Shown: in pieces, positions 1 to 64,000 of the stretch
How the letters are laid out: every line of letters starts with the position of its first letter
Numbering within the stretch: position 1 is the stretch's first letter
Assembly: GCF_001412655.1 (NCBI RefSeq)
Contig: NZ_CP012996.1
Span: 4,898,001 to 4,962,000 of the forward strand
Source: Pedobacter sp. PACM 27299
GTDB lineage: Bacteria > Bacteroidota > Bacteroidia > Sphingobacteriales > Sphingobacteriaceae
Direction of reading: 5' to 3'
Length of the DNA stretch: 64,000 nucleotides
Notes under the pieces: generated by a model
What the model was told of the DNA's origin: nothing
Database searches by the model: none
Seen by the model: only the letters and a program-made list of their open reading frames with translations
Program-made: the position numbers and the translations under genes

Positions 1-1
1 C

Positions 2-265
2 AATTCCTATGAGATTGAAAATGCGGAAGAGTTTAACTATTATCTGCTGCTGATGATGAACCAGGTTCAAATCGATACTAAAGAGACGGAGGTATTATTG
101 AGTGGCATTGTTCACGAAGATGATGCTTACCATCAATGTCTGGAGAAATACTTCCAGAAGATAAAATTTAACACTCCCTTAAGTGATCAGGTAGATCACA
201 AAATTTTAGAAGACATGCCTGCTCATTATTACAGCAGCTTGCTAGCACTGGATATATGCGAATAA
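2..265 (+). CDS. DUF3822-family protein, C-terminal part
   Basis: The reading frame is open from the first bases of the window, so the 5' end lies outside; about 87 C-terminal residues are present. It ends with HYYSSLLALDICE and overlaps the rsmD start by 10 bases, which suggests translational coupling. A DUF3822 protein directly before rsmD and coaD is a neighbourhood I know from Bacteroidota. The function is unknown and no catalytic motif is visible in this fragment. The family name comes from context and general sequence character, since the diagnostic N-terminal part is missing. Confidence 0.7.
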   Translation, partial: NSYEIENAEEFNYYLLLMMNQVQIDTKETEVLLSGIVHEDDAYHQCLEKYFQKIKFNTPLSDQVDHKILEDMPAHYYSSLLALDICE

Positions 266-795
266 TTGGCGGTACATTAAAAGGCATTCGTTTCAATGCC
301 CCGGAAAGCTTACCGGTAAGGCCCACTACAGATATGGCCAAAGAAGCTCTTTTTAACATTCTTTACAATACTTACGATTTTGATAGCTGCGATGTGCTGG
401 ATCTTTTCTGTGGTACAGGAAATATCAGCTTTGAATTTGCTTCCAGAGGAGCAAAAAGCGTGACAGCAGTGGATAAACATTCGGGATGTATCTTTTGGGT
501 ACAGTCGGTGATTGCCAAACATAAACTAGACGTGATTGAGGTGCAGAAGGCCGACGTGTTCAAGTTTTTAGATACGCATAAAAAATCTTACCAGATCATT
601 TTTGCCGATCCTCCTTATGATTTACCTACGATTCCAAAGATTCCTGAATTGGTGATCAAAAATGATTTGCTGACTGATAATGGTTTATTGATCGTGGAGC
701 ACCCTTCATTGTTAAAAATGAACAATCAACCCGGGTTTAAAGAGACCAGAAGATATGGGAATTCGTCCTTTAGCTTCTTTGAAAAAGTAAAATAA
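256..795 (+). CDS. rsmD: 16S rRNA (guanine966-N2)-methyltransferase RsmD
   Basis: This 179-residue protein should methylate G966 of 16S rRNA using S-adenosylmethionine during assembly of the small ribosomal subunit. It opens with the family signature MRIIGGTLKG. It carries the SAM-binding motif VLDLFCGTGN at about residues 47-56 and the amino-methyltransferase motif DPPY at 118-121. The length is normal for the family. The start overlaps the preceding DUF3822 gene by 10 bases, so the two are probably one transcript. A hairpin follows the stop codon and may separate it from coaD. Confidence 0.95.
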   Translation: MRIIGGTLKGIRFNAPESLPVRPTTDMAKEALFNILYNTYDFDSCDVLDLFCGTGNISFEFASRGAKSVTAVDKHSGCIFWVQSVIAKHKLDVIEVQKADVFKFLDTHKKSYQIIFADPPYDLPTIPKIPELVIKNDLLTDNGLLIVEHPSLLKMNNQPGFKETRRYGNSSFSFFEKVK

Positions 796-800
796 TCACT

Positions 801-828
801 TCGCCACCTTTTTAAGGGTGGCGATTTT
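801..828 (+). terminator. Intrinsic terminator-like hairpin after rsmD
   Basis: TCGCCACC at 801-808 pairs with GGTGGCGA at 817-824 around an 8-base AT-rich loop, followed by TTTT. It lies 6 bases after the rsmD stop and 24 bases before coaD. The T-run is short, so termination may be partial. Confidence 0.6.
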
Positions 829-851
829 ATAACCTACATATACTGATACTA

Positions 852-1313
852 ATGAAAATCGCCCTGTTCCCAGGATCATTTGATCCGATTACTATCGCCC
901 ATGTGGATATCCTGAAACGTGCTTTGCCGCTATTTGACAAAGTGGTAGTGGGTATCGGATTGAACAGCTCTAAACAGAGTTATCTATCTGCAGAAAAACG
1001 GGAAGAAATTGTTAAAACGGTGTTTGAAGCAGAAGTTAAAGTGGAAGTACAGCTTTATGAAGGGCTAACTGTAGATTTCTGCAGGAAGATTAATGCGCAA
1101 TATATGGTTCGCGGAATCCGTTCTGTAGGTGATTTTGAATACGAACGTGCCATTGCCCAGATCAACCAGACGATGATGCCAGAAATGGAAACGATTTTTA
1201 TCCTGAGTAAGCCGGAATATTCGGCAATCAGCTCCACCATCGTCCGTGACATCCTAAGAAATCACGGAGATGTGAGTCAGTTTTTACCTCAAGATGCTAT
1301 CCCGTTCCTCTAA
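852..1313 (+). CDS. coaD: Phosphopantetheine adenylyltransferase CoaD
   Basis: This 153-residue enzyme transfers AMP from ATP to 4'-phosphopantetheine to give dephospho-CoA, the penultimate step of coenzyme A synthesis. The nucleotidyltransferase motif GSFDP is at residues 8-12 and the catalytic His is H17 (T-x-A-H in place of the usual T-x-G-H). RGIR at 87-90 and ISSTIVR at 126-132 are further family motifs. Length is typical. Its 3' end overlaps the convergent NUDIX gene by 30 bases, so the two transcripts are antisense to each other at their ends. Confidence 0.96.
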   Translation: MKIALFPGSFDPITIAHVDILKRALPLFDKVVVGIGLNSSKQSYLSAEKREEIVKTVFEAEVKVEVQLYEGLTVDFCRKINAQYMVRGIRSVGDFEYERAIAQINQTMMPEMETIFILSKPEYSAISSTIVRDILRNHGDVSQFLPQDAIPFL

Positions 1314-1916
1314 CAAAGAACCTACTTCCAACACCTGGATGATAGAAGGGTAAGTGTTTACGAGTACAGGAGCCAAATCAGCTTTACTTAGCCATTTGGC
1401 TTTCGTAATTCCTTCTTCTTTTTGGGGAATCAATTTTGGTTCTCCTTTAACGGTCATGCTGTACCATTTGGTTTTCTTTAAAACCAGTTTATTCCCCATT
1501 GGGTAAACATGGTAGGTTTTACAAAGCTTCTCATCGTTGGTATAAATCGTTACGCCGCATTCCTCTTCCACTTCTCTCAATCCGGCTTCTCTCATCTTCT
1601 CGCCTTTCTCTACTTTTCCTTTTGGCAGGTCCCACTTTTTATTCCTGAAGATAAACAGGTAATTGCCTTTTGCACTTTTAACGAGTCCGCCGGCAGCTTT
1701 GATCAAAGTAAGGTTGTTTTTAATCTGCTTAAAAACCGCTTTAGGGTCAGCTACCAACAGTAGATAATCTGTAGCAGCATTTAAAGGCAGATTTTTGTAG
1801 AACAATCTGAAATCAAAACCTTCCAGCTCCAATTGCTGAATTTCTTTTTCCTGTGTAGGCTTAGAATCTGCAATAAACAAGGTATTGTCGTTGATATAAA
1901 TGCTGTATTTTTTCAT
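1284..1916 (-). CDS. NUDIX hydrolase domain protein
   Basis: This 210-residue protein has an N-terminal region of about 75 residues without a recognised domain, then a NUDIX fold. The Nudix box (G-x5-E-x7-REVEEE-x-G) spans residues 100-122, from KGKVEKGEKM through REVEEECGV, and all metal-binding glutamates are present. Members hydrolyse nucleoside diphosphates linked to another group; the substrate cannot be read from the sequence. It is divergent from pyrE and overlaps the end of coaD. This arrangement recurs in Bacteroidota, but I know of no functional link. Confidence 0.85.
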   Translation of the reverse strand: MKKYSIYINDNTLFIADSKPTQEKEIQQLELEGFDFRLFYKNLPLNAATDYLLLVADPKAVFKQIKNNLTLIKAAGGLVKSAKGNYLFIFRNKKWDLPKGKVEKGEKMREAGLREVEEECGVTIYTNDEKLCKTYHVYPMGNKLVLKKTKWYSMTVKGEPKLIPQKEEGITKAKWLSKADLAPVLVNTYPSIIQVLEVGSLLEERDSILR

Positions 1917-2465
1917 GCTTAACGCTTAAAATGCTTTTTATGACAGGCTGTAAAATTTCCTTAGAAAAAACAGACCCCTTTGAATTGCATTCTAAAGGGG
2001 GTTTCAATCAAATTTCTTACAAAATCGCCTGGATGTTTGAGTTTTTAAAATTATAAATATTTATCTAATAATCCCCATCAAAAGAATGGAGGATGACTAA
2101 AAAAATATGGATCAGAGATTTTTAGCAGATTATTTTTCTACGTTTAGTGTAGCACTATGGAAAACAAGCAGCACGATAAAGGGCTATGCTAATTATCTTC
2201 CCTTTAATCAAACCTCATTAAGGAATTTAAGCAGGAGACCCTTCTTATATTAACCAGGAAAATTTATGTTTTTCCAGGTTTCCCAACAAATTTCTATTTA
2301 TTTCCCTGATGTTCAACGACTCAGAAAAAACTCCTTTTCTTGCTAACAATAATTACCGACCTTTATGGGACACAAATAATTAATTAAACCAGGATTTATT
2401 TATTTTGCCCTTCACATTAGCAATTAGTGTTAGGACAAACGTATGAAAATCTGTAATTTTGTAGT
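1917..2465. other. Intergenic region between the NUDIX gene and pyrE
   Basis: This 549-base spacer has no convincing gene. CCCCTTT at 1975-1981 and AAAGGGG at 1994-2000 form an inverted repeat just upstream of the NUDIX start, without a T-run, so it could be an operator or a leader hairpin. A 48-codon frame at 2107-2253 (+) starts MDQRFLADYF and has GGAGGA 14 bases upstream. It resembles nothing I know and I do not call it a gene. The pyrE promoter candidate is at the right end. Confidence 0.5.
2454..2461 (+). promoter_or_regulatory. Bacteroidota-type -7 element of pyrE (TAATTTTG)
   Basis: TAATTTTG matches the TAnnTTTG consensus used by the primary sigma factor of Bacteroidota. Its last base is 4 bases before the pyrE ATG at 2466. 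If transcription starts the usual few bases downstream, the mRNA would be leaderless or nearly so. I do not see a clear -33 TTTG at the expected spacing. Confidence 0.45.
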
Positions 2466-3125
2466 ATGTATAATAAAAGTGATATTGAATTAAAGGTAGC
2501 TGAATTTTTATTACAAATAAAAGCAATAAAGTTACAACCGAATAACCCGTTTACATGGGCATCAGGCTGGAAATCTCCAATTTATTGCGATAATAGAGTT
2601 ACACTTTCCCATCCCTCAGTAAGAACATACATCAGACAAAAACTGACGCAATTGATCCAGGAAGAATTCGGTTCTGTGGACATCATTGCAGGAGTAGCAA
2701 CGGCTGGTATCCCTCAAGGCGTACTTGTTGCACAAGAATTGGGATTACCTTTTGCTTATGTGAGAGCGAAAGCAAAAGAACATGGCACAGGAAGTCTGAT
2801 TGAAGGAGAAATCGTAGAAGGTCAACGTGTAGTTGTGGTAGAAGATTTAATTTCTACTGGCAAAAGCAGTTTACAGGCAGTGGAAGCATTGAGAAATGCT
2901 GGACTATCAGTAGCAGGTTTGGTTTCTATCTTTACCTATGGTTTTGACCAGGCTGAAGAAAACTTTAAAGCGGCAAAATGTCGTTTCGCCACCCTATCTA
3001 ATTACAATACATTAATTGAATATGCTGCTGAGCATAGCTTCATCGCTCAAAATGATGTTGATCTATTGACTAAATGGCGCAGAAACCCTTCAGAGTGGGG
3101 AAAAGAATTAGAACAACTAACCTAA
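2466..3125 (+). CDS. pyrE: Orotate phosphoribosyltransferase PyrE
   Basis: This 219-residue cytosolic enzyme joins orotate to PRPP to form orotidine 5'-monophosphate in pyrimidine synthesis. The PRPP-binding motif VVVVEDLISTGKS is at residues 122-134. The catalytic flexible loop with K and H residues (RAKAKEHGTG) is near 100-109, and the orotate-binding FTWASGWKSP segment near 29-38. Length is normal. The next gene starts 7 bases after the stop, so the two form an operon ending at the hairpin near 3550. The promoter candidate nearly abuts the start codon. Confidence 0.96.
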   Translation: MYNKSDIELKVAEFLLQIKAIKLQPNNPFTWASGWKSPIYCDNRVTLSHPSVRTYIRQKLTQLIQEEFGSVDIIAGVATAGIPQGVLVAQELGLPFAYVRAKAKEHGTGSLIEGEIVEGQRVVVVEDLISTGKSSLQAVEALRNAGLSVAGLVSIFTYGFDQAEENFKAAKCRFATLSNYNTLIEYAAEHSFIAQNDVDLLTKWRRNPSEWGKELEQLT

Positions 3126-3132
3126 AATCATA

Positions 3133-3531
3133 ATGACAGTTATTGAGAGTACTACTGACATCAACCAACCTGTAGCAAAAGTCTATACATTTTTAGCTGA
3201 TATGAACAATCATCAGCAATTGATGCCGGAAAACATCTACAACTGGTCGTCCACTACTGATGAAGCTAGCTTTACCATCCAGAACATGGCTAAATTAGCG
3301 ATCAAGATTTCTAATCGTGTAGAAAACCAGGAATTAACCGCTATCCCAACAGAGAAACCTCCGTTTGATTTAGAGTTAAAATGGACAGTTGCAGACAATG
3401 GAAATGGTGGAACTACCGCAACATTGATCATTTCTGCAGACTTGAACATGATGATGAAAATGCTTGCTGCTGGCCCATTAAAAAAATTGGCTGACCATCA
3501 GACTCAAAAACTATCAGAAATATTGAATTAG
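3133..3531 (+). CDS. SRPBCC-family (START-like fold) small protein
   Basis: This 132-residue protein begins with the pattern typical of SRPBCC proteins: a first strand MTVIESTTDI, a short helix (VAKVYTFLADMNNHQQLMP), then alternating strands and a long C-terminal helix (KKLADHQTQKLSEIL). The fold makes a hydrophobic ligand pocket; the ligand is not predictable. It has no signal peptide, so it should be cytosolic. It follows pyrE by 7 bases and is presumably co-transcribed. This pairing recurs in Bacteroidota, but I know of no demonstrated role in pyrimidine metabolism. Confidence 0.75.
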   Translation: MTVIESTTDINQPVAKVYTFLADMNNHQQLMPENIYNWSSTTDEASFTIQNMAKLAIKISNRVENQELTAIPTEKPPFDLELKWTVADNGNGGTTATLIISADLNMMMKMLAAGPLKKLADHQTQKLSEILN

Positions 3532-3545
3532 TTTAAACACATAAA

Positions 3546-3581
3546 AAAATAGCCGATCCCTCAAGGACCGGCTATTTTTTT
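3546..3581. terminator. Bidirectional terminator between the pyrE operon and the EEP gene
   Basis: AATAGCCG-ATCC pairs with GGA-CCGGCTATT around a short CTCAA-type loop. There is an A-run on the left and a T-run on the right. It therefore can stop both the rightward pyrE-SRPBCC transcript and the leftward MFS-EEP transcript. Confidence 0.85.
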
Positions 3582-3607
3582 ATGTTCAATTTTCAGAGAT
3601 GCCACAT

Positions 3608-4438
3608 TTAATTAAGAGAGAATTCCAGGTAAACAGGCACATGATCAGAAATGCTCCTCGCTTCTTTTAAGTCCCCAAATTCGGTGTAAAAAGGAACAAT
3701 TCCGGTGCTGATCACCTTTAGCTTGTCTCCATGATAGAAGAAGTTGTCATATTCTGAAGCCAGAGACTCACCTTTGACCACCTTTTGCTTCAAAGAGGTC
3801 TTCTGATTTACCATTGCCGATACATAGCCCATATTCCTTAACGGATTAAACACAGAATGAGATTGCGGCAGATTGAAGTCCCCGCAAAAGATGAGTGTTT
3901 CTTTCGGGTATAGATCCGGCATGAATTTCAGGTATTTAATTTCTGTTTCCGGCTGTTTCGCCTTTGGCTTCGCATGAAAAGAAACCAGCGTAAATGTTTT
4001 CTTTCCGACTTGAAACCTCCCGAAATATGGCTCTCGCTCTACTTCCAAATGATATTTTGTCTCCAGCCAGGGCTCCCCAACTTTTTTCAACTTTTTGCTC
4101 TTCCACATAAAAGCATAACGTTCTTTGCTGTATCTATCGCTCGAAGTACCATGGCTAAAAACATACTCCCATTGCTCTCCGCTCCTATTTAATGCTTCCG
4201 CAAGCCTGATGACCGCTTTTGGTCCGCCATAACCAGCCACTACTTCCTGAATCGCAATGACATCAAAACGCTTGACCACATTGGCAATGAAAAGGATATT
4301 TTCATCTGTTTTGGACTGGCCAAAATCTTTAAGGTTCCAGGAACCTACACGAACACTTTGCCCGGAGGCACTAAAAAAACAAAACGCAAACAGCACCAGG
4401 AGCGTATTCCTACGCAGCCACAAAAGGGAATTTCTCAA
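3608..4438 (-). CDS. Exported endonuclease/exonuclease/phosphatase (EEP) family protein
   Basis: This 276-residue protein has a signal peptide ending near residue 26 (FFSASGQ), so it should act outside the cytoplasm. The mature part shows the DNase I-like order of motifs: WNLKDFG near 34-40, IQEV with the metal-binding Glu at about 65, GDFNLP in the last third, and the terminal SDHVPVY with catalytic Asp-His at 265-266. The family cleaves phosphodiester or phosphomonoester bonds; a secreted nuclease is the simplest guess. It lies 7 bases after the upstream MFS gene and is probably in its operon. Confidence 0.82.
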   Translation of the reverse strand: MRNSLLWLRRNTLLVLFAFCFFSASGQSVRVGSWNLKDFGQSKTDENILFIANVVKRFDVIAIQEVVAGYGGPKAVIRLAEALNRSGEQWEYVFSHGTSSDRYSKERYAFMWKSKKLKKVGEPWLETKYHLEVEREPYFGRFQVGKKTFTLVSFHAKPKAKQPETEIKYLKFMPDLYPKETLIFCGDFNLPQSHSVFNPLRNMGYVSAMVNQKTSLKQKVVKGESLASEYDNFFYHGDKLKVISTGIVPFYTEFGDLKEARSISDHVPVYLEFSLN

Positions 4439-4445
4439 AAGATAT

Positions 4446-5678
4446 TTATTTAATGGTATTTAATTTCATTCTTTTCATCACGAAAAAGAAGCCGATGGCG
4501 GTTAGCAATAATACTGCTGCTGTTCCCCACCACAAGGTATTGAAACCATAAATTGCCGCAATACGGGTTCCCAGAAAAGGGGAAAACACATGCGCGGCAG
4601 AAGTACAAAGTGCATTAACCCCCATATACGCCCCCCGAGTTTGAATTGTAGAACGCTGCAAGGTGACAGTTGCCATAAAAGGCATGGCCAGAATTTCCGC
4701 CAGACAAAGTACGAACATTGCCATATAGAGTACCCATATTCCATGGGCAAGGTTTAAGATCAGGAAAGAAAAGCCGCAAAGTAGCGTCCCCATTACCATG
4801 ATGTCTCTAGGGGTAAAGCGCTTCTCAGCAATATGTACCAGCAGCATTTCCAAAAGAAAAACAACAATCCCACTAAAGGCGAGTATGATCCCAATATTTC
4901 CTTCCGTCATCTGATATACTTCTCTGTAATATAGAGGCAGTGTGCTTAACAATTGAAGGAAGCAGATCGTGAAGATACTGCAAAGCAGACTGAACAGCAT
5001 AAATAGCAAATCTTTATAAGGAGATTTCGCCGGGACTGTGGACACTGGATCTTCATGTAATGCTGCTTTCGCTTGTTCAGATTTCTCATTCCCTTTTCTA
5101 TTTCTAAAATAGATGAAAAACAAGATGGCAGAGCAAAACGCAGCTATGGCATTGCCATAAAACAAAAAGGTATAGGAGATTGCCGCCAGGAAACCACCGA
5201 GTGCTGGGCCTATAGAGAAACCGAGGTTCATCGCCATCCGGTTTAAAGAAAAGGAACGAATGATGTTATCCGGTTTTGAATAGTAGGCAATCGATACAGA
5301 GTTTGCGGGTCTGAAAGTCTCGGAAATTACACTCAATATAAATACGCCTACCGCTAATTTTAAAACAGTATTCAGCTCAGGAAGCAGAAAAAACATAGGC
5401 ACTGTAAAAATCAAACTAAATAGCTGCACTTTAAAGTGTCCCACCTTATCGGTTAGCCAGCCGCCGGCAAAAGAGCCCGCTACCGCTCCAACCCCAAAAC
5501 AGCTCAATACCGTTCCGGTATCCTCCAAAGAGAAACTCAAATGATTGATCATGTATATCCCCAGAAAAGGGATCACCATGGCACCACTCCTATTGATCAG
5601 CATCACCAGCGCCAGCATCCAGGCTGGTGTGGATAGCCCACGATAGGCATCTAAATATAACCGTAAAAACTCCTTCAT
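4446..5678 (-). CDS. MFS transporter
   Basis: This protein of about 410 residues has twelve hydrophobic segments in two bundles. The loop GGWLTDKVGHFK after the second segment is the classical MFS motif A, and the central cytosolic loop is charged (RNRKGNEKSEQAK). I place the start at 5678 because AAGGAGAG lies immediately upstream there and the protein then begins MKEFLRLYLDAYRGL. An in-frame ATG at 5705 would add nine residues. The substrate is not predictable; the sequence resembles drug/proton antiporter branches. The EEP gene follows 7 bases downstream. Confidence 0.85.
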   Translation of the reverse strand: MKEFLRLYLDAYRGLSTPAWMLALVMLINRSGAMVIPFLGIYMINHLSFSLEDTGTVLSCFGVGAVAGSFAGGWLTDKVGHFKVQLFSLIFTVPMFFLLPELNTVLKLAVGVFILSVISETFRPANSVSIAYYSKPDNIIRSFSLNRMAMNLGFSIGPALGGFLAAISYTFLFYGNAIAAFCSAILFFIYFRNRKGNEKSEQAKAALHEDPVSTVPAKSPYKDLLFMLFSLLCSIFTICFLQLLSTLPLYYREVYQMTEGNIGIILAFSGIVVFLLEMLLVHIAEKRFTPRDIMVMGTLLCGFSFLILNLAHGIWVLYMAMFVLCLAEILAMPFMATVTLQRSTIQTRGAYMGVNALCTSAAHVFSPFLGTRIAAIYGFNTLWWGTAAVLLLTAIGFFFVMKRMKLNTIK

Positions 5679-5957
5679 CTCTCTCCTTACTATAAAATTC
5701 ATCAATATGCCAGGCTTGCGAATTTAAGAAGAATATTGCCTTTAAGACCAATATTTGGGCATTCAATTTCTAAAATGATGTTGCAGATTCGAATTATCCT
5801 TTAGCAGCTCCGATAGACTATTCCAGGGTTGCCGGACAAAACTTCAGGTGGCCACAGATTAAGCAGCCATTATGTCATATCAATCTCATTAAAACAGACA
5901 ATATTTCCGGAATTTCTTTTAAGAACAATATGGCATCTACTTTGTTTAACAGATGAT

Positions 5958-8552
5958 ATGAACTTCAATAATTTCACTATAAAAGCACAGGAAGCGATTC
6001 AACAGGCTTCTGAAATAGCTCAAGGCAACCAGCAACAAGCTATTGAGACAGCGCATATACTTAAAGGGCTGCTCACTGTTGATGAAAATGTGGTTTCTTA
6101 TATTTTAAAGAAATTAAATGTAAATCTAAATGTGGTGAATCAACATTTAGATAGCCAGATTGCAAAGTTCCCTAAAGTGAGCGGAAGTAGTCCGTATTTA
6201 ACTTCAGGCAGTAACTCCGCAATTCAAAAGGCGCAATCTTATTTGAAAGAGTTCAAAGATGAATTCGTTTCAGTAGAGCACCTTTTACTGGGTTTGCTGT
6301 CTGTAAACGACAACACTTCTAAGCTACTAAAGGATCAAGGGGTGACTGAGAAAGACCTTAAAAAAGCCATTGTGGCTTTGAGAGGGGACAATCATGTCAC
6401 TGATCAAAATGCTGAAGCAACATTTAATGCTTTAAATAAATATGCAAGAAACCTGAATGAATATGCAGAATCAGGAAAGCTTGACCCTGTAATTGGTCGT
6501 GATGAAGAGATCCGAAGAGTGATCCAGATTCTTTCCAGACGTACCAAGAACAATCCGATTCTGATCGGTGAACCTGGTGTTGGTAAAACTGCCATCGCCG
6601 AAGGGATTGCCCACAGGATTATTCAAGGAGATGTTCCTACCAATCTAAAGACAAAAACAGTATTCTCTTTAGATATGGGCTCCCTGATTGCAGGTGCAAA
6701 GTACAAAGGAGAGTTTGAGGAACGGCTTAAAGCAGTGGTTAAGGAGGTGACTCAAAGCGATGGAGACATCATCCTTTTCATTGATGAGATCCACACTTTG
6801 GTGGGTGCCGGCGGTGGAGAAGGCGCAATGGATGCGGCCAATATCCTAAAACCTGCATTGGCCAGAGGTGAACTTCGCGCAATCGGAGCCACTACCCTCG
6901 ATGAGTATCAAAAATATCTGGAAAAAGATAAGGCCCTGGAACGCCGTTTCCAAAAGGTCATGGTGAATGAGCCGGATACTCAGGATGCGATTTCTATTCT
7001 GCGTGGACTGAAAGAAAAATATGAAACTCACCACAAGGTGAGGATAATGGATGAGGCGATTATTGCCGCAGTAGAGATGTCGCAGCGCTATATTGCTGAC
7101 CGTTTCTTGCCGGATAAAGCCATCGACTTAATGGACGAGGCCGCTTCTAAACTACGTTTGGAAATGGACAGTGTTCCGGAAGAAGTAGATGAACTGAACC
7201 GCAAGATCATGCAGTTGGAAATTGAGCGTGAGGCCATCAAAAGAGAGAATGACGACAAGAAAGTACAGTCTCTCGGCGAGGAAATCGCCAATTTATCTGC
7301 GGAACGAGATCAGCTGAAAGCTAAATGGCAAGGTGAAAAAGACCTTGTAGATGCGATTAACGCAGAAAGCGAACAAATTGAGCATTATAAACTGGAAGCA
7401 GACCAAGCGGAACGTGCCGGAGATTATGGTAAAGTAGCGGAAATCCGTTATGGAAAAATTAAAGAGTCGCAGGACAAAGTTGAACAACTGAAAGCGAAAC
7501 TGGAAGGTCAGCAGTCTGAAAGCAGAATGCTGAAAGAAGAAGTGACCGCTGATGATATCGCTGGAGTTGTAGGTAGATGGACCGGTATTCCGGTGACAAA
7601 ACTGATCTCCAGTGAAAGGGAGAAATTGCTGCACCTAGAAGATGAATTGCACAAACGTGTGGCCGGACAGGATGAAGCAATCGAAGCCATTTCTGATGCG
7701 ATTCGCAGGTCAAGAGCTGGATTACAGGACAAACGCAAGCCAATTGGCTCGTTCATCTTCCTGGGTACTACCGGTGTGGGTAAAACCGAGCTGGCCAAAG
7801 CATTGGCAGAGTTCTTATTTAACGATGAGAATGCCATGACCAGGATTGACATGAGTGAGTATCAGGAGCGTCATGCGGTATCCAGACTGATCGGAGCGCC
7901 TCCAGGATATGTAGGTTACGATGAAGGCGGACAATTAACGGAAGCCGTTCGTAGGAAACCATATTCAGTGGTACTGCTGGATGAGATTGAAAAAGCGCAT
8001 CCGGATGTGTTCAACATCTTATTGCAGGTATTGGATGATGGTCGTCTAACAGACAATAAAGGCCGCATGGTGAACTTTAAAAACACCATCATCATCATGA
8101 CCTCCAATATTGGTGCACACATGATTCAGGATAATTTCAAAGACCTGAACGAAGGAAACCGAGAAGAGGTGATTGCAAAGACGAAGAACGAACTGTTCGA
8201 AATCTTGAAACAAACCATCAGACCGGAGTTCTTAAACAGGATTGATGAGCTGATCATGTTTACACCATTGAACCGCAGCGAGATCAGAAACATTGTGAAC
8301 CTACAGTTCAACCATGTGAAAGAGACGCTTGCTGAGATGGGCATCCAGATTGAAGCGACTACAGAAGCTTTAGACTGGTTAGCAGAATTAGGTTATGATC
8401 CTCAATTTGGAGCGAGACCGTTAAAACGCGTCATCCAGAAGAGAATTTTAAATGAATTATCTAAAGAGATTCTTGCTGGAAAAATAGATAAAGACAGTAA
8501 GATAAAATTAGATACATTCGACAACAAATTCGTATTCTTAAACAACAACTAA
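5958..8552 (+). CDS. clpB: ATP-dependent disaggregase ClpB
   Basis: This 864-residue hexameric AAA+ chaperone pulls aggregated proteins apart together with DnaK. It has a Clp-N domain (1-145), a first AAA+ module with Walker A GEPGVGKT at 204-211 and Walker B ILFIDEIH near 272-279, a long charged coiled-coil middle domain (about 400-530), and a second module with GTTGVGKT near 603-610. A C-terminal small domain contains the FGARPLKR sensor. The frame is open 43 codons further upstream, but the ATG at 5958 gives the standard start [14 protein letters not shown] and the usual length. A terminator follows. Confidence 0.97.
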
Positions 8553-8588
8553 GCGTCATCGCTTATTTAATTGCGAAAGTTGTTAAAT

Positions 8589-8623
8589 AAAAAGCCTTCA
8601 GATATAATCTGAAGGCTTTTTTT
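8589..8623 (+). terminator. Intrinsic terminator of clpB
   Basis: AAAAGCCTTCAGA pairs with TCTGAAGGCTTTT around a four-base loop, followed by more T residues. It lies about 37 bases after the clpB stop. Confidence 0.9.
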
Positions 8624-8706
8624 ATATTAAAAAAATTTATAATTAATAAAAAATAAAATAACCAGTTGTTTTCATTAACATTACTACACACAAATGAAAT
8701 CAACGC

Positions 8707-9327
8707 ATGAAGAAGAAAATAATCATGATGGCGGTACTATGCGCCGTCGGGACAGCTGCAACCGCACAGCTTGAAAAAGGGAAAGTAATGGTTGGAGGCA
8801 ATGTCAGCTATTATAAAAACGTTTACAGGAATGGTCCAGAATCTGAGACGACTTATAACAGCATCTCTCCAACAGCAGGTTTATTCCTAAAGAACAATCT
8901 TGCTATTGGGACTTCCGTACGCTACGGTCACAGTTACTCTGGAGATTTAGGTAACTTTGAAAGACAATCAAATTTCGCTCTCATCCCTTTTGTCCGTTAT
9001 TATTTAAACATTACTACTGATTTCAAATTCTTCACGGAATTCGTGGCTATTGCTGGAATGGGTAGGTCAAAAGGATTGAGTAATTACGACAACCAGCGTT
9101 TTAAAAAGAAAACTCAGGAATTCGGAGCAGGCATCTCCCCAGGGCTTACTTTTCTACCTGCAAAAAGATGGTCAATAGACTTACGTTTTAGCCTTTTAGA
9201 TTACACGAACGTACGTGTAAAGAACAACAGCCCAAATGCTGAAAATACAAAGTATGTTGGATCCGATAATTTTAATTTTGGATTAAACACTTTAAATCCA
9301 TCAATCGGAGTCCAGTACCACCTATAA
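8707..9327 (+). CDS. Outer-membrane beta-barrel protein, paralogue 1
   Basis: This 206-residue protein has a signal peptide cleaved after TAATAQ near residue 21. The mature protein starts LEKGKVMVGGN, alternates polar and aromatic residues as in small barrels, and ends on an aromatic-rich strand (IGVQYHL). Two further genes in the window (9362-10003 and 16735-17376) share the GGN start, the central FxRYY strand and the C-terminal FNFG...IGVxYHF pattern, so they are paralogues. The next gene starts 35 bases later, probably on the same transcript. No specific function is recognisable. Confidence 0.8.
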   Translation: MKKKIIMMAVLCAVGTAATAQLEKGKVMVGGNVSYYKNVYRNGPESETTYNSISPTAGLFLKNNLAIGTSVRYGHSYSGDLGNFERQSNFALIPFVRYYLNITTDFKFFTEFVAIAGMGRSKGLSNYDNQRFKKKTQEFGAGISPGLTFLPAKRWSIDLRFSLLDYTNVRVKNNSPNAENTKYVGSDNFNFGLNTLNPSIGVQYHL

Positions 9328-9361
9328 TCCAGTTTTTCTTATCCCCATCTATATCAACAAA

Positions 9362-10003
9362 ATGAAAAAAATCATAGTAACAATCGCAGCATTATCCATA
9401 AGCACACTTACCCTTCAAGCTCAAACAGAAAAAGGAACCAAATTCATTGGAGGTAATTTTGGTTTCAATAGCAATAACAATAGTAGAAATTCAGAAAATG
9501 TATCCAAAAACTCGTCCTATTCATTTAACCCAAAGGCAGGCTATTTCATCAGTAATAATTTTGTACTAGGGGCCAACCTGGGAATTGTCTACACAAAAAC
9601 CAGATATTCGCCTTCGCAAACAGAGAACAACATTATTTCTTTTGGAGCTGGCTCCTTTTTACGTCATTACCTAACCATCACCGAGCGCTTCAGATTCTTT
9701 TCTGAAATTGAGCTTTCCTGGATAACCTCAAAAAATGAACCTACTAAAAATAATGAAAATGTGATTAAACAGTACGCTAGATATAACGTGTACAGCGCAA
9801 ATCTAAGACCAGGCCTGGCTTTTTTCCCTACAAAAAATTGGGCAATAGAGATGTCATTCCCTTTATTCGGTTACACAAGACAGACTCAAAAAAATATTTT
9901 TAAAGAAGTTGACAGGTCGTCTGATTACACTATAATTAGTGACAACTTTAATTTCGGACTAAGTACACTGAGTCCCTTAATCGGCGTAAACTACCATTTT
10001 TAA
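9362..10003 (+). CDS. Outer-membrane beta-barrel protein, paralogue 2
   Basis: This 213-residue protein has a signal peptide ending in TLQAQ near residue 20, then TEKGTKFIGGN, the same opening as its upstream and downstream paralogues. Strands alternate polar and aromatic residues, with FLRHYLTI in the middle and IGVNYHF at the C-terminus, the usual terminal signature for insertion by the BAM machinery. It follows paralogue 1 by 35 bases and ends just before a strong hairpin, so the pair forms one unit. Function unknown. Confidence 0.8.
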   Translation: MKKIIVTIAALSISTLTLQAQTEKGTKFIGGNFGFNSNNNSRNSENVSKNSSYSFNPKAGYFISNNFVLGANLGIVYTKTRYSPSQTENNIISFGAGSFLRHYLTITERFRFFSEIELSWITSKNEPTKNNENVIKQYARYNVYSANLRPGLAFFPTKNWAIEMSFPLFGYTRQTQKNIFKEVDRSSDYTIISDNFNFGLSTLSPLIGVNYHF

Positions 10004-10020
10004 AGAATTGTCCTTGTATT

Positions 10021-10066
10021 AAAAAAAAAATCCCGGTTAAACTCTGACTTAACCGGGATTTTTTTT
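10021..10066. terminator. Bidirectional terminator between the barrel genes and fsr
   Basis: A stem of AATCCCGGTTAA with TTAACCGGGATT is flanked by a long A-run on the left and a T-run on the right. It serves the rightward barrel operon and the leftward fsr gene. Confidence 0.92.
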
Positions 10067-10076
10067 AACATAATTT

Positions 10077-11288
10077 CTAGGCCTTCTTTTTACTGCCTTC
10101 AATATTTGGCAGGAACCCCGTCAATAGACCGATTAGCGGCAAGAAAGAACAGATGTGGAACACATAAGCAATACTGGTACTGTCGGCCAGATTACCTAAC
10201 AATGCAGATCCTATCCCGCCCATTCCAAAAGCGAAACCGAAGAATAATCCGGACACCAGGCCTACTTTACCAGGAATCAGCTCTTGCGCATACACAAGAA
10301 TTGCAGAAAAAGCTGAAGCCAGGATCACTCCAATCGGTACAATCAATACTCCCGTCCAAAACAAATTGGCATAAGGCAGCATCAAAGCAAATGGGGCGGT
10401 ACCAAGAATTGAAAACCAGATCACATATTTACGACCGAAACGATCACCAATAGGTCCACCGATCAATGTTCCTGCCGCTACAGAGAATAAGAACACAAAC
10501 AGGTATAACTGGGAAGTCTGCACAGAAACATGGAACTTTTCAATTACATAAAACGTGAAATAACTCGTCAGACTAGCCATGTAAAAATATTTAGAGAAAA
10601 TAAGGATCAATAAAATTGAGACTGCAAAAATCACTTTTCTTTTAGAGAATTGACTGGCTACGGTCACTACAGGAGTACCTTGTTTGGCTTTCTTGATTAC
10701 ATGTCCTTTATACCACTTCCCTACCCTACTTAAAATCAGAATCGCCAGTAATGCAATCAACGAAAACCAGATCACGCTAAATTGTCCTTGCGGTACAATG
10801 ATCCAGGCCGCCAGTAATGGTCCCAAAGAACTTCCTGCGTTTCCACCCAATTGAAAGATGGATTGCGCCAGGCCTCTTCTGCCACCAGAAGCTGCATGTG
10901 CCATCCTAGATGCCTCTGGATGAAAGATAGAGGAACCTGTACCAATTAATGCCACAGATATTAACATCATATAAAAACCATTGGAAAGGGATAATGTGAC
11001 CAAACCAATCAATGTAAAGCCCATTCCTATGGCTAAAGAATAAGGCTGCGGCTTTTTATCGGTATACATTCCAACAAAAGGCTGAAATATAGAGGCCGCC
11101 ATTTGAAACATTAAGGTAATCAGACCAATCTGCGAAAAACTAAGCTTATAACTCTCTTTAATTACCGGATAAATGGCAGGAATCAAAGATTGGATGGTGT
11201 CATTCAGCAAATGGGAGAAACTGATGGCGAAAAGAATAGGAAATACGGTATTTTCTACCATTTTCCCCGTAGAAGGAGCAGAATTCAT
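10077..11288 (-). CDS. fsr: MFS exporter of the fosmidomycin-resistance (Fsr) type
   Basis: This 403-residue protein has twelve membrane segments. The N-terminal stretch FAISFSHLLNDTIQSLIPAIYP followed by FQMAASIFQPFVGMYTDK strongly resembles E. coli Fsr, which exports fosmidomycin. GDRFGRKYV in the second half is a typical MFS loop. It is transcribed alone toward the barrel genes with a shared terminator. The true substrate in this organism is unknown; resistance to fosmidomycin is inferred from family only. Confidence 0.85.
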   Translation of the reverse strand: MNSAPSTGKMVENTVFPILFAISFSHLLNDTIQSLIPAIYPVIKESYKLSFSQIGLITLMFQMAASIFQPFVGMYTDKKPQPYSLAIGMGFTLIGLVTLSLSNGFYMMLISVALIGTGSSIFHPEASRMAHAASGGRRGLAQSIFQLGGNAGSSLGPLLAAWIIVPQGQFSVIWFSLIALLAILILSRVGKWYKGHVIKKAKQGTPVVTVASQFSKRKVIFAVSILLILIFSKYFYMASLTSYFTFYVIEKFHVSVQTSQLYLFVFLFSVAAGTLIGGPIGDRFGRKYVIWFSILGTAPFALMLPYANLFWTGVLIVPIGVILASAFSAILVYAQELIPGKVGLVSGLFFGFAFGMGGIGSALLGNLADSTSIAYVFHICSFLPLIGLLTGFLPNIEGSKKKA

Positions 11289-11409
11289 AATAAAACTATA
11301 ATTAAGCCCAAAGGTATAAAAAACAATCCCCTTTCATATATGTTGTTAGCAATGAGATCTCCGCATCTGCATGAACCCCTATTATTGAAGCTAAAAAACG
11401 CATATTATT

Positions 11410-13704
11410 ATGAAAATCGCTTATATTTCTTCTTATCCACCACGAGAATGTGGCATCGCTACGTTTAACCATAATTTACTTCGGGCAATTGGATCTGATA
11501 AGGTTGCTGTATCAGACGACAGTTTCGTAGTGGCCATGAATGATTCAGAGCACTTAGACGAGTATGAGTACCCTAAAGAAGTGAAATATGTCATCCGCCA
11601 GGAAAATCAAAAAGATTATATCAGGGCAGCAGATTATATCAATACGAGTCTGGCTGACGCCTGTATTCTGGAACATGAGTTTGGAATTTATGGTGGAGAA
11701 AGTGGGATTTATATCCTTCCTTTAATTGCCAGGTTACAAAAACCACTAATCACGATTTTCCATACTATTTTAAAGGATCCGAATTACCTGCAGCTAACGA
11801 TCATCAGAGAGATTGCAAAACACTCTTCCAGAGTAGTCGTGATGAGCCATCGTGCAGTAGGCTTCCTGACCGGAATTTATGGGATTCCTTTTTCAAAAAT
11901 ACAGCTTATTGAGCATGGTGTTCCAGATCTGGAAGCAAAAATTGAAAATCCAGTAAAACAATCCCTGGCTTTTAAAAATAACAAAGTACTGTTTACCTTC
12001 GGGCTGATCAGTAGAAATAAAGGATTGGAAACAGTGATTGAGGCTTTGCCTAAAATCGTAGCACAAAATCCAGATGTGATGTATGTGATCCTCGGGACTA
12101 CCCACCCAGGAGTCATTAAGAACTCCGGGGAAGAATATCGCGACAGCTTAAAAAAGCTGGCAAAAAAATTGAATGTATCAGACAACCTGACTTTTATCAA
12201 CAAATTTGTTTCGGAGGAAGAGTTGTTTGATTACCTGACTGCAGCAGATATGTACATCACACCTTATTTAAATGAGGCGCAAATTACCAGCGGTACTTTA
12301 TCTTATGCAGTTGGCGCCGGTGCAGCAGTAATTTCTACCCCCTATTGGCATGCGCAAGAATTACTTGCTGACAATAGAGGTCGATTATTCGATTTCAGAG
12401 ATAGCGACGGACTGGCTAACATCGTAAATGAATTGTTTAAAGAGAAAGATAAACTAGAACAATTACGTTCTAATGCTTATGAATATGGTTTGCATTTACG
12501 CTGGCCAAGTACCGGACAAGTATTTATTGATGTATTAGACGAAGCCGTTTCTAAATATCTTTCCGAAAAAGAAAAAGGTGGTAAACAAATTATAGATCCT
12601 GACATGATGCCTGCATTTAGTCTGGCGCATGTGCAGCGCTTAACAGATGACACCGGAATTGTGCAGCATGCAAAATATGGCATCCCAAATCTTAAAGAAG
12701 GTTATTGTTTGGACGACAATTCCAGAGCATTGATTCTGGCCATCCTGGCTTATCAGCAAAATAAAAGTAAAGCTGCATTGGAATTGCTGCCCATCTATTT
12801 GAGCTTCATCCAATACATGCAATGCGACGACGGGAATTTCAGAAACTTCCTCAGCTTTAAGCGCGAATACCTGGATGAAGTGGGCTCTGAAGACTCTTTT
12901 GGACGTACGGTATGGGCATTAGGCTACCTGATCAGTAATGCACCCAACAATTCATACCGGGAATTTGGTAAAGATTTATTCTTAAAATCTGCCCCTCATT
13001 TCAGCAAGCTGACCCATTTAAGAGGAATCGCCAACACAATAATTGGCCTAGAAAAATACCTGGAAGCGCATCCTTATGACGGCCATATCAAAGAGCAGAT
13101 GAACATGCTGATTGTGCCTTTAAAAGCAGCTTACCAGACCCATCGCAATGATAAATGGCATTGGTTTGAAGAAAAAATGACGTACGACAATGGCATTCTT
13201 CCACTCGCTTTACTTTGCCATTATCAGGTGACCAAAGACGAAGAATCTTTAAGCATGGCATTGGAAAGCATGGCATTCCTATCTAAACACACCATTTCTG
13301 ATGGTTATTTGAATCCAGTAGGCAATGATGGCTGGCTATTTAAAGAAGGCGGTCAAATGGCACTTTACGATCAGCAAGCCATTGAAACTATGGCTATGGT
13401 ATTGATGTATTTCAAAGCTTATGAAATCACCTTAGACCTTGGGTATATCAAGCAAATGTACTTGTGTTACCAATGGTTTTTAGGCGAAAACAGCTTAAAA
13501 CTTCCATTGTATGACCATGAGACTAAAGGTTGCGGCGATGGTTTACAGCCGCATGGTGTCAATAGAAATCAAGGTGCAGAAAGTACATTGGCCTATTGGA
13601 TTTCACACTTAATTGTACTTCAGGCATTGGAATCAGAGTATGAATATATTCAAAGCGGCGAATTATTTGGCATTCAAAAAGAAGAGAACAAGCGTTTAAT
13701 ATAA
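11410..13704 (+). CDS. GT4 glycosyltransferase fused to an alpha/alpha-barrel glycosidase-like domain
   Basis: This 764-residue cytosolic protein has two parts. Residues 1 to about 385 form a GT-B glycosyltransferase of family GT4: it opens MKIAYISSYPPRECGIATFN, has the nucleotide-sugar segment FGLISRNKGLE, and an E-x7-E-like motif beginning near E289 (EAQITSGTLS). Residues about 395 to 745 are mostly helical with repeated aromatic and acidic segments (YCLDDNSRALIL, WHWFEEKMTYDNGILP, GAEST), like the six-hairpin glycosidase fold. The next GT4 gene starts 2 bases after the stop, and a GH130 gene is convergent. A combined synthetic and hydrolytic or phosphorolytic role on an internal mannoside is my inference. 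Confidence 0.85.
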   Translation: MKIAYISSYPPRECGIATFNHNLLRAIGSDKVAVSDDSFVVAMNDSEHLDEYEYPKEVKYVIRQENQKDYIRAADYINTSLADACILEHEFGIYGGESGIYILPLIARLQKPLITIFHTILKDPNYLQLTIIREIAKHSSRVVVMSHRAVGFLTGIYGIPFSKIQLIEHGVPDLEAKIENPVKQSLAFKNNKVLFTFGLISRNKGLETVIEALPKIVAQNPDVMYVILGTTHPGVIKNSGEEYRDSLKKLAKKLNVSDNLTFINKFVSEEELFDYLTAADMYITPYLNEAQITSGTLSYAVGAGAAVISTPYWHAQELLADNRGRLFDFRDSDGLANIVNELFKEKDKLEQLRSNAYEYGLHLRWPSTGQVFIDVLDEAVSKYLSEKEKGGKQIIDPDMMPAFSLAHVQRLTDDTGIVQHAKYGIPNLKEGYCLDDNSRALILAILAYQQNKSKAALELLPIYLSFIQYMQCDDGNFRNFLSFKREYLDEVGSEDSFGRTVWALGYLISNAPNNSYREFGKDLFLKSAPHFSKLTHLRGIANTIIGLEKYLEAHPYDGHIKEQMNMLIVPLKAAYQTHRNDKWHWFEEKMTYDNGILPLALLCHYQVTKDEESLSMALESMAFLSKHTISDGYLNPVGNDGWLFKEGGQMALYDQQAIETMAMVLMYFKAYEITLDLGYIKQMYLCYQWFLGENSLKLPLYDHETKGCGDGLQPHGVNRNQGAESTLAYWISHLIVLQALESEYEYIQSGELFGIQKEENKRLI

Positions 13705-13706
13705 GT

Positions 13707-14714
13707 ATGAAAATCGCAGTATTAGCGCCCGTAGCCTGGAGAACTCCTCCAAGGCACTACGGGCCCTGGGAGCAGATGGCTTCAAATTTAACAGAAGGGC
13801 TGGTTAAATTCGGTTTGGAAGTCACCTTATTTGCAACCGGCGATTCGCTGACTTCAGGAAAACTGGATGCCGTAATCGGAGCAGGATATGAAGAAAATAG
13901 AGATCAGGATGCAAAAGTTGTAGAATGTCTGCATATCAGCAACCTGATGGAAAAGGCTGGATCATTTGATTTGATCCACAACCATTATGACTTTCTACCA
14001 TTAACGTATACTGGTTTGATAGAGACGCCTATGATCACTACCATCCATGGCTTTTCTTCAGAAAAGATCATTCCTGTGTATCAAAAATACAATTCAAGGG
14101 GGCATTATGTGTCGATTAGTGATGCGGACCGGCATCCTGCTCTTGAATACCTTAAAACAGTTTACAATGGCATAGACCCTGCAGGTTTTGAGTTTAATGC
14201 AGTTCCTGAGGATTATCTTTTATTTTTTGGGAGGATTCATCCGGATAAAGGAACTGCTGAAGCGATACAGATTGCCATTCAGAGTAGCAAAAAGTTAATT
14301 ATTGCAGGCATTATCCAGGATCAGGGTTATTTCAATTCCCACGTTGCCCCCTTTCTAAACGGAGCTATTGAATTTGTAGGTGCTGCTGGCCCTGAACAAA
14401 GAAATCAATTATTGAAACAGGCTTCTGCCTTGTTACATCCAATAAACTTTGAAGAACCCTTTGGCTTGAGTGTTGCGGAAGCAATGATTTGCGGAACACC
14501 AGTGATCGCTTTTAACAGAGGATCTATGTCTGAGCTCATCAAAGATCAGGAAACTGGTTTTTTAGTAACTGATGTGGAAGGAGCTGTAGATGCAGTTCAT
14601 AAATTGGCTAGTATCCATAGGAAAAACTGCAGGGATTGGGCATTGAGTCAATTTTCGCAAGAAAAAATGGTAAAGGACTATATCAGCCTTTACCATCATA
14701 TTTTAGCTACTTAG
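13707..14714 (+). CDS. GT4-family glycosyltransferase
   Basis: This 335-residue GT-B enzyme has the N-terminal MKIAVLAPVAWRTPPRHYGPWE typical of a GT4 subgroup (glycine- and proline-rich acceptor loop). The C-terminal donor-binding half has LFFGRIHPDKGT and the E-x7-E motif EEPFGLSVAEAM from about residue 249. It starts 2 bases after the fused glycosyltransferase gene and must be co-transcribed with it. Its last 8 bases overlap the end of the convergent GH130 gene. Donor and acceptor sugars are not determinable; mannose is plausible from the GH130 partner. Confidence 0.88.
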   Translation: MKIAVLAPVAWRTPPRHYGPWEQMASNLTEGLVKFGLEVTLFATGDSLTSGKLDAVIGAGYEENRDQDAKVVECLHISNLMEKAGSFDLIHNHYDFLPLTYTGLIETPMITTIHGFSSEKIIPVYQKYNSRGHYVSISDADRHPALEYLKTVYNGIDPAGFEFNAVPEDYLLFFGRIHPDKGTAEAIQIAIQSSKKLIIAGIIQDQGYFNSHVAPFLNGAIEFVGAAGPEQRNQLLKQASALLHPINFEEPFGLSVAEAMICGTPVIAFNRGSMSELIKDQETGFLVTDVEGAVDAVHKLASIHRKNCRDWALSQFSQEKMVKDYISLYHHILAT

Positions 14715-16302
14715 TTTTTTTTGGAATTTCCTTGTTTTGTTCTATAGCAGTTGGTGTAGCTATGAGTAATTCAGCCTCAGTTTTTTCCATCAACAGTTCG
14801 GTTTCCTCTTCTTCGCTTTTTTCCCCAGCTTTGATTAGACATTCAGAACTTCTCAAACGTGCTAAAACCAAGTCTATTTTAACGGAAGCGAATGAAGAAC
14901 AATAATCGGACAAGCCATAAGGAATGATCAATTCACCATTGTGAATGATCGATCCACAAGAATAAAGCACATTGGGCACATAGCCCTCCCGCTCATCTGT
15001 ATTTGGGATGACAAGGGGCTCGTTTAGTCGGCCGATTTCTATTGAAGGGTCTTCCAGATCAAACAAACTTGCACCTAAGCAATATCTGCGCATTGGCCCT
15101 ACCCCATGCGTGATCACCAGCCAGCCATCCTCGGTCTCAATAGGGGAACCGCAATTTCCAATCTGTATGAATTCCCAAGGGAACTTTGGCGACTGCAGTT
15201 TCACTGGATTGTCCCAAACCGTTAACTTATCGGAATACATCAGGTAATTGTTCCAACCATCGATTCTGGACATCATTACATATTTCCCATTGATCTTTCT
15301 TGGAAACAATGCCAGATTTTTGTTCTGAGCTCCAATACCATGTAATGGGCTAACTTTAAAATCGTAGAAATCTGTGGTCTGAAGCAGCTTAGGCATGATC
15401 ATCGCACCATCAAAAGCAGTATAAGTGGCATAATAGATGACCGATCCATCAGCTTTCACAAAGCGTACAAATCGTGCATCTTCAATTCCTTTCCTTTCAA
15501 ATTCGGAGATTGGGAAGATCACACGGTCTGAAATATCGGTATCCCTGGAGAAACTAATTTCGTGATAGGTATCAGAAAGCCATAGAATCTTATCATATTC
15601 CAATTTTCTCAGGTCATCTTCCTGAAGGCTTTTAGTGTCCAGTATGATTCTCCTTAAGGTCGCATAATCGAATTTATCTTCTAGCTTATGACCTAGCTCA
15701 TCCAAAATCTCAATATCAATCTTGGAATCCGCAGCTTTCTTAAGGAATAGTTTCTTGTTATAAACGGCATTTTTAATCACCTCTGCTTCGTCAATATAGC
15801 TTCCAGCAGGGATAACCGTAATATTATTGTCTTTATCGATCAGAGCCCTTCTAAAAACGACTGAGGAGATGTGTCCCTCTCCCACTGCTCTAAAACTGAT
15901 GATGACTCTTTTTTCGCCTTCCACTAGTTCCGATTGATCTGGATCTTCTACAATAGAAGGATTGAAGAAGGCTGCTGACTCGATAGAATATTCATGTGTA
16001 AAATAAGAACCGATCAATAAACGTTGGTATTTATCCAGCGATTCAGGATCATGGCCCGCTTCTTTAATGGCATTGACTACCTTTTTGCAATGCCTGGTCA
16101 GGATTTTTGTAATGTTCCTATGCCTTTTCGAGTATTCTTGCAGCAATGGAGAGATGATGCCAAATACTTCCTGCTCAGAAAGTGCCAATACATGTTTGAT
16201 CACTTCTACTGCCCGCTCTTCACCATTAAAGAAAAAACGTGCAATCACGCGTTTAGGATCGGGATATACTTTAACCGGTTTTCGTTCTACAGATAATCTC
16301 AT
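14707..16302 (-). CDS. Glycoside hydrolase family 130 (mannoside phosphorylase-type) protein
   Basis: This 531-residue protein has no signal peptide and should be cytosolic. An N-terminal helical extension of about 130 residues precedes a five-bladed propeller. GH130 marks are the GIEDARFVRF motif near 272-281 (catalytic Asp region), GNCGSPIETEDGWLVITHG near 380-398, and GPMRRYCLGASLFDLEDPS after it. GH130 enzymes mostly phosphorolyse beta-mannosides, some hydrolyse. It faces the two GT4 genes and overlaps the second by 8 bases. The C-terminal 40 residues are Glu/Lys-rich and extend past the fold. A long leader with inverted repeats lies upstream. Confidence 0.85.
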   Translation of the reverse strand: MRLSVERKPVKVYPDPKRVIARFFFNGEERAVEVIKHVLALSEQEVFGIISPLLQEYSKRHRNITKILTRHCKKVVNAIKEAGHDPESLDKYQRLLIGSYFTHEYSIESAAFFNPSIVEDPDQSELVEGEKRVIISFRAVGEGHISSVVFRRALIDKDNNITVIPAGSYIDEAEVIKNAVYNKKLFLKKAADSKIDIEILDELGHKLEDKFDYATLRRIILDTKSLQEDDLRKLEYDKILWLSDTYHEISFSRDTDISDRVIFPISEFERKGIEDARFVRFVKADGSVIYYATYTAFDGAMIMPKLLQTTDFYDFKVSPLHGIGAQNKNLALFPRKINGKYVMMSRIDGWNNYLMYSDKLTVWDNPVKLQSPKFPWEFIQIGNCGSPIETEDGWLVITHGVGPMRRYCLGASLFDLEDPSIEIGRLNEPLVIPNTDEREGYVPNVLYSCGSIIHNGELIIPYGLSDYCSSFASVKIDLVLARLRSSECLIKAGEKSEEEETELLMEKTEAELLIATPTAIEQNKEIPKKTK

Positions 16303-16734
16303 GTGTTATTAACGTTTTATAGGGGTAAAAAGGTTTATGAAATTATACATTTTTTAAAATAAATACTGCGGTGTGCAGAATTATTCTTGAATTCCTCGAG
16401 AAATAGTGGGTACCAAAGTCTGACGTGAACCGGCTTTTTGTCAGACTTTGTACAAAAAGGCATACAAATAAACCTGACAATCCTACAAAAATAGTCAGGA
16501 CGAAGGGTCTATTATCAGACCCTAAAATGACAATACTCAGGGCTTTGTCACCGGAAAATAATAATGAATTAATCGCATAAAACCTATTTGATTATCAATT
16601 AAGTACTTACAAAAAACAGGGCTCTCTGGCACGGCAAGAAAGATGTGCTTTGGCATAAGTGTTGACTATAGTACGTAAATGGTCAGAAATAACAAAAGTA
16701 TTAACGACCAGATTAATCATTAAAAAACAAGAAA
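16303..16734. other. Divergent regulatory region between GH130 and barrel paralogue 3
   Basis: This 432-base spacer contains no gene. It holds three inverted repeats between 16414 and 16523 that share GTCTGAC/GTCAGAC-like cores. A minus-strand TATTTTTG at 16493-16486 fits the Bacteroidota -7 consensus and would give the GH130 mRNA a leader of about 180 bases. Upstream of the barrel gene (+) no perfect TAnnTTTG is visible; TTTGGCATAAGTGTTGACTA near 16655 is only a weak candidate. Confidence 0.6.
16414..16450. promoter_or_regulatory. 11-bp inverted repeat (CAAAGTCTGAC / GTCAGACTTTG)
   Basis: Perfect 11-base arms at 16414-16424 and 16440-16450 enclose 15 bases. With one bulged base the match extends to GTAC on both flanks. 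There is no T-run on either side, so an operator or a leader hairpin of the GH130 transcript is more likely than a terminator. The related shorter repeats are CCTGAC/GTCAGG (16473-16478, 16494-16499) and AGGGTCT/AGACCCT (16504-16510, 16517-16523). Confidence 0.7.
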
Positions 16735-17376
16735 ATGAAAAAATTAGTATTATCATTAGTTGCAGTTTCTGCATTTGCTTTCAGCACTCAAGCACAAACT
16801 GAAAAAGGAAAAATTATTGTAGGTGGTAATGTTGCATTCGATACTCAAAAAAGTGATGCTGCTGGTGCAAAATCAAACAGCAATTTTCAAATCGTACCAA
16901 GTGTAGGTTACTTTGTTTCTGATAACATCGCAATCGGTACTGGTATCGGATATGGTTATAGCAAAACAAATGGCACTGCAGGTGCTGACAACACTACGGC
17001 ACAATTTGGTAATAAAAACACTTCATTTGTCGTAAATCCTTTCGGACGTTACTATGCAAACTTATCTGAGTCTTTTAAATTCTTCGGACAATTATCAGTT
17101 CCAATGGCATTCGGTAAAGACAAAGCAGTAGATGCAGCAGGTAACACAGGCGCAAAAACTGGCACTACTACTGAAATCGGTGTAGCTTTATCTCCAGGTT
17201 TTGCTTTCTATCCTACTAAGAAAATCGGTATTGAATTCGCATTAAATGGATTAAACTACAATACACTTCGTAAAGAAGGTGTGAATGATGAAAAATTAAA
17301 AGGTCAAGGTTATGATGAGTTTAGCTTCGGTGCAAACTTCTTCTCTCCAAAAATCGGTGTACAGTTCCATTTCTAA
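16735..17376 (+). CDS. Outer-membrane beta-barrel protein, paralogue 3
   Basis: This 213-residue protein has a signal peptide ending in STQAQ (residue 20), then TEKGKIIVGGN, as in the two paralogues near 9 kb. It has glycine-rich strands, the central PFGRYYANL and the terminal IGVQFHF. The codons are almost uniformly the AT-rich, common ones (repeated GGT, GCA, AAA), unlike its two paralogues, which suggests a highly expressed protein. It stands alone between a long repeat-rich upstream region and a strong terminator. Likely an abundant small porin or structural barrel; function unknown. Confidence 0.8.
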   Translation: MKKLVLSLVAVSAFAFSTQAQTEKGKIIVGGNVAFDTQKSDAAGAKSNSNFQIVPSVGYFVSDNIAIGTGIGYGYSKTNGTAGADNTTAQFGNKNTSFVVNPFGRYYANLSESFKFFGQLSVPMAFGKDKAVDAAGNTGAKTGTTTEIGVALSPGFAFYPTKKIGIEFALNGLNYNTLRKEGVNDEKLKGQGYDEFSFGANFFSPKIGVQFHF

Positions 17377-17395
17377 GCACTCTACTTAATTTAGT

Positions 17396-17435
17396 TTTTT
17401 ATAAAGGCCCGGGGAAATTCTCCGGGCCTTTATAG
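17396..17435 (+). terminator. Terminator of barrel paralogue 3
   Basis: ATAAAGGCCCGG at 17401-17412 pairs with CCGGGCCTTTAT ending at 17433, closed by a short GGAAATTCT loop. This is a strong GC stem; the T-stretch on the far side is weak. Confidence 0.85.
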
Positions 17436-17547
17436 TTTACACAGATTTACAGTTCACAAAGCTTTCTACTTTTACGGCTGTTTATTTTATTGATTTTCGT
17501 TAATTTAGCTCTTGATTTAGCGCCTAACTAACCTAACATTATTATAC

Positions 17548-18651
17548 ATGAAAAAAATATTTCTAATTGCCTGCAGTATTGGCTTCAGCTTTTCCCTGTA
17601 TGCGCAGGAAGCCCCTTTAAAAAAGATTAAAGACAATGCGGCAACATCCGTGAAAAACCAGGGTCAGTCTGGTACTTGCTGGAACTACTCTACCACTTCC
17701 CTTATAGAATCTGAAGAAATGCGGAAGGGATTGGGCGAATTTAACCTTTCAGAGATGTTTCCCGCTAGAAATATCTATATCGAGAAAGCAAAAAATTACG
17801 TACTTCGTCAGGGGAAAGCGCAATTTGGAGAAGGTGGCTTAGGTCATGACCTGATCCGGGCAATTTCCCTGTATGGTGCCATGCCACAAGAAGCTTTTCA
17901 AGGTGTCAGCGGAGAAATCCCAGACCATAGCGGACTGGAATTAGCGCTTAAAAGCTATCTGGATACGGTATTAACAAAGCGCCCAATTGCAAACAACTGG
18001 CTTATAGGTTACGAGGAAATTTTAGATAAAAAATTGGGTACTCCACCTGCAAATTTTGATTATAAAGGAAAAAATTACACGCCAAAAACCTTTGCGAAAG
18101 AGGTGTTAAAGTTTGATGCCAGCGACTATGTAAATATTTCTTCTTTCACACACCATCCGTATTATTCTTCTTTTGTACTAGAAGCTCCGGATAATTTTGC
18201 CAATGGTTCTTTTTACAACTTACCACTGGAGGAGATGGTAAACCTGACAAAAACTGCCGTTAAAAACGGATATACCGTGATGTGGGATGCCGATGTGAGC
18301 AGCAAAAACTTCCAGCAGAAAAAGGGTTACGCGATGTTGTTTGCTGATGATGCAGATGTAAAAGCGGAAAAGTTAAACCCTAATGCAAAAGAAAAAGCAT
18401 ATTCCCCGGAATTACGTCAGAAATTGTACGAGGATTTGACCACACAGGATGATCATTTGATGCATTTGGTTGGCTTAGATCAAGCTACTGATGGCAAGTA
18501 CTTTTTTAAAGTGAAAAACTCCTGGGGTGATGTAGGCCCATTCAAAGGATATATTGAGGTGTCTGAACCTTATTTTGCGATTAACACGGTGAGTTTGGTA
18601 GTGCCAAAAGCAGCACTTTCTTCAGAATTGAAAAAGAAATTAGGGATCTAA
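17548..18651 (+). CDS. Exported C1B-type (bleomycin hydrolase-like) cysteine peptidase
   Basis: This 367-residue protein has a signal peptide cleaved after LYAQ (residue 20). The papain-fold active site is complete: the oxyanion Gln in NQGQSGTCWNYS with catalytic C44, then H306 in MHLVGL and N324 in KNSWG. The order and the long insert between Cys and His fit the bleomycin hydrolase/PepC branch, but an export signal is unusual for the cytosolic members of that branch; secreted forms are common in Bacteroidota. It is a single-gene unit ending in a long-stem terminator. Confidence 0.88.
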   Translation: MKKIFLIACSIGFSFSLYAQEAPLKKIKDNAATSVKNQGQSGTCWNYSTTSLIESEEMRKGLGEFNLSEMFPARNIYIEKAKNYVLRQGKAQFGEGGLGHDLIRAISLYGAMPQEAFQGVSGEIPDHSGLELALKSYLDTVLTKRPIANNWLIGYEEILDKKLGTPPANFDYKGKNYTPKTFAKEVLKFDASDYVNISSFTHHPYYSSFVLEAPDNFANGSFYNLPLEEMVNLTKTAVKNGYTVMWDADVSSKNFQQKKGYAMLFADDADVKAEKLNPNAKEKAYSPELRQKLYEDLTTQDDHLMHLVGLDQATDGKYFFKVKNSWGDVGPFKGYIEVSEPYFAINTVSLVVPKAALSSELKKKLGI

Positions 18652-18664
18652 TTCCGAAAAATAT

Positions 18665-18738
18665 AAGCCTGTGCGCTTTAACTGCAGAAAATCTTGAATG
18701 ATGAGATTAACATAGTTAAAGTACACAGGCTTTTTTTA
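18665..18738 (+). terminator. Long-stem terminator after the C1 peptidase gene
   Basis: AAGCCTGTG (18665-18673) and CTTTAACT (18676-18683) pair with AGTTAAAG (18714-18721) and CACAGGCTT (18724-18732). An inner AATCT/AGATT stem (18690-18694, 18704-18708) may close it, and a run of T follows. The stem is much longer than usual for a terminator in this window. Confidence 0.75.
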
Positions 18739-18933
18739 TGGTTCTCAAAACACAATGATGCATATTTACATCAATACACAATTAAATCAATACACCTTGA
18801 TATCTATATATCAAAAAACAATCCTCAATTAGACCTTAAAACTACCCAGAACATTCTTCACAATGTAGAAGCAGCTTATGAAATAAACTACCTAAATCAC
18901 AGCTTATTTTTAGCAGCAGCTAATTTTGAACAT

Positions 18934-19008
18934 AAAAAAGCCCGGACTTTTTGAGTACCTGCAAACCTCTCCTTTAAAGATTTGAGTACGAAAAGAACCC
19001 GGGCTTTT
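18934..19008 (-). terminator. Terminator of the S9 peptidase gene with a large loop
   Basis: AAAAGCCCGG (18935-18944) pairs with CCGGGCTTTT (18999-19008); reading leftward the stem ends in six T. The loop of about 54 bases contains GAGTAC twice (18953 and 18983). It lies 11 bases beyond the S9 peptidase stop. Confidence 0.7.
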
Positions 19009-19019
19009 AAAAATTAGAA

Positions 19020-21518
19020 CTATTTCTTCGGCTCCAACTCCATACCAGTTACATCAACCTCGCCTGTCTGCGAAAAATCGCCAATCAGGTATTTATTGAA
19101 ATGATCTGCCAGTTTCCAAAACGTATATTCTGTTAGGTCGCCAAAACCATGACGCTGACCAGGAACGATCACAAATTCGAATCTTTTCCCAGCTCTCATC
19201 AGCGCGTTTGCTACTCTAATTGTATTAGCAGGGTGAACATTGTTATCAATATCACCAGTCATCAACATCAAGTGACCTTTCAGGTTTTTAGCAAGATCAG
19301 GATTCTTATCAATACTATATTTGAAAGTCGTGTCGCCTTTAGCAGAAATCACTTCTTTCACACCATGGTGTTTCTCACTCCACCAACGGTTATAAATGCT
19401 GTTATCATGGTTACCGGCATTAGATACTGCTGCTTTAAAGAAGTCAGGATAAACCAACATCGCGGCTGTAGACATAAATCCACCACCAGAGTGGCCGGTG
19501 ATTCCTACTTTAGTGGCATCAATAAACTTGTTTTTATCAGCCAATTGCTCTACTGCGGCTTTTTTGTCAGCCAATCCATAATCACGCAGGTTGCCATAAC
19601 CGTAGGTATGATACCATTTAGAACGGGCAGGATTTCCACCTCTGTTCCCAACCGTGATCACGATATAGCCAAATTGTGCCAATCGCTCTGTTCTATCCAT
19701 GCTTTTGCTGAAAGCTTTGTTTACAGCTTCTGTTTGAGGACCTGGATATACATACTCGATAATTGGATATTTTTTGTTTTGATCGAAATCAAACGGTTTA
19801 TACATCACGCCATAAATATCTGTAATTCCATCGTCGGCTTTCACTTTAAAAGGCTCAGGGAATTTGTACCCAGTGGCCATTAGCAGGGATAAATCTGTGG
19901 TTTCAAGATTCATGACTACCCTTCCGTTATTGTCCATCACCACTGCTTTAGGCGCTGTGTTCACTCTAGAGAAATTGTCTACAAAGAACTTCGCTTCGTC
20001 ATTCATGCTGATGGCATGATCGAAATCACCTTGATTTAACAGTTTCATACCTGAACCATCAAAGTTGATGCGGTACAAGTGCAGGTAATAAGGATCTTCT
20101 TTGCTTTCTTTGCCGTTGGCAGTGAAATAAAGCACCCTGTTTTTCTGGTCTACATTTACGATTTCTTCGCAATGGAAAGCACCTTTAGTGATTTGATTTT
20201 TCAGTTTACCGGCAGCATCGAACAAGTAAAAATGTCCCCATCCGTCACGTTCCGACCAATGAATCATTTCTTTCCCATCATTTACTAATCCCGGACGGTT
20301 TAACTCCAAATAAGTATTGAAACGTTCTTCAATTAATGGGGTAACTGTGCCAGTTTGAATATCTACCGCACACACATCCACACGCTTCAGGTCTCTGCTG
20401 GTACGTCCAAAATAAATTTTATTATTTGTACCTAACCAGATCGATGGTCTGAATTCATTGTCCCTATCCTTATTCAAATTAGGCGCTGACCATACCGATA
20501 AATTCTGGTCTTTAAACGATGCTGTGTTCAGCTTTTTATAAGTTTTGGCTGTGAAGTTGAACAATAGCATCTCGTCGATAGGTGCTTCTGCTTCACCGGG
20601 CATCTGGTATTTATAAGTTTCAAGAGTAGGCCTTCCAGGAGCAACATTATTGATCACCCAAAGGTCTTTTACTTTACGGCTATCAGATCTGTTCAACACA
20701 AAGTGTTTTGCATCCGGCGACCATAATACGTAGGCTCTTCTTCTTTTTTTATTGTTCTTTTCGTTCTCTTCATTGTTCTCACCATCGCCATTGCTGCCGT
20801 AAGAATAGAACTTCTGACCATCTTTTGTCAGCTGGTTTTCTACGATTGTACTGTCTTCCTCGTTCTTAACCGCTTTTTTGTAGTTTTCTTTATCCATCCA
20901 GTACAGGTTGTAATTTCTGGTAAAGATGATGGCAGAAGAATCCGGAGCTACTGCGCCCCAGGTTGGCTTCGCCTTTGGCTTGGTGTAATTAGGTACTTCG
21001 GTCAGCTTTGTTGTTGCCATTACATAGTTGAAAAAGAAAATCTTCTTCTGCAGGGAATCTGCTGCTTTTTTATCTTTTCTATCCTTCTTTAACTCGTCAA
21101 TCGTACTTTTTACTTCAAAAGTAATTGCCTTCTCATCAGCTGAGAACTTCAGGTTTTCCAATGGCAGGTGTTGCGCATCAAAAGGATCACGCATGATCGT
21201 GGTGATTTCTGCGGCCAATTTAGCGTTGTCAAAAATCTTCTTTTTTGTTTTCGCAGATGGATCTACCAAATACCATTCTTTACCCGATGGTGTTTCATAT
21301 TCATACCAGAATCGGTTGCTCAGCTTTAACCAATGTGGATCTACTGCTGTAGAATAAACCAGTTTTTTAAGCTTAGCAGGTGAAAATCTTGCTGCCAACT
21401 GGTAATTGGCCTTCGGAGCAGGAATGGTAGACTCTGTAATGGTAAAAGTTTTGGTTTGCGCCATCGCACCATAACTCATAACAAATGAGAGTAAAAGAGG
21501 GGTATAAAGTTTCTTCAT
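19020..21518 (-). CDS. Dipeptidyl-peptidase IV-type S9 serine peptidase
   Basis: This 832-residue protein has a signal peptide ending near SYGAMAQ (residue 21). An eight-bladed propeller domain (about 60-560) is followed by an alpha/beta-hydrolase domain. The catalytic triad is visible: S677 in GHSGGGF, D758 in GDIDNNVHP and H789 in RHGFG. Members remove dipeptides or tripeptides, often after proline, from the N-terminus of peptides in the periplasm. A charged insert (DGENNEENEKNNKKRRR) sits in the propeller. It is a single-gene unit divergent from the CE4 pair. Confidence 0.93.
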   Translation of the reverse strand: MKKLYTPLLLSFVMSYGAMAQTKTFTITESTIPAPKANYQLAARFSPAKLKKLVYSTAVDPHWLKLSNRFWYEYETPSGKEWYLVDPSAKTKKKIFDNAKLAAEITTIMRDPFDAQHLPLENLKFSADEKAITFEVKSTIDELKKDRKDKKAADSLQKKIFFFNYVMATTKLTEVPNYTKPKAKPTWGAVAPDSSAIIFTRNYNLYWMDKENYKKAVKNEEDSTIVENQLTKDGQKFYSYGSNGDGENNEENEKNNKKRRRAYVLWSPDAKHFVLNRSDSRKVKDLWVINNVAPGRPTLETYKYQMPGEAEAPIDEMLLFNFTAKTYKKLNTASFKDQNLSVWSAPNLNKDRDNEFRPSIWLGTNNKIYFGRTSRDLKRVDVCAVDIQTGTVTPLIEERFNTYLELNRPGLVNDGKEMIHWSERDGWGHFYLFDAAGKLKNQITKGAFHCEEIVNVDQKNRVLYFTANGKESKEDPYYLHLYRINFDGSGMKLLNQGDFDHAISMNDEAKFFVDNFSRVNTAPKAVVMDNNGRVVMNLETTDLSLLMATGYKFPEPFKVKADDGITDIYGVMYKPFDFDQNKKYPIIEYVYPGPQTEAVNKAFSKSMDRTERLAQFGYIVITVGNRGGNPARSKWYHTYGYGNLRDYGLADKKAAVEQLADKNKFIDATKVGITGHSGGGFMSTAAMLVYPDFFKAAVSNAGNHDNSIYNRWWSEKHHGVKEVISAKGDTTFKYSIDKNPDLAKNLKGHLMLMTGDIDNNVHPANTIRVANALMRAGKRFEFVIVPGQRHGFGDLTEYTFWKLADHFNKYLIGDFSQTGEVDVTGMELEPKK

Positions 21519-21742
21519 TAGTGGTTTTAAATAAACCGTCTAAATTATTGATTAAAGGCGGTAAGAATGAGCTCTATTTTGTAATAAATGCGATAGATTT
21601 TGAATCTTTTTGAAAGATTCGATCAAAGTTTTATGAGCGAAGAGGGCCTTTCCATTACATCTAGCCGCTGTGCCAACAGTTTTGCAGTAGTGATTGGTAT
21701 TCCCGCATTGCAAATATTATGAGTAAATCAGGATTGATTTTT

Positions 21743-21750
21743 TAGTTTTG
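21743..21750 (+). promoter_or_regulatory. -7 element of the CE4 pair (TAGTTTTG)
   Basis: TAGTTTTG matches TAnnTTTG. It ends 1 base before an ATG at 21752, so transcription would begin within or after that codon. This favours the ATG at 21767 as the true start of the downstream gene. Confidence 0.5.
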
Positions 21751-21766
21751 TATGAAATACTTATTT

Positions 21767-22654
21767 ATGAAACATACCTTCCTCCCTATTCTAGCAGCTG
21801 CAGTCCTATTTACTGCAGCTTGCCAGTCAAAATCCCAGACCAGTGCTGCTGGCGACCACAAAAAAGACTCTTTAACTACGGCTACTGCAGATGGCGCTGC
21901 AGCAGCGGATCAAAGTCCGACGCCAACTACAGACATCTCCAAAATCAAGGTTGCTGATGCTAAAACCATTCTTGCACGTAAGCAAGTGCCGATTTTATGT
22001 TACCATCAAGTACGCGACTGGAGAGAAAAAGACTCAAAAGCAGCTAAAGATTATATCATTCCTATCGCAACTTTTAAAGATCACATGAAAATGCTGGCAG
22101 ATAGTGGTTACCATACTATCCTTCCTGATCAACTATATGATTACTTAAATAACGGCACTGCATTGCCAAGTAAGCCAATCATGCTGACTTTTGATGATAC
22201 CGACCTGGATCAGTTTACCATTGCAGCTCCAGAAATGAAAAAATATGGTTTCAAAGGCGTGTTCTTCGTGATGACGGTTTCCCTTGGAAGACCAAATTAC
22301 ATGAGTAGAGACCAGGTGAAACAACTTTCCGATATGGGCCATGTGATTGGTTCTCATACCTGGGATCACCACAATGTGAAAAAATACCAAGGTCAGGATT
22401 GGGTAACACAAATTGAAAAACCTACCAAAACGTTGGAAGAAATCACAGGAAAAAAGATTCAACACTTCGCTTATCCTTTTGGATTGTGGAACCCAGAAGC
22501 AATTCCAGAGCTTAAGAAAAGAGGCATGAAATCTGCTTACATTCTTGCCACTAAACGTGATGAAAATGATCCTTTGTATACCATCAGAAGAATTATTGCC
22601 AGCGGTTACTGGACTTCTAAAACGTTAAGCAATAGCATCAAAAACAGCTTCTAA
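21767..22654 (+). CDS. Polysaccharide deacetylase (CE4) lipoprotein, copy 1
   Basis: This protein of about 295 residues starts MKHTFLPILAAAVLFTAAC, a lipoprotein signal with lipidated C19, and a Ser/Thr/Ala-rich linker follows. The CE4 deacetylase core has motif 1 TFDD (from about T141) and motif 2 H-T-x-x-H in SHTWDHH (H197 and H201), then YPFG. It probably removes N- or O-acetyl groups from an extracellular glycan in a metal-dependent way, as in the PgaB/IcaB branch. A 5-residue longer start at 21752 is unlikely because a promoter element abuts it. The closely related copy 2 begins 2 bases after the stop. Confidence 0.87.
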   Translation: MKHTFLPILAAAVLFTAACQSKSQTSAAGDHKKDSLTTATADGAAAADQSPTPTTDISKIKVADAKTILARKQVPILCYHQVRDWREKDSKAAKDYIIPIATFKDHMKMLADSGYHTILPDQLYDYLNNGTALPSKPIMLTFDDTDLDQFTIAAPEMKKYGFKGVFFVMTVSLGRPNYMSRDQVKQLSDMGHVIGSHTWDHHNVKKYQGQDWVTQIEKPTKTLEEITGKKIQHFAYPFGLWNPEAIPELKKRGMKSAYILATKRDENDPLYTIRRIIASGYWTSKTLSNSIKNSF

Positions 22655-22656
22655 GA

Positions 22657-23529
22657 ATGAACATGAGAAATATATTGTTCACACTGACCGGATTTTCGGT
22701 CTTGTTTTTTTCTTCTTGTGTGGAGAATAGTAAAGCTGAAAAAGAGGGCGCTACTTTAACTGGAACTAATCCTACTGGGGCCGCTTCTTCTTCCGACACT
22801 TCCGTTGTGAGAACGAAAAAAAAAGCAACCGCAGCAGAAATATTGGAAAAAAAAGAAGTACCAGTACTTTGTTACCATCAGATTAGAGATTGGAAAGCTA
22901 GTGATTCGAAACGTGCACATGATGATATTATCCCACCAGCAAATTTTAGTCAGCACATGAAGATGCTGGCCGATAGTGGCTACCATACCATTTTGCCTGA
23001 TGAGTTGTACGATTACCTGAATTATGGAAAAAAGCTTCCTGAAAAGCCGATTATGATCACTTTTGACGACACCGACCTTGATCAATATACAGTAGGCGCT
23101 AAAGAGCTGAAAAAGCATGGCTTTAAAGGTGTTTTCTTTATCATGACCGTATCCATCGGCAGACCGAGGTATATGAGCAAAGCGCAGATTAAGGAACTTT
23201 CAGATGATGGCCATGTGATTGCCAGTCATACCTGGAACCATAAAAATTTCGCAGAGTTTACAGATGAGGATTGGGAAATTCAAATTGATAAGCCAACGAA
23301 AACTTTGGAAACGATAACTGGGAAAAAAGTGGAGTATTTTGCCTACCCTTACGGAGTTTCTAAAGCGGCAAACTTACATAAGTTACAAGAACACGGATTT
23401 AAAGCCGCTTTTATCTTATCGACAAAGAGAGATTCTGAATATCCTTTGTTTACGATTCGCAGGATTATTGATCCAGGAACTTATACTGCTAAAAATTTAT
23501 ACAATAGCATCAATAAAAGCTTTAAATAA
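22657..23529 (+). CDS. Polysaccharide deacetylase (CE4) lipoprotein, copy 2
   Basis: This 290-residue protein has a lipoprotein signal with lipobox FFSSC (C21) and a Gly/Thr/Ser-rich linker. Its core parallels copy 1 closely: PVLCYHQIRDW, SQHMKMLADSGYHTILPDEL, TFDD from about T135, and H-T-x-x-H in SHTWNH (H191, H195). The two genes are a tandem duplication that diverged mainly in the linker and C-terminal third. It is co-transcribed with copy 1 and followed by a terminator. The substrate glycan is unknown, and no transferase or export genes are adjacent. Confidence 0.87.
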   Translation: MNMRNILFTLTGFSVLFFSSCVENSKAEKEGATLTGTNPTGAASSSDTSVVRTKKKATAAEILEKKEVPVLCYHQIRDWKASDSKRAHDDIIPPANFSQHMKMLADSGYHTILPDELYDYLNYGKKLPEKPIMITFDDTDLDQYTVGAKELKKHGFKGVFFIMTVSIGRPRYMSKAQIKELSDDGHVIASHTWNHKNFAEFTDEDWEIQIDKPTKTLETITGKKVEYFAYPYGVSKAANLHKLQEHGFKAAFILSTKRDSEYPLFTIRRIIDPGTYTAKNLYNSINKSFK

Positions 23530-23552
23530 CAGAGTTTACTGGATTTTTAAAT

Positions 23553-23591
23553 AAAAATAGAGGTATGCAAATAATGCATACCTCTATTTTT
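23553..23591. terminator. Terminator after the CE4 pair
   Basis: AAATAGAGGTATGCA pairs with TGCATACCTCTATTT around AATAA, with A and T runs on the two sides, so it can work in both directions. Confidence 0.9.
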
Positions 23592-23631
23592 GTATAGGGG
23601 CATTTCAATGCATTAACCCATTGGAACTCAT

Positions 23632-23718
23632 TTAATCGATTGGACGAATTCGTGCAGTCCATATTGGAAAAGCTGCGCCTTGTTTATTGAAATCATCAAA
23701 ATATGTTTCATCAGTCAT
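23632..23718 (-). CDS. Possible 28-residue micro-protein
   Basis: A short frame begins MTDETYFDDFNKQG and ends WTARIRPID. It starts 24 bases after the stop of the GreA-like gene on the same strand and ends before the CE4 terminator. The composition looks protein-like (alternating acidic and aromatic residues, no low complexity), but nothing in it identifies a family. It could equally be the leftover start of a lost gene. Included only because position and orientation fit an operon tail. Confidence 0.25.
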   Translation of the reverse strand: MTDETYFDDFNKQGAAFPIWTARIRPID

Positions 23719-23742
23719 AATTTCTAAATAATATCGGAATAA

Positions 23743-24195
23743 CTAAATGATTTGTTTAATGATATAATTCTTGCCATTAAAATCAAAAGATGCACCCTTT
23801 TCTTTTCCAATCAACAAGTTACCAATTGGAGAAGCTGCTGAAATTGCAAAAATAATTTCGTTCTCTAATTTTAATTGTCCGGCACTGATGCTGATATAAA
23901 ATACGCCTTCAGAAGTGTGCACTAAATTTCCATTTCTTACTTTATCATTTAAGGGCATGTCTTTAATGGAATTAAGCAAAATCAGATTTTGCTGTGCATC
24001 CATCAACAGTCTTTTGTTCCTGCTGATATCTTGCTGCATCATTTCTCGTGTAGTTTCAAATTTATCGCCTGCACTACTCTTGGTATCGTCATTACTCGCT
24101 TCACGTGCCTGTTCCAAAGCCGTCTCAGCAGTATGAATTCTTTGTTCTATAAAGTTCAAACAGAGCTGGTATAATTTTTCTTTAATATCTTCCAT
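23743..24195 (-). CDS. GreA/GreB-like transcription elongation factor family protein
   Basis: This protein of about 150 residues begins MEDIKEKLYQLC. An N-terminal antiparallel coiled coil (about 1-75, with KFETTREMMQQDI) precedes a C-terminal FKBP-like GreA_GreB domain (GVFYISISAG, ISAASPIGNLLIGKEKG). It is a shortened relative of GreA, which rescues backtracked RNA polymerase; whether it keeps cleavage activity is unclear. Similar Bacteroidota proteins are often mislabelled as 3-oxoacyl-ACP synthase. I take the start at 24195, next to the stop of the upstream nitroreductase gene, although an in-frame ATG exists at 24213. Confidence 0.75.
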   Translation of the reverse strand: MEDIKEKLYQLCLNFIEQRIHTAETALEQAREASNDDTKSSAGDKFETTREMMQQDISRNKRLLMDAQQNLILLNSIKDMPLNDKVRNGNLVHTSEGVFYISISAGQLKLENEIIFAISAASPIGNLLIGKEKGASFDFNGKNYIIKQII

Positions 24196-24197
24196 AA

Positions 24198-24776
24198 TTA
24201 CGACTCTACCCATTTCACTTTATCTGCAATTGGACTTCTTTTTGCAGTTTTAGGCGCTTCATTATGGTAGCCCATGTAGAAAAGACCAAAGCATTTTTCA
24301 TTCTTTTCCAAATTCAGAAAACTACTAAGTTGATCAATCGTACCAGGAGAACTCCAATAAGCCCCAATATTTAACGCCTCAGCAGTGAGTGCCATATTTT
24401 GCACAGCACAGGCCAGAGCTGCTAGTTCTTCCCATTCAGGTATTTTATCCGAATGTAAAGCCGCATTTAAGGTGATGATACAATTTGCTTGCGCTGCTTT
24501 TTCCAAAATGCTATCGTATTTCTTTTGGAGGAACTGATGCTCCGGAATTGTTTCTTTGTATAATCTTGCCAACTCTTCGCCAAGTTTCATTTTACCTTCG
24601 TTTCTGAATACAGTGAAACGCCATGGTTCTGTCAGTTTATGAGTAGGTGCATAGTTTGCGCTTTCCAGCACCTGCTTGATCAATGCGACTGGAATCTCCT
24701 GTGTGGTGTAACTAATTGGGAAAACACTTCGGCGACGCTGAATAATATTGGTTAATATATCTATTTCTTTTTCCAT
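24198..24776 (-). CDS. Nitroreductase-family (YdjA-like) flavoprotein
   Basis: This protein of about 192 residues begins MEKEIDILTNIIQRRRSV. It has the FMN-phosphate-binding RRRS at its start, then APTHKLTEPWRF (FMN-contacting region typical of the short YdjA branch), and a C-terminal FGLFYMGYH. It should be a cytosolic FMN-dependent NAD(P)H oxidoreductase; the natural substrate is unknown. An earlier ATG at 24815 adds a hydrophobic stretch unlike the family, so I chose 24776. It sits directly upstream of the GreA-like gene and 60 bases after the next gene upstream. Confidence 0.83.
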   Translation of the reverse strand: MEKEIDILTNIIQRRRSVFPISYTTQEIPVALIKQVLESANYAPTHKLTEPWRFTVFRNEGKMKLGEELARLYKETIPEHQFLQKKYDSILEKAAQANCIITLNAALHSDKIPEWEELAALACAVQNMALTAEALNIGAYWSSPGTIDQLSSFLNLEKNEKCFGLFYMGYHNEAPKTAKRSPIADKVKWVES

Positions 24777-24836
24777 GAATCTTTGATGTGATATAACTAT
24801 TGGCAAAAATAACAATATCAGCTCCCCTTTTGTTAG

Positions 24837-25445
24837 CTAAAGCTGATTGTTTTCCGACTTGATCTTTTTAAGCTGTTTTTTTACCTGTTTTGCCCTTCCA
24901 AAGAAAGCGATGCTTTCCAGATCTTCTAAATGAGCAATGGTTTCCAGTAATTCGTCTTTAACCCAGGGATATCTAGGCGCAAGATTCGCTAAGGCTTGCA
25001 TGGCATGAACTTTTGCAGCTACTAATACCTTTTCATCAATCAGCCAATCGAACATTAAGCCGATGAGCGGTTCAAAATCTATCTTTTCTAGTTGCCCGGG
25101 ATGTAAACCTTTTGCCTGCTTCCCAGTAAGAAAGGCGAGGATCTTACCATAATGCCGCATCGGCCCGGGCTGCCTTTGGTTTCGAAAACGGCTGAGGAAA
25201 TCTTCCAGGTGATCTCCAATGCAATAGTAATTGAAGAAGATATGTTCGAGCAGCCATGCTGCCCTGAAAGCCAATTCTTTCCTGGAATGAAAGGTCAAAT
25301 CAATCACATCTTTAACTGTGAAATCATTTTCAGTATCACGGTACAAATTCCGGTTTTCAGCAATTTCTGAGATTACCTTTACCATTTTAGCCTCCATAGA
25401 GGCCCCTAATCGGGTTGTTAATTCATCCTTCGTCACTATATTCAA
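24837..25445 (-). CDS. Conserved-looking helical protein of unknown function
   Basis: This 202-residue protein has no signal peptide or membrane segment. It looks all-helical, with repeated Leu/Ala-rich helices (ELAFRAAWLLEHIFF, VHAMQALANLAPRYPWVKDELLETI) reminiscent of HEAT or armadillo repeats, and a Lys-rich C-terminus. I do not recognise a named family. It heads a leftward set with the nitroreductase and GreA-like genes and is divergent from the ABC-F gene. A scaffold role is possible but unsupported. Confidence 0.7.
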   Translation of the reverse strand: MNIVTKDELTTRLGASMEAKMVKVISEIAENRNLYRDTENDFTVKDVIDLTFHSRKELAFRAAWLLEHIFFNYYCIGDHLEDFLSRFRNQRQPGPMRHYGKILAFLTGKQAKGLHPGQLEKIDFEPLIGLMFDWLIDEKVLVAAKVHAMQALANLAPRYPWVKDELLETIAHLEDLESIAFFGRAKQVKKQLKKIKSENNQL

Positions 25446-25501
25446 ATTAAATTACTCAAAACTAATCAATCCCCCATTCAAATCATTTTATAAATTATGA
25501 C

Positions 25502-25509
25502 TACCTTTG
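25502..25509 (+). promoter_or_regulatory. -7 element of the ABC-F gene (TACCTTTG)
   Basis: TACCTTTG matches TAnnTTTG and lies 19 bases before the ATG at 25529, a normal position for a short leader. Confidence 0.5.
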
Positions 25510-25528
25510 CGGCTTATTTTTCAGCAAT

Positions 25529-27151
25529 ATGATTTCAGTATCTAACTTATCCCTCCGTTACGGAAAACGTACCTTATTTGAAGATGTGAACCTAAAATTC
25601 ACTCATGGCAACTGCTATGGTGTAATTGGGGCAAACGGCGCAGGTAAATCTACATTTCTTAAAATTCTTTCAGGAGAAGTAAACCAAACTTCGGGTAGTG
25701 TGGCTTTTACTCCAGGCGAACGCATGGCAGTTTTAAAGCAAAATCACTATGAGTTTGATGAATTTTCAGTGATTGAAACAGTAATGATGGGTCACAAGGA
25801 ATTGTACGACATCATGAAGGAAAAAGATGCCATCTATATGAAGGAAGATTTTACCGATAAAGATGGTGAGCGTGCTGGTGAGTTGGAAAACAGGTTTGCA
25901 GAAATGGACGGCTGGAATATGGAAAGCAATGCTGCTACTATGTTGAGCAACTTAGGAATTAAAGAAGAACACCACTATAAACTTTTAAAAGAGCTGGATG
26001 GTACTCAAAAAGTACGTGTATTATTGGCACAGGCTTTATTTGGTAACCCGGATGTTTTACTACTGGATGAGCCTACCAACGATTTGGACATTGAAACTAT
26101 CGCCTGGTTAGAGAACTTCCTTGCGGATTACCAAACTATCGTATTGGTGGTATCTCACGATAGGCACTTTTTAGATGCGGTATGTACACATATCGTTGAT
26201 ATTGATTTCAGCAAAATGAGCATTTACTCAGGTAACTATACCTTCTGGTATGAGTCTAGCCAACTTGCGTTGAAACAACGTGGTGATCAAAATAAGAAAC
26301 TGGAAGAAAAGGTTAAAGAACTTCAGGAGTTTATTCAGCGCTTTAGTGCGAATGCTTCGAAATCTAAACAAGCTACTTCTCGCAAGAAAGCTTTAGATAA
26401 AATAGATATTTCAGAAATTAAAGCTTCCAGCAGAAAATACCCTGCGATTTTATTCAATAATTTAGGTAGAGAAGCTGGTGATCAAATTCTGCAGGTGGAA
26501 AATCTTTCATGCACTTTAAATGGAGATGTGATGTTTAAAAACATCAGCTTTATGGTGAATAAAGGAGATAAAGTAGCTATTCTTTCTCAAAACAGTTTAG
26601 CGACTACTGCATTTTATAATGTGCTGACGGGTCGTGAGCAAAACTACACCGGTGAATTTAAGTTTGGTATCACCATCAGTATGGCAGATATCCCTAATGA
26701 TAACACGCCTTACTTCGAAGGAAAAGACGAAAATCTGGTAGACTGGTTACGTGAGTATTCAGGTACAGAAATGGACGAGCAATTTGTAAGAAGTTTCTTA
26801 GGTAGAATGCTGTTTTCTGGTGAAGAGGTTTTGAAAAATGTGAAAGTATTGTCAGGTGGTGAGAAAATGCGTTGTATGTTCTCTCAAATGATGTTAAAAC
26901 ATGCGAACTTGTTATTATTGGATGAGCCTACGAATCACTTGGATTTAGAGTCGATTACCGCATTAAATAATGGATTAAAGGATTTCAGGGGTACCGCTTT
27001 GTTTACTTCACGAGATCATGCTTTAACAGAATCGGTAGCAACAAGAATTATCGAATTGACGCCTAAAGGTACAATTGATAAAATGATGACTTACGACGAT
27101 TATATTACAAGCGAAGAAGTTGCTCAACTAAGAGCTGAAATGTATAAATAA
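25529..27151 (+). CDS. ABC-F family ATPase (YbiT-like)
   Basis: This 540-residue soluble protein has two ABC domains joined by a Lys-rich linker (about 240-310, EEKVKELQEFIQRF). ABC-F proteins act on the ribosome as translation factors or resistance proteins. Domain 1 has a full Walker A (GANGAGKST, 34-42) and Walker B, but its signature is LDGTQK (near 156) in place of LSGGQ. Domain 2 has a good signature (LSGGEK, near 441) and Walker B (LLLLDEPTNHLD), but its Walker A region reads LSQNSLATT (near 352), without the Lys. One composite ATP site is therefore complete and the other defective. A terminator follows. Confidence 0.92.
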   Translation: MISVSNLSLRYGKRTLFEDVNLKFTHGNCYGVIGANGAGKSTFLKILSGEVNQTSGSVAFTPGERMAVLKQNHYEFDEFSVIETVMMGHKELYDIMKEKDAIYMKEDFTDKDGERAGELENRFAEMDGWNMESNAATMLSNLGIKEEHHYKLLKELDGTQKVRVLLAQALFGNPDVLLLDEPTNDLDIETIAWLENFLADYQTIVLVVSHDRHFLDAVCTHIVDIDFSKMSIYSGNYTFWYESSQLALKQRGDQNKKLEEKVKELQEFIQRFSANASKSKQATSRKKALDKIDISEIKASSRKYPAILFNNLGREAGDQILQVENLSCTLNGDVMFKNISFMVNKGDKVAILSQNSLATTAFYNVLTGREQNYTGEFKFGITISMADIPNDNTPYFEGKDENLVDWLREYSGTEMDEQFVRSFLGRMLFSGEEVLKNVKVLSGGEKMRCMFSQMMLKHANLLLLDEPTNHLDLESITALNNGLKDFRGTALFTSRDHALTESVATRIIELTPKGTIDKMMTYDDYITSEEVAQLRAEMYK

Positions 27152-27155
27152 TTCC

Positions 27156-27183
27156 AAAGGGGGCCTCATAGCCCCCTTTTTTA
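27156..27183 (+). terminator. Terminator of the ABC-F gene
   Basis: AAAGGGGGC pairs with GCCCCCTTT around CTCATA, followed by TTTT. It lies directly after the stop. Confidence 0.9.
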
Positions 27184-27338
27184 TGGACGTCTGATTAAAC
27201 ATTGGTCTCGATAAAGTTTTTGAGTAAGCGATACAGATTTCACTGCAATAAGCATAAGTATTTTGGAGCAATATAATAACCCGTTCATAAAGGTGCCGCC
27301 GGAAAATCAGCTAATTAACCGGGGCCCCTTATTTTTAA

Positions 27339-27974
27339 TTAGTGGTTATGACCATCCGCTTCAACAGGATGCAGCTCAAATTTCAAGTCCAGTTCGTTCG
27401 CTCCGGAAAACTTAAGCGCAAAACCGGGTTCGTTCCAGTCTGCAGCAGTAATTCCAGCCTTTACACCTGAATTCAAATGGCGCAGTACATAACGAAATGT
27501 AAATCCTGCCGATGCCTCATCTACGGTTAGATATCCAGTTACCCCAACATTTATTTTCTTATTGTCTTTGTCGCGATCTGCATAAGCATAAGTTAAAACT
27601 CCTGCTGGAGCTCCCAAAATAAAGGCCTGATGCAGCTCCTGCTGGTCTAAAAAGGCTTGCTGCAATTCCTTGCCGGCAGCATCAAATGACCGTAAACTCA
27701 ATTTATAGGTTTTTCCTTCCTGTAAATGGGCATGCGTCCCTGTCGGAGGCAATCCTTTACCATCAAATGTGATCACCAAAGGCTTTGCAGCAGTTATGGT
27801 ATTGTAATGAAAATGATCTCCATGTGCTTCCCGCTCTACTTCTAAAAAAGTAAGTTCTGATTTTCCGGTCTCCTCTTCCGGTGATTCAGGTTGAGCATCT
27901 TTTTTACAGGCGTTAAAAGTTAACGCAATCAGCGCGACTAAAATGGCTAGGGAATACTGACGTAATTTGTTCAT
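27339..27974 (-). CDS. Histidine-containing lipoprotein, probable metal-regulon member
   Basis: This 211-residue protein has a lipoprotein signal with C23 (lipobox FNAC) and an acidic linker. The mature part contains HGDHFHYN (H51, H54, H56) and ends HPVEADGHNH, both suitable for binding a transition metal. I recognise no named domain. It is divergent from the MerC-family gene, and the shared spacer has two copies of the TTGCAA-N5-TTGCAA palindrome, one overlapping this gene's own candidate promoter. A periplasm-facing or surface zinc-binding role is inference from motifs and context. Confidence 0.75.
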   Translation of the reverse strand: MNKLRQYSLAILVALIALTFNACKKDAQPESPEEETGKSELTFLEVEREAHGDHFHYNTITAAKPLVITFDGKGLPPTGTHAHLQEGKTYKLSLRSFDAAGKELQQAFLDQQELHQAFILGAPAGVLTYAYADRDKDNKKINVGVTGYLTVDEASAGFTFRYVLRHLNSGVKAGITAADWNEPGFALKFSGANELDLKFELHPVEADGHNH

Positions 27975-28039
27975 GGTTGTTTTTGTTAAGTATTAAAATT
28001 TGTAAGCTATTGATGTTCCTGGCCAGGTTTCTCATCTTA

Positions 28040-28061
28040 TTGCAATCATGTTGCAAATATA
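28040..28061 (-). promoter_or_regulatory. Operator A with overlapping leftward promoter
   Basis: The 17-base palindrome TTGCAATCATGTTGCAA spans 28040-28056. Reading leftward, TATATTTG (28061-28054) matches the TAnnTTTG -7 consensus and overlaps it by three bases. A repressor bound here would block the start of the lipoprotein gene at 27974. The leader would be about 70 bases long. Confidence 0.6.
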
Positions 28062-28077
28062 TCTCAATAAATTACAA

Positions 28078-28103
28078 ATGCAACTATATTGCTTTTATAT
28101 TTG
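28078..28103 (+). promoter_or_regulatory. Operator B and promoter of the MerC-family gene
   Basis: ATGCAACTATATTGCTT at 28078-28094 is a second copy of the palindrome. The -7 element TATATTTG follows at 28096-28103, one base later, and the ATG is at 28123. The operator lies just upstream of the -7 box, a classic repression position. Confidence 0.6.
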
Positions 28104-28122
28104 TAACCTTAATATTTATACC

Positions 28123-28524
28123 ATGATCAAAGCCCCTAACAAAAAAACATTATTGAACTCTGCCCGCTTAGACCAGTTTGGCATCACCGCCTCTGTCGCC
28201 TGCGCCATTCATTGTGCCGCCCTCCCTTTTCTCATCACTTTATTGCCGCTCTGGGGTTTGAGTTTCCTTGCCCATCCATGGGTCGAGTTCAGTATGATTG
28301 GCTTATCGCTTTTGATTGGCACCTGGTCTCTGGCACATTCCTATCCTAAGCACAAAAGAATCATTCCTATTCTGGTATTAATTATTGGATTTATGCTGAT
28401 CGGAACCGGACATTACATTTTCCATTTTTTAGAAGCGCTATTGATTCCTTTAGGGGGGTTCAGTATCGCACTCGCACACTTTCTCAATTGGAAATACACG
28501 CGAAACTGTACACATCAATCCTAA
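28123..28524 (+). CDS. MerC-family membrane protein
   Basis: This 133-residue protein has four hydrophobic segments. The first carries the paired cysteines C27 and C31 in CAIHCAALPF, the feature of MerC-type inner-membrane metal transporters, and another Cys is near the C-terminus (NCTHQS). I place the start at 28123 because the -7 element at 28096-28103 lies inside the longer possible frame. MerC proteins are known from mercury uptake; in this context, without other mer genes and beside a Zur-like regulon, zinc handling is more plausible. That is inference. Confidence 0.8.
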   Translation: MIKAPNKKTLLNSARLDQFGITASVACAIHCAALPFLITLLPLWGLSFLAHPWVEFSMIGLSLLIGTWSLAHSYPKHKRIIPILVLIIGFMLIGTGHYIFHFLEALLIPLGGFSIALAHFLNWKYTRNCTHQS

Positions 28525-28561
28525 CCTGCACGCAGTAGCAAAGACTTTACAACCAAAGCAC

Positions 28562-28590
28562 TTGCAATCTTATGGCATTTACTACTTTTG
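28562..28590 (+). promoter_or_regulatory. Operator C and promoter of the ABC transporter-regulator operon
   Basis: TTGCAATCTTATGGCAT at 28562-28578 fits the palindrome with one weak half-site. TACTTTTG at 28583-28590 matches TAnnTTTG, and the first ATG of the operon is at 28604. Spacing from operator to -7 box is nearly the same as at operator B. Confidence 0.6.
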
Positions 28591-28603
28591 TAACTACACA
28601 AAA

Positions 28604-28744
28604 ATGAATAGAAAACTAATATTCGGTGTATTTTTGCTCTTTGTGAGTATGATCAATCCTGGCTGCAATCACCCGCATCCAGATGCAAAACAGCTCTACT
28701 TAAAGTATTTAAAAAGTCGCGTAATAAATACCAAACATTTATGA
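28604..28744 (+). CDS. 46-residue small lipoprotein heading the ABC operon
   Basis: The start MNRKLIFGVFLLFVSMINPGC gives a signal peptide with a possible lipidated C21; the mature part is only 26 residues, begins CNHPHPDAKQ and is Lys-rich at the end. The stop overlaps the ATG of the ATPase gene in the ATGA arrangement, so translation is coupled. The candidate promoter lies 14 bases upstream of this ATG, which excludes a longer start. It may be a metal-binding accessory lipoprotein of the transporter; no family is recognised. Confidence 0.6.
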   Translation: MNRKLIFGVFLLFVSMINPGCNHPHPDAKQLYLKYLKSRVINTKHL

Positions 28745-29370
28745 TCTCTTTAAAATCTGTAGCTCATCAATATACCCCTCAGCAAGACATTCGTTTTGAG
28801 GATTGGCAAATTGACGCCGGATCCCAATGGCTGCTTCTTGGAGCATCAGGAAGTGGCAAATCAACCTTACTTCACATCCTGACAGGAATTTTAAAACCTG
28901 CACAAGGTAATGTAACCATCAAAGGAACCTCCATCTATGACCTATCCGCCAAAGCACTGGATCAATTTAGAGGCCGGAACATCGGGATCATTTTTCAACG
29001 TCCACACTTGATTAAAAGCCTGAGTATATCCGAAAACTTAGTGATAGCGCAAAGTTTTGCAAATTTACCTACAGATCTGAAAAGAGTAAATGAGGTATTG
29101 GATGCTTTAGGCATTGCCGGTAAGAAGAATGCTTATCCAGATCAATTGAGTCAGGGACAACTGCAGCGAGTATCTATTGCGAGGGCAGTCATCAATAAAC
29201 CCGCCTTACTGATTGCAGATGAGCCCACTTCCAGTCTTGACGATAAAAACGCCCAGATTGTATTGGAACTATTGATGCAGCAATCAGGTGCAAATCAGGC
29301 CACACTAATTGTGGCTACGCACGACAAAAGAGTAAAAGACGCGTTTAAACATACTTACGAACTATCATGA
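28741..29370 (+). CDS. ABC transporter ATPase (LolD/MacB-like branch)
   Basis: This 209-residue ATPase has Walker A GASGSGKS (34-41), the Q-loop in FQRPHLIK, signature LSQGQLQRVSIARA from about residue 137, and Walker B LLIADEPTSSLD near 157-168. It pairs with the downstream FtsX-like permease, overlapping it by 4 bases. Transporters of this type often perform mechanical work rather than simple solute import. The related Vibrio ZrgABCDE zinc system combines an ATPase and permease of this kind with a DUF3299 protein, and all three components are present here. Confidence 0.88.
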   Translation: MISLKSVAHQYTPQQDIRFEDWQIDAGSQWLLLGASGSGKSTLLHILTGILKPAQGNVTIKGTSIYDLSAKALDQFRGRNIGIIFQRPHLIKSLSISENLVIAQSFANLPTDLKRVNEVLDALGIAGKKNAYPDQLSQGQLQRVSIARAVINKPALLIADEPTSSLDDKNAQIVLELLMQQSGANQATLIVATHDKRVKDAFKHTYELS

Positions 29371-30641
29371 GCCCTATAAAGATCAGCTGGAAGAGCTTAT
29401 GGTCTAAGCCGCTTTCTTCCGCATTAAACATGATGCTCATTGCCTTTGGCACTGGAATATTGACCATATTATTATTAGCATCCCATCAGATTTCACAAAA
29501 GCTGGACAACAACTCGAAAGATATTGACCTGGTAGTGGGGGCGAAAGGCAGTCCGCTGCAATTGATCCTGAGCAGCATTTATTACATTGATTTCCCTACC
29601 GGAAACATCCCGCTTAAAGCAGCAAAGGAATTGTCGCGCAGTCCTTTTGTGAAAAGAGCGGTACCACTTGCTTTGGGCGACAATTACAATGGAACCCGAA
29701 TTGTGGGAACAGACAGTAATTTCGTAGCCTTATACCAATTGAAATTGAAAGATGGAAAGTTCTGGAACAATGATTTTGAAGCCACTGTAGGCGCTGGAGT
29801 CGCAAAAGAGCAGCAGCTAAAAGTTGGCGATACATTTTTCGGCGCGCATGGATTAAGCAGTACGAGTGATGTCCATAAAAGTCACCCGTATACGGTATCA
29901 GGAATTATGGAGTCTCAGGGAAATGTAACAGACAACCTCATTTTAACCAATATTGCCAGTGTATGGAAGATGCACGATGATCACGAAGATGACCATCAAA
30001 AAAAGGCAGCAGACAACCATGATGATCATCAGCATGATGTAACAAGCAAACAGGAAGACCACCAGCATGCTACTGCAAAGCAGGTAGATAATGATGAAGA
30101 TAAAGAATTGACTTCTTTACTGATCCAATACCGTTCCCCTATGTCTGTAGCGATTTTCCCTAGAATGGTAAATGAAACTACAAATATGCAGGCGGCCTCT
30201 CCTGCACAGGAAAGTACCAGACTATTCTCTTTAATTGGGGTTGGTGTAGAAACACTGCAGTGGTTCGCCGTTTTAATCATGCTCATCGCAGCAATCAGCG
30301 TATTCGTAAACCTTTACAATTCGTTAAAAGAACGTCAATACGACCTGGCGATCATGCGTACACTAGGTGCCTCCAGAGGAAAGCTCTTCCTGATTGTCAT
30401 CATAGAAGGAGTCATTCTTACCTTTGTGGGGACGATTATTGGGGTAGCACTAGGCCACTTTGCTTTACAATTTATTGGTAATTATCAGGAAAGTAATCAG
30501 GCCCGCCTTACAGGAATCATCTTCCTGAACGAGGAAATATATTTATTTGTTGCTGGCTTAGCGATTGGTATATTTGCGGCTATCATCCCTGCAATACAGG
30601 CTTACAAGTCCAATATTTCTAAAATATTGTCTAAAAATTAA
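29367..30641 (+). CDS. FtsX-like ABC permease with His/Asp-rich extracytoplasmic loop
   Basis: This 424-residue permease has one N-terminal membrane segment (about 18-40), a large extracytoplasmic domain, and three C-terminal segments of an FtsX domain (about 287-415). The extracytoplasmic part contains an insert, residues 201-245, starting MHDDHEDDH and holding eight His and many Asp/Glu. This fits a flexible metal-binding loop. It overlaps the ATPase gene by 4 bases. Together with the DUF3299-like protein and Zur-like regulator downstream it suggests a zinc-acquisition transporter; direction and substrate are inferred. Confidence 0.87.
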   Translation: MSPIKISWKSLWSKPLSSALNMMLIAFGTGILTILLLASHQISQKLDNNSKDIDLVVGAKGSPLQLILSSIYYIDFPTGNIPLKAAKELSRSPFVKRAVPLALGDNYNGTRIVGTDSNFVALYQLKLKDGKFWNNDFEATVGAGVAKEQQLKVGDTFFGAHGLSSTSDVHKSHPYTVSGIMESQGNVTDNLILTNIASVWKMHDDHEDDHQKKAADNHDDHQHDVTSKQEDHQHATAKQVDNDEDKELTSLLIQYRSPMSVAIFPRMVNETTNMQAASPAQESTRLFSLIGVGVETLQWFAVLIMLIAAISVFVNLYNSLKERQYDLAIMRTLGASRGKLFLIVIIEGVILTFVGTIIGVALGHFALQFIGNYQESNQARLTGIIFLNEEIYLFVAGLAIGIFAAIIPAIQAYKSNISKILSKN

Positions 30642-30657
30642 CACTAATACAAAAGAA

Positions 30658-31095
30658 ATGAAACGATTCCTGCTCGCTATTTTACTCTTTACCGGATTTG
30701 CGGTAAAAGCCCAGCACAATCCTGATGATCAGATCCTGTCCGACAACTGGGATGTGGTAGGTGGTGTAGACTTTAAAATTGTTAAAGACTCAGAAATGTA
30801 TGCGGTTTATTCGCCTGAAATTAAAAAACATGCCAATAAAACTTTTGAATTGGAAGGATATATCGTTCCAATTAAAGATGGTATGAAACAAACGAAGTTC
30901 ATGCTTTCTACCTTGCCAATTAATCAATGTTTTTATTGCGGAAAAAATGGCGTTCCAATCATGGTGCTGGTAGAAATGACAGAACCAATTAAATTCACCT
31001 ACAAAACAATTGTCGTAAAAGGCACGTTGAAATTAAATACAGGAAATGCAATGGACAACCCACCAATTTCCCTGATCAACGCAAAAACGATATAA
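30658..31095 (+). CDS. DUF3299-like exported protein
   Basis: This 145-residue protein has a signal peptide ending AVKAQ (residue 19). The core ELEGYIVPIKDGMKQTKFML followed by INQCFYCGKNGVP (C91 and C94 in a C-x2-C) is the pattern of the DUF3299 family. In Vibrio cholerae, to my knowledge, a DUF3299 protein belongs to the Zur-regulated ZrgABCDE zinc-uptake system. Here it follows the ABC permease by 16 bases and precedes the Fur-family gene by 2. I place the start at 30658, where the signal peptide begins. A metal-relay role through the CxxC pair is a guess. Confidence 0.8.
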   Translation: MKRFLLAILLFTGFAVKAQHNPDDQILSDNWDVVGGVDFKIVKDSEMYAVYSPEIKKHANKTFELEGYIVPIKDGMKQTKFMLSTLPINQCFYCGKNGVPIMVLVEMTEPIKFTYKTIVVKGTLKLNTGNAMDNPPISLINAKTI

Positions 31096-31097
31096 GT

Positions 31098-31532
31098 ATG
31101 AAACTAGATCCTGTAAATATTTTAAAAGAACACGACCTTAAACATACCAAACAAAGGGTACGTGTGCTGGAAGAAATTGCGCTGGATACGGTCGCAATCT
31201 CCCAGCCTGAGCTGGAAAAAAAACTAGGTAAAGAGATCGATCGCGTTACGCTGTATAGAATCCTCAATACCTACGAAGAAAAAGGAATCGTACACCGGAT
31301 TATGGACATGAATGGCACTGCAAACTATGCATTATGCTCAGCTGCCTGCTCTGAAGACCACCATCATGATGAACATGTACATTTCAACTGTACCACTTGC
31401 GGTAAGATCTATTGCCTGGAAGTAACGGTGCCTAAAATTAAAATGCCAAATGGCTTTACTGCTAAAACAGTGAACACGACTGCTTATGGCACCTGCGAAA
31501 AATGTCACGCACTCATCCCCTTGTCCGCATAA
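31098..31532 (+). CDS. zur: Fur-family metalloregulator, probably Zur
   Basis: This 144-residue repressor has an N-terminal winged helix with recognition helix in DRVTLYRILNTYEEKGIV (48-65). Its C-terminal half carries HHHDEHVHF (88-96) and two structural-zinc pairs, C98/C101 and C133/C136. These are the conserved metal sites of Fur, Zur and PerR proteins. The choice of Zur rests on the zinc-type transporter operon it terminates. It is the last gene of the operon under operator C, so autoregulation is likely. Fur or another metal specificity remains possible. Confidence 0.8.
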   Translation: MKLDPVNILKEHDLKHTKQRVRVLEEIALDTVAISQPELEKKLGKEIDRVTLYRILNTYEEKGIVHRIMDMNGTANYALCSAACSEDHHHDEHVHFNCTTCGKIYCLEVTVPKIKMPNGFTAKTVNTTAYGTCEKCHALIPLSA

Positions 31533-31552
31533 AACAAGAGGCTTATCCAGCA

Positions 31553-31593
31553 TAAAAAAACCGGAAACTTCTATTCTAAGCTTCCGGTTTTTT
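31553..31593. terminator. Bidirectional terminator between the Fur-family gene and the dipeptidase gene
   Basis: AAAACCGGAA pairs with TTCCGGTTTT, with a possible CTT/AAG extension inside, and A and T runs outside. It separates two convergent operons. Confidence 0.9.
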
Positions 31594-31633
31594 ATTTTTA
31601 TCTGTATTTGAATAGAAGTACAGCTTCAAGAAG

Positions 31634-32704
31634 CTAGGCCCAGGCTTTGTACAAAAAATTCAGCCAGTTCTTGTGAAAAATCAGTTCCAGGTCTGCTACA
31701 GTGTAGCCTTTATCCGCAAACATGGCGACCATCTTTTGCAAGTCGGAAATCGTATCCAGGTCAAAAGGCGATTGCTCTGTCCCAAAAGCACCATCCAAAT
31801 CTGATCCGATACCAATATGTCTGGCATTACCTGCCAACTGGCAGATATGATCTGCATGCTCCACTACTTTTTCTAATCCACAGTTCATTCCCTTTGGTGT
31901 AGATACCCCTCTTTGCCAGTCAGGAACAATCATCCAGGCATCTAAAGCGCCGCCGATAACAGCTCCTCTATTGATCAATGCCAGAACCTGCTCATCGCTA
32001 TATTGTCTGTTGTGGTTTACAAATGTCCGGCAATTGTTATGACTTGCCCAAACTGGGCCAGAGAAATAATCCAGTGCTTGCCAGAACGCATCATCACATA
32101 GATGTGTCGCATCCAGAATGAAGTTTAACCGCTCCATTTCCTTTAATAAATCCAAGCCCATTTGCCCCATCTTTCCGGTAGCATCGGTTCCATTTGCATA
32201 TCTGCCAGGGCCATAGTGCGCAGGACCGATAGCTCTTAATCCATATTGATGGGCACGCTCCAGATAAGAGATGTCGACAATAGAATCTGCCCCCTCTAAG
32301 CTTAAAATATAACCGATCGCTTTCTGATCATTTGAAGTCCCATCGTTCCAGAGCTCATAATGGCTTTTCAATTGCTGCACATTCGTGATCTGAAACAGTT
32401 CACCCGCTTCTTCCATCGCTTTATACCAGGCCAGTTGTCCTTGAGTTTGCGCCCAGGCCTGTTCTGGCGAATTCCAGCCAGGAATTAAACTATCAGGTTT
32501 CACATATCTGGCAATCTGTGTCGCCACAACAATCCCAATATTTCCTTTCCTAAGTTCCGGAAATGAGACGGTAGACTTTTCACGGTCGGGTTTATCCTTC
32601 ATCCCTTTTTCCAAAGTTCTGATCGTAGGGACTGGCAACCTCAAATCCCTGTTCCATTCCATGGCATTCATGCTAAGGTCCAGGTGGGCATCGATTATAA
32701 ACAT
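31634..32704 (-). CDS. M19 (renal dipeptidase-type) dipeptidase
   Basis: This 356-residue protein lacks a signal peptide. The binuclear zinc site of membrane-dipeptidase family M19 is recognisable: H7 and D9 in DAHLDLS, the bridging Glu in SLEGADS (near 135), His in DATHLCDDA and ASHNNCRTF, and the terminal Asp in GSDLDGAFG. It cleaves dipeptides, in some members D-amino acid dipeptides or beta-lactam-like bonds. It is the last gene of the SusC-SusD-RidA operon, 12 bases after RidA, so it may process what the outer-membrane pair imports. Confidence 0.88.
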   Translation of the reverse strand: MFIIDAHLDLSMNAMEWNRDLRLPVPTIRTLEKGMKDKPDREKSTVSFPELRKGNIGIVVATQIARYVKPDSLIPGWNSPEQAWAQTQGQLAWYKAMEEAGELFQITNVQQLKSHYELWNDGTSNDQKAIGYILSLEGADSIVDISYLERAHQYGLRAIGPAHYGPGRYANGTDATGKMGQMGLDLLKEMERLNFILDATHLCDDAFWQALDYFSGPVWASHNNCRTFVNHNRQYSDEQVLALINRGAVIGGALDAWMIVPDWQRGVSTPKGMNCGLEKVVEHADHICQLAGNARHIGIGSDLDGAFGTEQSPFDLDTISDLQKMVAMFADKGYTVADLELIFHKNWLNFLYKAWA

Positions 32705-32716
32705 AGGTTCTAATGG

Positions 32717-33184
32717 TTAAAATAATTCAAAAACTGCTTCTACTTCTACCGGGATATTATCCGGCAAAGAGCCCATTCCTACTGCACTTCTTACGCCAAT
32801 TCCGTTCTCCTGGCCCCAAACAGCCGCAAATAATTCACTGCAGCCATTGATGATGTAAGGATGTTTTTCAAAATCTGCAGAACAATTGACCATTCCCAAA
32901 ACTTTGATTACTCTTTTTACTACATCAAGACTGCCAAAATTGGTTACAATGGTAGACAACATGGTCAAACCAACCTGGCGAGCAGCAAGCTTCCCTGCTT
33001 CAGGATCCATATCCTCACCAATCCTTCCTATAATCAGCGACTGATCTGGCTGTACTGGCCCGTGACCGGATAAATATAAATATTTACCATCTACCAAAAA
33101 CGGTTTATAAATTCCCAACGGTTTTGGAGCGGGTGGTAATACGAGTTCTAATTTTAAAAATGCTTCTTGGGCTGATAAATTCAT
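32717..33184 (-). CDS. RidA/YjgF-family protein
   Basis: This 155-residue protein has the RidA fold, with the catalytic Arg conserved as R132 in GVRSAVGMGSLPDNIPVEVEA. RidA proteins hydrolyse reactive enamine/imine intermediates from PLP enzymes; the N-terminal half here is longer and divergent from canonical RidA, so it belongs to one of the less studied subgroups. It lies between SusD (33 bases) and the M19 dipeptidase gene (12 bases). The combination suggests handling of amino-acid-derived material taken up by the SusCD pair. Confidence 0.82.
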   Translation of the reverse strand: MNLSAQEAFLKLELVLPPAPKPLGIYKPFLVDGKYLYLSGHGPVQPDQSLIIGRIGEDMDPEAGKLAARQVGLTMLSTIVTNFGSLDVVKRVIKVLGMVNCSADFEKHPYIINGCSELFAAVWGQENGIGVRSAVGMGSLPDNIPVEVEAVFELF

Positions 33185-33217
33185 GGTAATTATGATATAA
33201 TTTTTGTTAAAATTTGC

Positions 33218-34750
33218 TTATTTATCCCACCACACTCGGGTGGTCAAAGTGTTTGCTCCCTGTCGGGCAATCGCCTCCTGTACATTTTTTGTATTACTTG
33301 CACCTTCAGCATTTGGGTAGATCAACCTTCTTGGAATCGTTCCAGCAGTTACATTTCCAGGATAATTTACAGGAACCAACACCGGATAACCTGTTCTTCT
33401 CCAATTGGCAAATACTTCATATTCATCCAGGTATAAAGCCACCCAGATCTGGGTATTGATCTGCTCCAGCTGTTTCTCAAATGCCCCCCCTGTTTGATAG
33501 GAATGCGTCAGCCAATATTGGTTTTTCTTATCTGCAGCGATACTATAGTTCGAACCATAAATGCTGGCCTGATCAAATGATCCATTTACACCTTTTTCGT
33601 AAAACTCAGCAGCAGTACCCAATGTATTCCAGCCACGAAGCGCTGCTTCTGCCAGGTATAAATTAGTCTCGGCATTCCCTAATACCATCAATGGTGCATC
33701 TAATCTAAACACTGTACTTTGGTTAGGTTCCGAATACGTTCCCAGCTCATTTGCAGAGGGAGCTACACCTACCCCATTCGGAAAACCTTTTTGAATAGCA
33801 GGATTCAAATCTTGCGCTGTCCCGACCCATACACCAGCATAAACGCTCAATCTAGGATCATTGTTGCTTTTAAGGTAGTTGATAAATGTGGCGCTTAACT
33901 TCCCACCTTCAATATTATTCTTTCCAAATGAATTCGGAGAAAAGTCTCTGCTTCTGGATTCTCTTGCTACAGGATTACGGTTCAAATCTTGTGGACCATC
34001 AGTATATTTCATTGTAGCATTGTCTTCTTTATTTAAAATTACGCCACCGGAGATGGCCTTTTTTACCCAAATTTCTGAAAGTGCTGCATCCTTTTTGCTG
34101 ACTCTTAATCCAAGTCTAAGCATCATGGAATAAGCAAACTTTTTCCATTTCAATACATCACCATTATAAATAAAATCGTTGCCACCATAAGAGGGCTTTG
34201 CAGCATCCAGTCCTTTAGCGGATTCGTCAAGTTCTTTCAATAAGTCCTTGTAAATTGATTCCTGAGTATCATATTTTGGGTTGAAATTTAAGTCAGTCAG
34301 CCCTTTTCCAGCTTCGCTATAAGGAACATCACCATATAAATCAGTGATTCTATGGTAAATATAGACCCTCCAGATACGTGCGATATTCAATTTATTAACA
34401 TCGGCAGGGTTCGCTTTTACTGCTCTGATCACTTCCTCAATTTCATTGACTGCAACGGGATAACCATCTGTAAAATAGGGCGCCTGGTAAAAATCATTGG
34501 CAAAATACTTATCTCCAACTCCGGAAACCTCTTTATAAGTGGCATAATGCTGGATAAAACCACCTAAATTTAATACGGCGGTCAGGTAATAACTGTTACT
34601 CATCGCACTCAACTGGGACTTTGAAAACAAAAAAGCAGGTGTTGGTGTGGATAAAGAATTTGGGTTATCATTCAAAGTACCAAAATCTTTCTTGCATCCT
34701 GCGATCGTTAAGATCAACAGGGTAGCTATATAGTATATATATTTTTTCAT
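33218..34750 (-). CDS. SusD/RagB-type (SusD-like 2) outer-membrane lipoprotein
   Basis: This 510-residue lipoprotein has lipobox TIAGC with C19. KKDFGTLNDNPNS after the Cys is the typical start of the SusD-like 2 branch, followed by TPR-like helices and a C-terminal WRRTGYPVL. It forms the lid over its SusC partner, whose gene ends 11 bases upstream. This branch of SusD often pairs with transporters for peptides or other non-glycan ligands. The downstream RidA and dipeptidase genes, and the absence of glycosidases, agree with a non-glycan ligand. Confidence 0.92.
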   Translation of the reverse strand: MKKYIYYIATLLILTIAGCKKDFGTLNDNPNSLSTPTPAFLFSKSQLSAMSNSYYLTAVLNLGGFIQHYATYKEVSGVGDKYFANDFYQAPYFTDGYPVAVNEIEEVIRAVKANPADVNKLNIARIWRVYIYHRITDLYGDVPYSEAGKGLTDLNFNPKYDTQESIYKDLLKELDESAKGLDAAKPSYGGNDFIYNGDVLKWKKFAYSMMLRLGLRVSKKDAALSEIWVKKAISGGVILNKEDNATMKYTDGPQDLNRNPVARESRSRDFSPNSFGKNNIEGGKLSATFINYLKSNNDPRLSVYAGVWVGTAQDLNPAIQKGFPNGVGVAPSANELGTYSEPNQSTVFRLDAPLMVLGNAETNLYLAEAALRGWNTLGTAAEFYEKGVNGSFDQASIYGSNYSIAADKKNQYWLTHSYQTGGAFEKQLEQINTQIWVALYLDEYEVFANWRRTGYPVLVPVNYPGNVTAGTIPRRLIYPNAEGASNTKNVQEAIARQGANTLTTRVWWDK

Positions 34751-34761
34751 TGCGCTGATGT

Positions 34762-37700
34762 TTAAAATTTAACACTTAAATTCAATCCGTAGCTTCTCGT
34801 GCGTGGCACACCGAACTGCTCAATACCCTGTGCATTTCCTGCACTAAACACAGATTCAGGATCTACATTTGGTGTTTTCTTGTAAAGGATAAAAAGATTA
34901 CGACCTACCAATGAGAGGGTAGCAGAACTCAATTTGGATAACATTTTCACTTTACTTACTGGCAGCTGATAGCTCAGGACCACCTGACGCAGTTTAATAA
35001 AGCTGGCATCATAAACAAATAATGAAGAGATGTTCCTGAAACCATCGCCATAATATTTCTCCAGTAAGGAAGGATCGATTACCATATTTACAGGATTTCC
35101 GGCAACATCCACCCCGTTAATTGGCACACCTGTATCGCGGCCATCAAGGGTCATTTTTGTTAACCCCATACGGGTTCCGTATAAGTCAGTACCAGAGTAT
35201 AAACTTCCTCCGAATTTGCCGTCAATCAAGACGTTCAAACTAAACTTCTTGTACCTGAAATCATTAGAAAAACCTACTGCCCAAGGATGCACTCCTTGTC
35301 CTAATTGCTCAAGAGGCCCTGGAACTGGAGTAGCTACCCCACCAGAAACATTATATACCGTTTTTCCATTTGCATCTTTCGTTTCTCTTCTACCCATGAT
35401 TACACTGTAAGGGCTACCCACCTGACTATAGATGTAAGCGTAACCATTTACTGCAGAAGCCATCACAATAGAGTTCAGGTTTTCAGCCAACTGTAAAACC
35501 TCATTTTTGTTATAAGCAGTATTTACACTGGTATTCCAGGAGAAATTTGCCTGATCAATTAGCTTTCCGCTGATCAATAACTCGACCCCTTTATTGCTGA
35601 TTTCACCCACATTTAATAAAGCTGTTCTATAACCCGATCCTGTAGAAACTGTAGTTTCTACAATATCTTTAGTGGTACTTCTATTATACCAGGCAAAGTC
35701 AATTCCTAAACGATTCTGAAATAAAGAGGCTTCAAAACCCGCTTCAAAAGTAGTAGAGGTTAAAGGACTTAAATTAGGATTGGGAATTCGAGTACTGGTA
35801 ACCTGCTGTAATTGTTGTCCGAGGTGCCCGTTTTGAATCATCGAATAAGAAGGATTCAACGCATAAGGATCCGGAGTTGCTCCTCCTACCTGTGCCCATG
35901 AAGAGCGCAATTTCGCATATTGAATCCAGGAAGGCATTTTCAAGATCGACGAAAGGATGATACTCGTTCCAATCGAAGGATAGAAAATCGTGTTATTCTT
36001 AGGGGCCAAGGTAGAAAACCAATCCTGACGTCCAGTTAAAGTCAGGAAAACCAAGTTCTTATAGTCCAGATCTGCAGAGCCAAATAATGAAGAAGTTTTC
36101 GTTTTTCCATAAGGATAAGTGGTGGTTACTGTTCCCAGATTAGAGATCGAATAGAAATTAGGGGTGATAAAATCTTTCCCCTGAATGAGCACTTCATCCC
36201 TTGCAGAAGAGCGATTATTGACACCAAACAAAGCGTTTAAGGAGAAGTCTTTCAGCAAATTCTGCTTATTATAATTGATCGTTACTTCACTATTGATCGT
36301 AGTTAAATTAGACCTTTCTTCTTTTGCACCTCCTAAGGGCGTATATAGAGAGCCTGTTGGCACAATGCCCAGGTACTTAAAGTCATTATAATCCTGTCCG
36401 ATCCTTGCATTGAAGAACAATTCCGGTAAAAGGTTCAACTTCAGGTTAACCATGGATAAAAAGCGGTTTCTGGTATCGTTCTTCTGGAACTTGTTGACCA
36501 CAAAATAAGGATTACTTGCAATTGGAACTGGATTCCATGCGATTTCATTGCCATTAGCATCGTATCCAGGAGCCAGATTACGAATATCAACGGTATTCCC
36601 AATCATATAAGTTCCCCAGTTGGGATTACCATAAGCATCATTTACCACCGTTCTGTTTTTCGCGTTCTCCAGGTTATATTGCATCACCGCATCAATCCTC
36701 AGCCATTTAGAAAGCACCAGCTCTCCTGCAAAATTGAAAGTTTTTCTATTGAAATTAGTATTGGGAACGATACTTCTATTGTTCATATCCGACAATGAAA
36801 AACGACCGTTGGCGGATTCACTTCCACCAGAAAGTGCCAATGTATTGGTTGTAGTGGTTCCGGTTTGGTAAAAGTTTTGAATGTTACCTTTCTGTGGGCT
36901 ATAAGGCCTTTTTACACCATCAAACTGGATCACATCAGAACCGTCAATTTTGGCACCCCAGGAAGAACGTCCCGCAGCAATTGCATCTGCCTGTGTCACT
37001 GGTTTTGTTCCGTTTTTACCTGAACCATATTCATATTGCCAGTCCGGAATAACAACCGGTGATTCCATCGTAAAACCAGAATTGAAATCAATTCCTAAAC
37101 CTTTCTGTGCACCACCTCTTTTAGTTTTGATCAGAATTACCCCATTGGAGGCCAGAGAACCGTATAAAGCAGCAGCAGTACCACCTTTTAAAATAGTAAT
37201 ACTTTGGATATCGTCTGGATTAATCCCTGCAATTCCATCTCCACGATCTATGTTTAGGCCATTGGCGATCCCGTCCGATGTATAACCTTCCGTTAAGGGC
37301 AATCCCAACAAAGTATTGTCGATTGGCATATCGTTGACTACATACAAAGGCTGGTTATTCCCGTTTAAAGAACCATTTCCCCTAATGATCACCCTACTCG
37401 ATCCGCTTGGCCCCGTAGCAGTACTGGTTGCATTTACTCCTGCAACTTTACCCACAAGCGCATTGGCCAAATTCGTTTCTCTTGCTTGTGTAAACTCCGT
37501 ACCCTTTACTTCCGTTAAAGCGTAAGGAAGGGCTTTACGGTCTTTCTTAATTCCCATTGCAGTAACGACCACCTGATTCAAGGTATTTTCTTCCGCAGGA
37601 GAAAGTTCTACCTCCAGCTGTTTTTCAAACTGAACAGTTACTTCTTTTCTTTTATATCCGATGTAAGTAAAGACCAATACCTGTGGTCCTTCTGGGATGT

Positions 37701-37932
37701 TCAGCACAAAATTTCCTTTTTCATCTGTTTTCGTTCCTTTAGTTGGATCTGATTTTAAAAACACAGATACACCAGGAATAGAAAGCTGATCATCCGAAGC
37801 GGTTACGCGACCTTTAATTTCTCGCACATTCACCCCTACATGAGCGTAGGGAGGTAACGTAGCAAATACTGCTGTTGAAAGTACCGGTATCGGCCCGAGC
37901 AACAGAAATAACAATGGTAGTTTTCGAATCAT
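34762..37932 (-). CDS. SusC/RagA-type TonB-linked outer-membrane transporter
   Basis: This 1056-residue protein has a signal peptide, a carboxypeptidase-regulatory-like domain (about 38-115, IKGRVTASDDQLSIPGVSV), the SusC-type plug (ALVGKVAGVNATS, RVIIRGNGSL, KGGTAAALYGS), a 22-strand barrel and a C-terminal LNLSVKF. It imports a ligand using TonB energy together with the SusD lid encoded next. The promoter region shows a TATATTTG -7 element, a palindromic TTGCA operator and a (TTGG)12 tract between promoter and start codon. No sigma/anti-sigma pair is adjacent, so a metalloregulator may control it instead. Confidence 0.94.
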   Translation of the reverse strand: MIRKLPLLFLLLGPIPVLSTAVFATLPPYAHVGVNVREIKGRVTASDDQLSIPGVSVFLKSDPTKGTKTDEKGNFVLNIPEGPQVLVFTYIGYKRKEVTVQFEKQLEVELSPAEENTLNQVVVTAMGIKKDRKALPYALTEVKGTEFTQARETNLANALVGKVAGVNATSTATGPSGSSRVIIRGNGSLNGNNQPLYVVNDMPIDNTLLGLPLTEGYTSDGIANGLNIDRGDGIAGINPDDIQSITILKGGTAAALYGSLASNGVILIKTKRGGAQKGLGIDFNSGFTMESPVVIPDWQYEYGSGKNGTKPVTQADAIAAGRSSWGAKIDGSDVIQFDGVKRPYSPQKGNIQNFYQTGTTTTNTLALSGGSESANGRFSLSDMNNRSIVPNTNFNRKTFNFAGELVLSKWLRIDAVMQYNLENAKNRTVVNDAYGNPNWGTYMIGNTVDIRNLAPGYDANGNEIAWNPVPIASNPYFVVNKFQKNDTRNRFLSMVNLKLNLLPELFFNARIGQDYNDFKYLGIVPTGSLYTPLGGAKEERSNLTTINSEVTINYNKQNLLKDFSLNALFGVNNRSSARDEVLIQGKDFITPNFYSISNLGTVTTTYPYGKTKTSSLFGSADLDYKNLVFLTLTGRQDWFSTLAPKNNTIFYPSIGTSIILSSILKMPSWIQYAKLRSSWAQVGGATPDPYALNPSYSMIQNGHLGQQLQQVTSTRIPNPNLSPLTSTTFEAGFEASLFQNRLGIDFAWYNRSTTKDIVETTVSTGSGYRTALLNVGEISNKGVELLISGKLIDQANFSWNTSVNTAYNKNEVLQLAENLNSIVMASAVNGYAYIYSQVGSPYSVIMGRRETKDANGKTVYNVSGGVATPVPGPLEQLGQGVHPWAVGFSNDFRYKKFSLNVLIDGKFGGSLYSGTDLYGTRMGLTKMTLDGRDTGVPINGVDVAGNPVNMVIDPSLLEKYYGDGFRNISSLFVYDASFIKLRQVVLSYQLPVSKVKMLSKLSSATLSLVGRNLFILYKKTPNVDPESVFSAGNAQGIEQFGVPRTRSYGLNLSVKF

Positions 37933-37944
37933 GGTTTTTAGGTT

Positions 37945-37993
37945 TGGTTGGTTGGTTGGTTGGTTGGTTGGTTGGTTGGTTGGTTGGTTGGTT
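37945..37993 (-). repeat. (TTGG)12 tetranucleotide tract in the SusC leader
   Basis: Twelve perfect TGGT units plus one base run from 37945 to 37993; on the SusC mRNA the tract reads AACC repeats. It lies between the -7 element (37998-38005) and the ATG at 37932. Such tracts slip during replication and commonly vary in length between cells. Confidence 0.95.
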
Positions 37994-37997
37994 AAGT

Positions 37998-38052
37998 CAA
38001 ATATAGAATTTTTTTAGATAATTTGCATATTATTTGCAATTATTTTTTGCAA
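37998..38052 (-). promoter_or_regulatory. SusC promoter with operator D
   Basis: Reading leftward, TATATTTG at 38005-37998 matches the -7 consensus and is identical to the boxes of the lipoprotein and MerC genes. Upstream, TTGCATATTATTTGCAA at 38023-38039 is a copy of the TTGCAA-N5-TTGCAA palindrome with one changed base. A third half-site TTGCAA follows at 38047-38052. The region between here and slyD holds no gene. Confidence 0.6.
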
Positions 38053-38218
38053 CTAAAATAATAAGATAAACAGGTTGCTCCAAAAAACTGGTCAATAAAA
38101 GGAAATAAAAACCACAAGAAAAATACATTCAAATAAATTAAATGCATATAAAACCAGAACAGGTTGGTCTGGAAATTAGTAAAAGAACAGTAAGTAAAGG
38201 AGATTAAAAACTGTCTAA

Positions 38219-38235
38219 TTGCAAAAAATATGCAA
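38219..38235. promoter_or_regulatory. Operator-like palindrome E
   Basis: TTGCAAAAAATATGCAA has the same half-sites and spacing as operators A-D. It lies about 220 bases upstream of the SusC promoter, next to the slyD terminator. A distant auxiliary site is possible; in this AT-rich spacer a chance match is also possible. Confidence 0.35.
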
Positions 38236-38241
38236 CAAAAA

Positions 38242-38275
38242 AAAATAGGGTATCCTGATCAGGATACCCTATTTT
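38242..38275. terminator. Terminator of slyD (34-bp perfect palindrome)
   Basis: AAAATAGGGTATCCTGA is followed directly by its reverse complement. The A and T runs make it usable in both directions; it lies 18 bases beyond the slyD stop. Confidence 0.88.
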
Positions 38276-38292
38276 ATATCATTTAAGATCTA

Positions 38293-38793
38293 CTAGTGAC
38301 CTTGGTGACCGTCTGCACCGTGTGCATGGCCATGACTTAATTCTTCTTCAGTTGCTTCACGCACAGAAAGGATTTTACCAGCAAAAATTAGGTTTTTACC
38401 AGCCATTGGGTGATTCAAATCTACAGAAACAGTAGTTTCGTGGATTGCAGTTACACCAGCTCTGAAATGGTTACCTTGGTTATCTTGCAAAGGAATTACA
38501 TCACCTACAGCAGGTAATCCAGCTTCTTTGAACATATCAATAGGTAAATCAGCGAAAGCTCCCGGATCTAAATCACCGTAACCATCAGCTGCAGAAAGCT
38601 CAAAGCTATACTCATCACCAACATTTAATCCAGCCAAATGCTCTTCAAACTTAGGCAACATCATTCCTGTACCATATAAAAACACTAGTGCATTTTGCTC
38701 ATCTGCTTTTTCTACGAAAACTTGTTGTCCTTCTTCATTAGTCGTATGCAATTCGTACGTTAATGATACTACTGTATTGGGTTTAATACTCAT
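38293..38793 (-). CDS. slyD: SlyD-type FKBP peptidyl-prolyl isomerase with His-rich tail
   Basis: This 166-residue protein has the split FKBP domain of SlyD: VSLTYELHTTNEEGQ, LVFLYGTGMMLPKFEEHL (active-site region), an IF chaperone insert around 70-120, then DLNHPMAGKNLIFAGKILSV. The tail HGHAHGADGHQGH is a metal-binding His cluster as in other SlyD proteins, though shorter than in E. coli. SlyD helps folding and can supply nickel or bind zinc. It is a single-gene unit with a palindrome in its leader. Confidence 0.9.
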   Translation of the reverse strand: MSIKPNTVVSLTYELHTTNEEGQQVFVEKADEQNALVFLYGTGMMLPKFEEHLAGLNVGDEYSFELSAADGYGDLDPGAFADLPIDMFKEAGLPAVGDVIPLQDNQGNHFRAGVTAIHETTVSVDLNHPMAGKNLIFAGKILSVREATEEELSHGHAHGADGHQGH

Positions 38794-38861
38794 TATGATG
38801 TTATTTTAGTTATCAATTTTAATGTTTCATCACCGGTTTTAGGCAAAATGACCTACCGGTT

Positions 38862-38895
38862 TTATGCCATTTGGCATAATAAGTTGGCAAATATA
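38862..38895 (-). promoter_or_regulatory. slyD promoter with palindrome TTATGCC-ATTT-GGCATAA
   Basis: Reading leftward, TATATTTG at 38895-38888 matches the -7 consensus. The perfect 7-base palindrome at 38862-38879 would then begin a few bases after the transcription start. ACCGGTTTTA also occurs twice nearby, at 38832 and 38855. Either a repressor site or a leader hairpin is possible. Confidence 0.5.
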
Positions 38896-39171
38896 ACCAG
38901 ATTTTTAATAAACCGGCTTTGTTTAATCGTGAGGGAATAGAATCTGTTTTAAAACCAACAATTAAACCGCCTTTATTGTTCGATACAAGCGCTTTAAAAA
39001 ATTTCATTCACATTCAAAATACAGCATCAGAAAAAGAACAGGAACCCGCTGATAGAATCAGCTATCATTGTTCTTATTGGTCAAATAACAATGATACTTC
39101 TACACCAATCATTAGTTACTTTGCTGGTATTGTTTTTGTATCTTAACTTCTACACACACAAAGAAAACCAA
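38896..39171. other. Spacer without a supported gene
   Basis: I find no convincing coding sequence. A 75-codon frame starting at 38919 has no family resemblance, and a hydrophobic stretch encoded near 39060-39150 runs into the broken secreted-protein gene that follows without a clear start. It reads as decayed sequence. Confidence 0.4.
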
Positions 39172-39484
39172 ATAAAAATATTAACGTTAGGCATCATCCT
39201 GTCTATTATTCCTACCTTAGTTCACAGCCAAACTACCCATTATAAATATATAAGTAGATTCTTTTGGTGATACCATTCTTGTTGATGAGAAAGACAATAC
39301 CATCGGTAAGCAGAAAAAAGATGTTTTTGGCAATACCCTAACAGAAGATGCGAACGGCAAAGTTATAGGTAAGCAAAAGAAAGACATTTTTGTAAACATT
39401 GTAGTGGAAGATGGTAAGGGTAAACGAATTGGAATTTACAAAACGGATATTTTTGGTCATAAAGTTTTTGTCTCAGATAAATAA
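39172..39484 (+). pseudogene. Broken gene for a secreted KDIFGN-repeat protein
   Basis: Frame one reads KILTLGIILSIIPTLVHSQ, a good signal peptide, but the codon where ATG is expected is ATA (39172-39174) and the frame stops at 39268-39270. The adjacent frame continues from about 39254 with DSFGDTILVDEK and about three units of the type G-x-x-IGKQKKD(I/V)FGN, ending at 39484. A shift of four bases in the TA-rich stretch near 39245-39257 would join them. The intact form would be a secreted protein of about 100 residues with 20-residue repeats, function unknown. Confidence 0.6.
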
Positions 39485-39547
39485 CAGAAAAAGCCATAGA
39501 TGCCCTTATCTTTAACCACTATTAAGAGCCGATAAATACCCTAAATC

Positions 39548-39730
39548 ATGATCAGATTAAATAACGAAACCCCAGCAGAAGTATTACAAGAAGTAAAAAA
39601 AGGAGATTTGGTAACGGATACGTTTAGTAAAACAGGCCTTGTAGAAGAAATTGAAACGTCTGATGATGGCTTATATAGGATTTACACCTTCCACCTGGTC
39701 ACTGGCAGAACTATTACCATCAAAAAGTAA
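39548..39730 (+). CDS. Small protein of unknown function (60 residues)
   Basis: The protein begins MIRLNNETPAEVLQEVKKGD and has a strand-rich second half (GLYRIYTFHLVTGRTITIKK), suggesting a small beta-barrel such as an SH3-like fold. Acidic and basic residues are balanced and no signal peptide is present. It stands alone in a gene-poor stretch between a pseudogene and the epimerase gene. Composition looks real, but no family is recognised. Confidence 0.5.
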   Translation: MIRLNNETPAEVLQEVKKGDLVTDTFSKTGLVEEIETSDDGLYRIYTFHLVTGRTITIKK

Positions 39731-40110
39731 TTCCTGTGTGCTTAAAAAAATCATGCTGTATGTAAAGGTTATTCCTGATCATGTAAAGGCCCATGACTTA
39801 AATAAAGGTTATTCTTGCGAGCCTGCTAGCTTTTCTTCTTAATTTTCAAAGAATTTAATGCTGGTATTATTCACATGTAAGGTGGCCATAAATCCTTGGT
39901 AATAGTCATGCGCATGAACCTTAGCACTGTGTTTCTGATAAAATCATCATCCGTACTTAACAAAATGAGGGCGGTTTGCAGTTGGCATAATGCAAGAAAT
40001 CAAGGGAGAATTCATCATTATCGTTGTTTTTCTAAAAATAAAAAGAAAGGCATAGCCGGATAGGGACAAATGACACAAAATCGGTAATTTTAAGAAAAAC
40101 AAGGACCGCC
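39731..40110. other. Gene-poor spacer with a possible coding remnant
   Basis: TAAAGGTTATTC is repeated directly at 39763 and 39803. On the minus strand between about 39985 and 39841 two frames together read like one protein end: ALILLSTDDDF in one and HAHDYYQGFMATLHVNNTS up to a stop in the next, as after a frameshift. I cannot name a family. No start codon, promoter or mobile-element border is evident. Confidence 0.35.
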
Positions 40111-41205
40111 ATGAAGATCAGCCATACAGAAATATATCGCTTTAGTATCCCTATGATTCCATTTGTGATTGCCACTGGGACTATGGATTTCGCTCAGAAT
40201 GTGTTGATCAGAATCCATACCGATACTGGAATTTATGGCCTGGGCGAATGCTCTGCCTTTCCAATGATTGTAGGTGAAACCCAGGAAACTTGTCTGGCCA
40301 TGGCAAAAGTCTTTGCTAAAATACTGATTGGGAAAGACCCCCTGGATATCCCTGAGAGAATGAACGACTTAATGGGTTATGCCCACAATGGAACCATCAA
40401 AAGTGCGTTTGACATGGCCTTATTTGACATTTCAGCAAAACACGCTGAACAACCACTCTATCAATTTCTTGGCGGACAAAACAGAATCGTAGAAACAGAC
40501 ATGACCATTGGTATTGATACCCCTGAGACCATGGCCAATACCGCTTTAAAATATCAAGAACAGGGATGCAACATATTAAAAATAAAACTGGGTAAAAACA
40601 TTAAAGACGACATCGAGCGTGTGAAACAGATCCGTCAGGCCGTAGGAGAAAACATAAAAATTCGCCTGGATGCCAATCAGGGATGGAGTTTTGATGATGC
40701 GCTATTCGGATTGGGGAAACTTGCTGAACACAACATAGAGTTTTGCGAACAGCCCATGAGAACATGGTATGACGACCAACTACCAGAATTAAACCTCAAT
40801 TCTCCGGTTAAAATCATGGCTGATGAAAGCTGTTACAACCATCATGATGCACGTAGACTCATCAACAGTAAATCTTGCGAATACCTAAACATCAAATTCT
40901 CCAAATCCGGAGGTATTCTGGAAGCCCAAAAGATCCATGAAATCGCATTGCAAACCGGCACAAAATGTATGATTGGCAGTATGCTGGAAAGTCGAATCGC
41001 AACCAGTGCCAACCTTCATTTTGCTTTATCCAGCCCAAATGTGGTGTTCTTTGACCTGGATACCTGCCTACTTGGACATCTCCTGGACCCCGCAATAGGC
41101 GGTGTTACTTACAATGGCTATTTGCTGGAAGTTCCTGAGACTCCCGGCATTGGAGCAGATGCGGATCCTGAATTCTTGAAAACATGCGAGCTTTTTATAG
41201 TCTGA
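40111..41205 (+). CDS. Dipeptide epimerase (enolase superfamily, MLE subgroup)
   Basis: This 364-residue enzyme has the enolase-superfamily capping domain and barrel. The K-x-K general base is in LKIKLGK (near 157-159), the metal ligands in LDANQGW (near 187), CEQP (near 214) and ADES (near 237), and the second Lys in IKFSKSGG (near 265). The D-x-D in FFDLDT near the end is the mark of dipeptide epimerases, where it binds the substrate ammonium group. The usual reaction is L-Ala-D-Glu to L-Ala-L-Glu during murein peptide recycling. A lysozyme and a dipeptidase gene nearby fit this role. Confidence 0.88.
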   Translation: MKISHTEIYRFSIPMIPFVIATGTMDFAQNVLIRIHTDTGIYGLGECSAFPMIVGETQETCLAMAKVFAKILIGKDPLDIPERMNDLMGYAHNGTIKSAFDMALFDISAKHAEQPLYQFLGGQNRIVETDMTIGIDTPETMANTALKYQEQGCNILKIKLGKNIKDDIERVKQIRQAVGENIKIRLDANQGWSFDDALFGLGKLAEHNIEFCEQPMRTWYDDQLPELNLNSPVKIMADESCYNHHDARRLINSKSCEYLNIKFSKSGGILEAQKIHEIALQTGTKCMIGSMLESRIATSANLHFALSSPNVVFFDLDTCLLGHLLDPAIGGVTYNGYLLEVPETPGIGADADPEFLKTCELFIV

Positions 41206-41336
41206 TATCTATTCAGTCAAATCAAACTCCCCTGCTTAACCCAACAAATCCATCCGGTTTTCAACGCATCTTTTTAGAGAAAAAAATTGTAAATCCCGTA
41301 TAAACAACCTTGACATTTTTAATCCATTTTGTTAGT

Positions 41337-41348
41337 TTAGTCAACTAA
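41337..41348. promoter_or_regulatory. Probable MarR operator (TTAGT-CA-ACTAA)
   Basis: A 12-base palindrome lies 22 bases upstream of the MarR-family gene, and AT-rich inverted repeats of this kind are typical MarR binding sites. Autoregulation is the simplest reading. Confidence 0.5.
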
Positions 41349-41369
41349 GTTTACAAAACCACCACATTA

Positions 41370-41843
41370 ATGATAGACTACCATAAACAAGCTGTGCTTT
41401 TTAAACAGCTATATGTCCTCAAGAAGTTAACAGACGATTGGGGAGATAAAAATATATGCCACCTACATCAGCCGCATTTCAACATGGCTTTCCTACCTTT
41501 TTTCATGGCCGTAGGATTGAGTGGAAAATCCAGCAGTGCCATTGCTGCGGACTTAAAAGTAAGCAGACAGGCAACAGGAAAAATCATGAAAGAACTAGAG
41601 CAGAGCGGCTTGATTAAAGCAGAAAAAAGCACAATTGATGCTCGCGCGAACCTTTTGCAATTGACCGAAGAAGGTCGGAAATTCTACCTTCAAGTGGCGC
41701 AGCAGGCCAGTTTACTCAGTAGTAAATACGAAAAACTAATCGGAAAGAAACAACTGGAAATGATGACAGAAACAATGGAAAAAATGATTCATTTTCATGA
41801 GAAACTAAACCAATGCCACCTCCTCGGTGGCACATGCGGTTAG
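41370..41843 (+). CDS. MarR-family transcriptional regulator
   Basis: This 157-residue protein has a winged-helix core at about 48-115: SSAIAADLKVSRQATGKIMKEL (helix-turn-helix), then the wing AEKSTIDARANLLQLTEEG with the conserved D-x-R. N- and C-terminal helices form the dimer. Cys, His and Met residues at both ends (CHLHQPHF, QCHLLGGTCG) could sense redox or metal, but this is speculative. It ends one base before the convergent GH25 gene. A palindrome upstream suggests it represses itself. Confidence 0.87.
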   Translation: MIDYHKQAVLFKQLYVLKKLTDDWGDKNICHLHQPHFNMAFLPFFMAVGLSGKSSSAIAADLKVSRQATGKIMKELEQSGLIKAEKSTIDARANLLQLTEEGRKFYLQVAQQASLLSSKYEKLIGKKQLEMMTETMEKMIHFHEKLNQCHLLGGTCG

Positions 41844-42788
41844 CTAGTAACTGAGGATTTTAGGAATCCTCAGTCGCTCAAAAGCAGTACTATCACCATT
41901 AAACGCATTAAAATCCACTACATGATTGATCCCTGTAATCCGTGCTTTATCTGAATGCTGCCAGAAAAACCAATTGGTATCTCCGCTGACTTTCAGTTTT
42001 GCCTGATGATAATGGGCAATCCATAATGGATATTCATCGAAATGTCCTTTCAAATAATCTCTATAAAAAGTAAGGCCGGAATAAATAATCGGCTTTACCT
42101 TCGTTTTCTTCTCTACATAGCTGATAAAATCCTGGAGTTCCTTACGCATACTCGCTGGATCTACCCCATTCAATTGCTCAATATCCACTACTGGCGGTAA
42201 ATCTCCCTCCTCAAATTTCACCGTCTGCAGGAAAAACTTAGCTTGCCATTCGCCAGATTTTTGTGGCCTAAAAAAATGATAAGCACCGCAAATAACCCCA
42301 GCCTTTGCCGCTTCTCTCCAATTGCGCTGAAAATAAGGATCTACACTTAAAATACCTTCGGTAGCTTTTATAAACGCGAATTTAACCTGCACCTCATCCT
42401 CTTTCATCGCCTTCACTTTACGCCAATCGATCTTTCCCTGGTAATAAGAAACATCAATACCGTGAATCGAATATTTCTTTGGAATACGGATATCAAAACT
42501 GCTGTACGTACGGTAATTCGGGTCTTGTCCCCAATCTTTCACCCAGCGCCAGGTAGAGCTGAACCCCTTAATGATATACCCGTAGTAAAATGGCGACAAT
42601 AAGATCAGCATTAAGCCCACAATGGCAAACTTCCATTCCATGGCCATAGGCTTCTTCTTTTTCACCACTTTCCGCCTCACTGGAGTCTTTGCTGCGGACT
42701 TTACTGCCGGCTTTTTTCTAGGGGCAGCTGGCTTTTTAGCAGCAGGTTCTTTTTTAAGTAAAGGAGAATTTGGAGGTATCAAAGGCAT
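41844..42788 (-). CDS. Membrane-anchored GH25 lysozyme-like protein
   Basis: This protein of about 314 residues has a cytosolic N-terminal tail rich in Lys, Ala and Pro, a single membrane segment (near 52-72, FAIVGLMLILLSPFYYGYII), and a periplasmic GH25 domain. Family motifs are GIDVSYYQGKIDW, FAFIKATEG, GAYHFF and the catalytic pair in VVDIEQ. GH25 enzymes cut the MurNAc-GlcNAc bond of peptidoglycan. I chose the start at 42788 (MPLIPPNSP); an ATG at 42824 would add twelve residues. It abuts the MarR gene tail to tail. Confidence 0.87.
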   Translation of the reverse strand: MPLIPPNSPLLKKEPAAKKPAAPRKKPAVKSAAKTPVRRKVVKKKKPMAMEWKFAIVGLMLILLSPFYYGYIIKGFSSTWRWVKDWGQDPNYRTYSSFDIRIPKKYSIHGIDVSYYQGKIDWRKVKAMKEDEVQVKFAFIKATEGILSVDPYFQRNWREAAKAGVICGAYHFFRPQKSGEWQAKFFLQTVKFEEGDLPPVVDIEQLNGVDPASMRKELQDFISYVEKKTKVKPIIYSGLTFYRDYLKGHFDEYPLWIAHYHQAKLKVSGDTNWFFWQHSDKARITGINHVVDFNAFNGDSTAFERLRIPKILSY

Positions 42789-42865
42789 GGGGTAAAAATA
42801 CAAAAGGGCAGCCGATTTGGCCACCCTTTTTTGAATAACTATTTATTCATTTTAGAAAAAAGCGC

Positions 42866-44236
42866 TTATTTGCTCAACTCTGCGAAATATTTATGGAATA
42901 AAGGTAAAGTCTCAATTCCTTTATAATAATTATAGATGTCAAACTTCTCATTTGGAGAGTGTAAAGCATCACTATCTAATCCGAATCCAAACAATACAGA
43001 TTTAATACCTAATGAACTTTCGAACAAGGCTACAATTGGAATACTTCCGCCACCTCTTGTAGGGATTGGTTTTTTACCAAATGAATCTAAAATTGCTTGT
43101 TCTGCAGCACGGTAAGCGATACTATCTGTTGGCGTCACTACTGGTTCACCACCATGATGCGCCGTAACTTTTACTTTTACATAATCAGGAGCAATGCTTT
43201 CAAAATGCTTAGCGAAAATTTCAGAGATCTCTTCAGAAGTCTGATTTGGAACCAAACGCATAGAGATTTTAGCATTTGCTTTAGAAGGCAATACCGTTTT
43301 CGCACCTTCCCCAATATAACCACTCCAGATACCATTTACTTCTAAAGTTGGTCTTGTCCCGGTACGCTCCAAGGTAGAATAACCTTTTTCGCCCCATTCC
43401 GCACCGATTTCCAGGTCTTTTTTATATTCCTCCAAATCGAATGGTGCTGAGTTTAAAGCTGCTTTTTCAGCGTCAGTCAATTCGATTACTTTATCATAAA
43501 ACGCAGGTATCGTAATGTGGTTATTTTCGTCATGCAAAGAAGCAATCAGTTTACACAGGATTGTTGCCGGGTTTGCCACTGCACCACCATATACACCTGA
43601 GTGTAAATCTCGGTTTGGACCTACCACTTCTACTTCCATATAAGCCAAACCACGAAGTCCGGTCTCAATAGAAGGGTTTTCCATGCTGATCATAGAAGTA
43701 TCAGAAATCAAGACCACGTCAGCTTTTAGACGCTCCGTATTTGCTTTCACAAATACACCAAGATTTGCAGAACCTACTTCTTCCTCTCCCTCGATCATGA
43801 ACTTCACGTTACAAGCCAAAGTATTGGTTTTCATCATCAATTCAAAAGCCTTAACATGCATATAAAACTGACCTTTATCATCACAGGCACCACGTGCATA
43901 GATTTTACCATCGCGTACTGTTGGTTCAAAAGGAGGCGTTTTCCATAACTCCAAAGGATCTGCAGGCTGCACATCATAGTGACCGTAAATTAAAACGGTA
44001 GGTAATGCTGCATCAATGATTTTCTCCCCGTAAACAATAGGATAACCGGCAGTCTCACAGATTTCAACATTATCCGCACCAGCATCTTTCAACTTCTGAG
44101 CTACAAAATCAGCTGTCTTCAATACATCCCCTTTATATTTAGGGTCTGCACTTACCGAAGGAAAACGTAACAGTTCAAACAACTCCTCTAAAAAACGTTG
44201 TTTGTTGTCTTCTACATATTTTTTAATCTCTTGCAT
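42866..44236 (-). CDS. M20-family dipeptidase
   Basis: This 456-residue enzyme has the two-zinc M20 site: H86 and D88 in GHYDVQPAD, the bridging Asp in ARGACDDKG (119), and catalytic Glu in EGEEEVGS (151-153). A dimerisation domain is inserted (about 200-355), and SPNEKFDI near the end supplies another ligand region (preceded by LHSP His). It lacks a signal peptide. Close relatives hydrolyse dipeptides with broad specificity. Its placement near the epimerase and GH25 genes suggests use of peptides from cell-wall turnover or diet. Confidence 0.9.
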   Translation of the reverse strand: MQEIKKYVEDNKQRFLEELFELLRFPSVSADPKYKGDVLKTADFVAQKLKDAGADNVEICETAGYPIVYGEKIIDAALPTVLIYGHYDVQPADPLELWKTPPFEPTVRDGKIYARGACDDKGQFYMHVKAFELMMKTNTLACNVKFMIEGEEEVGSANLGVFVKANTERLKADVVLISDTSMISMENPSIETGLRGLAYMEVEVVGPNRDLHSGVYGGAVANPATILCKLIASLHDENNHITIPAFYDKVIELTDAEKAALNSAPFDLEEYKKDLEIGAEWGEKGYSTLERTGTRPTLEVNGIWSGYIGEGAKTVLPSKANAKISMRLVPNQTSEEISEIFAKHFESIAPDYVKVKVTAHHGGEPVVTPTDSIAYRAAEQAILDSFGKKPIPTRGGGSIPIVALFESSLGIKSVLFGFGLDSDALHSPNEKFDIYNYYKGIETLPLFHKYFAELSK

Positions 44237-44403
44237 AACAAATGGTTATTTCAAAATTTAGTTTAAACACCTATCAAGTCGTTTGTGAGCTGGTAATGAA
44301 GAGCTGAGCAGCCAATTGAAGCGCATCTTCCCAACAATTCCCTCCTTTAAAACGCCAATAATTTGAGTCGATAAAACTAGAAAAATTTATTCTGAAAAGC
44401 GCA

Positions 44404-44437
44404 TAAAAAAACCCTTATTAAAATCATTAATAAGGGT
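44404..44437 (-). terminator. Terminator after the hypothetical gene at 44457-45002
   Basis: AACCCTTATTAA pairs with TTAATAAGGGTT; reading leftward the stem ends in seven T. It is 20 bases beyond the stop. The rest of the 44237-44456 spacer holds nothing I can identify. Confidence 0.85.
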
Positions 44438-44456
44438 TACTGAAGGATGATATCTC

Positions 44457-45002
44457 CTACAAACTCTTTTGCAAGCCAATAAGATCAGCTACTAATTGAT
44501 CTCTAAGCGCAATAAAATCATAATTTAAGAAATCACAAGAATATTTTCTAAAGGCCATTTTATAGCCAATTGTAAATTCTCCCATTTCATAAGTACTGTC
44601 TTTAATTGCGGTCTCCAGTTCGCCGTCGTTTTCAGCGACTTTAAGACCTTCGATCAGTTCATTAAAGATGTATTTCTTATCTTCTCTGTGCGCATCAGTA
44701 CTATATATAAAAGTGAATAAAGCTTCAGAGTAAACTCTAATGGAATCCATCATCGTAATGTGTTCCGAAATCGCTTTTTTCAGTCCTTTATTAATTTTAT
44801 CCTTTATCTCTTTTTCCGTTCCGGCAACCTCTTCCGCATCTTCCTGGATCAACGCTGATTTGTATTCTTTCAGTGAATCAATACCTAAAAACGTCATTTT
44901 AACACCACCATCCACACTATCAATAAAAGCAGGTGCTACTATCTTTCCTTCAAAATCAGCCAAATGAACACCTATAACATCTACTTCAATTTCTAACTTC
45001 AT
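44457..45002 (-). CDS. Protein of unknown function (181 residues)
   Basis: The protein begins MKLEIEVDVIGVHLADFEGK, has no signal peptide, and is acidic and mostly helical in its second half. I recognise no family. I place the start at 45002 because an ATG further upstream (45122) would add forty residues rich in aromatic and basic residues that overlap the promoter region of the divergent PH-domain genes. It is a single-gene unit with its own terminator. Confidence 0.65.
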   Translation of the reverse strand: MKLEIEVDVIGVHLADFEGKIVAPAFIDSVDGGVKMTFLGIDSLKEYKSALIQEDAEEVAGTEKEIKDKINKGLKKAISEHITMMDSIRVYSEALFTFIYSTDAHREDKKYIFNELIEGLKVAENDGELETAIKDSTYEMGEFTIGYKMAFRKYSCDFLNYDFIALRDQLVADLIGLQKSL

Positions 45003-45116
45003 AAAATATTTTTTATAAAAATATGAAAATAAACACAAATCCTTCTGAAGCCGGGCATAAGAATAATTTATTAACTTCGTTTCGAACGCTATTTTACCTG
45101 TGAATTTACCTACAAA

Positions 45117-45644
45117 ATGCAAGATTTTACGAACGAAAACTTAGACCTCAGCCTGCTTCCAAAGTATGAAACTGTGTCCCTTAATGAGGTAGACAAAAAA
45201 TACTGGAAGGTAATTTTATTAAATATAGTAGTGTTTATGGTCTTTTTAGCCCTGGCGGCGGCATTCCTGTTTTTCCTGCTGAAAGCCTTAAAGCCTCAAC
45301 CTTATCTTTTTATTGGCGGATATGTATTGATTGGAATTTTATTAGTTGTCTTTTATGCAATTAGTGTCAAAAAAAGAGGTTATGCTATACGGGAAAAAGA
45401 CGTGATTTATAAAAGCGGCATCATTTCTATCAGCACTTCCGTTATTCCCTTTACGAGAATCCAGCACATCACCCTCAACGAAGGTGTGTTCTCCAGAATG
45501 TTTCAATTGGCCACTTTACATATTTATACTGCCGGTGGAATTTCCGGAAATATTGCGATTCCGGGGTTACCAATTGAATTGGCTAAATCCATTAAAGAAG
45601 AACTGACCAGACAGCTCAACAACCAGGAGGCCAATGGAAACTAA
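45117..45644 (+). CDS. Bacterial PH-domain membrane protein, YdbS-like
   Basis: This 175-residue protein has two membrane segments (near 32-53 and 60-82) followed by a bPH2 domain with the motif YKSGIISISTSVIPFTRIQHITLNEG and AGGISGNIAIPGLP. It is the small partner of the YdbT-like protein encoded next, overlapping it by 11 bases. YdbS/YdbT pairs sit in the cytoplasmic membrane of many bacteria. Their biochemical role is not settled; stress tolerance has been suggested for the Bacillus pair. Confidence 0.85.
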   Translation: MQDFTNENLDLSLLPKYETVSLNEVDKKYWKVILLNIVVFMVFLALAAAFLFFLLKALKPQPYLFIGGYVLIGILLVVFYAISVKKRGYAIREKDVIYKSGIISISTSVIPFTRIQHITLNEGVFSRMFQLATLHIYTAGGISGNIAIPGLPIELAKSIKEELTRQLNNQEANGN

Positions 45645-47229
45645 TTTTTCCGCCCCAAAAAGGCAATCTCCGATTGGTGTGGTCATCATCTTTGCCAACC
45701 AGCTCCAGCAAAGCATCCGGGTATTGATATTCCCGATCATCTTACTGCTTGTCCGCACAAAAAGCAGTGGTACGGGATACCTCATCGCAGGATTTCTTGC
45801 TTACCTGATCGTTCTCGCCATCCATTCCTATTTCAGCTATCTTAAATTCACGTTCTTTCTCGATGAAGAAAAACAGGAATTCATCATCCAAAAGGGCATA
45901 TTTAACCGGGAAAACCTGATCATCAGGCTGGATAAAATCCAACAGGTAAACATCAACCAATCCTTGATTCAAAGAATAGTTGGTGTTTACAGCCTCGATA
46001 TTGATACCGCGGGAAGTGATCAAAAAGAAGCCAGTATCAAGGCTATTGATCATGAGGCAGCGACCATCCTCAGAGAGAAATTATTGAGCAGAACATTTGC
46101 CACCGCAACAAACGAATTGACAGCTGCAAATCATACTGAATACTCAGCTACTCCAGGAGCTACTACTCAAAAATCAACTAATACCGATAAACAGCAGCAC
46201 AGCAACAACCAAGGTCACTATGGCGGTTACAGCAATATCCCAATCTTAAAATTAAGCAGCAATACCCTATTTAAAGTAGGATTGACTTCTAATTACGGCG
46301 CAAGCATCGCTCTGTTAGGTGGTTTTATCTATGCGATCCTGGAGGCCACAAAAAACTATACCGAAGCATTTCAGCTGGAAGAAAACCCCATTAGCCAACT
46401 GGCTACACAAGGCCTCGGTCTGATTTCCTTATGCATTCTGCTGATTTTTGCATTGATCATCGTTTTAGGAACCAATCTGATCCGAACCTTTCTGAAGTAT
46501 TACAACTTTGAAATCAGAAAAGAAAAAACTTTCCTTTCTATTCATTCTGGGCTCTTTGAAAAGAAACACATCTTGCTGAAACCTGAAAGGGTGCAAATTA
46601 GCAGCTACAGCCAGAACTTTTTCCAGAAAAAAATGAACCTGATCAATTTAAAATTTAAACAGGCAGCATTCAATACGGCCGAAGAAGAAGATAAAGACAA
46701 TAAGAAACATGATATAGAAATCCCGGGATGTGATGAAAAGGAAAGAAATGAAATCTTAAAAATGATTTACCACTGTCTGCCTGTGAAAGGCAGTTCTTTT
46801 GTACCCAACTACCGCTTCCTCCTACTGACCGTCATGCTACGCATTGTGCTTCCAGCTATTATTTTTGTAGGATTAGCACAGCTGAGACTGGCTTTACAAC
46901 CTTACCTATGGATAATTCTTCCCTATGCTATTTTCGCTGGGATCCTGCTCTATTTTGAATATGCCCACCATAGGTTATTTGTATCGGAAGATTTCATCCT
47001 CAAAAAAAGTGGCATCTGGGACATTGAATATCAAACGATGGAGCCTCATAAAATTCAAAAAATTACTACTAAACAATATTTTTGGCATAAGAAAGCAGAT
47101 ATCGGTCATTTGATCCTGCATACTGCTGCCGGTACCTTGCATTTTAAATACGGAAAGTACGCCGATATTCATCAGATCGTAAACTATTGGTTATATAAAG
47201 TAGAGTCAGGCAAAAAAGATTGGATGTAA
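45634..47229 (+). CDS. Bacterial PH-domain membrane protein, YdbT-like
   Basis: This 531-residue protein has three bPH2 domains, each after a membrane hairpin: IQKGIFNRENLIIRLDKIQQ (near 90), IHSGLFEKKHILLKPERVQ (near 305) and LKKSGIWDIEYQTMEPHKIQ (near 455). A low-complexity Thr/Gln/Asn stretch (about 165-200) joins the first two. It overlaps the YdbS-like gene and is surely co-translated with it. The C-terminal residues KVESGKKDWM follow the third domain directly. Confidence 0.87.
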   Translation: METNFSAPKRQSPIGVVIIFANQLQQSIRVLIFPIILLLVRTKSSGTGYLIAGFLAYLIVLAIHSYFSYLKFTFFLDEEKQEFIIQKGIFNRENLIIRLDKIQQVNINQSLIQRIVGVYSLDIDTAGSDQKEASIKAIDHEAATILREKLLSRTFATATNELTAANHTEYSATPGATTQKSTNTDKQQHSNNQGHYGGYSNIPILKLSSNTLFKVGLTSNYGASIALLGGFIYAILEATKNYTEAFQLEENPISQLATQGLGLISLCILLIFALIIVLGTNLIRTFLKYYNFEIRKEKTFLSIHSGLFEKKHILLKPERVQISSYSQNFFQKKMNLINLKFKQAAFNTAEEEDKDNKKHDIEIPGCDEKERNEILKMIYHCLPVKGSSFVPNYRFLLLTVMLRIVLPAIIFVGLAQLRLALQPYLWIILPYAIFAGILLYFEYAHHRLFVSEDFILKKSGIWDIEYQTMEPHKIQKITTKQYFWHKKADIGHLILHTAAGTLHFKYGKYADIHQIVNYWLYKVESGKKDWM

Positions 47230-47253
47230 CTCCAATAAGAGACATAGTTTTCT

Positions 47254-47261
47254 TATTTTTG
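47254..47261 (+). promoter_or_regulatory. -7 element upstream of uvrD/pcrA (TATTTTTG)
   Basis: TATTTTTG matches TAnnTTTG and lies 89 bases before the TTG start codon of the helicase gene, leaving a moderate leader. Confidence 0.4.
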
Positions 47262-47349
47262 TCTGAATGTAGCCGGACGTACTTTTAGGGTAGTCCGATA
47301 GCAATACATGGTTTAACAATACCTTTAAAAAGCAGAACAAGATAGCATT

Positions 47350-49656
47350 TTGGATTATTTAGCAGGATTAAACCCCCAACAACGCGCAGCAGTAGAAAAC
47401 ACCCAGGGACCAGCAATGATTGTCGCAGGTGCAGGCTCCGGAAAAACACGTGTCATTACTTATAGAGTAGCTCACCTGATTGAAAAAGGAGTAGATCCAT
47501 TCAATATTCTGGTGCTTACTTTTACCAATAAAGCCTCCAAAGATATGCGCGAGCGAATCATGAAAGTGATTGGCGCAGAAGCAAAGAATATCTGGATGGG
47601 TACTTTTCACTCCGTATTTGCGAAAATATTAAGAGTAGAAGCAGAGAAGATCGGTTATCCTTCCAGTTTCACCATCTATGATACAGACGATAGTAAAAGT
47701 CTGATCAGAGCGATACTGCGCGAAATGCAGCTGGACGACAAGCTTTACAATGCCAATTTCGTATACAACAGGATCTCTTCTGCGAAAAACAACCTGGTTT
47801 CCCACATCGAATACCAGGAGAATGCAGAAATCCAGGCAGAAGACATCAGCAATAAACGTCCTTTAATCGGAGCGATTTATGAAACGTATACCAAACGCTG
47901 CTTCAAATCAGGCGCAATGGATTTTGACGATTTGCTGTTTAAAACAAATGTGCTGTTAAAAAATCATCCTGACGTCTTGAATAAATACCAGCAGAAATTC
48001 AAATACCTGATGGTAGATGAGTACCAGGATACTAACTTTTCACAGTACACCATCGTGAAGAAATTAGCAGCAGCCTACCAGAATATCTGTGTGGTAGGTG
48101 ATGATGCGCAAAGTATCTATGCTTTCAGGGGTGCAAATATTCAGAACATCCTGAATTTTGAACGCGATTACCCGGATTTGAAAGTGTATAAACTAGAGCA
48201 GAATTACCGCTCTACCCAAAATATTGTAGAAGTTGCAAACAGCATCATCGCCAACAATAAAAACCAGTTGGAGAAGAATGTATTCTCTGACAATGAGCCT
48301 GGCGACAGGATCAGGGTACAGCGCGCCTTTACCGACAATGAGGAAGGTAAAATTGTAGCAGAAGCCATCATTCAGGAACGTAGTTCTAAAGGGTATAACT
48401 ACAATGATTTTGCTATCTTATACCGTACCAACGCACAGTCCAGAGCAATGGAGGAAGGTTTAAGAAAACTCAATGTCCCTTATAAAATATATGGCGGACT
48501 ATCTTTCTACCAACGTAAAGAGATCAAGGATTTAATTGCTTATTTCCGCTTAACCTTCAACCCAAGTGATGAAGAGGCCATCAAAAGGGTAATCAATTAC
48601 CCAAAAAGAGGGCTTGGTGATACGACCGTAGAAAAACTATTGGTTGCTGCTGATGAACACAATGTGACCATGTGGGAAGTCGTATGTAATCCACAACAGT
48701 ACATTGCCGGCAGAATCGCCAATCAATTGAATGATTTCGCAATGATGATCAAGAGTTTCACTGTAGAAGCCAAGAAATTGGATGCTTATGAAGCCGCTTT
48801 ATACATCGCACAACATTCTGGGATTTTAAAAGAATTACATTCCGACATGACTGATGAAGGTCGTGGGCGACATGAAAACATACAGGAATTATTAAACGGG
48901 ATCAAGGAATTTGGAGAACGCGAAGATATCGAAGACCGCAGTCTGGAAATATTTATGCAGGACATTGCCTTGTTGACCAATGACGATAAATCAAACGACA
49001 AAAACGTAGATACCGTTTCATTAATGACCATTCACTCTTCAAAAGGGCTGGAATTTAAGAACGTATTTGTAGTTGGTTTAGAGGAAAACCTCTTCCCTTC
49101 TCAGATGTCGCTCAATTCAAGGTCTGATTTAGAAGAAGAACGCAGGTTATTTTATGTAGCAGTAACCCGGGCAGAGAAGAAACTGACCCTTACCTACTCT
49201 ACTTCGAGATACAGATGGGGAACTTTAACCAATTGTGAGCCAAGTCGTTTTATCGAGGAAATCAATGCCCGTTACCTGGAAATTGAGGTACCAAAATCTG
49301 CTAAACCACCTACTAGCGACGACAGTTTCTCTTCTGAAAGAAGAAGCTGGACACAGCAAAGGGATAGTTTCAGCAAACCAAAGCCTGCTGCTTCTGGCAC
49401 AGCAACCGGTACTTCTACCGCTCCAAGACCTAAAACATCGGTATTGCCTAAAGCCCATGTGCCTACACCGGGTTTCGCACCTGATGCGGCAAACCTTTTT
49501 CAAAATGGAATGGAAGTGGAGCATGAGAAATTCGGTTTCGGTAAAATTGTGAGTCTGGAAGGCAGCTTACCTGATGTAAAAGCAACGGTATTTTTTCAAG
49601 GTCTGGGTAATAAGCAGTTATTATTAAAATTTGCTAAATTGCGAATTGTTAAATAA
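47350..49656 (+). CDS. UvrD/PcrA-type DNA helicase
   Basis: This 768-residue superfamily 1A helicase unwinds DNA 3' to 5' in repair and replication. Walker A AGAGSGKT is at 26-33, motif II DEYQDTN near 223, then GDDAQSIYAFRGA, QNYRS, and VAVTRAEKKL near 605. The C-terminal tail ends in a PcrA-type Tudor-like segment (EKFGFGKIVSLEG). Translation most likely begins at TTG 47350, giving MDYLAGLNPQQRAAV, the standard start of Bacteroidota homologues; no ATG lies suitably near. Confidence 0.95.
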   Translation: MDYLAGLNPQQRAAVENTQGPAMIVAGAGSGKTRVITYRVAHLIEKGVDPFNILVLTFTNKASKDMRERIMKVIGAEAKNIWMGTFHSVFAKILRVEAEKIGYPSSFTIYDTDDSKSLIRAILREMQLDDKLYNANFVYNRISSAKNNLVSHIEYQENAEIQAEDISNKRPLIGAIYETYTKRCFKSGAMDFDDLLFKTNVLLKNHPDVLNKYQQKFKYLMVDEYQDTNFSQYTIVKKLAAAYQNICVVGDDAQSIYAFRGANIQNILNFERDYPDLKVYKLEQNYRSTQNIVEVANSIIANNKNQLEKNVFSDNEPGDRIRVQRAFTDNEEGKIVAEAIIQERSSKGYNYNDFAILYRTNAQSRAMEEGLRKLNVPYKIYGGLSFYQRKEIKDLIAYFRLTFNPSDEEAIKRVINYPKRGLGDTTVEKLLVAADEHNVTMWEVVCNPQQYIAGRIANQLNDFAMMIKSFTVEAKKLDAYEAALYIAQHSGILKELHSDMTDEGRGRHENIQELLNGIKEFGEREDIEDRSLEIFMQDIALLTNDDKSNDKNVDTVSLMTIHSSKGLEFKNVFVVGLEENLFPSQMSLNSRSDLEEERRLFYVAVTRAEKKLTLTYSTSRYRWGTLTNCEPSRFIEEINARYLEIEVPKSAKPPTSDDSFSSERRSWTQQRDSFSKPKPAASGTATGTSTAPRPKTSVLPKAHVPTPGFAPDAANLFQNGMEVEHEKFGFGKIVSLEGSLPDVKATVFFQGLGNKQLLLKFAKLRIVK

Positions 49657-49802
49657 AATATATCTTTACAGAATCCGGAGGAGTTTATAAATCCGTGATT
49701 GCTACTAATTTGATTATAGATTATACAATTAATGGCTATAATTCGTTATCACCTGATACGATCAGCCTTTAGCAAACTTAGCTTATTCAAGAAGATAAAT
49801 AC

Positions 49803-49836
49803 GCCCTAAGGGCCGACCGGCACTTTAAACCGGTCG
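49803..49836. other. Two adjacent hairpins before the DUF4290 gene
   Basis: GCCC-TAA-GGGC at 49803-49813 and CGACCGG-N9-CCGGTCG at 49814-49836 form two GC stems in an otherwise AT-rich spacer. No T-run follows the second on the plus strand, only an A-rich stretch ending at the ATG 49867. It may be a weak terminator for the helicase gene or a leader structure of the DUF4290-murA transcript. Confidence 0.45.
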
Positions 49837-49866
49837 CACATAAAAATAAAAAGTATAATTATACAG

Positions 49867-50562
49867 ATGAATTTCGATTATAATACCACAAGAAACGAGT
49901 TAATCCTCGCCGAATACGGCCGTAATGTACAGAACATGGTGAAGTACATTATTGAATTACCCGACCTTGAAGAACGTAATAAATATGCTCAGGCGGTGAT
50001 AGATCTTATGGGATTCTTAAACCCCCATTTGCGTGATGTTGCTGATTTTAAGCATAAATTATGGGATCACCTACACATCATCTCGGGTTATAAAATCGAT
50101 GTAGACAGCCCTTATCCAAAGCCTACCCCTGAAGATGCTTTAGTAAAACCGAAACATATCGGCTACCCTCAGCAAAAAATCACCTATAAACACTACGGTA
50201 AAACTGTGGAAACGATGATTGAAAAGGCAAAAGCCGTTGATGATCCGGAACGCAGAGCGGCAATGGTACAAGGCATCGCAAATTTCATGAAAATGGCTTA
50301 CGTCACCTGGAATAAAGACAGTGTTGCGGATGAAACGATCCTGAAAAACCTGCGCGAGCTGTCGGGTGGTGAGCTGCAACTGGATGAAAATGTAAACCTG
50401 GCGAAGGTTGAATTCAAACCTGTAGTGACCAGACCAGCGAACAACAATAACCGCGGCAGACAAAACAACAATAACAACAACGGTAAAGGCAGACAAAACA
50501 GCACCAGTAACAACAACCGCCCTCAGCGTAACAACAATAGCAATCCAAAACCACGTCACTAG
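49867..50562 (+). CDS. DUF4290-family protein
   Basis: This 231-residue cytosolic protein begins MNFDYNTTRNELILAEYGRN and is helical up to about residue 190, with GYPQQKITYKHYGK in the middle. From 196 on it is a low-complexity Asn/Arg/Gln/Gly tail (NNNRGRQNNNNNNGKGRQ), which resembles disordered nucleic-acid-binding tails. It precedes murA by 41 bases, a pairing I know as conserved in Bacteroidota. The family has no known function; a link to cell-wall synthesis is suggested only by the neighbour. Confidence 0.85.
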   Translation: MNFDYNTTRNELILAEYGRNVQNMVKYIIELPDLEERNKYAQAVIDLMGFLNPHLRDVADFKHKLWDHLHIISGYKIDVDSPYPKPTPEDALVKPKHIGYPQQKITYKHYGKTVETMIEKAKAVDDPERRAAMVQGIANFMKMAYVTWNKDSVADETILKNLRELSGGELQLDENVNLAKVEFKPVVTRPANNNNRGRQNNNNNNGKGRQNSTSNNNRPQRNNNSNPKPRH

Positions 50563-50603
50563 ATCTTACCAATTTTAATACTACTATACAAGCTTACTAC
50601 AAC

Positions 50604-51929
50604 ATGAATGCATTCGAAATAATTGGTGGACAAAAGTTAAAAGGTGAAATCACACCTCAGGGAGCGAAGAATGAAGCCCTACAAATTATCTCAGCAGTTT
50701 TATTAACTGAAGAAAAAATCACCATCAGTAATATCCCTGATATTAAAGATGTTAACAAACTAATTGAACTATTAGGAGACCTTGGGGTAACCGTAGAACG
50801 TCTTTCAAAAGACACTTATACTTTTGAAGCCAAAAACATTAACCTGGATTTCTTCCAATCAGATATTTTTAAATCTAAAGGCGGCAGTTTAAGAGGATCA
50901 ATTATGATCGTCGGTCCACTATTGGCCCGTTTCGGTAAAGCAGCAATTCCTAAACCAGGCGGCGATAAAATCGGCCGCAGAAGATTGGATACGCATTTCT
51001 TAGGCTTTGAGAAATTAGGTGCTAAATTCGTTTATGACGCTAAAAAAGAGTTTTTTAACGTAGATGCTACCGCCCTTAAAGGTGCTTATATCCTGATGGA
51101 TGAAGCTTCCGTAACCGGAACTGCAAATATTGTGATGACTGCTGTTATGGCCACAGGCATCACGACCATTTATAACGCTGCCTGTGAGCCTTACTTACAG
51201 CAACTTTGTAAAATGCTGAACCGTATGGGTGCCAAAATTACTGGGGTAGGTTCCAACCTGCTGACCATTGAAGGTGTCACCAAACTTGGCGGTACAGAAC
51301 ACCGCATGCTGCCTGATATGATTGAAATCGGTTCTTTCATTGGCCTTGCGGCGATGACCGAATCAGAAATCACGATTAAAAACGTATGCTATTCAGAACT
51401 AGGAATTATTCCTGAAGTTTTCAGAAAACTAGGTATCAAATTTGAACTTAGAGGTGATGATATTTTCATTCCTTCTCAGAAACATTATGTAATTGAATCC
51501 TTTATTGATGGCTCTATGCTCACTATCGCAGATTCTCCATGGCCAGGATTCACTCCTGATTTGTTGAGTATCGTATTGGTAGTAGCTACTCAAGCCAAAG
51601 GATCAGTATTGATTCATCAGAAAATGTTTGAAAGCCGTCTGTTCTTTGTCGACAAACTGATTGACATGGGTGCTCAAATCATCCTATGTGATCCACACAG
51701 AGCAACAGTAAACGGAATCAACAAGCAATATAAATTAAGAGGTATCAGCATGACTTCTCCGGATATCCGTGCAGGAGTATCCCTATTGATCGCTGCTTTA
51801 TCTGCGGAAGGAAAATCAACGATTTTCAATATCGAGCAAATTGAGCGTGGTTACCAGGACATTGACACCCGTTTACGCGCCCTTGGTGCACAGATTAAAC
51901 GTGTTGATGCTTCAGCACCTAGTCACTAG
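50604..51929 (+). CDS. murA: UDP-N-acetylglucosamine 1-carboxyvinyltransferase MurA
   Basis: This 441-residue enzyme transfers enolpyruvate from PEP to UDP-GlcNAc, the first committed step of peptidoglycan synthesis. K22 in GAKNEAL matches the conserved Lys22. The active-site loop reads KPGGDKIGRRRLDTH (from about 117), so D121 stands where E. coli has Cys115, the residue alkylated by fosfomycin. Asp at this position keeps activity but makes MurA insensitive to fosfomycin in species such as Mycobacterium tuberculosis. Length and remaining motifs are normal. A terminator follows. Confidence 0.95.
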   Translation: MNAFEIIGGQKLKGEITPQGAKNEALQIISAVLLTEEKITISNIPDIKDVNKLIELLGDLGVTVERLSKDTYTFEAKNINLDFFQSDIFKSKGGSLRGSIMIVGPLLARFGKAAIPKPGGDKIGRRRLDTHFLGFEKLGAKFVYDAKKEFFNVDATALKGAYILMDEASVTGTANIVMTAVMATGITTIYNAACEPYLQQLCKMLNRMGAKITGVGSNLLTIEGVTKLGGTEHRMLPDMIEIGSFIGLAAMTESEITIKNVCYSELGIIPEVFRKLGIKFELRGDDIFIPSQKHYVIESFIDGSMLTIADSPWPGFTPDLLSIVLVVATQAKGSVLIHQKMFESRLFFVDKLIDMGAQIILCDPHRATVNGINKQYKLRGISMTSPDIRAGVSLLIAALSAEGKSTIFNIEQIERGYQDIDTRLRALGAQIKRVDASAPSH

Positions 51930-51970
51930 AATAATTGAGCAAAGTCACTTGGTTTAAAATAACAAGGCAT

Positions 51971-51999
51971 AAAAAAATCCCGGAAATCCGGGATTTTTT
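51971..51999. terminator. Bidirectional terminator between murA and the CBS-type gene
   Basis: ATCCCGGA pairs with CCGGGAT around AAT, flanked by A7 and T6. It separates two convergent genes. Confidence 0.92.
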
Positions 52000-52064
52000 A
52001 TGCTTAATAAATTCCTACTTTACCAATATGAAGGACTCAGCCTCCTATTGAAATCGCATTGATC

Positions 52065-53426
52065 CTATGCAGAAATCGCGTTGATGATGTCGTATTGAGT
52101 GATGATCTCAATTCTGCCATCCTCATCTTCTACCAATACCGCTGAATTTTCTTTATTGATCAATGATGAAATCTTATCAATCGAAGTGTTCATATCCACA
52201 AAAGGAAAGGTACTTGACATAATCTCTTTTACTGGCGCAGATTTTAAAGATGGGTTCTCTAAAAGTGCTTTAATGATATCACTTTCGGCCAATTTACCGA
52301 CTACCATTCCTTGCTGAGTAACCGGAATCTGAGAGATATTTAAAGCATTCATATTGTTGATGGCTTCCAGAATTGTCTTCTCACAATCAATGGTAATGAT
52401 TTCTGCAGATTCCTTTTTGGAAAGAATAGACCTTGCAGTCAGCTTCTCATCTTTAAGGAAACCTCGTTCTCTCAACCAATCTTCATTGTACATTTTCCCC
52501 ATATAACGGCTTCCATGATCATGAAAGATCACCACCACCACATCTTCTGGCTTCAATTTATCTTTCAACTGTAATAGTCCGGCAATAGCCGATCCTGCAG
52601 AATTCCCCACAAAAATCCCTTCTTTACGTGCAATATCCCGCGTCATTAGGGCTGCATCTTTATCCGTCACTTTCTCAAAAAGGTCTATGATATCAAAATC
52701 TACGTTCTTTGGTAAAAAGTCTTCTCCAATCCCTTCCGTAATGTAAGGATAGATCTCATTCTTATCTAAAATGCCTGTTTCTTTATATTTCTTAAATACC
52801 GATCCATAAGTATCAATACCCCAGATCTTAATATCAGGATTCTGCTCTTTCAAATATTTCCCTGTACCAGAAATGGTACCACCAGTACCTACCCCAACCA
52901 CTAAATGCGTGATCTTTCCTTCAGTTTGTGCCCAGATTTCAGGTCCCGTCTGCTCATAATGTGCCTGAGAATTAGCCAGGTTATCATATTGATTCGGTTT
53001 CCATGAATTCGGAACTTCACGTTCTAAACGCGAAGAAACTGAATAATAAGATCTTGGATCTTCAGGTTCTACGTTCGTCGGACAAACGATCACTTCCGCA
53101 CCAAAAGCACGTAAAGCATCTACTTTCTCCTTAGACTGCTTATCTGTAGTCGTGAAAATACATTTATAGCCCTTAATAATTGCCGCCATAGCCAGGCCCA
53201 TCCCGGTATTTCCAGAAGTACCTTCTATGATCGTTCCACCCGGTTTAAGCTTACCGCTCTTCTCCGCGTCTTCAATCATTTTAACTGCCATACGATCCTT
53301 AATCGAATTACCAGGGTTGGTACTTTCAACTTTCGCCAATACCGTAGCCGGAATTTCTTTCGTAATGTTATTCAATTTTACCAGTGGTGTATTACCAATG
53401 GTTTCCAAAATATTATTGTACCACAT
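52065..53426 (-). CDS. Cystathionine beta-synthase-type PLP enzyme with CBS domains
   Basis: This 453-residue protein has a fold-type II PLP catalytic domain (1 to about 330) with the PLP lysine K43 in NSIKDR, the phosphate loop EGTSGNTG (68-75) and GVGTGGTISG near 184. Two CBS domains follow (about 335-453, ISQIPVTQQGMVVGKLAESD and NSAVLVEDEDGRIEIIT). It condenses serine or an activated serine with homocysteine to give cystathionine, or acts as cysteine synthase. The C-terminal CBS pair may sense an adenosyl ligand. A gene for a gamma-type trans-sulfuration enzyme lies about 10 kb away. Confidence 0.92.
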   Translation of the reverse strand: MWYNNILETIGNTPLVKLNNITKEIPATVLAKVESTNPGNSIKDRMAVKMIEDAEKSGKLKPGGTIIEGTSGNTGMGLAMAAIIKGYKCIFTTTDKQSKEKVDALRAFGAEVIVCPTNVEPEDPRSYYSVSSRLEREVPNSWKPNQYDNLANSQAHYEQTGPEIWAQTEGKITHLVVGVGTGGTISGTGKYLKEQNPDIKIWGIDTYGSVFKKYKETGILDKNEIYPYITEGIGEDFLPKNVDFDIIDLFEKVTDKDAALMTRDIARKEGIFVGNSAGSAIAGLLQLKDKLKPEDVVVVIFHDHGSRYMGKMYNEDWLRERGFLKDEKLTARSILSKKESAEIITIDCEKTILEAINNMNALNISQIPVTQQGMVVGKLAESDIIKALLENPSLKSAPVKEIMSSTFPFVDMNTSIDKISSLINKENSAVLVEDEDGRIEIITQYDIINAISA

Positions 53427-53431
53427 GGTTA

Positions 53432-53439
53432 CAAAAATA
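53432..53439 (-). promoter_or_regulatory. -7 element of the CBS-type gene (TATTTTTG)
   Basis: Reading leftward, TATTTTTG ends 5 bases before the ATG at 53426. As at pyrE, the transcript would be leaderless or nearly so. Confidence 0.45.
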
Positions 53440-53579
53440 CAAATTGGTGCTTAGAATTCTATTTATAAAACATAATTCAATATTTAATATTGTAAAAAAC
53501 AATTAAACAAAATAACATTTTAATCTACTAGTCCAATAGACTTATCTACCATCTATTATATAGGTAAATGAAGAATATC

Positions 53580-54662
53580 TCAATTGAGCCGATACCGTTT
53601 CCCCGGCAAAGAAGTCAGCAAGCCCTCGATTTCCAGCGTCAATAAATGCAATAATAACTTACTTTGGGGAAGTCCTATCTGATGGGTCAGCGCATCAAGT
53701 TCCATCTCCGAAACCTTTAACACCTTCAATATCTGTACTTCTATATCAGAAAGATCGGCTGGCAACTCTGTTGGCACAACTGCTTTATATTCCTCCCAGC
53801 CTAAAAAATAAGGAAGGTCTTTCGCATGGCTAATTAGCCCGGCTCTATTTGTCTTAATCAAGAAATTACAACCTTCAGAATAAATATCCGTTGTTCTTCC
53901 TGGAAAAGCATACACATCCCTATGGTAAGAATTGGCCAGATCAGCCGTAATGAGCGCCCCGCCTTTGGATGCTGCCTCTACCACAATTGTCACATCCGAG
54001 ATCCCTGCAATAATCCGGTTGCGCTTAGGAAAATTCTCCTTATCAGGATTAGTGTACGGAGGGAATTCCGTTAACAGGCCCCCATTCAACACCATTTTTT
54101 GAGCAGCAGGACCATGCACTTGAGGATACATCCGGTCTAAACCATGCGCCAGTACCCCTACCGTCGGAATACCTTGCGCTAAACTTTCCTGATGCGCGCA
54201 AATGTCAATGCCATAGGCGAGTCCGCTTACAATCAGTACGTCATAAGGTGCCAGCACTTCTGCCAATTGCTTACAGAGCATCTTACCGTAGCTAGTGGCC
54301 ATACGAGTTCCTACTATACTAATAATGCGTGGATGATTCAGGTTTGCAGTCCCACGATAATAAAGTAGGATTGGCGCATCATCACAGTTTCGCAATCTTG
54401 ATGGATAATCATCATCCGTATAAAACAGCACCTTCACCTGATATTTCTCTATAAACTTCAGTTGTTCTTTCGCTTTTAATAGTGCGTTCTTCCCTAAAAT
54501 ATGTTCTGCAGTAATGAGGCCAACTCCCGGAACCTGCATCAATGCTTTCTTATCCGCTTTAAATACCGCTTCCGGTGTGATAAAATGGGTCAACAGATGT
54601 TTAGCAGTAACATGCCCAACATTTTGGATCATACTCAGGGCAATTTTATAAATTAAGCTCAT
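53580..54662 (-). CDS. dprA: DNA-processing protein DprA
   Basis: This 360-residue protein has an N-terminal helix-hairpin-helix part (LMQVPGVGLITAEHIL), then the Rossmann-like DprA core with IVGTR, VSGLAYGIDICAHQ and FPKRNRIIAGISD, and a C-terminal winged helix (about 300-360). DprA loads RecA on incoming single-stranded DNA during natural transformation. All core motifs are intact. It is a single gene in a leftward set; a perfect tandem duplication of about 20 bases lies directly upstream of its start. Confidence 0.93.
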   Translation of the reverse strand: MSLIYKIALSMIQNVGHVTAKHLLTHFITPEAVFKADKKALMQVPGVGLITAEHILGKNALLKAKEQLKFIEKYQVKVLFYTDDDYPSRLRNCDDAPILLYYRGTANLNHPRIISIVGTRMATSYGKMLCKQLAEVLAPYDVLIVSGLAYGIDICAHQESLAQGIPTVGVLAHGLDRMYPQVHGPAAQKMVLNGGLLTEFPPYTNPDKENFPKRNRIIAGISDVTIVVEAASKGGALITADLANSYHRDVYAFPGRTTDIYSEGCNFLIKTNRAGLISHAKDLPYFLGWEEYKAVVPTELPADLSDIEVQILKVLKVSEMELDALTHQIGLPQSKLLLHLLTLEIEGLLTSLPGKRYRLN

Positions 54663-54680
54663 TGGTCTAACTTATATTTT

Positions 54681-54720
54681 ATCTATTGGATTATCACAAT
54701 ATCTATTAGATTATCACAAT
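54681..54720. repeat. 20-bp tandem duplication upstream of dprA
   Basis: ATCTATTGGATTATCACAAT at 54681-54700 is followed at once by the same 20 bases with one change (G to A) at 54701-54720. There is no spacer between units, so this is not a CRISPR. It lies in the likely promoter region of dprA. Confidence 0.9.
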
Positions 54721-54745
54721 GTTTACTGTAATTCTGCTTCTATTC

Positions 54746-54837
54746 GTAAAAAGAGGTTTCGGCGTCAACGACTGGAATCTTTTACGCTGAAGGAGCGCAA
54801 AATTTCCTAGGTCGTTTCCCGCAAAATCTCTTTTTAC
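54746..54837. repeat. Inverted repeat with distant arms (GTAAAAAGAG / CTCTTTTTAC)
   Basis: Perfect 10-base arms at 54746-54755 and 54828-54837 enclose 72 bases. No transposase or target-site duplication is visible. The enclosed sequence shows no frame of interest. Confidence 0.5.
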
Positions 54838-54858
54838 TAACTCATACTGCACAATTAA

Positions 54859-55063
54859 GATAAACCTGATCTGATATTGGAGGGGGCATTGCCAAAGCAG
54901 CATAGAGGCGATGAAGAGCGATTAGTCTTATCGTTTATATGGATAAACCTGACGCGTTATTGGAGGGCGCATTGCCAAAGCAGAGAGGCGATGAAGAGCC
55001 GTTAGTCTTTATCGTTTATATGGATAAACATGATGCGATATTGGAGTAGTCATTGCCAAAACA
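54859..55063 (+). repeat. Degenerate tandem repeats of about 81 bp with coding character
   Basis: Copies begin with GATAAAC at 54859, 54942 and 55023; the first two are nearly identical (GGGCATTGCCAAAGCAG, GAGGCGATGAAGAGC) and the third is cut short near 55063. The period between copies 2 and 3 is exactly 27 codons. Read from ATG 54939, copy 2 gives MDKPDALLEG and GDEEPLVFIVY, then copy 3 MDKHDAILE and a stop at 55049. Copy 1 keeps the same peptide but has a 3-base insertion and a 1-base deletion that breaks the frame into copy 2. It looks like the remains of a repeat-containing gene. Confidence 0.7.
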
Positions 55064-55140
55064 TGCACAATGAAAGAGATGACAAGAAAGCTTTAGAAAA
55101 CTTAGCCAATAGAAAGTTTCCCTGTGATGAACGCATGTAG

Positions 55141-55230
55141 CCCCGAAAAAAAAGCAGTTTGCTCTTTGAAGACATTCGAAGATTTGCCCTTCAGCAAATA
55201 TTCGGGGATGAAAAGAGTAACTGCTTTTTT
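55141..55230. terminator. Long-stem terminator beyond rsmG with alternative pairing
   Basis: AAGCAGTT-TG-CTCTTT (55152-55167) pairs with AAAGAG-T-AACTGCTT (55212-55226), flanked by A and T runs, so it can stop the leftward rsmG transcript. A second pairing, CCCCGAA (55141-55147) with TTCGGGG (55201-55207), crosses the first and cannot form as a simple nested stem with it. Confidence 0.7.
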
Positions 55231-55260
55231 ATAAAGGTCTCTCAAAGAAAAGAACCCTTA

Positions 55261-55893
55261 CTATTGTGGAATATACATCACATACTTAGTATCGAAGAAC
55301 TCTTCTTTAAAGTAATCTGAAAGCGGATAAAGCTCGGCTTTCAACCTTGTTTCTTTAATTTCTTCGGCCAGATCACCACCTTTAAGGTAGAGAATCCCGT
55401 TTGCAATTGCATTTTTAGAATCTTTATTGAACTTATCTTTTACCCAAGGATAGAAATCAATCAGGCGTGTCACCGCTCTTGAAACAACAAAATCATATTT
55501 ATCGCTCACTTGTTCTGCTCTCAGGTGACTGGCTTTAACATTCTTCAATCCTAAACCAGCAGCAACTTCCGTAACTACTTTGATTTTCTTACCGATAGAA
55601 TCTACCAGGTGAAATTGTGTTTCCGGGAACATTATGGCTAATGGAATCCCAGGAAAACCACCACCAGTACCTACATCAAGCACTTTAGTACCAGGCTTGA
55701 ATGTACAAAACTTAGCGATACCCAAAGAATGAAGGATATGGCGTACATATAACTCTTCAATATCTTTTCTGGAGATCACATTGATCTGGGCGTTCCAGAA
55801 ACTGTATAAATCATATAACTGATCGAATTGAGCAATTTGCTCTTCAGTCAGATCTTTAAAATATTCTTGTATTAGCGTTGATCTTATTTCCAC
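55261..55893 (-). CDS. rsmG: 16S rRNA (guanine527-N7)-methyltransferase RsmG
   Basis: This 210-residue enzyme methylates G527 in the 530 loop of 16S rRNA; loss gives low-level streptomycin resistance in other bacteria. The SAM-binding motif is VLDVGTGGGFPGIPLAI (near 70-86), then VVSRAVTRL, both GidB hallmarks, after the N-terminal FWNAQINVISRKD. Its start overlaps the end of the upstream GT2 gene by 10 bases, so both are on one transcript. The length is normal. Confidence 0.95.
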   Translation of the reverse strand: MEIRSTLIQEYFKDLTEEQIAQFDQLYDLYSFWNAQINVISRKDIEELYVRHILHSLGIAKFCTFKPGTKVLDVGTGGGFPGIPLAIMFPETQFHLVDSIGKKIKVVTEVAAGLGLKNVKASHLRAEQVSDKYDFVVSRAVTRLIDFYPWVKDKFNKDSKNAIANGILYLKGGDLAEEIKETRLKAELYPLSDYFKEEFFDTKYVMYIPQ

Positions 55894-57005
55894 TTTACCT
55901 TTTTTACAAATATAGACAGAATGCCATTAAACACGAGGAAAATGAATAAGAGAATGTCCAGAATCGGGAAACACCACCTTAAATCACTATAATTTAGCCG
56001 CTTTAAAATGCGGGGATAGATAAAACAGCGGATCACAATGCTCAGCCCCAGAATCCCCAATGCCGGGTACAATGTGGCTTTAAAGAACAATAATCCTGTG
56101 AAGAAAGCATAAAATAGAAACTGGAAGATGATCTGACAGGAAAGAATGAACTTATGCTTTCTTTTATATAATTTTCCAGCACCGAAGTGGCGTTTTTTTT
56201 GTCTTAGGTAGCCCCCCCAACTTGTATTTGGTTCCGACCATACCTGTGCATCTTTATTGATTCTAATTTCCGTATTTGCTGCGGTTGCATTTGCATTTAC
56301 GAACAAATCATCATCACCTGAAGGAATGTGCATGTGTGCTGCAAAGCCTTTATTCTTAAAGAAAAGTGTCTTTTTATAGGCCATATTCCTACCCACTCCC
56401 ATATAAGGCATTCCTTTTATGGTGTAAGACAGGTAGTTTACTGCGGTAAAGAAGGTCTCAAAACGAATCAATGCGTTTAAAACCCCTCTTTTTCTCATAT
56501 ATGGGGAATACCCTAAAACAATATCGACCTCTGGATCTTCACTTTGCTGCATGCCCATTAACCAGTTTTCTGAGGCTGGCTGACAATCCGCATCTGTAAA
56601 GACCAGCCAATCATTGGAAGCGGCTTTAATTCCCATGGTTACTGCAAATTTCTTTCCGGCAATGAACTTTTCACCTTCCCCAATCGTCACAATTTTCAAT
56701 CGCCTGTGCTGTGATGCAAAGTTTTCTAAAAGTTGCCGTGTACCATCCCATGAGCGATCGTTCACCACAATTACCTCAAAATCAGGGTAATTCTGCGCCA
56801 GCACTGAGGGCAGGTAAGCGGTTAAATTGTCGACTTCATTGCGGGCACAAATGACCACGCTTAAAGGTTTCTTTGCCGTTTCAGGTATAGGTTCTACGGG
56901 ATAAAATGCAAGTTTCAGATGAACGAACAGGCTAAAGTATAATTGTATAAAGAAACAGAAGATAAATGCGCCCAGCAGGCAGGTCTCTAGTAAGGTTAAT
57001 TCCAC
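55884..57005 (-). CDS. Membrane-bound family 2 glycosyltransferase
   Basis: This 373-residue protein begins with a GTG codon (55884-57005 on the minus strand) and a membrane segment (LLGAFIFCFFIQLYFSLFV). The GT-A domain follows with SVVICARNEVDNL, VVNDRSWDGT and the D-x-D-like FTDADCQP, then QKKRHFGAGK, the Q-x-x-R-W-like region with W absent. Two or three membrane segments close the protein. It transfers sugar from a nucleotide donor to a membrane or envelope acceptor, unspecified. The overlap with rsmG is an operon arrangement rather than a functional link. Confidence 0.87.
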   Translation of the reverse strand: MELTLLETCLLGAFIFCFFIQLYFSLFVHLKLAFYPVEPIPETAKKPLSVVICARNEVDNLTAYLPSVLAQNYPDFEVIVVNDRSWDGTRQLLENFASQHRRLKIVTIGEGEKFIAGKKFAVTMGIKAASNDWLVFTDADCQPASENWLMGMQQSEDPEVDIVLGYSPYMRKRGVLNALIRFETFFTAVNYLSYTIKGMPYMGVGRNMAYKKTLFFKNKGFAAHMHIPSGDDDLFVNANATAANTEIRINKDAQVWSEPNTSWGGYLRQKKRHFGAGKLYKRKHKFILSCQIIFQFLFYAFFTGLLFFKATLYPALGILGLSIVIRCFIYPRILKRLNYSDLRWCFPILDILLFIFLVFNGILSIFVKKVKWK

Positions 57006-57090
57006 GTTGTATTTTTGTAGCCTCCAAATTTCAGGTTTTTAATCTGTAAATTCCTTTATGTGGATAAAAATTTAGGGCCATTTATAGCGT

Positions 57091-57107
57091 TATTTTTGCT
57101 ATTTTTG
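57091..57107 (+). promoter_or_regulatory. Tandem -7 elements upstream of tgt
   Basis: TATTTTTG occurs at 57091-57098 and again at 57100-57107. Both fit TAnnTTTG and would start transcription about 20-30 bases before the ATG at 57135. A further TATTTTTG is at 57010-57017. This supports 57135 over the earlier ATG at 57060 as the start codon. Confidence 0.5.
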
Positions 57108-57134
57108 GCAGATTTTAGTGGAGCATACAGATTT

Positions 57135-58265
57135 ATGAAATTTACCTTACAGGCAAAAGATACACATTCAAAAGCACGAGCAGGAACAGTAACAACAGAT
57201 CATGGGGACATACAAACTCCTATTTTCATGCCTGTAGGCACTGCGGGAACTGTTAAAGCAGTTCATCAACGAGAACTTAAAGAGGATATTGACGCCAAGA
57301 TTATTCTTGGTAATACCTATCACCTATACCTCAGACCAGGTTTAGACATTATTGAAAGAAGCGGTGGATTGCATAAATTCATTGGCTGGGATCGCCCTAT
57401 TTTAACAGATAGTGGAGGTTACCAGGTTTATTCTTTGAGTAAAGTAAATAAGATTAAGGAAGAAGGGGTTACTTTCCGTTCCCATATTGACGGTTCAAAA
57501 CACTTATTTACCCCAGAAAATGCGATGGACATCCAGCGCACGATTGGAGCGGATATCATCATGGCATTTGACGAATGTACGCCATACCCATGTGATTATA
57601 AATATGCGGCGAACTCTATCAATATGACCCACCGCTGGTTAAAACGCTGCTGCAAGCGTTTCGACAGTACTGAACCTAAATATGGTTTCAGCCAAACCTT
57701 ATTTCCTATTGTACAGGGCTCTGTTTATAAAGATTTAAGAAAGAAATCTGCAGAATTTATTGCCAGTATGGATCGTGAGGGAAATGCGATTGGTGGTTTA
57801 TCTGTTGGAGAACCCGCCGAAGAGATGTACGGCATGACTGAAGTGGTCTGCGACATCTTACCTTATGAGAAACCACGTTATTTAATGGGTGTAGGAACAC
57901 CAATCAACATCCTGGAAAACATCGCTTTGGGTGTAGATATGTTTGATTGCGTGATGCCAACCAGAAATGCCAGAAATGGAATGTTATTTACCAGAAACGG
58001 AATCATTAACATCGGCAACAAGAAATGGGCAGATGACTTCTCTCCTATTGATGCAGACAGTGATTTATACGCTGATCAGGTTTATTCTAAGGCCTATTTA
58101 AGACACCTGATGCACTCGAAAGAGATGTTAGGTGCTCAGATTGCCACTTTACACAACCTGCATTTTTACCTTTGGTTAGTGAATACTGCCAGAGAAAAAA
58201 TCATCAATGGTGAGTTTTATGCCTGGAAAAACAAAATGGTGACCATCTTAGGTAATAAACTATAA
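57135..58265 (+). CDS. tgt: tRNA-guanine transglycosylase Tgt lacking the zinc cysteines
   Basis: This 376-residue enzyme exchanges G34 of Asp, Asn, His and Tyr tRNAs for preQ1 in queuosine synthesis. DSGGYQV holds the catalytic general-acid Asp, GGLSVGE the substrate-binding loop, and DCVMPTRNARNG the nucleophile Asp region. The C-terminal zinc site is degenerate: where E. coli has C-x-C-x2-C (302, 304, 307) this protein has S309, L311 and D314 in IDADSDLYADQVYSK, while the following His in LHNLHFY remains. It begins the tgt-LptF/G-EamA operon; the next gene starts directly after the stop. Confidence 0.93.
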   Translation: MKFTLQAKDTHSKARAGTVTTDHGDIQTPIFMPVGTAGTVKAVHQRELKEDIDAKIILGNTYHLYLRPGLDIIERSGGLHKFIGWDRPILTDSGGYQVYSLSKVNKIKEEGVTFRSHIDGSKHLFTPENAMDIQRTIGADIIMAFDECTPYPCDYKYAANSINMTHRWLKRCCKRFDSTEPKYGFSQTLFPIVQGSVYKDLRKKSAEFIASMDREGNAIGGLSVGEPAEEMYGMTEVVCDILPYEKPRYLMGVGTPINILENIALGVDMFDCVMPTRNARNGMLFTRNGIINIGNKKWADDFSPIDADSDLYADQVYSKAYLRHLMHSKEMLGAQIATLHNLHFYLWLVNTAREKIINGEFYAWKNKMVTILGNKL

Positions 58266-59369
58266 ATGAACTTTATAAAAGGCAGGATTAAAATTATCGA
58301 CTGGTATATTATCAGTAAGTATCTGGGTACATTTATTTATACCCTGACGCTTTTTGTCATCATCATTGTCATCTTTGACCTTTCAGAGAAACTTGATGAC
58401 TTTCTTGGTAATAACCTGACCTTCTGGCAAGTGGTATCCCTGTACTATGCAGGATCAATCCCCTTTTATGTCAATATGCTTTCTCCGCTAATCAACTTTA
58501 TTGCTGTGATCTTTTTTACGGCAAAAATGGCCGATCAAACGGAAATTGTACCCATTTTAAGTGGAGGAGTAAGCTTTAACCGCTTCCTCCTTCCTTATTT
58601 CATCTCCGCATTCATTATTTTCGCAGTCAATCTGGGTTCCAATCTGTACATCCTTCCCTACACCAATCAGATTAAGAACAACTTCGAAAACAACTTCATC
58701 AAGAAGAACGATCCGAGTAGTAAAACGGACATTCACATGAAGCTGGATGCGAAGACATACATCTACATGAAAAGTTTTGACAACAAGACTAAGATTGGAT
58801 CACAGTTCACTTTGGATAACTTCAAAGGGGATATCCTGACGAAGAAAATTGTAGCGGATGAAATCAAATGGGATTCCCTGAAACGCTCATGGAAGCTGAC
58901 AAACTATACTGTAAGAAATATTGACGGCTTAAAAGAAACTATGGTGAACGGCAGTACCGTACCGAAAGATACTGTTCTGGATATGCGTCCTGATGATTTC
59001 TCTGCTTACGACAACATCTACGAAAACCTGTCTAACAAAGACCTCTCTGAGAAGATTAAAAAAGAAGAAATCCGTGGTTCCGGGATCATGAACGACCTCT
59101 TATTTGAACGTTATAAACGATATTTACAACCCCTATCTGCCTTCGTACTCACCCTGATCGGCGTGGCACTTTCTTCCAGAAAAGTACGTGGAGGAGTCGG
59201 TTTACCCCTTGGAATAGGGATTATTCTGAGTTTTGGCTATATTGTATTGAACCAATTCGCCAAGATGTTCTCCCTAAAAGGAGGGATTTCCCCACTGTTT
59301 GCAGTACTGCTCCCTACCATATTTTTCGGCTTACTGGGCTATTATTTACTCCGTAAAGCACCAAAATAA
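58266..59369 (+). CDS. LptF/LptG (YjgP/YjgQ) family permease
   Basis: This 367-residue protein has membrane segments near 20-40, 60-85 and 100-125, a periplasmic domain (about 130-270), and three more segments at the end. This is the layout of LptF and LptG, the inner-membrane parts of the lipopolysaccharide exporter LptB2FG. The end pattern SAFVLTLIGVALSSRKVRGGVG is characteristic. It starts with the base after the tgt stop. Whether it is LptF or LptG cannot be decided here. Confidence 0.9.
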   Translation: MNFIKGRIKIIDWYIISKYLGTFIYTLTLFVIIIVIFDLSEKLDDFLGNNLTFWQVVSLYYAGSIPFYVNMLSPLINFIAVIFFTAKMADQTEIVPILSGGVSFNRFLLPYFISAFIIFAVNLGSNLYILPYTNQIKNNFENNFIKKNDPSSKTDIHMKLDAKTYIYMKSFDNKTKIGSQFTLDNFKGDILTKKIVADEIKWDSLKRSWKLTNYTVRNIDGLKETMVNGSTVPKDTVLDMRPDDFSAYDNIYENLSNKDLSEKIKKEEIRGSGIMNDLLFERYKRYLQPLSAFVLTLIGVALSSRKVRGGVGLPLGIGIILSFGYIVLNQFAKMFSLKGGISPLFAVLLPTIFFGLLGYYLLRKAPK

Positions 59370-60263
59370 GTGAAACCTTCAGTTCAGACTTCCTCCAATA
59401 GAAACCTGCTCATTTTACATGCAACCGTCTTTATATGGGGCTTTACCGGCATTTTAGGCGCTGTGATTTCTGTGAATGCGGTTCAACTAGTCTGGTACCG
59501 CGTACTGATCGCCAGTTTAACCTTATTCATCTACTTTCTCTGTTCAAAAACGAGCTTAAAGATCTCCAGGAAACAGTTTCTGCAATTTTTCTTTACTGGA
59601 AGCGTGGTGGCCCTGCACTGGATTCTGTTCTTCTATGCCATTAAAGTTTCTACCGTTTCCGTCACGCTGGTTTGTCTCTCTTCTTTCACCCTATTTACTG
59701 CGATATTAGAGCCCCTGATTAAGAAAAAGCCAATTCGGGTTCCGGATGTAGTGATCGGGCTGATCATTATCCTGGGCATCTATATGATCTTTAAATTCGA
59801 GTCAGGTTATACGTTGGGGATCATTATGGGACTATCTTCTGCATTGGCTTCGAGTTTATTTTCTACGATTAACTCTACTTTAGTTCAGAAAAGTGATCCA
59901 AAAATCATCGGCTTCTATGAAATGGCAGGCGCACTATTCTGGATTACACTATACCGTTTTTTTGACCGCTCCTTACTTCATGAACATTTTGACCTCAGCT
60001 TTTCAGACTGGTCGTACCTCTTGTTGTTAGGCACAATCTGCACTGCTTTGGCTTATGTGGCTGGCGTTTCAGTGATGCGAACCCTATCTGCATTTCGGGT
60101 GGCACTCATCACCAACCTAGAACCAGTTTACGGGATCATTCTGGCCTTTCTTTTCTTTGGCACCAAAGAGACCATGTCTGTCGGTTTTTACGCAGGAGCA
60201 ATTTTGATTATCGGCGCTGTTTTCCTATACCCGATTTATCAAAAACGCAGGAAGCTCAACTAG
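59370..60263 (+). CDS. EamA/DMT-family transporter
   Basis: This 297-residue protein has ten hydrophobic segments in two EamA repeats (5+5), as in drug/metabolite transporters. The last segments contain AFRVALITNLEPVYGIILAFLFFG, a typical repeat-2 sequence. It starts with GTG immediately after the upstream stop, so it is part of the tgt operon. The substrate is unknown; amino acids or drugs are usual for the family. No terminator is evident before the next gene. Confidence 0.87.
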   Translation: MKPSVQTSSNRNLLILHATVFIWGFTGILGAVISVNAVQLVWYRVLIASLTLFIYFLCSKTSLKISRKQFLQFFFTGSVVALHWILFFYAIKVSTVSVTLVCLSSFTLFTAILEPLIKKKPIRVPDVVIGLIIILGIYMIFKFESGYTLGIIMGLSSALASSLFSTINSTLVQKSDPKIIGFYEMAGALFWITLYRFFDRSLLHEHFDLSFSDWSYLLLLGTICTALAYVAGVSVMRTLSAFRVALITNLEPVYGIILAFLFFGTKETMSVGFYAGAILIIGAVFLYPIYQKRRKLN

Positions 60264-60455
60264 CTGTCAGCGCTTTTAAGCCTCTGGAACCAAGCTCATC
60301 CATCTCCGAAAAAAATACTTATATTCAACCGCAATAAGAAGTATTAAAAGGGGAAAACAAGATATAAACACTACATATTTAAGAGTAAACCAAAGATCAA
60401 CCGATAAAGAATTGAAAGTTTCCAATAAAAACAAACACATTAGCATCGCAAATTA

Positions 60456-63266
60456 ATGACGACATCTATCGCAAACAGAACATTAATCATCAGTGCAATC
60501 ACTTCATTAATATTAAGCTTAACCGGGCTAAAAAGCTTCTCCCAGATCTTTAACTCCGAACAGAATCCTCTTAGTGTAAAATGGCGACAAATTAATGCCA
60601 CAGGATTTCGGATCATTTACCCAATAGAGCTGGAGAAAGAAGCCCAGCGCATGTCGAACACCATTACCAAGATCTATCCTTATGTAGGGGCGAGCCTAGG
60701 CCAGCAAAAGGCTAGTATTCCGATCCTTTTACAAAACCGGGGGGTCATCGCAAATGGCTTTGTGCAGCTGGCTCCAAAAAAATCCGAATTTTACACCACA
60801 CCTCCACAGCAATTCGATAGTCAGGATTGGCTCAACAACCTGGCGGTGCATGAGCTTCGCCATGTGGCGCAGTTTGATAAGCTGACTGGTGGCGCAGCAC
60901 ATCCCTTTCCAGAAACCGTGTACTTTGCATGGCTGGGTGTAAGCCTGCCGCTCTGGTATTTTGAAGGAGACGCAGTAAGTACAGAAACCTCACTTACCAA
61001 TGCCGGGCGTGGAAGAATTCCCAGCTGGATCATGCCTTATAGAACGCAGCTGCTGGAAGGGAAAAATTATTCCTATACCAAATCTAACTTTGATTCAGAG
61101 AAAGACCTGACCCCTGGCTATTACCAGCTGGGTTACACACTGGCTTCCGCCATTCGGGCATCTGCCGGAGAATTTGTGTTCGATAGTGTCCTTACTGATA
61201 TTAAAAAGCGCCCTGTCCGGCTGTACCCTTTCTCCAAAAGTCTGAAAAAATTTAGCGGAAAAGGCACCACAGATTGGTTTCATGCCAATACCGAAAAACT
61301 ACGGGAAGAATGGACAGCGCAAGCCAATAAAACGCCTTCCAAAGACTACGCTTCGCTAAATGGGAAACCGAATTACGCAACCAGCTATTTTTTGCCGGTC
61401 AAGATCAGCGACCAGAAGGTGTTGGCTTTGAAACAAAGTAAGGGAGAAACTCCTCATTTTGTGCTCATTAGCCCGGACAAAAAGGAAACAAGGCTAATTT
61501 CCATTGCTGGACAGGAACAGCCCTGGTTCAGCTATGCGAACGGTGTGGTAGTTTGGGATGAAATCAGATATGATCCCAGATACAGACAGCGCAATTACAG
61601 TGTGATCAACAGCTATGATTTAAAAACCGGCCGGAGCTATAAACTTAGCTCCCGAAGCAGGCTTTTCTCTCCTTCTCTATCCGCGGATGGCAAGAAAGTA
61701 GTTGTGGTGAGGTACGACCTGAGTAACAAAAGTAATCTGCTGGAACTGGATGCCGCAACAGGAGCAATTCTCCACACCTATCCAAACCCGGAAAACCTGA
61801 TCCTCCAAACCCCGGCCTTTAGTCCGGATGGCAGTTCGATTGCTTTTATCGCAGTGACTGAGCAAGGTAAATCTCTTCAGCAAATGGATCGCAGCGGAAA
61901 AACTGAAGTTTTAATCCCCGCTACACAACAGCAGCTGAGCAGACCAGTTTATTTTTCCAAAGGAATCGCTTTTAACGCGCACTACAACGGAATTGACAAC
62001 ATTTACTACATAGAACCGGAAACCAAAAAAATAAGTGCGCTGAGTGCCGCTAAATACGGTGCATTTAACCCTGCGTTCTCTGCCAATGAAAAATCCATGG
62101 TGTTCAATAATTACGGGATTGATGGTTATAATGTGGCAGAAACCGAGATACAGCCACAAGCCCCTGGAGAAAATCACTTTGTTTTTCTTGGAGCAGCCGC
62201 TGTAAAACAGGAAAATACCGGCAGTGTTTTTGCCAACATCCCCGATAGCACTTATGCTTCCAGGCCTTATGGTGGATTAAAAAATCTGTTTCAGGTTCAC
62301 AGTATCAATCCAGTGATTGAAGATGAATACCGTGGCGGCTTACAAATCAACTCAGATAACCTGCTGAATACGATGAATGTCTTTGCAGGCGTAAATTACT
62401 TTCGGGACCTGGGGAGATTTGAATACAATGCGGGATTTACCTATAAAGGATTTTATCCGATATTGAGTACCACCTACCGCAACAGACCAAGACGTGCTTT
62501 TTACAGCAGCAATAAAGGAGTTCAGCAGGGAGACTGGAGGGAAAACGACGTTCGCCTGGCCGCAACTTTACCGATCAGCCTGAACGCTTTAGATCATTTT
62601 TACAACTTCTCTTTCACAACGGCTACCAGTTATACCAAAAGGTATCAGCCTGAAAACATGCCGAATAACTACATCACCACCCTAAAATTCCCATTGGAAT
62701 ACAGCTTTAGCTTTACACACAGCATCCGGCAGTCGGAAAGGGATATTGCCCCAAAATGGGCCCAGGTAATGCGCTTAACCTATCTGCACCAACCCTTTGA
62801 CCCACAGCTGTCCGGTGATATTTTTTCAGCAGAAAGCTTCTTTTATTTCCCTGGATTCGCCAGAAATCACTCTTTCCTGGCCAATTTCAGCTACCAGCGC
62901 AGCTCTGGTGTGAGAAAATACGACCAGCAGATCAATACGGTATACGGCTATAATAACATTCCAGCGCTCAATATTCTTAAAAACACCTTATTGCTCAACT
63001 ACCGCTTCCCAATTGTTTTTCCTGATGCGGAAATTGGTCCTTTGGCATATATCAGAAACCTTCGTGGCGGCGTATTCTGTCACTATGAAAACCTTGGAGA
63101 AGACACAAATCTTGGTCAGCCTAAAACTTTTGGCTTCGAATTACGTAGTAGTATGAACTTACTTCGCTACCAGCCTGTGCTGGATGTAGGCGGCAGAGTC
63201 GTTTTTGTGAACAAAATGTATCACCAAAATCCTATCTTAGAATTACTTTTAAATTATAGCTTTTAA
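60456..63266 (+). CDS. Metallopeptidase-like domain fused to a TolB-type propeller and outer-membrane barrel
   Basis: This 936-residue protein has a signal peptide (ending near SFSQ, residue 30). Residues about 35-290 resemble a gluzincin metallopeptidase: HELRH at 132-136 fits H-E-x-x-H and EGDAV with E170 could be the third zinc ligand. Residues about 310-590 carry PD40/TolB-like propeller repeats (FSPSLSADGKKVVVV, PAFSPDGSSIAFI, PAFSANEKSMVF). The last 330 residues are a barrel ending ILELLLNYSF. All three parts seem intact. I infer a surface-anchored protease or protease-like scaffold; activity is not shown. Confidence 0.78.
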   Translation: MTTSIANRTLIISAITSLILSLTGLKSFSQIFNSEQNPLSVKWRQINATGFRIIYPIELEKEAQRMSNTITKIYPYVGASLGQQKASIPILLQNRGVIANGFVQLAPKKSEFYTTPPQQFDSQDWLNNLAVHELRHVAQFDKLTGGAAHPFPETVYFAWLGVSLPLWYFEGDAVSTETSLTNAGRGRIPSWIMPYRTQLLEGKNYSYTKSNFDSEKDLTPGYYQLGYTLASAIRASAGEFVFDSVLTDIKKRPVRLYPFSKSLKKFSGKGTTDWFHANTEKLREEWTAQANKTPSKDYASLNGKPNYATSYFLPVKISDQKVLALKQSKGETPHFVLISPDKKETRLISIAGQEQPWFSYANGVVVWDEIRYDPRYRQRNYSVINSYDLKTGRSYKLSSRSRLFSPSLSADGKKVVVVRYDLSNKSNLLELDAATGAILHTYPNPENLILQTPAFSPDGSSIAFIAVTEQGKSLQQMDRSGKTEVLIPATQQQLSRPVYFSKGIAFNAHYNGIDNIYYIEPETKKISALSAAKYGAFNPAFSANEKSMVFNNYGIDGYNVAETEIQPQAPGENHFVFLGAAAVKQENTGSVFANIPDSTYASRPYGGLKNLFQVHSINPVIEDEYRGGLQINSDNLLNTMNVFAGVNYFRDLGRFEYNAGFTYKGFYPILSTTYRNRPRRAFYSSNKGVQQGDWRENDVRLAATLPISLNALDHFYNFSFTTATSYTKRYQPENMPNNYITTLKFPLEYSFSFTHSIRQSERDIAPKWAQVMRLTYLHQPFDPQLSGDIFSAESFFYFPGFARNHSFLANFSYQRSSGVRKYDQQINTVYGYNNIPALNILKNTLLLNYRFPIVFPDAEIGPLAYIRNLRGGVFCHYENLGEDTNLGQPKTFGFELRSSMNLLRYQPVLDVGGRVVFVNKMYHQNPILELLLNYSF

Positions 63267-63269
63267 CAC

Positions 63270-63548
63270 ATGCGTACTAAAACCATTTTCATCATCATCT
63301 TTACCGTCCTGATTACTGTCTTTTTAATGATCAACACCGATAAGGTAAAGTTCGATTTCATTTTTGGAGAGGCAGATGTTTCTAAACTATTAGTGATTGG
63401 TGTCTGTACTTTTATTGGCTTTATATTGGGTTATATGGCCGGGCGACCAAAAGTGACCATCAGTACTTATGATAAAGAAAGTCCCCAGGAAGCTCCTGAG
63501 GACCATAAAAAATTGATCAGCGACGAAGATCGCGATTATATTAGCTAA
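63270..63548 (+). CDS. LapA-domain small membrane protein
   Basis: This 92-residue protein has two membrane segments (near 6-22 and 41-60) and a charged cytosolic tail (KESPQEAPEDHKKLISDEDRD). This is the LapA/DUF1049 pattern; in E. coli LapA works in lipopolysaccharide assembly control. It follows the metallopeptidase-like gene by 3 bases and overlaps the convergent PLP enzyme gene by 8. The E. coli role may not transfer, since there is no LapB gene here. Confidence 0.75.
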   Translation: MRTKTIFIIIFTVLITVFLMINTDKVKFDFIFGEADVSKLLVIGVCTFIGFILGYMAGRPKVTISTYDKESPQEAPEDHKKLISDEDRDYIS

Positions 63549-64000
63549 GTGCCTGTTTGATATCCCCAAGGATATCATTGATGTGCTCCAGGCCAATTGA
63601 CAAACGAACAGATCCTTGTTCAATACCAACCTCTAACCTTTGCTCTTCCGTTAATTTGGAGTGAGTACTGGTTGCAGGGTGTGTAGCGATAGATCTGGTA
63701 TCTCCAAGATTTGCAGAGATCGAGAACATTTTTAAGCTGTCCATGAATTTACCTGCTGCAGCTGCACCACCTTCAATAACCAGAGTCACGATGCCACCAC
63801 CTTGTTTCATTTGCTTTTTAGCAATGTCATATTGAGGGTGAGAAGGCAGGAAAGGATATCTCACTTTTTTAATGCGGGGATGACTTTCTAAGAATTCTGC
63901 TACTTTCAACGCATTTTCACAATGTCTGTCCATGCGAACAGCCAATGTTTCTAAACTTTTCGACAGCAACCAGGCATTGAACGGCGACATTGCCGGCCCA
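63541..64000 (-). CDS. Cys/Met-metabolism PLP enzyme (trans-sulfuration family), C-terminal part
   Basis: The frame is open to the window edge; about 152 C-terminal residues are present and the catalytic Lys lies outside. GPAMSPFNAWLLSKSLETLAVRM, then SLGDTRSIATHPATSTHS-like residues (ANLGDTRSIATHPA) and VRLSIGLEHINDILGDI, are signatures of cystathionine gamma-synthase, cystathionine gamma-lyase, O-acylhomoserine sulfhydrylase and methionine gamma-lyase. Which one cannot be told from this part. Its stop overlaps the LapA-domain gene tail to tail by 8 bases. Confidence 0.9.
   Translation of the reverse strand, partial: GPAMSPFNAWLLSKSLETLAVRMDRHCENALKVAEFLESHPRIKKVRYPFLPSHPQYDIAKKQMKQGGGIVTLVIEGGAAAAGKFMDSLKMFSISANLGDTRSIATHPATSTHSKLTEEQRLEVGIEQGSVRLSIGLEHINDILGDIKQALS

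Follow-up and report, generated by a model that had tools for sequence, protein, structure and literature searches.

A conserved palindromic box supports a Zur-type regulon of zinc-related genes in Pedobacter sp. PACM 27299 and is distinct from the palindrome of a neighbouring SusC operon

We analysed a 64,000-nucleotide stretch of the Pedobacter sp. PACM 27299 genome (the window), in which a zinc-sensing repressor very probably acts through a palindromic signal to turn nearby zinc-handling genes on and off. Five 17-mers had been reported in a sequence-only reading of the window; all of them were found on re-reading the DNA (Table 1), but they represent two motifs, not the one layout that had been proposed. 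The sites at 28040, 28078 and 28562 fit WTGCAAY-N3-RTTGCAW (a 7-1-7 palindrome), whereas 38023 and 38219, at the SusC operon, fit TTGCAWA-N3-TWTGCAA, and a matrix trained on sites of other genomes separated the two sets (scores in Table 1). Judged from sequence, three units are well supported as being under Zur control: the gene for the His-rich lipoprotein, merC and the ABC/DUF3299-like/zur operon. The observations behind this are the sites, their conservation, their overlap with promoters, the gene content and the residues of the regulator. As a whole, we regard as highly probable an arrangement with Zur acting at three promoters and at zigA, and with the SusC operon lying outside, under a separate palindrome.

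Table 1. Sites, predicted promoter elements and genes in the window
Feature	Position	Strand	Sequence	Remarks
Zur-type box 1	28040..28056		TTGCAATCATGTTGCAA	between divergent lipoprotein and merC genes; matrix score 20.2
Zur-type box 2	28078..28094		ATGCAACTATATTGCTT	1 nt ahead of merC -7 element; matrix score 18.6
Zur-type box 3	28562..28578		TTGCAATCTTATGGCAT	4 nt ahead of ABC/zur operon -7 element; matrix score 16.8
SusC-operon box A	38023..38039		TTGCATATTATTTGCAA	not Zur-type; TTGCAWA-N3-TWTGCAA set; Zur-matrix score 4.4
SusC-operon box B	38219..38235		TTGCAAAAAATATGCAA	not Zur-type; TTGCAWA-N3-TWTGCAA set; Zur-matrix score 3.9
Predicted -7 element, lipoprotein gene	28054..28061	-	TATATTTG	overlapped by box 28040
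Predicted -7 element, merC	28096..28103	+	TATATTTG	
Predicted -7 element, ABC/zur operon	28583..28590	+	TACTTTTG	
His-rich lipoprotein	27339..27974	-		no Pfam, no NCBIfam match
MerC-family membrane protein	28123..28524	+		PF03203, 86.8 bits, cut-off 27.6
Small lipoprotein-like protein, 46 aa, first gene of operon	28604..28744	+		lipoprotein read from sequence
ABC transporter ATPase	28741..29370	+		ABC_tran above Pfam cut-off
MacB/LolC-like ABC permease, His-rich stretch	29367..30641	+		MacB_PCD, FtsX above Pfam cut-off
DUF3299-like protein	30655..31095	+		under Pfam cut-off
Zur-type Fur-family regulator	31098..31532	+		PF01475, 40.5 bits, cut-off 23.1
SusC, SusD, RidA-like, dipeptidase-like genes	31634..37932	-		separate predicted regulon

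The matrix was trained on 39 distinct 17-mers, hand-picked from relatives' sites upstream of merC, the ABC/zur operon, zigA and the ZIP operon. It is biased to good sites, because sites identical to those of the window and several imperfect ones (e.g. L056, L079, L086) were omitted. Three more window sites (2521, 40937, 38485) scored 8.4 to 10.8, less than any training site, and were left out of the count. In the outer halves, 6/6 pairs were palindromic at 28040, 5/6 at 28078, 38023 and 38219, and 4/6 at 28562. Pairs of Zur-type boxes 38-40 bp apart recurred in several relatives.

TAnnTTTG is the -7 element of Bacteroidota promoters. Four of the five sites had been described as close to such an element, and this was correct: 28040 overlaps one, and 28078 (gaps of 1 on the plus and 16 on the minus strand), 28562 (gap of 4) and 38023 (gap of 17, minus strand) have one downstream, while 38219 has none within 20 bases. 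As background, a TAnnTTTG on either strand followed within 20 bases in 2.9% of sampled window 17-mers; the commonest box-to-TAnnTTTG distance was 1 or 4 nt.

Genome-wide counts are by themselves weak evidence of enrichment. The originally proposed pattern, TTGCAA-N5-TTGCAA with at most two mismatches, showed no excess in the window (8 occurrences for 8.6 expected), and its window-wide count was dropped as evidence. Exact copies of the refined motif numbered five in the genome, compared with 0.63 expected from independent bases and 1.87 from a first-order Markov model (P about 0.04), with base statistics drawn from 203,520 bases of the Pedobacter genome. One exact box (2897499) had no convincing target gene, and another (4312204) falls within an ORF.

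The strong evidence for a predicted Zur-type box is its conservation upstream of orthologues. The sequence-only reading had named such conservation, and also enrichment before zinc-related genes, as support to look for; conservation and recurrence before zinc genes were both seen. Within 200 bp upstream and with at most one mismatch to the consensus, which alone was used for these counts, the box was found in 28 of 30 merC loci (0.5/30 in shuffles) and in 29 of 40 rows of the ABC/DUF3299-like/Fur-family operon (0.4/40 in shuffles), three of the rows (L061, L090, L091) being non-orthologues. L174 duplicates L071, and because several loci are close relatives, such locus counts are not independent events. 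Control gene starts gave 0/39 (FKBP), 0/38 (FtsX) and 0/7 (dipeptidase); the 'ABCF' control gave 8/33 matches, all of them mapping artefacts. A box also lay upstream of the ZigA-like zinc GTPase gene (zigA, COG0523) in 22/22 loci, with matrix scores that are not fully independent of the training set. The nearest NCBIfam model of the product was zinc metallochaperone GTPase ZigA (544 bits, under the cut-off of 600). COG0523 genes are found behind Zur sites in many genomes (PMC2770081). Five relatives (L151, L159, L163, L167, L175) had exact boxes ahead of methyltransferase/ZIP operons; the ZIP operon of this genome had no box scoring at least 13. At the regulator loci of other genera (L019-L045), a box lay within 1.5 kb in just 3 of 27.

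The regulator had been described as encoded inside one of the units, and the protein at the end of the ABC operon does carry the Fur-family domain together with Zur zinc-site residues. These residues support its identity as Zur, while models of general scope do not pick Zur out from other Fur-family members. R54, H66, C80, C98, C101, C133 and C136 were invariant in 21/21 aligned sequences, including that of the window. When aligned with E. coli Zur, R54, H66 and C80 correspond to Arg65, His77 and Cys88, and the four structural cysteines C98/C101/C133/C136 to Cys103/106/143/146, the roles of which are described in PMC4219657. A His cluster sits at the His96 region of E. coli Zur; no counterpart of its fourth ligand, Glu111, could be assigned from the alignment. 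With the regulator, 0/6 listed Fur-family NCBIfam models reached their cut-off: Fur (39.6 bits) and Zur (35.4 bits) were both far under it, the Zur equivalog model PRK11639 having a cut-off of 167 and not being taken as defining Zur at large. The best PDB profile matches were Fur.

That the Fur models slightly outscore the Zur models would suit, as the reader of the boxes, a Fur-family protein that senses peroxide or a metal other than zinc (iron, manganese). We consider such a sensor very improbable, since the targets are ZigA-like, ZIP and ZrgBC-like genes and the sensor His/Cys of Zur are present, whereas the genome's own canonical Fur (5146476) has no counterparts of H66 and C80. The genome also encodes a second Zur-type paralogue (1732209-1732610, 44% identity to the window regulator), adjoining the gene of a ZntA-type exporter (P-type ATPase) that carries the same box class. 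This paralogue, alone or together with the regulator of the operon, could be the main reader of the boxes; both proteins have DR-T-LYR-L in the recognition-helix region as well as H66/C80. However, boxes precede the operon encoding the window regulator across Pedobacter, they lie directly upstream of the regulator gene itself in L055 and L061 and ahead of merC-zur in 4/6 Mucilaginibacter loci (L088, L090, L091, L092), and 11 of 30 zntA loci have neither an adjacent paralogue nor a box, which makes this alternative improbable. Where the paralogue was adjacent, zntA had a box in 19/19 loci (6 degenerate), and where it was missing in 0/11. In the zntA promoter about 12 nt separate the box from the -7 element that follows it; by eye, zntA and merC promoters showed no clear -33 difference to tell activation from repression. 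It is possible, if somewhat doubtful, that zinc uptake and export in Pedobacter share one operator code with two Zur-type readers, in which the sign would depend on the position of the operator and not on its sequence: boxes placed 1-4 nt ahead of the -7 element would repress uptake genes, and the zntA box would act oppositely.

The SusC operon had been proposed as the fourth Zur unit. If all five sites were one Zur operator, this operon might serve uptake of zinc or a zincophore; all five share the TGCA outer core and the 17-base layout, the motifs are not far apart (the Zur matrix gives 13.1 to a SusC-type site, L275, 7855), and Zur of Caulobacter has targets among the TonB-dependent proteins (PMC4176598). 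This reading is hardly probable given the low Zur scores of 38023 and 38219 and the company that their motif keeps. TTGCAWA-N3-TWTGCAA has three exact copies in the 6.15-Mb genome, of which two are the SusC boxes and the third belongs to a hexosaminidase/DeoR/PfkB cluster, where two divergent hexosaminidase-like genes enclose it. The 38219 site, reverse-complemented, is identical to the site at genome position 5339733. Three other species have two such sites, separated by 177-188 bp, in the SusC promoter (1/6 sites with one mismatch) and further sites flanking the hexosaminidase/DeoR/PfkB cluster; 0/3 of their SusC-promoter stretches had a Zur score of at least 13. The SusC operon (SusC and SusD identified by Pfam, 'RidA' and 'dipeptidase' read from the sequences) was therefore rejected as a Zur unit and assigned to another predicted regulon. 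With one mismatch, the TTGCAWA pattern occurred 8 times in this genome versus 7 times for a backwards control, so it is informative as exact matches only; over 60 genomes, exact matches numbered 25 versus 6 for the control. Among 15 loci inspected from that search (L242-L256; L243 and L255, from the same genomes as L054 and L047, are not new cases), the site lay inside an ORF in 9, and the pattern alone is therefore not specific. Splitting off this motif removes a false Zur member and gives a second predicted regulon.

Returning to Zur as the reader of the 7-1-7 boxes, gene content and regulator residues suggest zinc as the signal and a response of all units. We infer that the regulator binds these boxes and that the sign is repression. 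When zinc is sufficient, a Zn-loaded Zur dimer would bind the boxes (consensus ATGCAAYN-N-NRTTGCAT), which overlap or adjoin the three -7 regions, and would repress the His-rich lipoprotein gene, merC and an autorepressed operon of small lipoprotein, ABC ATPase, MacB-like permease, DUF3299-like protein and zur; at low zinc, Zur would leave the boxes. At other places in the genome, boxes of this type would control zigA and perhaps also a TonB receptor. In L065 and L080, a lipoprotein homologue lies directly 3' of a TonB-receptor-like gene, the latter being divergent from the zur-containing operon; a box lay within 200 bp of the lipoprotein's own start in 2/4 loci (L046 and L047, not L065 and L080). 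The SusC operon would be co-controlled with the hexosaminidase/sugar-kinase cluster through its different palindrome, perhaps with that cluster's DeoR-family protein (gene at genome position 5342577-5343353) as the reader. A defined box would make zinc responses predictable across Pedobacter's family of soil bacteria, and a part in zinc supply becomes testable for MerC-family genes, the His-rich lipoprotein and the DUF3299-like ABC operon.

Among the listed open-licence literature matches, no titles or abstract openings gave a Zur box for Bacteroidota; PMC11960050 concerns Riemerella ZntR and PMC6613475 a divergent Porphyromonas Fur. A Zur review (PMC6103462) had 0 matches for 'Bacteroid'.

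Zur regulates operons that join DUF3299 and ABC genes in Pseudomonas (PMC11481552) and Vibrio (PMC9817125). Like Vibrio zrgABCDE and P. aeruginosa PA4063-PA4066, the Pedobacter operon combines an ABC ATPase, a MacB-like permease and a DUF3299-like protein; those systems are zinc-repressed single operons, as is predicted here from sequence. Unlike them, the Pedobacter operon contains zur, and its DUF3299 match is tentative, lying under the cut-off (16.5 bits, cut-off 22). Among 24 aligned DUF3299-like sequences, 21 matched DUF3299 at E <=0.1 (best 0.0056) and 5 matched DUF1980_C (best 8e-4). No DUF2796 (ZrgA) protein was found, the His-rich and small lipoproteins having no Pfam match; the operon therefore resembles the ZrgABCDE/PA4063-4066 system but is not counted among its members. 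In the Pseudomonas paper (PMC11481552) the case is made for export of a pyochelin-cobalt complex and not for zinc import. Zur-activated zinc exporters are zitB of Streptomyces coelicolor (PMC5472717) and a Xanthomonas case (PMC6103462). The Pedobacter exporter gene likewise has a box upstream, but it is a P-type ATPase gene beside a separate Zur-type paralogue, whereas the known cases are CDF exporters.

Like the Zur regulons of other phyla (PMC6103462), the predicted Pedobacter regulon has a Fur-family regulator with a Cys4 structural site and His/Cys sensor residues, a palindromic promoter box (7-1-7 being among the published layouts), and COG0523 and zinc-transport targets. Its box core, TGCAAY...RTTGCA, differs from the AT-rich palindromes of Actinobacteria, Bacilli and Proteobacteria Zur sites (PMC3087516). 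Unlike the regulons of other phyla, it places zur inside a transporter operon that Zur presumably represses, with merC as a core target.

The 6.15-Mb single-contig genome of Pedobacter sp. PACM 27299 (G000) contains the window at C1:4898001-4962000, and its nearest relatives among the genome contigs compared were Pedobacter. The sequence-only reading had treated five palindromes as one Zur operator serving four transcription units, and all five sequences were confirmed at the positions claimed. Comparative genomics supported well the assignment of three of these sites, with three units, to a predicted Zur regulon of a Bacteroidota type; the remaining two sites, in front of the SusC operon, belong to a different regulon.

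Features of the window and exact copies of the refined Zur-type motif in G000 (five-digit positions are window coordinates)
Feature	Position	Strand	Exact copy in G000
His-rich lipoprotein gene	27339-27974	minus	
Box 1	28040		yes
Box 2	28078		
merC	28123-28524	plus	
Box 3	28562		
Operon after merC: 46-aa lipoprotein-like protein, ABC ATPase, MacB-like permease, DUF3299-like protein, Fur-family regulator	28604-31532	plus	
SusC sites	38023, 38219		
SusC/SusD operon	beyond regulator operon	minus (opposite)	
Box beside zntA (loci L119, L212)	G000:1732105-1732121		yes
Box of FAD oxidoreductase gene			yes
Box of zigA			yes
Box in unclear intergenic region			yes

The expected enrichment of TTGCAA-N5-TTGCAA was not seen: with two mismatches allowed, it occurred 8 times in the window against 8.6 expected. 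Conservation was therefore analysed instead, across 50 loci (L046-L095), each surrounding a relative of the regulator, accepting at most one mismatch to WTGCAA-N5-TTGCAW within 200 bp upstream. A site preceded merC in 28 of 30 cases (23 perfect), in line with the proposed conservation upstream of orthologues. For the operon, 40 rows were compared, three of the 40 (L061, L090, L091) being unrelated ABC hits, and 29 had a site (21 perfect). Dinucleotide shuffling of these upstream stretches gave 0.5/30 and 0.4/40. Because a number of the loci come from close relatives, the counts do not represent independent events. No box preceded the starts of control genes in these loci (FKBP 0/39, FtsX 0/38, dipeptidase 0/7). 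The ABCF control, with 8/33, was discarded as artefactual, because three hits fell on the ATPase of the operon and in the other five the gene start lay outside the contig. The lipoprotein gene's own upstream region carried a box in two of four loci, and the regulator gene start in two of 50 (L055 and L061, both without the operon in front).

The conserved sites gave the consensus ATGCAAY-N3-RTTGCAT, a 7-1-7 palindrome. On a matrix trained with 39 distinct, hand-picked sites from other genomes (leave-one-out scores 12.5 to 25.6), boxes 1, 2 and 3 scored 20.2, 18.6 and 16.8, and these three window sites at or above 14 compared with a mean of 0.32 in 60 first-order random windows. G000 held five exact motif copies against 0.63 to 1.87 expected; the argument therefore rests on position and conservation rather than on the count. 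The zigA ORF is over-extended at its 5' end; the motif copy falls in this stretch, before the likely start. Exact WTGCAA-N5-TTGCAW summed to 124 matches in 21 genomes, versus 34 for the backwards pattern. Coding context was viewed in 60 loci from the 12 other genomes among the matches listed, one listed site, in G164, being left out. These loci contained 68 exact sites: 30 of the 35 that have Y at position 7 and R at 11 were non-coding or near ORF starts, whereas 21 of the 33 others lay inside ORFs (Fisher P 4e-5).

The regulator is a Fur-family protein (PF01475). Its R54, H66, C80 and four structural cysteines were invariant in an alignment of 21 sequences that included the regulator itself, and they align with E. 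coli Zur Arg65, His77, Cys88 and Cys103/106/143/146, whose roles are described in PMC4219657. H66 and C80 are absent from the canonical Fur of G000. Curated models were indecisive: Fur scored 39.6 and Zur 35.4 bits, each falling far short of its cut-off. The predicted -7 element TAnnTTTG starts 1 nt after box 2 and 4 nt after box 3, and box 1 overlaps one on the minus strand. In the set of sites that scored 15 or more and had an element within reach, distances of 1 and 4 nt were commonest (27 and 26 cases), followed by 16 nt (21 cases), the spacing of box 2 to the divergent promoter. A regulator bound at boxes adjoining or overlapping -7 elements would block RNA polymerase; repression would be the expected sign.

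The anticipated recurrence before zinc-related genes was borne out by exact boxes upstream of zigA (COG0523), ZIP operons and a ZntA-type ATPase gene. In 22/22 loci with zigA next to the regulator locus, zigA was preceded by a box with a score of 14 or more, and a methyltransferase/phosphatase/ZIP operon had an exact box in five genomes, with ZIP confirmed in all five. Against the regulon, the ZIP operon of G000 itself has no box scoring 13 or more. An exact box also precedes an FAD oxidoreductase gene in G000 (L120 3110-4018) and four other genomes (L155, L162, L170, L185); in L185, its divergent neighbour resembles another Fur-family gene. At G000:2654767, a one-mismatch box precedes a small gene and then a TonB receptor gene, for which the best NCBIfam models were heme receptors; ZnuD ranked third, falling far short of its cut-off.

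The box-pair promoter is retained while its flanking genes are swapped: the same pair lies between divergent zigA and merC in relatives such as L052, between TonB receptor-lipoprotein and DUF3299-like-zur units in L065, and between the lipoprotein gene and merC in the window. The His-rich lipoprotein is therefore linked to a TonB receptor. In three Pedobacter genomes (L141, L146, L165, L166), Zur-type boxes lie near a short gene resembling a RiPP precursor (L141) and a gene like those of peptidase-type ABC exporters (L165), both named from reading the sequence; a zinc-regulated peptide is possible there.

G000 encodes a second Zur-type protein (1732209-1732610; 44% identity to the regulator, H66 and C80 kept), its gene lying between a ZntA-type gene and one that reads as membrane-fusion-protein-like. 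In the best 30 of 57 genomes with matches, one locus each, this paralogue adjoined zntA in 19, all with a box (13 clear, L234 included, and six degenerate, ending in CATTGCGC); zntA loci without it had a box in 0/11. Among the clear-box loci listed, the distance to TAnnTTTG was 12 nt in ten and 11 nt in one. The zntA box stands at a fixed promoter distance and was seen only where the paralogue is adjacent.

A single layout for all five sites, with the SusC operon as a Zur unit, did not hold: the SusC sites scored 4.4 and 3.9 on the Zur matrix and belong to a different conserved palindrome. TTGCAWA-N3-TWTGCAA, written after seeing the sites of G000 and close relatives, the L052-L054 genomes not being used, occurs exactly three times in G000, at the two SusC sites and at 5339733, between two divergent genes that look like GH20 hexosaminidases. 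A one-mismatch copy at G000:5346124 precedes genes for a RidA paralogue, which shares 79% identity with RidA of the SusC operon, and for a PfkB kinase; in L251 a site separates RidA-PfkB from a GntP-like permease gene. The L052, L053 and L054 genomes have a SusC promoter with a site pair whose spacing is 188, 188 and 177 bp, compared with 196 bp in the window, and in each, two further copies flank a hexosaminidase/DeoR/PfkB cluster. One of six sites in each set has one mismatch, the cluster-flanking one scoring 13.1 as a Zur site. Alone, the pattern is unspecific (25 exact versus 6 control matches in 60 genomes; inside an ORF in 9 of 15 viewed loci). The SusC sites probably mark a regulon of their own, for sugars or amino acids, with the DeoR-family protein of the hexosaminidase cluster as its possible controller.

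This palindrome links the SusC operon with the hexosaminidase/DeoR/PfkB cluster (window 38023-38235; L124; L273-L278), and the 177-196 bp spacing of the SusC-promoter pair could suit DNA looping. Between the -7 element and the SusC start codon, close to the latter, lies a long GGTT tandem repeat (37944-37993). In a close relative (L047, ~7900-8060), SusCD is absent, leaving an apparent SusC start stub and RidA-dipeptidase genes. Elsewhere, TTGCAATGGTGTTGAAA occurs in identical form at six places of G000, on either strand, and is probably a dispersed repeat.

In titles and abstract openings of the open-licence literature, we found no earlier description of the ATGCAAY-N3-RTTGCAT box. Zur-activated exporters are known, and 7-1-7 is one published Zur box layout, both according to PMC6103462.
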